Virus record (IMG/VR): IMGVR_UViG_3300033149_000645 | Location: 1-26,059 of that record | Reading direction: 5' to 3' (one strand) | Source: a virus | Length of the DNA: 26,059 bases | Shown here: positions 1-26,059 of the stretch, one piece after another | Layout: each line of letters opens with the position of its first letter | How positions within the stretch are numbered: the stretch's first letter is position 1 | Notes under the pieces: model-generated | The model's database searches: none | Told to the model about the DNA's origin: nothing | Seen by the model: only the letters and a program-made list of their open reading frames with translations | Translations under genes and position numbers: made by a program

Positions 1-1571
1 CCCTCTACATTAAACCCTAACTTGCTGACCACCTCACTGACACTTTTGGCTACGGTCGCTTCGTCATCAGACGCAAAGAGCTCCGCCGTAACGCCAGCCT
101 TTATGTCTTGAACAGCTTTCAGCGGGTCCTTAGCAGTAGTTCCATAGGAGAAACCAAACGTTGCTTCCGATTCATCATAAGGCTCGAAAACTTTAGCTAC
201 GGTAAATTCATCGTACATAGGATTCCAGCTAGATTCCTCAGCTATCTTATTGTAATTCTTCTCTGTAATCCCAGTAATCAAACCAGCGGCGCCAGTAGTC
301 CAGTTTCTACCGTCTATCAAAAGCTCAGGAGTTGCTATAACGTTTCCGTCGCCATCTGTTTTATAGAACGGCAAGTCTGACGTTTTGCCATCTTTGTAAA
401 TAACCGTAACCCCCCTATTGGTTCGCTGTATGCTTTGAATATTAGGGTTCAAACCAGCAAGTGACTTAACGGCAGAGTCAATATCATTTTTACCACCCGA
501 GTACAAAAGTCCTACCGCATCCAATACAGCAGCGTCATCTTTAGCACCCGCACTTCGTATCCTATCAAAAGCTTGTGCAGCCCTGTCCTCTGGCATAGCT
601 GTCTGCTCCCTGTCAAGCATATTAAGCATCTGCCCACTTAAGAACTCGCGAGCCTTGGCTTTCATATCATCAGTAACTTCTGGCATAACAATGCCGTCGT
701 TCTGATTCTTCATAGCTACATTGAACTTATCGCCTTTCTGCGTGGTCTTTTCCCCGTCAATGTCATAGCCATCGATGAGCCCAAGCTCTTCGAGTATACT
801 TACTACGCGAATGGGATTGCTATCAACAAGGGCTCCCACTTGCTCGTCAAGCGCTGTTTGGAATCCAGCGTCTTGGCTAGAATCAGAAAGGGTTAGCACA
901 CCTTTTTCACGAACTACCCTTACGTCTTTACCCACACCGTCTATCCAACGTTGCAGGTCTGGTGAGTAATCATACCTGTCATAACGAGAGCGCATACGGT
1001 TGGTAATGCCTTCAATGCTACTGAACTCGGAAGCGTTTTTAGAAAGACCACCATCTTTATTAAGCATACCTATGCTAATCTTTCCGTTGGTAGGATTCAC
1101 AAACGCCTGTGTCTTAGACCAGTTCTGAAACTTATTTAGCTGCTCCTGTATCGCCCCCTCCATACCGACTATAGATTCATTGTTCTCAATGCGGTCCATT
1201 GTCTCCTTGTAATACTGTTGAGCATTTTTAGATACGTCTTGCAAAGCTCTGAAGCTATCCTCTACGTTCTGTCGGTTGACAGTAAACTCACGAGGGTCAA
1301 GAAGACCAGACTTGAGCAGTCGGTTCTGAGACATTAAGTACTGAGAGGCGTCAGATGAAGCGTTTAGAATCCATTCATTAGCCGCTTTGTTTTCCCCCTG
1401 CGGAGCATCGGACAAGATATCTCCTGTAGCCCGAGACGAAGCGTCAATGGCTTCACGTTGTTTCTCGCGGTCAGCCTCCTGCTCCTTGAGCGTATCAACA
1501 AGGTTGGTGGTAATAGCACCCCAGTCGACCCTGCTCTTCTCGTCTCTCTTTACGTACTTATAGTAGCTCAT
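1..1571 (-). CDS. Large internal virion / ejection-type protein, 3'-truncated by window edge
   Basis: An open frame starts with ATG at 1571 and runs without a stop to base 1, giving 523 codons of a longer protein. The start overlaps the stop of the upstream gene by four bases (ATGA) and has an AGGAGG only three bases before it. The protein begins MSYYKYVKRDEKSRVDWGAI and is hydrophilic, Lys/Asp/Glu/Gln-rich and probably mostly helical in its first 170 residues (for example LVDTLKEQEADREKQREAID). I see no signal peptide, membrane span or enzyme motif. Its position directly after an Ala/Gln-rich ejection-type protein, at the end of a podovirus tail block, fits a large internal virion or cargo protein delivered with the DNA. 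That function is inferred from position and composition only. The missing C-terminus could carry a lytic transglycosylase or another domain. Confidence 0.8.
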   Translation of the reverse strand, partial: MSYYKYVKRDEKSRVDWGAITTNLVDTLKEQEADREKQREAIDASSRATGDILSDAPQGENKAANEWILNASSDASQYLMSQNRLLKSGLLDPREFTVNRQNVEDSFRALQDVSKNAQQYYKETMDRIENNESIVGMEGAIQEQLNKFQNWSKTQAFVNPTNGKISIGMLNKDGGLSKNASEFSSIEGITNRMRSRYDRYDYSPDLQRWIDGVGKDVRVVREKGVLTLSDSSQDAGFQTALDEQVGALVDSNPIRVVSILEELGLIDGYDIDGEKTTQKGDKFNVAMKNQNDGIVMPEVTDDMKAKAREFLSGQMLNMLDREQTAMPEDRAAQAFDRIRSAGAKDDAAVLDAVGLLYSGGKNDIDSAVKSLAGLNPNIQSIQRTNRGVTVIYKDGKTSDLPFYKTDGDGNVIATPELLIDGRNWTTGAAGLITGITEKNYNKIAEESSWNPMYDEFTVAKVFEPYDESEATFGFSYGTTAKDPLKAVQDIKAGVTAELFASDDEATVAKSVSEVVSKLGFNVE

Positions 1572-2527
1572 TGTCCTCCTGTCATTGGGTTCATCCACCA
1601 AGGTTGCTGCGCTTCACTCAACCCGCCATATATTCCTTGATATTGCGAGCCTTGAGAAGCTTGTGTAGCGTTTTGATAAGCGGGCGAAAGTTGATTTGAG
1701 GGCTTGTAATTCTTCGCAGACCGTATCTGGGTGTTCGTTAATCCCTGACTCAAAAGCTCTTGCTGTGTTAGACCGCCAAGCGAACCTAAGAAATCTGTAA
1801 AGTCTCTTTGGTCACCCCCAAGCGCTGTTTGCATAGTATCTAAGTCAAGGCCATATTGTTGAGCGAACTGTTCACGTTGACCAGCCGACATACCAAGCAT
1901 CTGATTTCGTAATACAGGAGCGGTTTGTCCTAGGAACTGACTTCGTTGGTCACCACCTAGCTCCTTACCAATCATCTTAGAGCCACGACCTTGCTTATAC
2001 AAAGCCTGTCCAGCATCAATCGTAGCGCCCACACCAGCCAGCATCTCAGCTCCCGAGGTGATAGCCGCAGCTCTAGCCGCCTGTGAGTCAGCCGCAGCTT
2101 GCTGAGCCCCAGCCGCTTCCGCCTCCGCGATACCTCGCCGAGCAGCTATATTAGCTACCTCTTGTCCAGCGACACGCACATCACGTTGGTACAGTGCCTG
2201 TTCCTGAGCCGACCGCAACTGGTCTTCTAAGGCTAGGCTACCTCCGACAGCGAGTCCCGCGCTACGTGCCGCACCCCTCGGGTCAGCTTCCTGCGCCGCC
2301 TGTACCTGCTGAGCCATCAATCGCTGCTGGCTCTCTCGGGCCTGCATATAGGCTTCTGTAGGGACTGATAGCTCCTGCATAGGGTTAATCTCAGTGAGAC
2401 GTTTCGCCTCACGCGTCGCCTTCTGAGCCGCTTTCTGAGCGTCTTTAATACGACGATTAGCCTCAATGGCTTGGTACGTACTTACGCCCGCCGAAGCTAA
2501 CTGTAGTGCTGCTGTTACAAATGCCAT
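1568..2527 (-). CDS. Ala/Gln-rich internal virion (ejection/pilot-type) protein
   Basis: This 319-residue protein is very rich in Ala, Gln and Gly. The N-terminus (residues 1-20) is amphipathic to hydrophobic: MAFVTAALQLASAGVSTYQA. Residues 20-170 are charged and Ala-rich and look like a long helix or coiled coil. A Gln/Gly/Ser-rich C-terminus follows. This composition, and the position after the tail genes and before a very large virion protein, match the pilot/ejection proteins of P22-type and T7-type podoviruses (gp7, gp14), which leave the virion to make a channel through the cell envelope. No catalytic motif is visible. The ATG lies 16 bases after a TATCTTTG element in a 31-base gap, so the gene may have its own promoter. 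Its TGA stop overlaps the next ATG. The family assignment is inference from composition and gene order. Confidence 0.8.
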   Translation of the reverse strand: MAFVTAALQLASAGVSTYQAIEANRRIKDAQKAAQKATREAKRLTEINPMQELSVPTEAYMQARESQQRLMAQQVQAAQEADPRGAARSAGLAVGGSLALEDQLRSAQEQALYQRDVRVAGQEVANIAARRGIAEAEAAGAQQAAADSQAARAAAITSGAEMLAGVGATIDAGQALYKQGRGSKMIGKELGGDQRSQFLGQTAPVLRNQMLGMSAGQREQFAQQYGLDLDTMQTALGGDQRDFTDFLGSLGGLTQQELLSQGLTNTQIRSAKNYKPSNQLSPAYQNATQASQGSQYQGIYGGLSEAQQPWWMNPMTGGQ

Positions 2528-2543
2528 ACGATTTATGTTTAGT

Positions 2544-2551
2544 CAAAGATA
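2544..2551 (-). promoter_or_regulatory. Putative Bacteroidota -7 promoter element (TATCTTTG)
   Basis: The minus strand reads TATCTTTG, matching the Bacteroidota consensus TAnnTTTG, and ends 16 bases before the ATG at 2527. It lies in the only intergenic gap of this part of the block. I see no clear TTG/TTTG -33 partner at the usual spacing. The same octamer recurs before the genes starting at 10396 and 11606. Confidence 0.5.
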
Positions 2552-2558
2552 ATTAGAA

Positions 2559-3332
2559 TCAAGGATACGATTTCATCATCTGGCTTTCTACTACGAAAAG
2601 TTCCGTAGCGGTAGTCGATGAGTTAGTCGCGATAAACTTGCAATAGTGTCCGAGTACACCGTGGGATTCTGCCTGAGCGTTCTTTACACCCATCATATAC
2701 CAAGTGTCTTGCGGATTCGTCCCCCCTGCCGACAACGTAAAGCTGACCTCGGTTCTATCCGCTGAGAACGCGGTGACAGGGCCGACTACAATAGGTACAC
2801 CTGGATTAGCAGGGTCAATCGTATACAAGATATCTCCAATAGATAAGATACTGCTTATAGGGAAACCAAAGGTTATGACCCCAGCCGCCACAGTGGTATT
2901 GGAGCCGATTCCATTGACCGAGCGAAGGACATACTGCGAAGGGTCGATGGTTAAGGCAGGCTCTCCGTTCTCTGCGTCAGGGTTGCGAACGAACGCAAAG
3001 AACACAGCCTCTTTCTTCTCAAACCACGCTTCATCGATGTACCCGTTTTGGATGTCCGTCTCCAGCTCCATCTCCCACGCTTGGTCAGACTCCAACTCCA
3101 TCGTCTTCCACAAACTGTTGTCCGTTGGGTTGTCGTTGAAGATACTCGTCATTTGAGATGCGTAATTTACTCCGTAGTACTGATTACGCTCCTCATTGGT
3201 ATTATGCCTGTAAAGATTGCCTCCCTTAAAAGAGTAGAAGTAGTTGTTCATACCAGCCATCCACTCGGGGATGTAAGAGTAGAACGAAGGCCATCCCTCT
3301 ACGTCAGGAGAATATGTTAGTGTCTCAGCCAT
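2559..3332 (-). CDS. Tail-associated virion protein, 257 aa
   Basis: The first half (residues 1-120) is rich in aromatic residues, with motifs such as GWPSFYSYIPEWMAGMNNYF and YSFKGGNLYRHNTNEERN. I associate these with tail proteins of Bacteroidota phages encoded next to the large stabilisation protein. The second half (about 130-250) is beta-rich. It includes a segment SIGDILYTIDP...VGPVTAFS (160-216) that resembles small beta modules in the capsid protein and in the protein at 10794-11606. The start overlaps the stop of the 1816-residue gene by one base (TAATG), so the two are probably translated in a fixed ratio. A part of the tail or muzzle is the likely role, but the biochemical function is unknown. 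I see no enzyme motifs, signal peptide or membrane segment. Confidence 0.8.
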   Translation of the reverse strand: MAETLTYSPDVEGWPSFYSYIPEWMAGMNNYFYSFKGGNLYRHNTNEERNQYYGVNYASQMTSIFNDNPTDNSLWKTMELESDQAWEMELETDIQNGYIDEAWFEKKEAVFFAFVRNPDAENGEPALTIDPSQYVLRSVNGIGSNTTVAAGVITFGFPISSILSIGDILYTIDPANPGVPIVVGPVTAFSADRTEVSFTLSAGGTNPQDTWYMMGVKNAQAESHGVLGHYCKFIATNSSTTATELFVVESQMMKSYP

Positions 3333-6300
3333 TAGTTTACTTTTGTTACTATAACGCCATTTACAACTCTGATATACGTACAGCCTATGGTACCCCCACT
3401 TAGTTTGTAATATCCGTCATCAGCTACATCCTCACCGAGGTTGTCTTTAAACACCCAGTCGCGAACGGTAGGGATACCAAATGCATTAGGCGTTAGCACA
3501 GGTAAATTATACAGTGTAGAGTCAGTAGTCAGGTTGCATATGTCTACCTCAGTACTGGCCTTAGCGCTTGAAGCAAACCCAGTCAATATACGAGGGCAAT
3601 CTACATCTACCGACCACGTTGGGACACCCGTTGAACAAGCGCTTACAATCCTCAAGTCCATAGTTGAAGGGGTAGCGCTCGTCTTAGATACATAAAGTAC
3701 ATAGCTGCCAGCAGCTCCTGTAGTCAAGCTCGTAAGGTCAGAAGCTTGTATCGTAATAGACTCTGTGGTGCCGCTATTCTCGAAGTCCTCGTTTATTTCA
3801 TCCCAGTTGTATAATGGTAATGGGATAGTACCTGTAGAAGGAGTACACACTGAGTCATCACCGTAATAAGGCCCGTCAAAATAAGAGCTATTAGGGTTTC
3901 CTCCGTCGGTAATGGTAGTGGCGCTAGACTTACTCGTAACCGTATTGTTGTAAGTAGCAAAAATACCAGTGCCACCTCCAGGAGTAAATCTAATAGGCAC
4001 TACACCAACCCCTGAAGCTAAGTCATAAGTGATGTCGTACACCGTACGCGTAGCTAAAGCAGGAGTGCTAGGCGCTGGCACAGGGAGAGGGTCAGTACAT
4101 TTCCTGTCACACGAAGCGCAGGATGTAGCAGAACCCAAGACACCAGCTGACTGCTGCCGAACAATTGGATTTCCATTTATTACTTGAGAATAAAACTGGT
4201 TAGGGGCAGGAACAGTAAGCCCTTCATCTGAATATACTGTACTTGCTACCGTAAGGTCACCTCCGTTTAAATAAAATGTCGTAAGAGCACCACAGCTACA
4301 GCAAGCCGCCGCTGCGTTAGCTCCACTACATAAGTCGGCTGCTAGACCGAGTCTATAGTCATAGATGAGATACAGGTAGTCATTTAAATTGTTAGGCATC
4401 ATAAAGTTACCTGTGTACAGGAGTGAGCCTAATGTGCTAGGCGTTACCGTCAGCACGTTTGATGATGACGCGGCCAGTAGAGCGTCTATATCCGTAGAGT
4501 TATTTTCATACAGCGTATTACTTCGCAAGTATTGCAGTTTATTAGCCGAAGAAGCTGTAGGGTCGTAATTAAACGTATCTCCCGATTGCTTCCTGACCTG
4601 CATATATACTGTAGAGCCATTTGGAGGGAATACAGTTGTGCCTTGCAGTCCCGTGAGTTCTTGGTATTGAGATACTACAGGCTCATTTCCTGTACCAAAT
4701 ATCACACCTTGGTTGTAGGTATTGCTTTCATCTGTTCCGTCCACAAACCTGAACTCGTTATGTATGCTCTTGGTGTCCTGCCAGTTTAAGTTTAGCGCTA
4801 CCTGTATAATTTTAAGTTCGTTTCCTACAGGACAGTTCACAGTGAAGTTTAAGTTCGTTACCGAACCACCGTTAGCCGTCACAACAATCGCTACTGTGTT
4901 AGGATTGACAGAGTTTTTGTCTATCGTTATTGTTCCAGAAGATGTGTTTCCTAAATCCTCATAACTAGTTCCGTTATAAACAGCCTCCACATCAAATGTA
5001 GCTCCACCAGCTAAAATTGGCGTGCTCCACTCAATCAGCAAATTCCCTACCACCCCACCTACGTTAACGCAGAACTCAGAAGTGTCCCCCGCCGCCACCA
5101 AGTTAATGGTTTGGTTAATATCGCAATTCACACAGGCCGTCTCAACAGGAAGCTTGTTTTCATTCGACGATATTACATACTCGTCCATATATGGGTCGTA
5201 GCCACCAAGCTTCTGCGTATTGAACTTATCGTTGAATAAATCCCTGAAGTAGCTACGCATACCCGATTGAGAAACCACAGATAGCTGCTCGTTACTAAAG
5301 CTAGAGCCGCGCAGCTGGATGACTGCACCGCGCTTAGCGTCGGTAAAGTATTTGTCCATACCAAACTCCGCGTAGCTCTCAGGGTTAGCCGAGATACCAT
5401 ACTCTTCTATCCTAGCCCTTTGTTGGCCTAAAATCAAAGGAGCTGCGGTCAAAATGTCACCGCCAGCAGCATCTGTAATTGCGTTCTTGTTGGCAAGTAC
5501 ATAGGATATACGGTCTTCCTGCAAAACCAAGATGTCTGTTTCGCGGGCAACCATCTTTTGGACAGGACCATATACGTCCTCTAAGGTCTTAAAGTTTAAA
5601 AGACCAAGGTTGAACTCGTTGAGTTTATTTACGTTGCTCTCGTCGTTGTAAACGCCGCTGTAAGTGATGTCAGCAAAGCGGTCTGCTCTCTTGAAGTCCT
5701 GAGCAGAGACCAGTATGGTTCTCTCACCTAAAGCAAATGACTGCCCGATAGACGAGTCCTCAATTTTATAGCTCTCTACTCCGTTTCCAAACGCATAGCA
5801 ATTGAAAAAGTCTAAGTCCACCACACCTTCCGTCGAGGCGTCTTGGTTGGTGACGTTGCCTTGGTGGTATCCACCTACGATATCATAGTTTTCGCTACCC
5901 TCAAAGAATACCCCGTCCGCAATTTCATTAGGAACAGTTTCAAAAACAATCAGCCCTCCAGGGTCTTGAATACATATCTCAACCTTAGTAGTGGAGTAAG
6001 CAGTATCAAAAGCGTTTGCATCAGTTCTAGTTCCATTTACACAGCGTAGATAAAGCCTGCGATTAGCTGAGGGGTCACCAGAAATCTCATAAAAGAACAT
6101 TTGATTTGTACCCAATTGAGTGTTCACCATTTCATCGTCAGACGCAGCGGTAGTGCTTTCAAGGTCACTTTCATAAGAGTTGATATTTTGCCCGTCGGTA
6201 CTTTGGCACTCTACTTCACAATTCATAGAGTTTTCTACGATTGAACCAACGCCTTCTCCATCCCAGAAAGCTTTAATATCAGTATACGTCTGGCTAGCAG

Positions 6301-8782
6301 TAAAAGTTTTTGTCACCCTACAGAACTGAGCCCCATTGCTACCCCCACAGAAGCCAAGGTCGTCTTTTCTAAACTTTATCTTTATCCTTACAACAGAGCC
6401 CTGCGGAACAGGGATTCTGTTATACGTACTACCTGTTGTAGTAAAGCAAGGGTAGTTAACTATTGCCTGTCCAAATTTATAATTCTGTGTTGCTGTAGAG
6501 TTTAAATTCACACTTCCCGCACTCGAAAGTGGCGCTTGTGATGTTATGGTGGGGTAACATCTATTAGTAAGTGTAGTATCTATACTGAAGTCTTGAGCCC
6601 TAAGCCTCATATAAAGACCTGGAACCTCTAATATCTCTGAACCTTCTTGAAGTAGGTGAAGGAAGTTTGTAGGTTGAGACACCTTGTCTAGTACAGTAAC
6701 CTTGGTCTCTTCATTTAAAATTCCATTGGCGTCTGCCTTTACAATAAGCTCAGTTCCAGCTTCTACCAGAGCTTGGTCTTGACCAACCAATCTAAGCCAA
6801 TAAGACGTAGTGCTAGGGTCATAGTAGTACGTGTTAGAGTATATAGTATCATACGCACCTCTAGATTGCTTTAGCACAAACTTATAAGTATCAGCCCAAC
6901 TAGGAGCCGTCATATTAATCGGTATTGTAGTCCGAATATTATTTATTCTAGAGCTGTCAACAGAAGGAACAAATACGGTGTTTTGAGAGGATGTTAGCGT
7001 GGTACTAGCTCTTTTGTACTTGTCCATATAGACAATACCAACCTCGTAGTCTCTATTGCTATGTAAGCTTTTATTGCTCGATTCACTTTGATACGTGAAG
7101 GTTACGTTACTTACCTCGAAGTACTCAAAATACTGATTATTAGGCGATGAAGTATTGTTGTACTGAGCGGCCAGTATCTGAACTGAAAACTCATCTTCAT
7201 CAATCGGGTCGCTCGATAAAAAAACGCCCTGACCTCCAGCGGTTACACCTGTGTTTACCAGGGTATATCCTGCTGGGGGTGTGATAGCACAGTTGTATAT
7301 ATCTGTAAAAGTACTTCCGTTAGAGCAGTTTCCTACAGGCTGAAAGCTCCCTCCTAAATTAGAGCCTAACTGAGCTTTAAACTCAGGGCTTTCAACCATC
7401 TCAAATATATTATTGTAAGATTGAGGTAAGTTAAAAGTAAATGATATTGTAAATGTAGGATGCTGAACGGTTATGGGGGAAACGCCTTGTCCTGCCCCAG
7501 AAAAACCTTTGTGTGATACAGTAAATCCAAATCCAAAGACTCCGCCAGAAACCAATGGCTCATCTATACTTGAAAAATTTATAATAGCATCAGCGTTAAT
7601 TGCTGTAACAATGCTAGCGGTATCTATTGTGTAGTTGACTCCGTCATCTTGAAGTCCTAAGCTTAAAGAAGTAGATAGGTTTTGAGAAATTAAACTGGCC
7701 GTATAGTTGGTGTCAATACTAGCCCCAGTAGCAGTAGTTAAATCGTAACCGTCCTCATAGTTGCCATACATCAATCGGTTGCCCATAACGGTTTGTGCTT
7801 GAGCAATGAGAGGTACGTTATCATATAAACGCAATATCTCAGACGAAGGCAACAACGTATATATCTGCTGGTTAGTGAAGTTAACGGTTTGCACTACACC
7901 GCTGGGCCACCCCGCATCTTCCTTGATATACTTCTGCATCACCCGAACGTCCGAGTCGTTGCCTAGCTTGAAGCATATGTCAACACCAATCACATCGTCA
8001 CCGCCTGTATTTACCCCTACCACCGCTGTGTTGTAACGGTTGAGCATCCCGTCGTTGAAGTTGGTGTCAGGGTCTAGGTTGAAGGGGCTGCTCTCAAATG
8101 CCACATTCGTAAACTGCGACAAGGCACTGTACTCATTGTCGATATACTTATATCGATAGGCAAACGAAACGAAGTTGGTCTCTAAATAGTTCTCTTCACC
8201 AGGCACATCGACAAGCTGAAGGGTAGGAGCTTTTCTTGGCGGCTTCTTAATAACCGATATATCATCCTCTGTAATCTGGTCTACGTGACCTGCCGTTGGC
8301 TCGAGATAGCTTCTCGTGACGTTAATCTTACGAGGCGGGTTGATGTCATCAGTAAAGAACAGTAGGTCCTCAACCTTATTAACTCCAGTGATAAGGAACG
8401 TAGGGTTGAAGTTAAGGACGCTAGTGCTAACTACGTGGTATATAAGAAGGTCGGTATTGGTGTTATACGAAACAATCATATCCACCACCCCTGTTGAAGA
8501 GGTAGCGTTAGAGCCGTCGTGCATAAACCAGTAGAGGGTTTCATTGACACCATCCTCAAATGAACCAATACATTGGGCTGAGCTACTTAAATCAACTCCT
8601 TTATATTGTAACGTGGTAAGCTTAGTATTCCCCTTGGAGTTTTCTACAGAACCCACCTCAGAGCCCTCTGTAGAGCCGAGGCGTACATTCAATGCGTTGA
8701 TATACTCTCCGTTGGGGACAAGGCGCTCGTCGACGCTCTTGTTCATACGCCCCTTGATAAAGTGTCTCTTTACGTTACCCAT
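3332..8782 (-). CDS. Giant tail stabilisation / nozzle (muzzle-type) protein, 1816 aa
   Basis: This is the largest gene in the window. The N-terminus carries RHFIKGRMNKSVDERLVPNG followed by a stretch with LNVRLGSTEGSEVGSVEN. I recognise this as the opening of podovirus tail stabilisation/nozzle proteins, which bind below the ring proteins and carry the DNA exit channel. The next 900 residues are beta-rich and Thr/Ser/Asn-rich. Residues 1100-1210 hold a conserved-looking block with EYGISANPESYAEFGMDKYF and FTDAKRGAVIQLRGSSFS. The C-terminal third has cysteine clusters (CVNC near 1216, CCSC near 1487, CASCDRKC near 1555) that look like small disulphide- or metal-stabilised modules on the outer tail. 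There is no signal peptide. Both ends overlap neighbours by one base (TAATG). Assignment as a major tail protein is firm; the exact equivalent (P22 gp10, T7 gp12 or crAss muzzle) is not. Confidence 0.88.
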   Translation of the reverse strand: MGNVKRHFIKGRMNKSVDERLVPNGEYINALNVRLGSTEGSEVGSVENSKGNTKLTTLQYKGVDLSSSAQCIGSFEDGVNETLYWFMHDGSNATSSTGVVDMIVSYNTNTDLLIYHVVSTSVLNFNPTFLITGVNKVEDLLFFTDDINPPRKINVTRSYLEPTAGHVDQITEDDISVIKKPPRKAPTLQLVDVPGEENYLETNFVSFAYRYKYIDNEYSALSQFTNVAFESSPFNLDPDTNFNDGMLNRYNTAVVGVNTGGDDVIGVDICFKLGNDSDVRVMQKYIKEDAGWPSGVVQTVNFTNQQIYTLLPSSEILRLYDNVPLIAQAQTVMGNRLMYGNYEDGYDLTTATGASIDTNYTASLISQNLSTSLSLGLQDDGVNYTIDTASIVTAINADAIINFSSIDEPLVSGGVFGFGFTVSHKGFSGAGQGVSPITVQHPTFTISFTFNLPQSYNNIFEMVESPEFKAQLGSNLGGSFQPVGNCSNGSTFTDIYNCAITPPAGYTLVNTGVTAGGQGVFLSSDPIDEDEFSVQILAAQYNNTSSPNNQYFEYFEVSNVTFTYQSESSNKSLHSNRDYEVGIVYMDKYKRASTTLTSSQNTVFVPSVDSSRINNIRTTIPINMTAPSWADTYKFVLKQSRGAYDTIYSNTYYYDPSTTSYWLRLVGQDQALVEAGTELIVKADANGILNEETKVTVLDKVSQPTNFLHLLQEGSEILEVPGLYMRLRAQDFSIDTTLTNRCYPTITSQAPLSSAGSVNLNSTATQNYKFGQAIVNYPCFTTTGSTYNRIPVPQGSVVRIKIKFRKDDLGFCGGSNGAQFCRVTKTFTASQTYTDIKAFWDGEGVGSIVENSMNCEVECQSTDGQNINSYESDLESTTAASDDEMVNTQLGTNQMFFYEISGDPSANRRLYLRCVNGTRTDANAFDTAYSTTKVEICIQDPGGLIVFETVPNEIADGVFFEGSENYDIVGGYHQGNVTNQDASTEGVVDLDFFNCYAFGNGVESYKIEDSSIGQSFALGERTILVSAQDFKRADRFADITYSGVYNDESNVNKLNEFNLGLLNFKTLEDVYGPVQKMVARETDILVLQEDRISYVLANKNAITDAAGGDILTAAPLILGQQRARIEEYGISANPESYAEFGMDKYFTDAKRGAVIQLRGSSFSNEQLSVVSQSGMRSYFRDLFNDKFNTQKLGGYDPYMDEYVISSNENKLPVETACVNCDINQTINLVAAGDTSEFCVNVGGVVGNLLIEWSTPILAGGATFDVEAVYNGTSYEDLGNTSSGTITIDKNSVNPNTVAIVVTANGGSVTNLNFTVNCPVGNELKIIQVALNLNWQDTKSIHNEFRFVDGTDESNTYNQGVIFGTGNEPVVSQYQELTGLQGTTVFPPNGSTVYMQVRKQSGDTFNYDPTASSANKLQYLRSNTLYENNSTDIDALLAASSSNVLTVTPSTLGSLLYTGNFMMPNNLNDYLYLIYDYRLGLAADLCSGANAAAACCSCGALTTFYLNGGDLTVASTVYSDEGLTVPAPNQFYSQVINGNPIVRQQSAGVLGSATSCASCDRKCTDPLPVPAPSTPALATRTVYDITYDLASGVGVVPIRFTPGGGTGIFATYNNTVTSKSSATTITDGGNPNSSYFDGPYYGDDSVCTPSTGTIPLPLYNWDEINEDFENSGTTESITIQASDLTSLTTGAAGSYVLYVSKTSATPSTMDLRIVSACSTGVPTWSVDVDCPRILTGFASSAKASTEVDICNLTTDSTLYNLPVLTPNAFGIPTVRDWVFKDNLGEDVADDGYYKLSGGTIGCTYIRVVNGVIVTKVN

Positions 8783-9708
8783 TATTTAATCCACTTATTT
8801 TGTCCGCGCAAGTTCATCAAAAGACGCCCAGGGTGTATGTTGCTGATACGAATCTTTGCGTTGCGCAGTAAAGCGGATTTATTTTTCTTTGACCGATTTA
8901 CTACGTACTCCTGTGTACCCATATGTGAGTTCAATAATGCGTAGGAGATATACGCATAAACGTAGTCTTCGAAAAGTTTGTTTACCGTAATTAGTGAGTC
9001 ATCACCGCCCTCCATACCATCGCTCACATATTCAAGGATACAGCTCTCGCCCGACATAGCCGAGCTAAAGTTTATAACCCCAGCCTTGGGGTCGATACGA
9101 AACGTAGGGTTTGCATTAGCCGTCTCTGTATTGAGGCCAAATGCCGCGCCTCCTACAGGGAAGTCAAAATACCACATACCATCAATACACCACCCTTCAT
9201 ATCCGTCATATGGGCTGTTTTCGTTGAGGTACATAGACTTCAATGTCTTATTCAGTCTAGCCTCGTCTATAGGAGAGAACTCTGGCTTCAATGCCGCACC
9301 TGACTCATCAAACAAAATACGATTGCTGGAGTCCTGTAAGTAAGCCTGTGCGCTGGTAACCTGAATATTCTCAGTCAAAGGGAATACCACCCCGTTCTTA
9401 AACATAGATAACCGAACCCAGTTGACATAGTCACTAGGAAGGATAAACCGCAGGTCGTCCGATACGTTAAGTTGCAACACCTTAATCTCTTTGAACGCAT
9501 CGTAGTTTAGCTCCTGTATCGCCCGCTTAGCGTGAAACAGAATCTTATATCGAGACTTCTCGTTGACCAGCTCGTTATTACCGCTGTACATAAGCTGGTA
9601 GTTGCTGACGATATCGCGCAAGCTCACGTATTGATATGAACCCCAGTTCGCGTCTTCAGGTGAAGCTCCAGCGTTCTCGTAGTATTGGTATTGAGTTAGG
9701 TATGCCAT
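8782..9708 (-). CDS. Tail adaptor / ring protein (tail-tubular-A-like), 308 aa
   Basis: The protein begins MAYLTQYQYYENAGASPEDA. It has a helical segment (about 45-70, KSRYKILFHAKRAIQELNYD), then a beta-rich central part with DDLRFILPSDYVNWVRLSMF. The C-terminal helical, basic part (about 245-308) contains NKLFEDYVYAYISYALLNSH and ends RLLMNLRGQNKWIK. Helix, beta domain, helix with a conserved 'LP.DYV' patch is typical of gp11/gp4-like adaptors that form a dodecameric ring under the portal. The place between another ring candidate and the giant tail protein supports this. One base separates it from the upstream stop, and its own TAA overlaps the next ATG. Role is inferred from fold-like features and order. 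No motif assigns enzymatic activity. Confidence 0.8.
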   Translation of the reverse strand: MAYLTQYQYYENAGASPEDANWGSYQYVSLRDIVSNYQLMYSGNNELVNEKSRYKILFHAKRAIQELNYDAFKEIKVLQLNVSDDLRFILPSDYVNWVRLSMFKNGVVFPLTENIQVTSAQAYLQDSSNRILFDESGAALKPEFSPIDEARLNKTLKSMYLNENSPYDGYEGWCIDGMWYFDFPVGGAAFGLNTETANANPTFRIDPKAGVINFSSAMSGESCILEYVSDGMEGGDDSLITVNKLFEDYVYAYISYALLNSHMGTQEYVVNRSKKNKSALLRNAKIRISNIHPGRLLMNLRGQNKWIK

Positions 9709-9709
9709 A

Positions 9710-10396
9710 TTACTTGCTTGCTTGGTCGTCTAGCTGTTCTTGTCCCAGTGAATAATTTACCACATCCATCTCACGTATTGATACCCCTGAGTACTGTAAA
9801 ATCTTATTTACCAATCGAGGCTCGTCATCAGCAGGCAATTCAAAGTCTTGGTAGTCGGCTTGCCCTTGGTCAAATACAGGTTCGCCCGCCGTAAGTGTTG
9901 AGTACGTCCAGTTGGGTTCTAGCGGGTAGCGGATATACTGAATCGTTCCCGAGGTGATAGTATCAGGATATGCCGTAGCGTTATTTCCGTTCTGCACATA
10001 TGCAGGGAAGCTCAGCGATGGCGCGGTCAGGTAAGAAGAGAGGAGTAAATTAATCTTTGAGTTTGATACCTGCTCCATCTCGTAGTTGCTTCCTGTAGGG
10101 AGTAGCTTATTGAGAAGAAAATAATCGGCTGGAAGAGCAAACGTATTGGTAGTGAAATTAGCTACCGTAGAGAATGTATCGATAACTTCCTCGAGGCTTC
10201 TTGCTATATCGGCATAGCCCGTTCCTGACTGGCGGATATTCTCCTTATTAATCTGGTAATTGTAGTCGTAGAAGTACTGGTCGAATATCTCGAGCTGTGC
10301 CTGCTTGGCATATAGATTGAAATCTGCTGGAGAGAGATACCCAAAATTATTCTTGTTCAGTATCGACAATACCGTATTTCTTACCGAATCTATCAT
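9710..10396 (-). CDS. Head-tail connector / ring protein, 228 aa
   Basis: The N-terminal 55 residues are helical and include SVRNTVLSILNKNNFGYLSP and DFNLYAKQAQLEIFDQYFYD. I associate this pattern with connector or ring proteins of crAss-like and flavobacterial phages. The middle (90-190) is a beta-rich region with several prolines and aromatic residues. The C-terminus is helical and acidic. It is the first gene after a terminator and has a TATCTTTG element 14 bases before its ATG, so it probably opens the tail operon. No Shine-Dalgarno sequence precedes the start. The paired presence of this protein and the 308-residue protein matches the two or more stacked ring proteins expected between portal and nozzle. 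The exact ring number cannot be assigned from sequence alone. Confidence 0.8.
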   Translation of the reverse strand: MIDSVRNTVLSILNKNNFGYLSPADFNLYAKQAQLEIFDQYFYDYNYQINKENIRQSGTGYADIARSLEEVIDTFSTVANFTTNTFALPADYFLLNKLLPTGSNYEMEQVSNSKINLLLSSYLTAPSLSFPAYVQNGNNATAYPDTITSGTIQYIRYPLEPNWTYSTLTAGEPVFDQGQADYQDFELPADDEPRLVNKILQYSGVSIREMDVVNYSLGQEQLDDQASK

Positions 10397-10410
10397 AGGG
10401 ACGCTTTTGA

Positions 10411-10418
10411 CAAAGATA
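10411..10418 (-). promoter_or_regulatory. Putative -7 promoter element (TATCTTTG) opening the tail operon
   Basis: TATCTTTG on the minus strand ends 14 bases before the ATG at 10396 and begins four bases after the T-tract of the terminator at 10423-10454. The order terminator, promoter, gene makes a transcript boundary plausible. No -33 element is visible because the upstream bases are the terminator stem. Confidence 0.55.
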
Positions 10419-10422
10419 AATC

Positions 10423-10454
10423 AAAAAAAGGGGCCACTATTTGTGACCCCTTTT
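10423..10454 (-). terminator. Rho-independent terminator after the 101-aa gene
   Basis: On the minus strand the stem GGGGTCAC / GTGGCCCC (one G-U pair) closes a five-base AAATA loop and is followed by seven T. Four A precede the stem, so the hairpin can extend by A-T pairs and could also work weakly in the opposite direction. It lies 23 bases after the stop at 10478, between the head-accessory genes and the ring/tail genes. Confidence 0.85.
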
Positions 10455-10477
10455 CTATTACGTTAATGTCTTTTCAA

Positions 10478-10783
10478 TTAGACAATACCAAACACGCTTG
10501 CCCTAGGAGGGTATGATAAAGCCGTGTGTTTATCCTGCGTGGCGGGTTTTGCCAACGCTGCAACCACCTGCCGTAAATACCACCCCGCATAGTTAAATTT
10601 AGCTAGCTGAGCGGGACTCACCTCTTCTATTGCAATGCCCAGCTCTGAGAGCGCTACATTTAATTTAAGAGGAAAATTAAAGAGAGTTCCACCCAACTGA
10701 GGTAAGCAAACATAGCCTACAGTTCCCGCTTCAACTTCTACAGCTGGAGAAGATGGTATGATAAGTTTCGTATTAGTCGCCAT
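10478..10783 (-). CDS. Small virion-module protein of unknown function, 101 aa
   Basis: I do not recognise this 101-residue protein. It begins MATNTKLIIPSSPAVEVEAG, with a short beta-rich N-terminal half containing GYVCLPQLGGTLFNFPLKLN. A helical segment follows (about 42-80, LSELGIAIEEVSPAQLAKFN, then WYLRQVVAALAK), and it ends in SVFGIV. There is no signal peptide or clear membrane span. Ten bases separate it from the upstream gene at 10794, and a strong terminator follows its stop, so it ends the short operon that starts near 11606. Its neighbours suggest a minor capsid or decoration role. That is a guess from position only. The codon-level integrity (ATG, TAA, tight spacing) supports a real gene. 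Confidence 0.7.
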   Translation of the reverse strand: MATNTKLIIPSSPAVEVEAGTVGYVCLPQLGGTLFNFPLKLNVALSELGIAIEEVSPAQLAKFNYAGWYLRQVVAALAKPATQDKHTALSYPPRASVFGIV

Positions 10784-10793
10784 AGTCTTATGT

Positions 10794-11606
10794 TTAAGAG
10801 TGAGAAATGTAAGTAACTAGAAGATTCGTATACTGAACTGGATGCGGTATATACAAAGGATTGTTTCCAGCCTGTGCATTAGCCGTATCTACCAAGGATT
10901 GTAGTTCCGCTTCTAGCGTAGCTGACGCCGTAGTGTTTGGGATAATATGGATATTGTAGTTATCGACATTCTCTTCTACATTAGGAATTACAACAGTAAT
11001 TAAAGAATTACTAGTCTTGGTGATAGAAGTAATGTTTTCACAATTGAAAGCAGCCTCATCGCATTGTTTAGTGGGAGTAATAACCCTAAATGCTTTTCCC
11101 GTTTCAATAGCGGTATCCAAAAGCAAATTTTTATCATCAATAACCTTTACAACAGTAGCTTTAGTGTCATCGGTGATATTGACTACGATGTCTCCAGCGG
11201 ATACAAAATGGTCAAACTTAGAATCAACAACAGTAGTAAGGTAATTCGTATCTCCTGGAGCAGTCGTTGTTCCAGAAGCGGTAGTACCATATACAGCAGA
11301 ATTAATTACAGGCCATCCAGCAGAAGTTGGTGATTCATAAATAACATACCCCTTTGCCGTTGGAGCTAAGTCGGCAGGGCTAACAGAAAGAGTGCTTCCA
11401 TCATCCACAGCCGTCACAACCCCTGACGTACCATCACTGGTATTGTGAATAATCATACCAGGGCGTACTTGAGAAAAACCCCCGAGATTGAAACCCGCCT
11501 CTGAATCGATTAGCTTTCCAGATGTAGTAGTCCCATCGCTAGTTCCATTATGAACGTAAATAGGTTTCTGAAAAACAACAAATTTTGGTAGAGGATAATC
11601 AGACAT
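10794..11606 (-). CDS. Beta-module virion protein (decoration or head-fibre candidate), 270 aa
   Basis: This 270-residue protein contains two related beta modules. Residues 31-91 include FSQVRPGMIIHNTSDGT and GVVTAVDDGSTLSVSP. Residues 126-178 include FVSAGDIVVNITDDTKATVV and VIDDKNLLLDT. Both follow the pattern 'hydrophobic-x-x-G-x-I/V, polar turn, V-x-x-V-D-D, L-x-L'. The N-terminal 30 residues and the last 90 (with ITVVIPNVEENVDNYNIHII) are also beta-rich. No catalytic motif, signal or membrane span is seen. It starts 16 bases after a TATCTTTG element and lies between the capsid gene and the ring genes, so a capsid decoration, head fibre or other surface protein is likely. I cannot name the family. 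The internal duplication is read directly from the residues; the structural role is inferred. Confidence 0.75.
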   Translation of the reverse strand: MSDYPLPKFVVFQKPIYVHNGTSDGTTTSGKLIDSEAGFNLGGFSQVRPGMIIHNTSDGTSGVVTAVDDGSTLSVSPADLAPTAKGYVIYESPTSAGWPVINSAVYGTTASGTTTAPGDTNYLTTVVDSKFDHFVSAGDIVVNITDDTKATVVKVIDDKNLLLDTAIETGKAFRVITPTKQCDEAAFNCENITSITKTSNSLITVVIPNVEENVDNYNIHIIPNTTASATLEAELQSLVDTANAQAGNNPLYIPHPVQYTNLLVTYISHS

Positions 11607-11622
11607 AGTTCAATATTTTTAT

Positions 11623-11630
11623 CAAAGATA
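11623..11630 (-). promoter_or_regulatory. Putative -7 promoter element (TATCTTTG)
   Basis: TATCTTTG on the minus strand ends 16 bases before the ATG at 11606, in a 39-base gap whose other bases are A/T-rich. Spacing to the start is the same as at 2544-2551 and close to that at 10411-10418. No -33 match is visible. Confidence 0.5.
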
Positions 11631-11645
11631 GGGGTTTTAAAAAAA

Positions 11646-12386
11646 TCACTCTAGCTGCTTGTCAAGCATCTTCAATACCTCGATACCATCATCGCTCTGT
11701 AAGTAAGCGGCGATAGCAGACTTTGGGTCTTCACCAAAAGGAACCGTCATCATACGCTTCTTATTGGTCTTTAAGTTAAAGTGGATGTCGCGTCCGTTAT
11801 TACGCATACCCAACAACCCTTTGTCAAGGATTAACGACACCTTGCCGTACAGGTCCAAAGAGGGGTCTTCTAGAGCTTCTAAGAAGTCAGAAGGGTATCG
11901 CTTAGCTAGGATTAAGATATCACGTTTGAGCTCAGCAGAAGAAAGTTTACTAGGGTCAATCTCTAGGAGCACCCGAGCAATCATCTCCATCTCCGTCACA
12001 CTCATCTTACGCGCAGCTACCAAGGCGTCGGCCTCGACAACCATATGGTCTAGCTCCTCCTGAGCGTCCTTCTCTTTATTAACTTCAGAAAAGGTAGAGC
12101 CTGAGTCAGGGTGCAGACTCAAAAAATGCTGTAGTACCTGGTTTTCTTTTGGTACCGAAAGGAACCCGTCTTCAAAGACGATTGGTTCTAAAATAAAGTT
12201 TCCGTCTTGCTCGTCTTCGAATGGAGTTTTCTGATTGCGAGCATACCGTAAAGCGCGATTGACTTGTCCGTCAAAATACATAAGAGGCTTACGGGCGGTG
12301 TTGCGGGAAGACAGCGTAAAGGTTAACGGTGCCACGTCGCGGTTAAGCTTGTAGACCTTGTCTACGAGTTGAGCTTGTTTTTTCAT
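11646..12386 (-). CDS. Conserved-looking phage protein next to the capsid gene, 246 aa
   Basis: The N-terminal half is basic then acidic, with LNRDVAPLTFTLSSRNTARK, LMYFDGQVNRALRYARNQ and PFEDEQDGNFILEPIVFEDG. The rest is helical with acidic stretches: KEKDAQEELDHMVVEADALV, EMIARVLLEIDPSKLSSAEL. The C-terminus holds FNLKTNKKRMMTVPFGEDPK. I have an impression of similar proteins beside structural genes in marine phages, but I cannot attach a function. The motif content does not indicate a nuclease, protease or chaperone. The gene follows the capsid terminator by 25 bases and has an A/T-rich leader without Shine-Dalgarno sequence or clear TAnnTTTG. It may depend on read-through from the capsid transcript. 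A minor head protein or assembly factor is possible; confidence in any role is low. Confidence 0.75.
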   Translation of the reverse strand: MKKQAQLVDKVYKLNRDVAPLTFTLSSRNTARKPLMYFDGQVNRALRYARNQKTPFEDEQDGNFILEPIVFEDGFLSVPKENQVLQHFLSLHPDSGSTFSEVNKEKDAQEELDHMVVEADALVAARKMSVTEMEMIARVLLEIDPSKLSSAELKRDILILAKRYPSDFLEALEDPSLDLYGKVSLILDKGLLGMRNNGRDIHFNLKTNKKRMMTVPFGEDPKSAIAAYLQSDDGIEVLKMLDKQLE

Positions 12387-12410
12387 TTTATTGAATTAAG
12401 AATTTATAAG

Positions 12411-12447
12411 AAAAAAAAGGAGGGGGTTTTACTGCCCCCCTCCCTTT
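12411..12447 (-). terminator. Rho-independent terminator after the major capsid gene
   Basis: On the minus strand GGAGGGGG pairs with CCCCCTCC across a nine-base loop, and eight T follow. Beyond the core, an unpaired base then three A-T pairs can lengthen the stem. It starts seven bases after the capsid stop codon. A GC-rich stem with a T-run directly behind the most highly expressed virion gene is the expected place for a terminator. Confidence 0.85.
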
Positions 12448-12453
12448 CAGAGA

Positions 12454-13893
12454 TTAGTCACGGAACAAGAAGAAGTTGTTCGCGCCGAGCGTACATACAG
12501 CTCGCTCAGACAGGAAGTTGACTTCCATAGCGTCGAGGTCGCTAGTACGTGCTCCACCAGCAGAACCAGTAATCCAAGTCTTGTAACGACGGTCTTCAGT
12601 TTCTGAAGCTCGGTACCGAACGTGGAGGAAAGGTCGCTTAGCGTTCTTACCCATAATTTGGTCGTATACAGTTGTTGAACCAGCTGGCACCAACAAGCCG
12701 TCTACCTTACCACCATTCAAACCACCACGCATAGTTGGGTCGTTCAAGTACTTCCAGTCAGACTTATAGAAGTCATAGCCACGTCGGAAGCCACGGAAGC
12801 CGAGGTTCAACGCCATCTCTTCGTCATTGTCAAAGAGACCATACGAAGTGCCACCATTACCGTAAGAGTTCTGAGCAGCCAACATATCGTCAATAGCGAA
12901 TGAGAAGTCGCGGTTAACGAAGATTACATTTTCTTCGATAGAACCCTGCTTATCCAATCGCTGGATGATAGTATCAAACTCAGCCAATGTAGTTGGAACA
13001 CCCTGGAATACATTTCCTCGGTTGTTAACTACATAGAAGACACCCTCAGAACCAGCGGCTGTGTTACCAGCAGCACCTGCTGTTGCTTGAGAGCTCAAAG
13101 CTGCCAAAGCACCCGAGCCTACTTCCGCAGGAACGGCTTCAATCATAGCAGTCTCCAGGTAGTCATCGAAACGAAGACGTGTCTCGTGCTCAGACTTCAA
13201 ATACCATAGGTATCCAGTAGCTCCGTTTTCAGAAGTTACTTCAACCCAACCGATTTGAGCCATATCAGAACCGTTGACAGCGTACTTATCCTTCAAGATA
13301 ATTGGCTTATTCTCAAAGAAGTTGTCCTCAGCCTCCAAAGAACCAACCATACCAGCTGTGCCTTTGGCAAACTCAGAACCATAAACGAAGATGCTACAAG
13401 CAGCAGACGTTTCCATACCAGTTGCCTGACCGCCAGCTTCATAGTAAGCTACGTCAATAGTAAAAGCCCCAGCAGCAACGTCGCCAACGGCAGTAATAAC
13501 AGCTTTGTTATTAAGCGTTGCACCACCTGCGGCAGAAGAAATCATAATGGTTTGACCTACACGCAAAGCGCTATTAGCAGCGGTAGTAGGAAGCGTGATA
13601 GTCCACGTTGCCGTATCTTCTCCGTCAGCAGTTGATGTAACACAAGCGTCATACTTAATATGCAAACGCCCTTGCTCAGCCCACTTGATGAGGTCAGAGT
13701 TAGAAGGCATCTCTGCCCCTACCATACGCAAGAAACCAGCGATAGTACGGTTTCCGTAGCGCTCAAATTCTTTCTCGTAAGTATCAGGAAGATACTGGTT
13801 CAAGAAATTAAAGTCAGTGATATAATTTGACGCCAAAGCTTTTTGCTCTGGTGCTGGGGTTAAATCAAACCCAGGGGATGTCAATACAGCCAT
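12454..13893 (-). CDS. Major capsid protein (HK97-type fold expected), 479 aa
   Basis: This is the shell-forming protein. The length (479) and the N-terminal block FLNQYLPDTYEKEFERYGNR and TIAGFLRMVGAEMPSNSDLI (31-69) match what I know of major capsid proteins in crAss-like and flavobacterial phages. A beta-rich segment at about 84-172 (VGQTIMISSAAGG, VITAVGDVAAGAFTIDVAYY) looks like an inserted surface domain. The core resumes near 173 and continues with VFQGVPTTLAEFDTIIQRLD and VIFVNRDFSFAIDDML. The C-terminus is MEVNFLSERAVCTLGANNFF. It follows the scaffold gene by 18 bases, and a terminator lies directly after its stop. The start has an A-rich leader and no Shine-Dalgarno sequence, as expected for strongly translated Bacteroidota genes. 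The assignment also rests on order: terminase, portal, scaffold, capsid. Confidence 0.9.
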   Translation of the reverse strand: MAVLTSPGFDLTPAPEQKALASNYITDFNFLNQYLPDTYEKEFERYGNRTIAGFLRMVGAEMPSNSDLIKWAEQGRLHIKYDACVTSTADGEDTATWTITLPTTAANSALRVGQTIMISSAAGGATLNNKAVITAVGDVAAGAFTIDVAYYEAGGQATGMETSAACSIFVYGSEFAKGTAGMVGSLEAEDNFFENKPIILKDKYAVNGSDMAQIGWVEVTSENGATGYLWYLKSEHETRLRFDDYLETAMIEAVPAEVGSGALAALSSQATAGAAGNTAAGSEGVFYVVNNRGNVFQGVPTTLAEFDTIIQRLDKQGSIEENVIFVNRDFSFAIDDMLAAQNSYGNGGTSYGLFDNDEEMALNLGFRGFRRGYDFYKSDWKYLNDPTMRGGLNGGKVDGLLVPAGSTTVYDQIMGKNAKRPFLHVRYRASETEDRRYKTWITGSAGGARTSDLDAMEVNFLSERAVCTLGANNFFLFRD

Positions 13894-13911
13894 TTTTTCT
13901 GTTTTTAAAAA

Positions 13912-15000
13912 TTATACTCTACGGGCGCTCCTAATTTTTAGTCCGCGTCCCGAATCGGAATTTACATTCCGAATTTGCATTCCATCCTTCCTCGATGTCT
14001 CAGGCACCTTTCGCGAATCCATATTTATATTCTTGGATTTACGACTGATGTTTTCGACTCCGTCAGCTTTGCCCTGCTCATAAAAGAACTGGGCGAACTT
14101 AGAAGGATTCATTGCAACGCTCAAAGCCTTATGGTATCCTGCTGCGTCCTGAATCAAACCGTCTTCACCCATAAACTTATTGATAAAGTTCATAATGTCA
14201 GTCTGGTTTTTCTTCATCTCGCTAGCGTTCCCTGGGTTAAAAGTGACGTCCTTATCTCCGACTTTAAATTCAAAACCTTTGAATTCATCAGAAAAAACTT
14301 CGTCAGTCTTATCCCGAAACCACTCGTTACGACGAGCGTTTTCTTGTTGGATACTACTAGACTCCTTCACGTATTGTTGATAGGCTTCAAAATTTTCCTT
14401 CTCTTCGCCAGACAAAGGATTCCCGCTTGACTCAAGGGGTACCTTATATTGCTCTTGAAGGTCTGAGAAATATTTCTTAGCCTTATTAACCTCTTTCTTC
14501 TTAGCGACCTTTCGCTTACGGATGACAGACTCCTCATCGAGGTCTGCATCGTAACTGAAATCGTCTACCATACTCTTTACATCGTCGGCATCTAAACCGT
14601 CTTCTGTAGCGAGGTAGTAGTCAGCTAAGAGTGCGTCAGGGTTCATTTCGTCATAGTCCTTGTTGAGTTCAACAAAGTCTTTGAGCCCACGACCCGTCTC
14701 TTTTTTGAAACGGAAATAAGCGTCTACATCTTCAGGGAGCTCAGGTGCGGACTCGCGCTCTTCGAATAGCTCCCCTACGGTGTTAATCTCTTTTCCGTAT
14801 CGGTCCTTTAGAAATGAAAGAACTTGTTCCTCATCTAAACCAGCGGGCTCTTCTTGTGTCGGCTCCGACACAGTTTCAGCTACTGGCTCGTCAGGTGTTT
14901 CACCACTTACTTCGGCTTCGTGTTTTTCAAGAAGCTGCTGTTCCACTTCTGCAACAGACTTCTCTTCTACCGCGCCTAGGTCTCGTACTTTAATTTCCAT
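13912..15000 (-). CDS. Scaffolding protein, 362 aa
   Basis: This hydrophilic protein, placed between portal and capsid, has the composition of a phage scaffold. Residues 1-55 are acidic and disordered-looking (VAEVEQQLLEKHEAEVSGET). The middle is helical with alternating charge: DVDAYFRFKKETGRGLKDFV at about 91-110, then a Lys-rich stretch RKRKVAKKKEVNKAKKYFSD at about 161-180. The C-terminal 45 residues are strongly basic and end GLKIRSARRV, as in scaffolds whose basic tail binds the capsid protein. An FAQFFYEQGKADG segment precedes this tail, a pattern common in such proteins. A protease domain is not visible, so this is a scaffold without an obvious prohead protease. A TATCTTCG element lies 15 bases before the ATG. 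Function is assigned from composition and order. Confidence 0.85.
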   Translation of the reverse strand: MEIKVRDLGAVEEKSVAEVEQQLLEKHEAEVSGETPDEPVAETVSEPTQEEPAGLDEEQVLSFLKDRYGKEINTVGELFEERESAPELPEDVDAYFRFKKETGRGLKDFVELNKDYDEMNPDALLADYYLATEDGLDADDVKSMVDDFSYDADLDEESVIRKRKVAKKKEVNKAKKYFSDLQEQYKVPLESSGNPLSGEEKENFEAYQQYVKESSSIQQENARRNEWFRDKTDEVFSDEFKGFEFKVGDKDVTFNPGNASEMKKNQTDIMNFINKFMGEDGLIQDAAGYHKALSVAMNPSKFAQFFYEQGKADGVENISRKSKNINMDSRKVPETSRKDGMQIRNVNSDSGRGLKIRSARRV

Positions 15001-15015
15001 TATATTTAATTTGTG

Positions 15016-15023
15016 CGAAGATA
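15016..15023 (-). promoter_or_regulatory. Possible -7 element (TATCTTCG) before the scaffold-capsid genes
   Basis: The minus strand reads TATCTTCG, one base from TATCTTTG, and ends 15 bases before the ATG at 15000, the same spacing as at the other sites. It lies in the 40-base gap after the portal stop. A separate promoter here would raise scaffold and capsid expression above portal. The C at the seventh position makes it the weakest match of the set. Confidence 0.4.
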
Positions 15024-15040
15024 ATTATTTTTTACCGACC

Positions 15041-17476
15041 TCATCGTGGCTCGAACTCAGCAAGGTCAAAGCCATCAAGGCTGTCCTCATTTGATTCAAA
15101 ATCGATAGGCGGTAAGTTGTTCTTACGCTGATTAATTAGTTTCGACTGCTCTGTATTCTGCTGACTAATACGCTTTGCTTTAGCGTCTTCACGCATATCT
15201 TCTCGCCCAGCAATAAGCTCTTCAGTTACACCCTTGAGCTGCATATTGTAATCGAACTCCTGCTGCATCAACTGGTTTTTAAGCTGAGCCTCCATCTGCA
15301 TACGCTCGATATCAAAAGCCACCTCGGCTTGTTTAATCTGCACCTTCTGCTGACCCTCGGCCTGTATCTTCATCATCTGAGACTCCGTAGCCAGCTTCTG
15401 AGATTCGAACTGCTGCTGAGCTTGCATCTGCTGCTGCTGAAGCTGCATAGCTTCCTCGCGCTCTTGCTTCTTCTTGCGCTTGAGCTTAAGCAATTGATTA
15501 CCTAGCTTGATGTTCTTAATCTCTCTGATATCGATAGCGTCCTCCAAATTGATATCGTTCTTAGACAAAGCCATCTGGATATTCTGCTCGAGCATAGCCC
15601 TTTGCTCTTCGTCAGGGGCCACCTCAATAAAGACACCGAAATCGTAGATATACAAATCTTTGATATCGTTAAGGATAGAGATATTGTACTTGCCGATTTG
15701 ATTTGCAAACTCTTCCTTAAAGTCTGCATACTCCAATATATCAGCTACCCTACACGACAAAGCTTCAGCCAACGACTTCAATATAAACAAGCTACCATCT
15801 AAGATATGACGAGTGGCTACGTTAGAGTTAAGCGCCGCTAGTTTCTGTACCCCTACCAATGAGTTAGGGTCAGGCATAGAGCCGTCACGCGCTTCATTGA
15901 GACCAGTAATATCACGTATCATATTGAGGTAGTGATTGTAGTTCCCAATCAAAGCACTAATCTTAGACTGCCCTGAGTTACTGGTGAGCTGCTGGATAGG
16001 GACTCGAGCGTTATTAAACTCGCCATCCTGCGTATAGCTACGCCCGACTACACTACCCGTCTGGAAATACAGACGCAAAGCGTCCTCTGGGTTGTACGCA
16101 TTGCCTGTCCCAAGGTCTACTTCGTTAAGTCCGTCAGCATCAATGAACACACCGTCTGGAACGATGCGCGACATTACTTGCTGTAGTTTAAGGTGGGTAA
16201 TCTGTATCTGGTCAGCCAAAGGAATCATACGTCGAACCAATGACTCGATGTTACCCTTGTACATACGTGGCGCACAGGCCAAGTAATTTGGAACTGCGTA
16301 CTGTGATGCAGATTTAGGACGGACCATATTTTCCGCCATCTCCCACTTGAGAATAATATTGGTTCCCATAACCATAACGCCCTCATACCATACATCGATA
16401 GTCTTTTCGATTTTCTCGAACCGACCATCCTCCATCATCTCTTCTGGTGGGTTAAACGTATCGTCCTTCTCAACCACCTTAGCGCCTCCGCCATCCATTA
16501 CCTTCTTCTTGTAGACAAACTTTTGTGTTGTCTTGTAGTTGAAGTACATAAGGGTCGTGGTATCCTGATAGAAGATATCGTTATCGTAGAACTGTTGTAC
16601 GTTATAGTAATCGTACCAGCTCTGAGAATGCTTTGAAATTTCCTTGAGGTCGTCCGTAGTAAGGTTAGGGTCTATCTTAATAAGCTCAGTGATAGGCACT
16701 GTCTTAATCTCTCCCCAGTAGAAATTATCTTGGAAGTACGGGTCTTCGGTATAGCTATATACCACGTTAGCGGGGTCTACATACTTTACCTGTACCCCGT
16801 CACCCTTGAGGAACTCGTGCTTTACAACTCCTACACCAAGTACAGCAAGGTCGTAGTCTACGCGCTGCCTGGTTTCGTTATACCTGTTCTGCTCGAGAAG
16901 TGTATTGATAGCCTCCTCTTCCGCTATCTCAATCGCAGGCTTATAGTTAAGCTGCATATACAAAGACAGTTCCTCATCGCTATTAGGAAGCTCGTCAGGA
17001 GATACAGTGAAAGGGTCTACGCCAAAGCCTTCCTTTACCTGCATCAAAAGGTCTTTAGAGACCATCTGAGCCTCTATCATATCCTGATACTTACTACGCT
17101 TTGCCGACGACATAGCGTCTTGAGCGTAAGCCTTGACATCAAACAAACGGTCCGACATACCGTTAACTACGATATCAACGAACTTAGGGATGATAGGAAT
17201 TGGAGTCCAGTCCAGGTTCAAATAAGAAAGGTCACCGTCGACCGAGAGTTCACTTTTATACTTAGCAACAGACTGCTCTCCCCTAGCGTACAATCGGAGT
17301 CGATTAAAATCTCTCCATTGGCTATAGAAGCGACAACCGTTTCCATCCCTCTTAAACCACTCATACTGAATGGCTTGTCCAATCTGCAATCCATACTCAT
17401 AAGTCGCCTTTTCAGCGTCAGAAACAAATTGGGTAGGGAACGAGGCAGATGCTATGTTAACCTGAACATCTCTCAT
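15041..17476 (-). CDS. Portal protein, 811 aa
   Basis: The portal forms the dodecameric ring at the capsid vertex through which TerL packages DNA. The length (811) fits large podovirus or crAss-like portals. The N-terminal part has FYSQWRDFNRLRLYARGEQS (50-69) and a segment with LNLDWTPIPIIPKFVDIVVN (86-105), typical of portal cores. Residues around 516-560 contain ITGLNEARDGSMPDPNSLVG and VQKLAALNSNVATRHILDGS, a signature I associate with portals of Bacteroidota phages. Residues 663-770 are a long Gln/Met/Glu-rich helix (EEAMQLQQQQMQAQQQFESQ), probably the C-terminal barrel. The final 40 residues are acidic. Its ATG overlaps the TerL stop by one base (TAATG), consistent with coupled translation of the packaging machine. 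Confidence 0.92.
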   Translation of the reverse strand: MRDVQVNIASASFPTQFVSDAEKATYEYGLQIGQAIQYEWFKRDGNGCRFYSQWRDFNRLRLYARGEQSVAKYKSELSVDGDLSYLNLDWTPIPIIPKFVDIVVNGMSDRLFDVKAYAQDAMSSAKRSKYQDMIEAQMVSKDLLMQVKEGFGVDPFTVSPDELPNSDEELSLYMQLNYKPAIEIAEEEAINTLLEQNRYNETRQRVDYDLAVLGVGVVKHEFLKGDGVQVKYVDPANVVYSYTEDPYFQDNFYWGEIKTVPITELIKIDPNLTTDDLKEISKHSQSWYDYYNVQQFYDNDIFYQDTTTLMYFNYKTTQKFVYKKKVMDGGGAKVVEKDDTFNPPEEMMEDGRFEKIEKTIDVWYEGVMVMGTNIILKWEMAENMVRPKSASQYAVPNYLACAPRMYKGNIESLVRRMIPLADQIQITHLKLQQVMSRIVPDGVFIDADGLNEVDLGTGNAYNPEDALRLYFQTGSVVGRSYTQDGEFNNARVPIQQLTSNSGQSKISALIGNYNHYLNMIRDITGLNEARDGSMPDPNSLVGVQKLAALNSNVATRHILDGSLFILKSLAEALSCRVADILEYADFKEEFANQIGKYNISILNDIKDLYIYDFGVFIEVAPDEEQRAMLEQNIQMALSKNDINLEDAIDIREIKNIKLGNQLLKLKRKKKQEREEAMQLQQQQMQAQQQFESQKLATESQMMKIQAEGQQKVQIKQAEVAFDIERMQMEAQLKNQLMQQEFDYNMQLKGVTEELIAGREDMREDAKAKRISQQNTEQSKLINQRKNNLPPIDFESNEDSLDGFDLAEFEPR

Positions 17477-19755
17477 TATTTAACTAGTTCGCTTATATTT
17501 CCACGATTGTTGTACCTAGCAAAGGTAACAGATAATTTCGATTGCTTTTCAACAGGCTGATAGATGTGTTTTTGGTTAGCCATAATGGCCAATCCAGAGC
17601 TTATCGTAGCGTCAAATCGAGTCCTGTTGTTGATATCAAACTTAGCCCAGTCCTCAAGGGTTCTAGTAAATGGCATAGCGCCTATATCTCCTTGCTCTCG
17701 ATACGTTCCCTCCATATCAATACCAACGTGTTTCTCGATATAAGTCTCAATAGCCGAAGCGTGAGATTGCTTTACGTCTTCCGAGGTATTTGGTATACCA
17801 CCCAGCTCCTTCTCCGTCTTAGAGAGTTTATTAAACTTCTTGTCGGGACGGTTCATAGAGAACTTGCGGTAACCTCTGTTCTTGAAATGATAGAGAAGCC
17901 TTGGCTTGTTATTCTCGGTAAGGATAGGCATACCATAGAATATACAGGCCATCAAAACTTCTTCGAAGAATATCTCAGCGGTCTGTGGTCGAGCTACATA
18001 CTCTAAGAAAAACTCGTTGCTCGGGGCGTCGTCCATATTAAACTTAGTCATCCCGTGAAGAGAGCCGTTCGAACCCCTTCCGCCTACTACACCAGATATA
18101 TCGTACGGGTCGCAACCTAGAGAGCCAATATGTTCGTTTCCAGGGTACTTCATACCATTGCGAACCACGACGTGGTTTTGCATACGTGACGGAGGCGTCC
18201 ACCCCAACAAGAACCTGCCGTTACGCTCTGGCGTCCATATAACTTGACTGTCTTTCTCACCGTTTTTCCAATGAAAAGAACCCCTAGTGAGGTAATGCTC
18301 CTTTATCATTTCGTCGTTATAGTCAATCTGCTGGTATATCTTAGTTAGATTGAATATAGACTGCTTGCTTTCATCTCGAAAAGCGTGAGACTCGGTACGC
18401 GGAAACTGCCGATAGAACTCGTTGAGCGCGTCGGGGTCGTTCTTAAGTGAAGCCACCTCGTTCTCCCAGTACTCGATAGCACCCATTTTAATAGAGCTTC
18501 CGTCGATACCCTTTACATCGTGAAGCGGCTTCCTAAATACAGGCATACCATACCTGTCGATATAGCCTTCAAAGTTCCACTCCATAGGAATAAAAAGGCT
18601 GTACATACCGCTCTTGGTTTGACCGTTGGCGTTACGATTGCTTACGTCAGATTGATTGTATAGAGTCTTGTAGTTACCACCACCTTTGCTTAGAGCGTTA
18701 GATGTAGAGCCCATCATACACTTCCCTATAATACGGCTACCGAGACGTAGGCAGGTCTTCGTGACCCGCCAGTTATTTAGGATGTTCTCTGGTTTCTCCC
18801 ACTTACCGCTCTCGTCGTGAACCAATAGGAGCAGCTTTTCTCCGTCATAACTGTTGTCCGCTGTATTCTTCCAGTCTATAGTGGTATCGAGACCGTCAAG
18901 CTCCTCAGACTCATCGAGGTACATATTACGCTTAGTAATCTTAGACGCAGGCACTCGGTAGGCAAGCTCTGTCTTTGGCTTGTCCATACCGTCCTGTATA
19001 GGCTTGAAAAAGAACGGGTAGTTAGCCGATATAGGAACGACTTTATCCGTAAACATCTTCTTGGCGTCAGCACCCGTCTTGGAAAGTATTCCTACACGAG
19101 CGTCTTTAGCTAACGTCCCTATATTCACGCACTCCGAAGACCCCATAAAAGAAAATCCTGAACGACGTATCTTAAGGTAACACATACCAAAGCAACGGAC
19201 ATCAGCTTTACACGCTTCCCAGAATATATAGAATATACGGTTGGCTTCTCGGAAGTCAGGAAGCCCTACGTCAATCTTGGTCCATTGGAGGTAAGTATAG
19301 TGCGAGCCTGTTATGTATGTAGGCACTCCGTTATTCATAAACCACGCGCCATTTTCACGCCTGTCGAACTCTTGCTCTACAAAGTCTACCCACCTGTCTT
19401 TAAACTCAGCGGGCATATCATTCCACTGAAATATTGTCTTGATACGTGTAAGCTCCTTGGGATACTCTAATGGCTGCCAGTACTGCTCTTTCTTGGATTT
19501 ACTTCGCTGTATCGGGTCGGAGGCAGACATAGGAAGCGCAATACGCACACCCTGTATTTCGACCACCTCACCTACCGTTCCGTCCTTTGATATAACCACA
19601 AAGTCATAGTCTTCGTTATATCCGTACTCCCAGTTTTTTGCGCGATTTTTTCTGGCAAGAACGTTTTTAGGCACTACACCTTCGAGCTGAGTAAGTAGTT
19701 TATTTTGACCTTCGTTCTGCAAAACCTTGCTTGGTATTAGTAGATGAATCGCCAC
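17476..19755 (-). CDS. terL: Terminase large subunit, 759 aa
   Basis: This is the ATP-driven DNA packaging motor. The ATPase half shows an Arg-rich Walker A-like loop KIRRSGFSFMGSSE (195-208), a Walker B LLLLVHDESGKW (308-319, D314 and catalytic E315) and a coupling motif MGSTSNALSKGGGNY (348-362). The nuclease half has GCDPYD (547-552, D549), TENN (613-616, E614) and SEDVKQSHASAIETY (658-672, D660), the expected acidic metal ligands of an RNase H-like fold. The length is above the usual 500-650, with about 180 residues before the Walker loop. The loop lacks the usual G-K-S/T lysine. The start is GTG, chosen because GGAG lies five bases upstream and the next Met is at residue 76. It overlaps the previous gene by 56 bases, unlike the other 1-4 base overlaps, so the start is less certain than the rest. 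Confidence 0.95.
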   Translation of the reverse strand: MAIHLLIPSKVLQNEGQNKLLTQLEGVVPKNVLARKNRAKNWEYGYNEDYDFVVISKDGTVGEVVEIQGVRIALPMSASDPIQRSKSKKEQYWQPLEYPKELTRIKTIFQWNDMPAEFKDRWVDFVEQEFDRRENGAWFMNNGVPTYITGSHYTYLQWTKIDVGLPDFREANRIFYIFWEACKADVRCFGMCYLKIRRSGFSFMGSSECVNIGTLAKDARVGILSKTGADAKKMFTDKVVPISANYPFFFKPIQDGMDKPKTELAYRVPASKITKRNMYLDESEELDGLDTTIDWKNTADNSYDGEKLLLLVHDESGKWEKPENILNNWRVTKTCLRLGSRIIGKCMMGSTSNALSKGGGNYKTLYNQSDVSNRNANGQTKSGMYSLFIPMEWNFEGYIDRYGMPVFRKPLHDVKGIDGSSIKMGAIEYWENEVASLKNDPDALNEFYRQFPRTESHAFRDESKQSIFNLTKIYQQIDYNDEMIKEHYLTRGSFHWKNGEKDSQVIWTPERNGRFLLGWTPPSRMQNHVVVRNGMKYPGNEHIGSLGCDPYDISGVVGGRGSNGSLHGMTKFNMDDAPSNEFFLEYVARPQTAEIFFEEVLMACIFYGMPILTENNKPRLLYHFKNRGYRKFSMNRPDKKFNKLSKTEKELGGIPNTSEDVKQSHASAIETYIEKHVGIDMEGTYREQGDIGAMPFTRTLEDWAKFDINNRTRFDATISSGLAIMANQKHIYQPVEKQSKLSVTFARYNNRGNISELVK

Positions 19756-19984
19756 GCTTCTCCATAGCCTCTAAATTCTCTCTCTCTTGCTCTATACGAT
19801 TGAGTATCTCTAACGCATCAAATATAGCAAGCTTTTTAGTGGCCGCTGCATTTTTTAGCCTGTCAGCAGCCAGCTCGTCTTCAAGGTCTGGCTTGATTAT
19901 ATCTTCTTTAGCTACTTTGATAAGCTGCTCTACCGCCCTATGACCAGCCGCTATAATCTTCTCTTTGAGTTCTTTTGAGTTCAT
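19700..19984 (-). CDS. Small terminase subunit candidate, 94 aa
   Basis: This small, highly charged protein appears all-helical: MNSKELKEKIIAAGHRAVEQ, LIKVAKEDIIKPDLEDELAA, then KKLAIFDALEILNRIEQERE. It lies directly upstream of terL and overlaps it by 56 bases. Small terminase subunits are commonly encoded there and have helical oligomerisation domains. A helix-turn-helix is not obvious, and the last 20 residues are polar and probably disordered. Its ATG overlaps the upstream stop by four bases (ATGA). I assign TerS from position and composition only. A generic unknown protein is the alternative. Confidence 0.6.
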   Translation of the reverse strand: MNSKELKEKIIAAGHRAVEQLIKVAKEDIIKPDLEDELAADRLKNAAATKKLAIFDALEILNRIEQERENLEAMEKRGDSSTNTKQGFAERRSK

Positions 19985-20544
19985 AATACCAAGGTTATGT
20001 TGTCGGTAAACATACGGTACAGCTTTTCACCGTCTACCGTAAACTCATATTCGCTATCAGGGAGGAATGAAACCTCATCACCTTCATTTACACCAAGAGA
20101 GAGCAGTTGGTCGTTGCCATATTTAAGGCGCCCGATAAGAGGTTCTTCCTTTGAGAACTTACCTATCCACGATTCTTTCTCTTCTACAGGCTCTACAAAA
20201 CAATATTTCCCGTGAGCCTGCCACCTGTCGTCTTTTTTATATAGAAAGAACTGGTCGTCCGTCACAAAGAAAAGGTCATCTTGGAAATAGCTGCGGCCAC
20301 TTTTCTGAACACCATACATATCGTAATAATACTTAAATACGTTATGATGAACCAACAGGGTATCTCCCGCCTGGATAGGGCCTGAGTAAGAAAGCGGAAC
20401 GGACTGTACGATAGCGTAGCGGTTAGAAAATCTGTGGTCTTCTTGGGATGAACTTACGATAAACTCAACGTCGTCGGCTTTTCGTTTGTTATCGTATCTA
20501 CTGCTATTTTTTGGCTTTACTATAAAAGAGTCTGGTGACCTCAT
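19981..20544 (-). CDS. Possible GroES-like (Cpn10-fold) protein, 187 aa
   Basis: The protein shows two segments that look like Cpn10 beta-barrel strands. Residues 42-72 have RYAIVQSVPLSYSG then IQAGDTLLVHHNVF. Residues 137-184 have IGRLKYG, VNEGDEVSFLPDSEYEFTVD and GEKLYRMFTDNI. The pattern 'x-x-G-D-x-V-x-F, then Y/E-x-x-x-D-G-x-x-x-x-x-x-x-D-I' is that of the GroES C-terminal strands. Between them is a loop region (73-130), far longer than the GroES mobile loop. Phage co-chaperonins (T4 gp31 type) help host GroEL fold capsid proteins, and this gene sits among packaging genes. Both ends overlap neighbours (TAATG upstream, ATGA downstream). The homology is a judgement by eye. An unrelated beta-barrel virion protein is the main alternative. 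Confidence 0.6.
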   Translation of the reverse strand: MRSPDSFIVKPKNSSRYDNKRKADDVEFIVSSSQEDHRFSNRYAIVQSVPLSYSGPIQAGDTLLVHHNVFKYYYDMYGVQKSGRSYFQDDLFFVTDDQFFLYKKDDRWQAHGKYCFVEPVEEKESWIGKFSKEEPLIGRLKYGNDQLLSLGVNEGDEVSFLPDSEYEFTVDGEKLYRMFTDNITLVL

Positions 20545-20765
20545 TAAAAGTTAATGTTGTACTCTACGGACAGCGGCATCGTATGCGAGAAATGCTTCCA
20601 AAGAATTATCTCGTTATTGCGCTCTATCCATATCTGAATTGAATTTGATTTATCCTCAACTTTAATGAGGTGTATTTTATAGTTGCCCCCGAGAACCTCT
20701 TGGCCTAGCAAGTAATGCATCGCCGACTTATAGTCGGGACCTACAGAGATTTTACGGATAAGCAT
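20544..20765 (-). CDS. Small conserved-looking phage protein, 73 aa
   Basis: This 73-residue protein starts MLIRKISVGPDYKSAMHYLL, followed by GQEVLGGNYKIHLIKVEDKS and a short beta-rich end with IQIWIERNNEIILWKHF. I have seen similar 'SVGPDYKSAMHY' openings in phage proteins but cannot name a function. It has no signal peptide, membrane segment or cysteine cluster. It begins three bases after the previous stop, and its TAA overlaps the next ATG by one base, so it is embedded in a coupled gene set. The aromatic and basic content could suit nucleic-acid or protein binding, which remains speculation. Confidence 0.7.
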   Translation of the reverse strand: MLIRKISVGPDYKSAMHYLLGQEVLGGNYKIHLIKVEDKSNSIQIWIERNNEIILWKHFSHTMPLSVEYNINF

Positions 20766-20768
20766 AGC

Positions 20769-21323
20769 TTAGATAGAATGAACCACGAAGTTTACGTGCT
20801 TACAAGTAATACCTGCACCTCCAGCGACGCTATTCTTTACACGAACCCTTAGAGATTCATTGTAGGCTACGTTCGTGATACACGTCATAGTCAAAACAAA
20901 GTCGTCTCCCGTACCAGGGGAGGTTACATCTTGTGTAGACGCCACTATATCAACGCCGTTATTAGACAATAAAGCTGTAATAACGTGATTATTACCCGCG
21001 CTTAACGACATAGATACGGTTACCTGCGAAAGCAAGGTAGTCTGATTTGTGTTGACATTCGTCACCAAGTTGCTTGAAGATTGATATCCATCAGCCAAAC
21101 CCTCAGAAAGCGTCACATTTAAATCTACATAAGTATCCGCCTCTGTTATGGTTGTTGTCGATTCGGTATTCGAGTACGCGTCGATATAATAAGTTGGAGC
21201 TGTAGCTGAAGACAGCGAGTCCACCCTAATGTTCTTCGTGGCGTTAGAGTCATTCGCGTCGCTAACCACAATCAAGTCAGACGGACTAGGCGTAACGGTT
21301 CCGTATGTACTAATCTTAGGCAT
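20769..21323 (-). CDS. Small fibre-like virion protein, 184 aa
   Basis: Residues 1-40 contain KISTYGTVTPSPSDLIVVSD and ATKNIRVDSL. This resembles the N-terminal attachment stretch found in many phage fibre and fibre-associated proteins ('...DLI.V.D..D...TK.I.V..L'). The remaining 140 residues are Thr/Ser/Asn/Val-rich and look like a beta-sandwich (TITEADTYVDLNVTLSEGLA, NHVITALLSNNGVDIVASTQ, ESLRVRVKNSVAGG). This composition fits an extracellular or capsid-surface trimeric protein. A weak AAGG lies five bases before the ATG. The protein sits between the lysis genes and the packaging genes. The role is inferred from composition; the protein is not otherwise recognised. Confidence 0.7.
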   Translation of the reverse strand: MPKISTYGTVTPSPSDLIVVSDANDSNATKNIRVDSLSSATAPTYYIDAYSNTESTTTITEADTYVDLNVTLSEGLADGYQSSSNLVTNVNTNQTTLLSQVTVSMSLSAGNNHVITALLSNNGVDIVASTQDVTSPGTGDDFVLTMTCITNVAYNESLRVRVKNSVAGGAGITCKHVNFVVHSI

Positions 21324-21329
21324 AGGTCC

Positions 21330-21494
21330 TTACTTGTTGCGGCGGTTCTTACCCATTACCACTGCGTTGAGGATACGAGACAATACGTTGACGACCTTAT
21401 CGTCCTTCTCCGTCTCGGTCAAAGCAGTAATGGTCCCAGCTGCTGTAATTGTGGCAAGCAAAATCTCACTCCAAAAACTTGTAAAAAAATTCAT
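21330..21494 (-). CDS. 54-aa hydrophobic protein in the lysis cassette (holin or membrane partner candidate)
   Basis: A short frame reads MNFFTSFWSEILLATITAAG then TITALTETEKDDKVVNVLSR and ends VVMGKNRRNK with TAA. Residues 9-25 are hydrophobic enough for one membrane segment. The C-terminal half is charged and helical with a basic end. The ATG overlaps the amidase stop by four bases (ATGA), and the fibre-like gene starts six bases after the stop, so the frame fits the coupled layout exactly. One TM with a charged tail beside an endolysin suggests a small holin or antiholin-like protein. The alternative is a membrane-bound virion or unknown protein. I am confident that it is translated but not of its function. 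Confidence 0.7.
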   Translation of the reverse strand: MNFFTSFWSEILLATITAAGTITALTETEKDDKVVNVLSRILNAVVMGKNRRNK

Positions 21495-21910
21495 ATCTGT
21501 TCGTTTAAGAATTTGTACTTATCCTGCACATCGAACGAAGGGCAGGACTTACTTGAAAACTCATTGTGTCCGTGAAGACTTAACTTCCCAAAAATAAGGC
21601 GTAAACTTTTAACTAGCTCAAGGACCGCGATATCCTGCATCTCAGTCATAGTGTCCTTGGCGTTCATCTCTTTGTCTACACCACCTATATAACATATGCC
21701 GATAGAGTTCCTGTTGTGTCCATAGGTATGAGCGCCTGACTTATCAAGGTCCCTACCGCGATGGATTGAACCATCGGCATAGACACAGAAATGATACCCG
21801 ATATCATCCCACCCGTTAGCGAGATGCCACCTTCTTATATCATCTACCGTAACATCCCTACCCTCTGGCGTTGCCGAACAATGGAGGATAATTTTGTTTA
21901 TGTCCCTCAT
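21491..21910 (-). CDS. N-acetylmuramoyl-L-alanine amidase endolysin (T7-lysozyme type), 139 aa
   Basis: This zinc amidase should cut the bond between N-acetylmuramic acid and L-alanine in peptidoglycan to release progeny. The motifs of T7 lysozyme (Amidase_2) are all present. IILHCSAT (7-14) gives zinc ligand H10. GYHFCVYADGSIHRGRD (38-54) carries the catalytic-type Tyr39. GAHTYGHNRNSIGICYIGG covers 59-77. LHGHNEFSSKSCPSFD (112-127) gives zinc ligands H115 and C123 and catalytic Lys121. The length (139) is that of a single-domain enzyme without a cell-wall-binding domain. No signal peptide is seen, so a holin must open the membrane. The start overlaps the upstream membrane protein by four bases (ATGA). 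T7 lysozyme also inhibits its RNA polymerase; whether this one has a second role is unknown. Confidence 0.95.
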   Translation of the reverse strand: MRDINKIILHCSATPEGRDVTVDDIRRWHLANGWDDIGYHFCVYADGSIHRGRDLDKSGAHTYGHNRNSIGICYIGGVDKEMNAKDTMTEMQDIAVLELVKSLRLIFGKLSLHGHNEFSSKSCPSFDVQDKYKFLNEQI

Positions 21911-22188
21911 TCAATCCCTTTCTTAGCTAGGAGTAGCTTGATGTCATTAACTCCATCTAAGAGCACGTCCAGCGCCTGCTGTACCTTGGTCTCCTGCTTT
22001 TCTAAGGAATGAAGGCGGCTTTTTATTTTAACAATTTCATTCTGCATCTTTATGTAGGTTGCTAAAATGCCTGAAGCGGCACCCATACCAACGGATATAA
22101 GTTCGTAATTCATATTTTCTTCCTCATTGCTTTCAATCAAACTGTATCTTACGTCGGTACCTACGGTAGAATTAGAATTGAATTTCAT
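21907..22188 (-). CDS. Membrane-anchored coiled-coil protein, holin candidate, 93 aa
   Basis: Directly upstream of the amidase, this protein has one hydrophobic segment (about residues 30-47, LISVGMGAASGILATYIK) followed by a helical coiled-coil (50-80, EIVKIKSRLHSLEKQETKVQ) and a basic end. This layout is common for small holin or holin-like proteins. The annotated ATG (22188) overlaps the previous stop as TAATG. A second in-frame ATG at 22113 (Met26), with GAGGAAG upstream, would put the membrane segment at the N-terminus of a 68-residue product. Residues 1-25 are polar (SNSTVGTDVRYSLIESNEEE) and would be dropped. The stop overlaps the amidase start (ATGA). Function as holin is inference; a Rz-like spanin or a virion protein is less likely. 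Confidence 0.75.
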   Translation of the reverse strand: MKFNSNSTVGTDVRYSLIESNEEENMNYELISVGMGAASGILATYIKMQNEIVKIKSRLHSLEKQETKVQQALDVLLDGVNDIKLLLAKKGIE

Positions 22189-22466
22189 TACATTTTTTCT
22201 TCAGGGCATTCCCATTTATTAGGGTTGGGTGGGTAAGGAACGCGGTTCTCGCACTTATAGTACCACCCTGGCTCACCGACTTGAAGGTCGATATACGCAG
22301 CCATTTCCTCCTCGGTATCGAATATATCGAGGTACTGCTGTCCTGTACTAAGCTCACCCTTAGAGGCATACCCGTAGTTATTGCGCGGGTTACCCTTTAC
22401 CTCTTCGCCGTTATTAAAGGCAAACCAAAAAGCAGGCGTTTTAAATACGTGTGTATGCTTAGCCAT
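22188..22466 (-). CDS. Unknown small acidic protein, 92 aa
   Basis: I do not recognise this 92-residue protein. It begins MAKHTHVFKTPAFWFAFNNG, continues with YASKGELSTGQQYLDIFDTE and EEEMAAYIDLQVGEPGWYY, then ends in a short Cys/Pro-rich tail (CENRVPYPPNPNKWECPEEK). Two cysteines near the end could form a disulphide. It is compact and aromatic-rich, without a membrane segment. One-base TAATG overlaps at both ends bind it to its neighbours. Its place between the adhesin gene and the lysis genes suggests a virion accessory protein or a chaperone of the adhesin, but nothing in the sequence proves this. Confidence 0.7.
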   Translation of the reverse strand: MAKHTHVFKTPAFWFAFNNGEEVKGNPRNNYGYASKGELSTGQQYLDIFDTEEEMAAYIDLQVGEPGWYYKCENRVPYPPNPNKWECPEEKM

Positions 22467-22900
22467 TACTCAACGATTTCAGCGTTCTGGTCTTCAGTGG
22501 CTTCTTCTGGCTCTGGCGGGAACCATCCGTTGGCTTCCATATACGCTTGGTCGCGCACCGTACACTCAGTCGGGATGATAGTATCGAAGACCACTGTAGG
22601 AGATGTCGTGATGGTTGTGGTGAGCGCGTCTTTCTCCGCTTCTGGCATCAAAGGAAATAAAGCCTGTAGCTCGGTCAGGTCCACCGCTGCGTTCACGTAG
22701 ATAAGCCAGTCCAAAATAATAGATAACGCAGCCTCTCCCGTCGTAGGGTTAATAACCGAACCGAACAGATTGAAATTTGCTTCGTCGGGATTCTGGATAG
22801 ACTCAGGACGTGTGATGCAGTACAACTGTCGAGAGATAGCTGCTGCTCGCTCTTCTGAGGTAAGCCCCCCTTCGGGCGGGACGATTAGATAATTACTCAT
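22466..22900 (-). CDS. Unknown acidic protein after the adhesin gene, 144 aa
   Basis: This 144-residue protein starts MSNYLIVPPEGGLTSEERAA and has a helical middle with LFGSVINPTTGEAALSII and VDLTELQALFPLMPEAEKDA. It ends with an acidic tail (PEPEEATEDQNAEIVE). No transmembrane segment or known motif is clear. It is the first gene after the adhesin, and a TATATTTG element 25 bases upstream may start its transcript. Genes in this position sometimes encode chaperones that help fold or attach a tail fibre, but the sequence neither supports nor refutes that. The TAA overlaps the next ATG by one base. Confidence 0.75.
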   Translation of the reverse strand: MSNYLIVPPEGGLTSEERAAAISRQLYCITRPESIQNPDEANFNLFGSVINPTTGEAALSIILDWLIYVNAAVDLTELQALFPLMPEAEKDALTTTITTSPTVVFDTIIPTECTVRDQAYMEANGWFPPEPEEATEDQNAEIVE

Positions 22901-22925
22901 TTTGGTTTATTGATGTTGTAATATG

Positions 22926-22933
22926 CAAATATA
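22926..22933 (-). promoter_or_regulatory. Putative -7 promoter element (TATATTTG)
   Basis: TATATTTG on the minus strand fits TAnnTTTG and ends 25 bases before the ATG at 22900, in the 79-base gap after the adhesin stop. No hairpin terminator is visible in this gap, so read-through from the adhesin gene is also possible. It would begin transcription of the lysis cassette. Confidence 0.4.
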
Positions 22934-22979
22934 TTGTTTTCTACTTTAGGCTTCTGCGTAATAGGTATGACTTTCGGTT

Positions 22980-25900
22980 TCATACGTAGATATCGTAAAA
23001 GGTGTTGATGTTTGTTTCAATTCCTGTGCGGTTTTGACCACTATTGTAAATAATAGCTTCTTGCAATTTACCTTGTAAATAATCTGCGGGCGTTCCGTAT
23101 CCGTGCCGTCCAATTAGTATTTGCGCAGGTGTGAAAATTGGTTGAGATGAACCTGATGCACTCGTTCCATTATTTTGATATATTGTTGCCGTGCTTTGTG
23201 ATGTGTAATCTAAATAAGACAGTAGCTGAGTGTTTGCTGGAGCATTTACAATTCCTGGACGTTGGAAACTAGTGTTTCGACTAGTGATAGCATTTTTATT
23301 TCCCTCATTAGACATAAATAAGTGGCTGAAATGCTGATTGCTGGCTGTGAATAAACTAACGGTGCCACCACGAACACCGCTCACACTTGCGACATCTACA
23401 ATAGTAAAGGGAAAAGAATTAATGGAAGTTGCCGTTACCGATAAAACCGTACTGCTTCCATTGAACTCCACCGCAGGTTTTCCGCTCTCCAATATTACCC
23501 CGTTTTGACCGTCGTAAATCTTTGGGCGTGACCCTGAGCTAGGTTGCGTAACGTTCTTGCCTGACCCACTCTGGTCGTACCACGTCTCTACGAAAACATC
23601 ATTGCTACCTCCGTACTGAGTTAGAGCTACAGTATCCAGCTCACCGAATACATCGAACCCAATGTCTTGCGTCGCTCCGCCCACGTTGTCTTGCACCTTA
23701 ATAGCAAAGCCTGTGTACGTTGAATCCAAAAGCCTCAATGAATACGCAGCCGCTGCACCGCTGTACGTGTCGAGTAGCGGCGTGTTTTGTGTGAAGTAGT
23801 CGGCTATATTTTCTTCGATGCTCGTTTGGTCTGCACTTGATTTATCAGATGCATAAACGACTACTTCTTGGTTTTTGCCTTCCCAATTTTCCGCCCCGCC
23901 ACCGTTTGCACCAATTACAAAAGGTACAGAATTCGGATAAGTTATGTCCGCCCCTGAAAACGTCCCCTCTGTTGTTCCATTTATATCGATAAAGCCTTGT
24001 TTTGAATTTAAAGAAAATAAAGTTCGCGTGCGAACCAGCGTTCCAATCGTGGCAGCCACCCCATTTAATCGGGAAAATAGGCTAGTATTAAATCTCCGCA
24101 TCATCCAAAGCCTAGCATATGGGCTTGTGTGCGTTCCAGAGGTTTGAGGTAAGGCGTAAAAAATCTGCACTCCTGTATTAGTGCCTGTTATTTTGCAAGT
24201 TTGAAATATAGTTAATTGTGGGTCGTTTGCTACCCCGTCGGAAGTGCTTAAATAATTGCTCGAACCATCAAAATCCAAAGCCAACTTCCCGTTCTCCGTC
24301 ACCAACGCGCCACTCGTTCCGTCGTAAATCTTTGGACGAGCGCTTGAGCTAGCCTGCGTAGCGTTATTTCCGTTGCCCGACTGGTCGTACCAAGTCTCTA
24401 CGAAAACATCGTTAGAGCCTCCATAAGAGATGATGGCCGCCTCGTCGAGGTTATTGTTAGCGTCGAAGTAGATGTCCTGCGTAGAGCCTCCTACGGTGTC
24501 CTGGACCTTCATAGCAGGCCCTGTGTAGGCAGTGCGCAACTTACGGACCGAGTATGCTGCCTCAGCTCCGCTTCCGTAGGTGGTGTCCAAGAGGAGGTTC
24601 ACCACAACAGCGGCACCTAAGTCAACGATAGTCCAGCTGTATGGAGCAGCGACCAGCTTATTATAAGCTGCGATAGCAGCTGAGTCAACCGAACCGTGAA
24701 GCTGGTTGATATCAGAAAGGGTTACGTTAGCCTGCAAAGAGCCAGCGCCAGTCCCCTGTGCGGCCCAACCAATCAAGAGCTTGTCCCAGTTCTCAGCACT
24801 GATACCAGAGTTGGTGAACATATCTGTGGCAGTTGTAAGGCTGCCCACATCCCAGCTAGAGAGGTCCTGATTAAAAGCAGTAGCGTCCTCAAAGGTGCTC
24901 TGCATAGTATCAACGCTAGAGGTGTCCCAATTAGAAAGGTCTTGATTAAAAGAACTGGCCGTATCAAAAGTGCCTTGCAAATCGTTCAAAGCAGTTGTAG
25001 TCCAGCTTCCTATTGGTTGATTAAATGCTGCTGCGCTTTTAAACATTTGACGAAACGAGCCCACCCCAGAAACGTCCCAAGTGCTTATGTTTTGGTTGAA
25101 GAGAGTGGCGGCAGAAAACATTCTCGTCATACTGTTTGCACCAGACATATCCCATCCGCTTATATCTTGATTGAAGGAGACGCAAAAATTGAAGGCGTCA
25201 GTGCAGTTTCCTCCAGAACCCGCTACATCCCAATTATCTAAGGGTTTATCAAAATTAAACGCCTGATTGAATGCACGGAACAAAGAGCTAGACGTCCTTT
25301 GATAAACAAAGTTTACGTTTGGATTTGCGTTACCTGCATTAGAAAGAAATGAATTAACACTTCCAGTAATAGGAGAGGCAACCGTACCCCACGCACTTAT
25401 ATCGCCAGTAAATGATTCGCAATCACCAAACTGGTCATCCCTCATCACCTTACTGCCAAATGTAGGAGCAGCGGTAGTTGTGATGTTCATTTTCTCGCAA
25501 TCAAAAAACACCAGCTCATCAAGGTATATGACAGCAGAACCCCAATCAGTGATGTCCTTAACCTTTTTTCTATCGTTAGCTTGAGTAACAGTAGTTCCGT
25601 CCTGTGAAATCCAGCTTACGTGGTCGATAGTACCCGTTATAGAAATACTGTATAACCCCGAAGCAGCGTACGTATGCGTAGCTTCAGCTTGATTCCAAGT
25701 AGTAATTGTATTTGAATTACCGTCGCCCCAATTTACCGTGAAGTTATACGTACCCGTTGACATCAAAGGCAGTCGATACTGGTCAGCGTTTGTACTTCCT
25801 GGAATCTGTATTTGAGTAGTGTCTATGTCAAAATCAAATGCTGAAGTAGGAAGCTCTCCCAAATCGACGATATTCCAGTTATATGGAGCCGCAGTCAGCT

Positions 25901-26059
25901 TATTGTAAGCCGCCGTAGCAGCTGCATCATCCGTGCCGTGGTATTGATTGATATCAGAAAGCGTAACATTAGCTTGTAAGCTACCCGCCCCCGTTCCTTG
26001 AGCAGCCCAGCCAATAAGCAAAGCATCCCAATTTGCAGCACTAAGCCCGCTATTGGTAA
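22980..26059 (-). CDS. Chimeric tail adhesin: PKD-like, BspA/DUF285 repeats, two ConA-like domains; 5'-partial
   Basis: The open frame continues past the right edge, so its true start is outside the window and 1025 residues are visible. A TTG at 26021 is not the start, because the frame upstream of it encodes a repeat homologous to one further on. In order: a repeat unit ending IVDLG (26057-25857); a PKD-like beta domain with TYNFTVNWGDGNSNTITTW (near 25710-25790); BspA/DUF285 units of 25 residues with FNQDLSNWDTSS-type cores (25280-24819); a second copy of the IVDLG unit (24815-24615); and two ConA-like domains, each with FVETWYDQSG. BspA repeats and ConA-like folds occur in surface adhesins of Bacteroidota. 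In a phage this is likely a receptor-binding tail fibre or spike. The ConA-like folds resemble the jelly roll of GH54 arabinofuranosidases, but catalytic activity is not shown. Confidence 0.88.
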   Translation of the reverse strand, partial: TNSGLSAANWDALLIGWAAQGTGAGSLQANVTLSDINQYHGTDDAAATAAYNKLTAAPYNWNIVDLGELPTSAFDFDIDTTQIQIPGSTNADQYRLPLMSTGTYNFTVNWGDGNSNTITTWNQAEATHTYAASGLYSISITGTIDHVSWISQDGTTVTQANDRKKVKDITDWGSAVIYLDELVFFDCEKMNITTTAAPTFGSKVMRDDQFGDCESFTGDISAWGTVASPITGSVNSFLSNAGNANPNVNFVYQRTSSSLFRAFNQAFNFDKPLDNWDVAGSGGNCTDAFNFCVSFNQDISGWDMSGANSMTRMFSAATLFNQNISTWDVSGVGSFRQMFKSAAAFNQPIGSWTTTALNDLQGTFDTASSFNQDLSNWDTSSVDTMQSTFEDATAFNQDLSSWDVGSLTTATDMFTNSGISAENWDKLLIGWAAQGTGAGSLQANVTLSDINQLHGSVDSAAIAAYNKLVAAPYSWTIVDLGAAVVVNLLLDTTYGSGAEAAYSVRKLRTAYTGPAMKVQDTVGGSTQDIYFDANNNLDEAAIISYGGSNDVFVETWYDQSGNGNNATQASSSARPKIYDGTSGALVTENGKLALDFDGSSNYLSTSDGVANDPQLTIFQTCKITGTNTGVQIFYALPQTSGTHTSPYARLWMMRRFNTSLFSRLNGVAATIGTLVRTRTLFSLNSKQGFIDINGTTEGTFSGADITYPNSVPFVIGANGGGAENWEGKNQEVVVYASDKSSADQTSIEENIADYFTQNTPLLDTYSGAAAAYSLRLLDSTYTGFAIKVQDNVGGATQDIGFDVFGELDTVALTQYGGSNDVFVETWYDQSGSGKNVTQPSSGSRPKIYDGQNGVILESGKPAVEFNGSSTVLSVTATSINSFPFTIVDVASVSGVRGGTVSLFTASNQHFSHLFMSNEGNKNAITSRNTSFQRPGIVNAPANTQLLSYLDYTSQSTATIYQNNGTSASGSSQPIFTPAQILIGRHGYGTPADYLQGKLQEAIIYNSGQNRTGIETNINTFYDIYV
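22983..24600 (-). repeat. Tandem pair of ConA-like domains
   Basis: Two domains of about 265 residues follow each other: about 23790-24600, then 22983-23786. Each opens with AYS(V/L)R-x-L...YTG, has QDI-F and GGSNDVFVETWYDQSG, then ARPKIYDG or SRPKIYDG, and ends GK-x-QE-x-x-x-Y-S...IE-x-NI. The boundaries are approximate. The DNA is nearly identical in one patch (24381-24413 and 23571-23603, two mismatches in 33) but diverged elsewhere. Confidence 0.85.
24615..24815 (-). repeat. Repeat copy 2 of a 67-codon unit in the adhesin
   Basis: Second copy of the unit at 25857-26057. It follows the last DUF285 repeat, so each copy probably caps one DUF285 array. The first copy therefore implies another array beyond the right edge. 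In the 26-codon core LLIGWAAQ...SDINQ the amino acids are identical, but 19 codons differ. Confidence 0.85.
24819..25280 (-). repeat. BspA/DUF285 25-residue repeats
   Basis: Five exact 75-base units (24819-24893, 24894-24968, 24969-25043, 25044-25118, 25119-25193) and one longer 29-residue unit (25194-25280) encode 'F-x-x-A-x-x-FNQ-D/N-I/L-S-x-W-D-V-S-x-x-x-x-M'. DNA identity between units is moderate, so the repeat has diverged and is not a recent expansion. This is the leucine-rich-like solenoid of BspA-type adhesins. Confidence 0.9.
25857..26057 (-). repeat. Repeat copy 1 of a 67-codon unit in the adhesin
   Basis: This copy, at the right edge, encodes a unit with LLIGWAAQGTGAGSLQANV and ends IVDLG. 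It aligns without gaps to the copy at 24615-24815, with 56 of 67 residues identical by my count. The DNA is much less similar than the protein. Confidence 0.85.

Follow-up and report, generated by a model that had tools for sequence, protein, structure and literature searches.

That phages exchange receptor-binding parts is well established, mostly for whole genes or whole domains. Recent fragment exchange across genera was described by Smug et al. for tail fibres and spikes (PMC10684548), and by the authors' own account their domain-based method misses swaps between homologous domains and recombination below the domain level (PMC10684548). Distant phage families are also known to have tail fibres in common (PMC10579305). 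In crAss-like phages, tandem tail-associated BACON domains evolve by domain duplication and horizontal transfer (PMC6949934). Here, we describe a giant fibre-like gene that resembles the genes for BACON proteins in that its product has tandem domains and is probably a tail-associated protein of phages of Bacteroidota. What appears to be new is a standard slot of sub-domain size, repeated in tandem and filled from a wide pool of cassettes: in BACON proteins whole domains move, whereas in the group described here a sub-domain cassette moves between fixed frames. A BACON domain itself was not matched in the window by Pfam at E <= 1. Jumbo-phage DUF285/BspA-like proteins, for example of Vibrio phage vB_pir03, likewise have DUF285 repeats in a phage protein, but the match to vB_pir03 covers mainly the DUF285 part (query residues 209-608), and among the loci examined DUF285 and cassette-bearing ConA modules occur together only in the near relatives of the window.

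The window, i.e. the whole stretch of DNA that was analysed, comprises 26,059 bases and is part of a virus record. The minus-strand gene at 22980..26057 (stop included) specifies a giant phage fibre or adhesin, of which the C-terminal 1025 residues are visible; the frame runs open into the contig edge, and the 5' end lies beyond the contig. That no more than this part is visible, as stated by the first-pass annotation of this DNA, agrees with the open frame and with the greater length of the full-length near-orthologues (2340-2600 amino acids) in the IMG/VR relatives L003, L005, L006, L008 and L011, whose genes adjoin the same terminase and portal as the window gene. The near-orthologues start with an N-terminus of about 40 residues (MSGTIIGIANAFG...), followed by two blocks of PKD-like domain plus DUF285 and by five or six ConA-like modules; a partial copy, L007, has three such blocks. 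The window fragment comprises a weak PKD-like domain, a DUF285 solenoid and two GH54/ConA-like modules. The modules form the C-terminal end of the protein, the last head lying a median of 164 residues from the C-terminus (120 frames with a head). The same annotation had expected an anchoring domain past the right edge. In the orthologues, the conserved N-terminus leads into the first PKD-like domain and no recognised anchor domain precedes it. Neither tandem DNA repeat arrays (TRF) nor a promoter signal above chance level were found.

The gene is a phage gene, as had been claimed. The contig carries a terminase large subunit (17476..19755, minus strand; phrog_6681, E 1.7e-181) and a portal protein (15041..17476, minus strand; phrog_6547, E 2e-146), and the same arrangement is found in G004, a record of 64.5 kb whose end repeat measures 127 bases; it is likely complete and has the fibre gene inside. 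In L003, phage-type genes flank the fibre gene (GroEL, terminase side). Together, the flanks in L003 and the position inside G004 with its end repeats refute the alternative that the gene is a host chromosomal adhesin at the edge of a prophage. The terminase and portal of the window share 73% identity with those of Manatee Spring phage MW202828 and about 44-48% with those of Elemovirus and Maribacter phage Panino, both of which infect Flavobacteriaceae; Cellulophaga and Tenacibaculum phages also match. From these matches, it is likely that the host belongs to the marine Flavobacteriia. The module of the window gave no match in the isolated relatives (Elemovirus, Cellulophaga and Maribacter phages), so there is no cultured phage with the module in this context.

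Other genes of the window encode structural proteins, an amidase, a GroES-like protein and a crAss-type muzzle C-terminal domain. The latter (2559-3332; PF25729, E 7e-12) supports the view that this group of podoviruses is distantly linked to Crassvirales. The GroES-like co-chaperonin lies at 19981-20544, shortly upstream of the terminase, and relatives also have GroEL near the fibre gene. A possible small tail-fibre gene is found in the same locus (20769..21323, minus strand), with a weak match to the tail fiber protein family phrog_24754 (E 0.0054). The small gene downstream of the fibre gene (22466..22900, minus strand; 144 amino acids) has no family match and stands beside the fibre gene in L003 as well. 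It should also be mentioned that L003 encodes, upstream of the phage GroEL gene, a secreted-looking M43 (PAPP-A-like) metallopeptidase (L003:2183-3232; PF05572, E 9.6e-14), which is an unusual gene for a podovirus.

The N-terminal part of the fragment starts with the end of a preceding DUF285 block and a linker (25842..26057, minus strand), as judged from the corresponding place in L007. Most of this DNA recurs at 24616..24800 on the same strand as a 73% identical copy, which forms the second inter-block linker (SAENWDKLLIGWAAQGTGAGSLQANVTLSDINQ...). The domain at 25602..25841 (minus strand) has a WGDG motif that is kept in the orthologues, and its Pfam scores are below the curated cut-offs (PF18911, 14.5 bits, cut-off 27; PF00801, 13.9 bits, cut-off 23.5); we therefore call it PKD-like only, as did the first-pass annotation. 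The DUF285 (BspA-like) solenoid (24756..25580, minus strand), in contrast, is firmly established by PF03382 (E 2.7e-43; 147 bits, cut-off 25 bits). A model of the whole 1025 residues reached a mean pLDDT of 58 and is usable only for the periodicity of the solenoid; in this low-confidence model, strands are predicted about 25 residues apart (309, 334, 359, 384, 409), a spacing as expected for a solenoid. DUF285 and related matches are also present in 124 annotated phage records, which lends no support to the earlier view that such modules are borrowed Bacteroidota surface families. In two Vibrio phages (MT811961.1 and OV032902.1; 286 and 320 kb), 37-38 separate places match the window protein, mostly its DUF285 part. 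A comparison of the DUF285 block with three bacterial genomes gave no match and, having no positive control, is uninformative on the origin of DUF285.

Each ConA/GH54-like module consists of a conserved head (about 95 amino acids), a variable cassette (about 130 amino acids) and a conserved tail. From module alignment and, for the cassettes, from comparison of modules at the same position, module 1 is divided into head (first 82 residues, 24324..24569), cassette (23853..24257) and tail with the motif QE..VYASDKS..IEENI plus a position-specific linker (23760..23852); module 2 into head (first 82 residues, 23514..23759), cassette (23055..23447) and tail plus C-terminus of the protein (22983..23054), all on the minus strand. 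The head of module 1 matches the N-terminal part of the arabinofuranosidase AbfB. That there are two ConA-like modules, as proposed earlier, was confirmed by three lines of evidence. PF09206 (GH54 ArabFuran-catal) is matched in the orthologue L008 with 64.9 bits (cut-off 25) at head positions 11-89 only; the window's own two modules gave no PF09206 match at E <= 1. A profile of 44 modules matches AbfB (1wd3) over the first ~70 residues with E 4.5e-5. Finally, an AlphaFold2 model of module 1, calculated from the 44 sequences, has a mean pLDDT of 82.6, and its best fold match is GH54 AbfB (Z 20.2, module residues 1-259). At rank 10 follows the cyanopodophage Pan3 tailspike (Z 15.1, rmsd 3.8, 202 residues) and further down carbohydrate-binding domains such as CBM40. 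Clostridial neurotoxin chains are also among the fold matches, only via the shared jelly-roll fold.

The cassettes are hypervariable in a conserved frame. We compared the window with five orthologues, whose terminases are 93-97% identical to that of the window. Among these six phages, heads at the same position are 85% identical (median 90%; 90-94% for the head of module 1 and its counterparts in the five other phages) and heads at different positions 64%, whereas cassettes are 27% identical at the same and 25% at other positions, with a shuffled-cassette null of 21 +/- 3%. The flanking DNA in L005 and L008 is 82-90% identical to that of the window. The cassette of window module 1 has 22-29% identity to four of the five same-position cassettes and 69% to that of L003 module 1; the cassette of module 2 has 17-28% identity to the same-position cassettes of the five phages and is identical in L004. 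At 40% identity, 164 distinct modules fall into 116 cassette clusters and one head cluster. Heads are 85% and terminases 93-97% identical, and cassettes lie near the shuffled null; position, frame and linker thus follow the genome by descent, whereas the cassette does not. All that points to a common descent of all cassettes is their shared fold, flanks and length; the sequences themselves are highly divergent.

Similar cassettes are found on dissimilar heads. Among the 164 modules, 20 pairs have cassettes that are 62-99% identical on heads that are 38-68% identical and at least 21 points lower. Examples are L008 module 3 and L011 module 1 (cassettes 90-91%, heads 46%), window module 1 and L009 module 1 (62% and 41%), L003 module 5 and L183 module 1 (87% and 39%) and L009 module 2 and L011 module 3 (87% and 54%), the last from phages whose terminases are far apart. 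In L236, modules 1 and 3 of the same 796-residue frame have cassettes that are 99% and heads that are 41% identical, which suggests very recent copying within the gene. Segmentation of ten pairs gave a DNA identity of 70-97% within the inferred cassette and of 43-55% outside; the left breakpoint lies between RPKIYDG and AVEFDGS, the right one within or after QE..IY.SDQS.NRT.IE. Homologous or homology-assisted recombination at these flanking motifs would be the simplest mechanism. All evidence for exchange comes from metagenomic contigs, in which repeats can give rise to chimaeric assemblies; against this speaks that most swapped cassettes lie between frames of about 50% DNA identity with short exact matches at the junctions (mostly 11-29 bases), although at junctions with exact matches of 24-29 bases a chimaera is less easily excluded. 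Altogether, the DNA sequences show that the gene was built by recombination, as had been suggested, and to a far greater extent than first suspected. A published description of cassette exchange in the ConA/GH54-like module was not found in the literature searched, the coverage of which is incomplete.

A difference by a whole module is seen in L004. Its sequence matches that of the window with 100% identity for 1524 bases of the fibre gene and with 99.6% for the following 5.7 kb, but it carries exactly one extra module. The two diverge at a 14-base stretch, TTTTACGATATCTA (22987..23000, minus strand), which has one exact copy in the window and lies within a 45-base imperfect repeat. The extra third ConA module (L004:1565-2320) is devoid of 12 conserved head residues (GGSEDVVVAGWL); this should cost it a core strand, and the module may be damaged or decaying.

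Could the cassettes have diverged in place, by fast point substitution under positive selection with head and tail under purifying selection and without any exchange? Most same-position cassettes are indeed unique (82 singletons among 164 modules), as rapid divergence would give. However, near-identical cassettes on unlike heads, between phages and within one protein, are impossible to obtain by point substitution; L008 module 3/L011 module 1 and L236 modules 1/3 already contradict it, and the cassettes are near the shuffled null next to genes that are 82-90% identical in DNA. We consider divergence in place very unlikely. Even less can be said for a diversity-generating retroelement. The targets of such elements have a conserved frame with a variable, ligand-facing part, and the modules share this layout. 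Yet whole segments of about 130 residues differ, also in length, and not adenine positions only, and a search for reverse transcriptase (RVT_1) gave no match in nine related records, including the one with 127-base end repeats (G004); the probability of this explanation is negligible. A silent store of cassettes was not detected either: queries with the known cassettes found neither a cassette nor a head outside the fibre gene in G004, and for this reason other phages are most likely the donors.

As to function, the modules could be active, arabinofuranosidase-like depolymerase tailspikes in which the cassette alters substrate specificity. Heads belonging to PF09206, the best structural match to GH54 AbfB over residues 1-259 and the annotation of some phage homologues as arabinofuranosidase speak for it. 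On the other hand, the model of module 1 spans AbfB residues 30-332, and E221, which the title of 6sxr names as the nucleophile, thus falls past the head, into the stretch matched by the variable part. In the 44 modules, invariant acids (Asp or Glu) occur in the tail motif only and none lies within the cassette, as judged from the alignment rather than from each residue on the structure. Because the cassette is devoid of an invariant acid where AbfB has E221, binding is more likely than catalysis, and we regard the enzymatic function as unlikely rather than far-fetched. Another possibility is that the protein, instead of binding receptors, is secreted or exposed on the capsid and serves as an adhesin by which phages are retained in particles rich in polysaccharide; host range would then hardly depend on it. 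Surface adhesins often contain BspA-like and PKD domains, and the N-terminus carries no recognised fibre anchor. What speaks against it is that residues 487-758 match a phage structural family (phrog_10356, 'virion structural protein', E 8.2e-30), so that the statement of the first-pass annotation that there is no recognisable phage fibre motif was wrong. Elsewhere, like modules are fused to tail proteins: they form the C-terminus of proteins that start with a tail-completion gp17 domain (PF11367) or a collagen-like tail-fibre sequence. The fold of the Pan3 tailspike and the extreme variability, which fits receptor specificity better, point in the same direction, and such an adhesin is quite unlikely in our view. 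Fusions of C-terminal modules to the gp17 domain were seen in L191:4621-7527 and about ten similar proteins, and cassettes are thus carried by several kinds of virion protein.

We favour, with a probability of about three in four, the view that the gene encodes a podoviral tail fibre or tailspike-like protein which is multivalent and diversified by exchange of sub-domain cassettes; its location in the virion and its binding of glycans are what we infer from the data above. For this group of phages, neither proteomics nor electron microscopy was found. According to this model, the N-terminal half with its short anchor peptide, PKD-like domains and DUF285 solenoids would be a conserved stalk, and the C-terminal half a row of GH54/ConA-fold modules, five to six in the orthologues and two in the window. 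Head and tail would form the jelly-roll frame and the inner ~130 residues the exchangeable cassette, which most likely bears the glycan-contacting surface. Cassettes are replaced by recombination that ends in both conserved flanking motifs, the donors being modules elsewhere in the gene as well as the fibre genes of further phages, and whole modules are gained or lost, too. In this way the binding repertoire could change while the remainder of the fibre stays intact, and selection by host receptors would drive the variation of the cassettes. Such an exchange could let a phage alter its adhesion target in one step.

It had been proposed that the modules were borrowed from surface protein families of Bacteroidota. 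For the ConA/GH54-like module this was not borne out. Searches of viral contigs gave at least 542 confirmed stretches, many of them full-length, against 65 relatives in 84,980 bacterial and archaeal genomes (GTDB), mostly weak or head-only. A host origin of the module was rejected on these numbers, which argue that it is chiefly a phage module. It is tempting to speculate that lectin cassettes of about 130 residues form a community pool common to phages of unrelated genera, and that fibres are diversified without reverse transcriptase by exchange of these cassettes between standard conserved frames, with tandem slots giving one phage several recombinable specificities. We consider this wider picture to be slightly less likely than not. 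The exchange of a fixed sub-domain segment makes host-range evolution readable from sequence, by matching cassette identity, and not genome similarity, to the surface glycans of the host. The recurring breakpoints also show where a phage binding domain has natural boundaries that its structure tolerates.

Among proteins of known structure, two are close to the module. GH54 AbfB (PF09206, PDB 1wd3) has an N-terminal part of about 80 residues that is homologous to the head, and a fold that matches the whole module (Z 20). However, AbfB is a secreted enzyme, whereas the window-type module is a phage structural module, is repeated in tandem and has no conserved acid in the E221 region. The tailspike of Pan3 (PDB 9vyh), which is a short-tailed phage (PMC9837993), has the same fold (Z 15.1, 202 of 269 residues) at only 17% identity. 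Its solved chain of 269 residues corresponds to about one module, whereas the orthologues of the window protein have 5-6 modules plus DUF285. Compared with the exchange described by Smug et al., the window group is an instance below the domain level, in which breakpoints recur and a single protein has tandem slots: the unit of exchange is a fixed sub-domain segment with recurring ends, present in up to six slots per protein, and cassette-bearing modules belong to fibre-like proteins whose N-termini are of many kinds.
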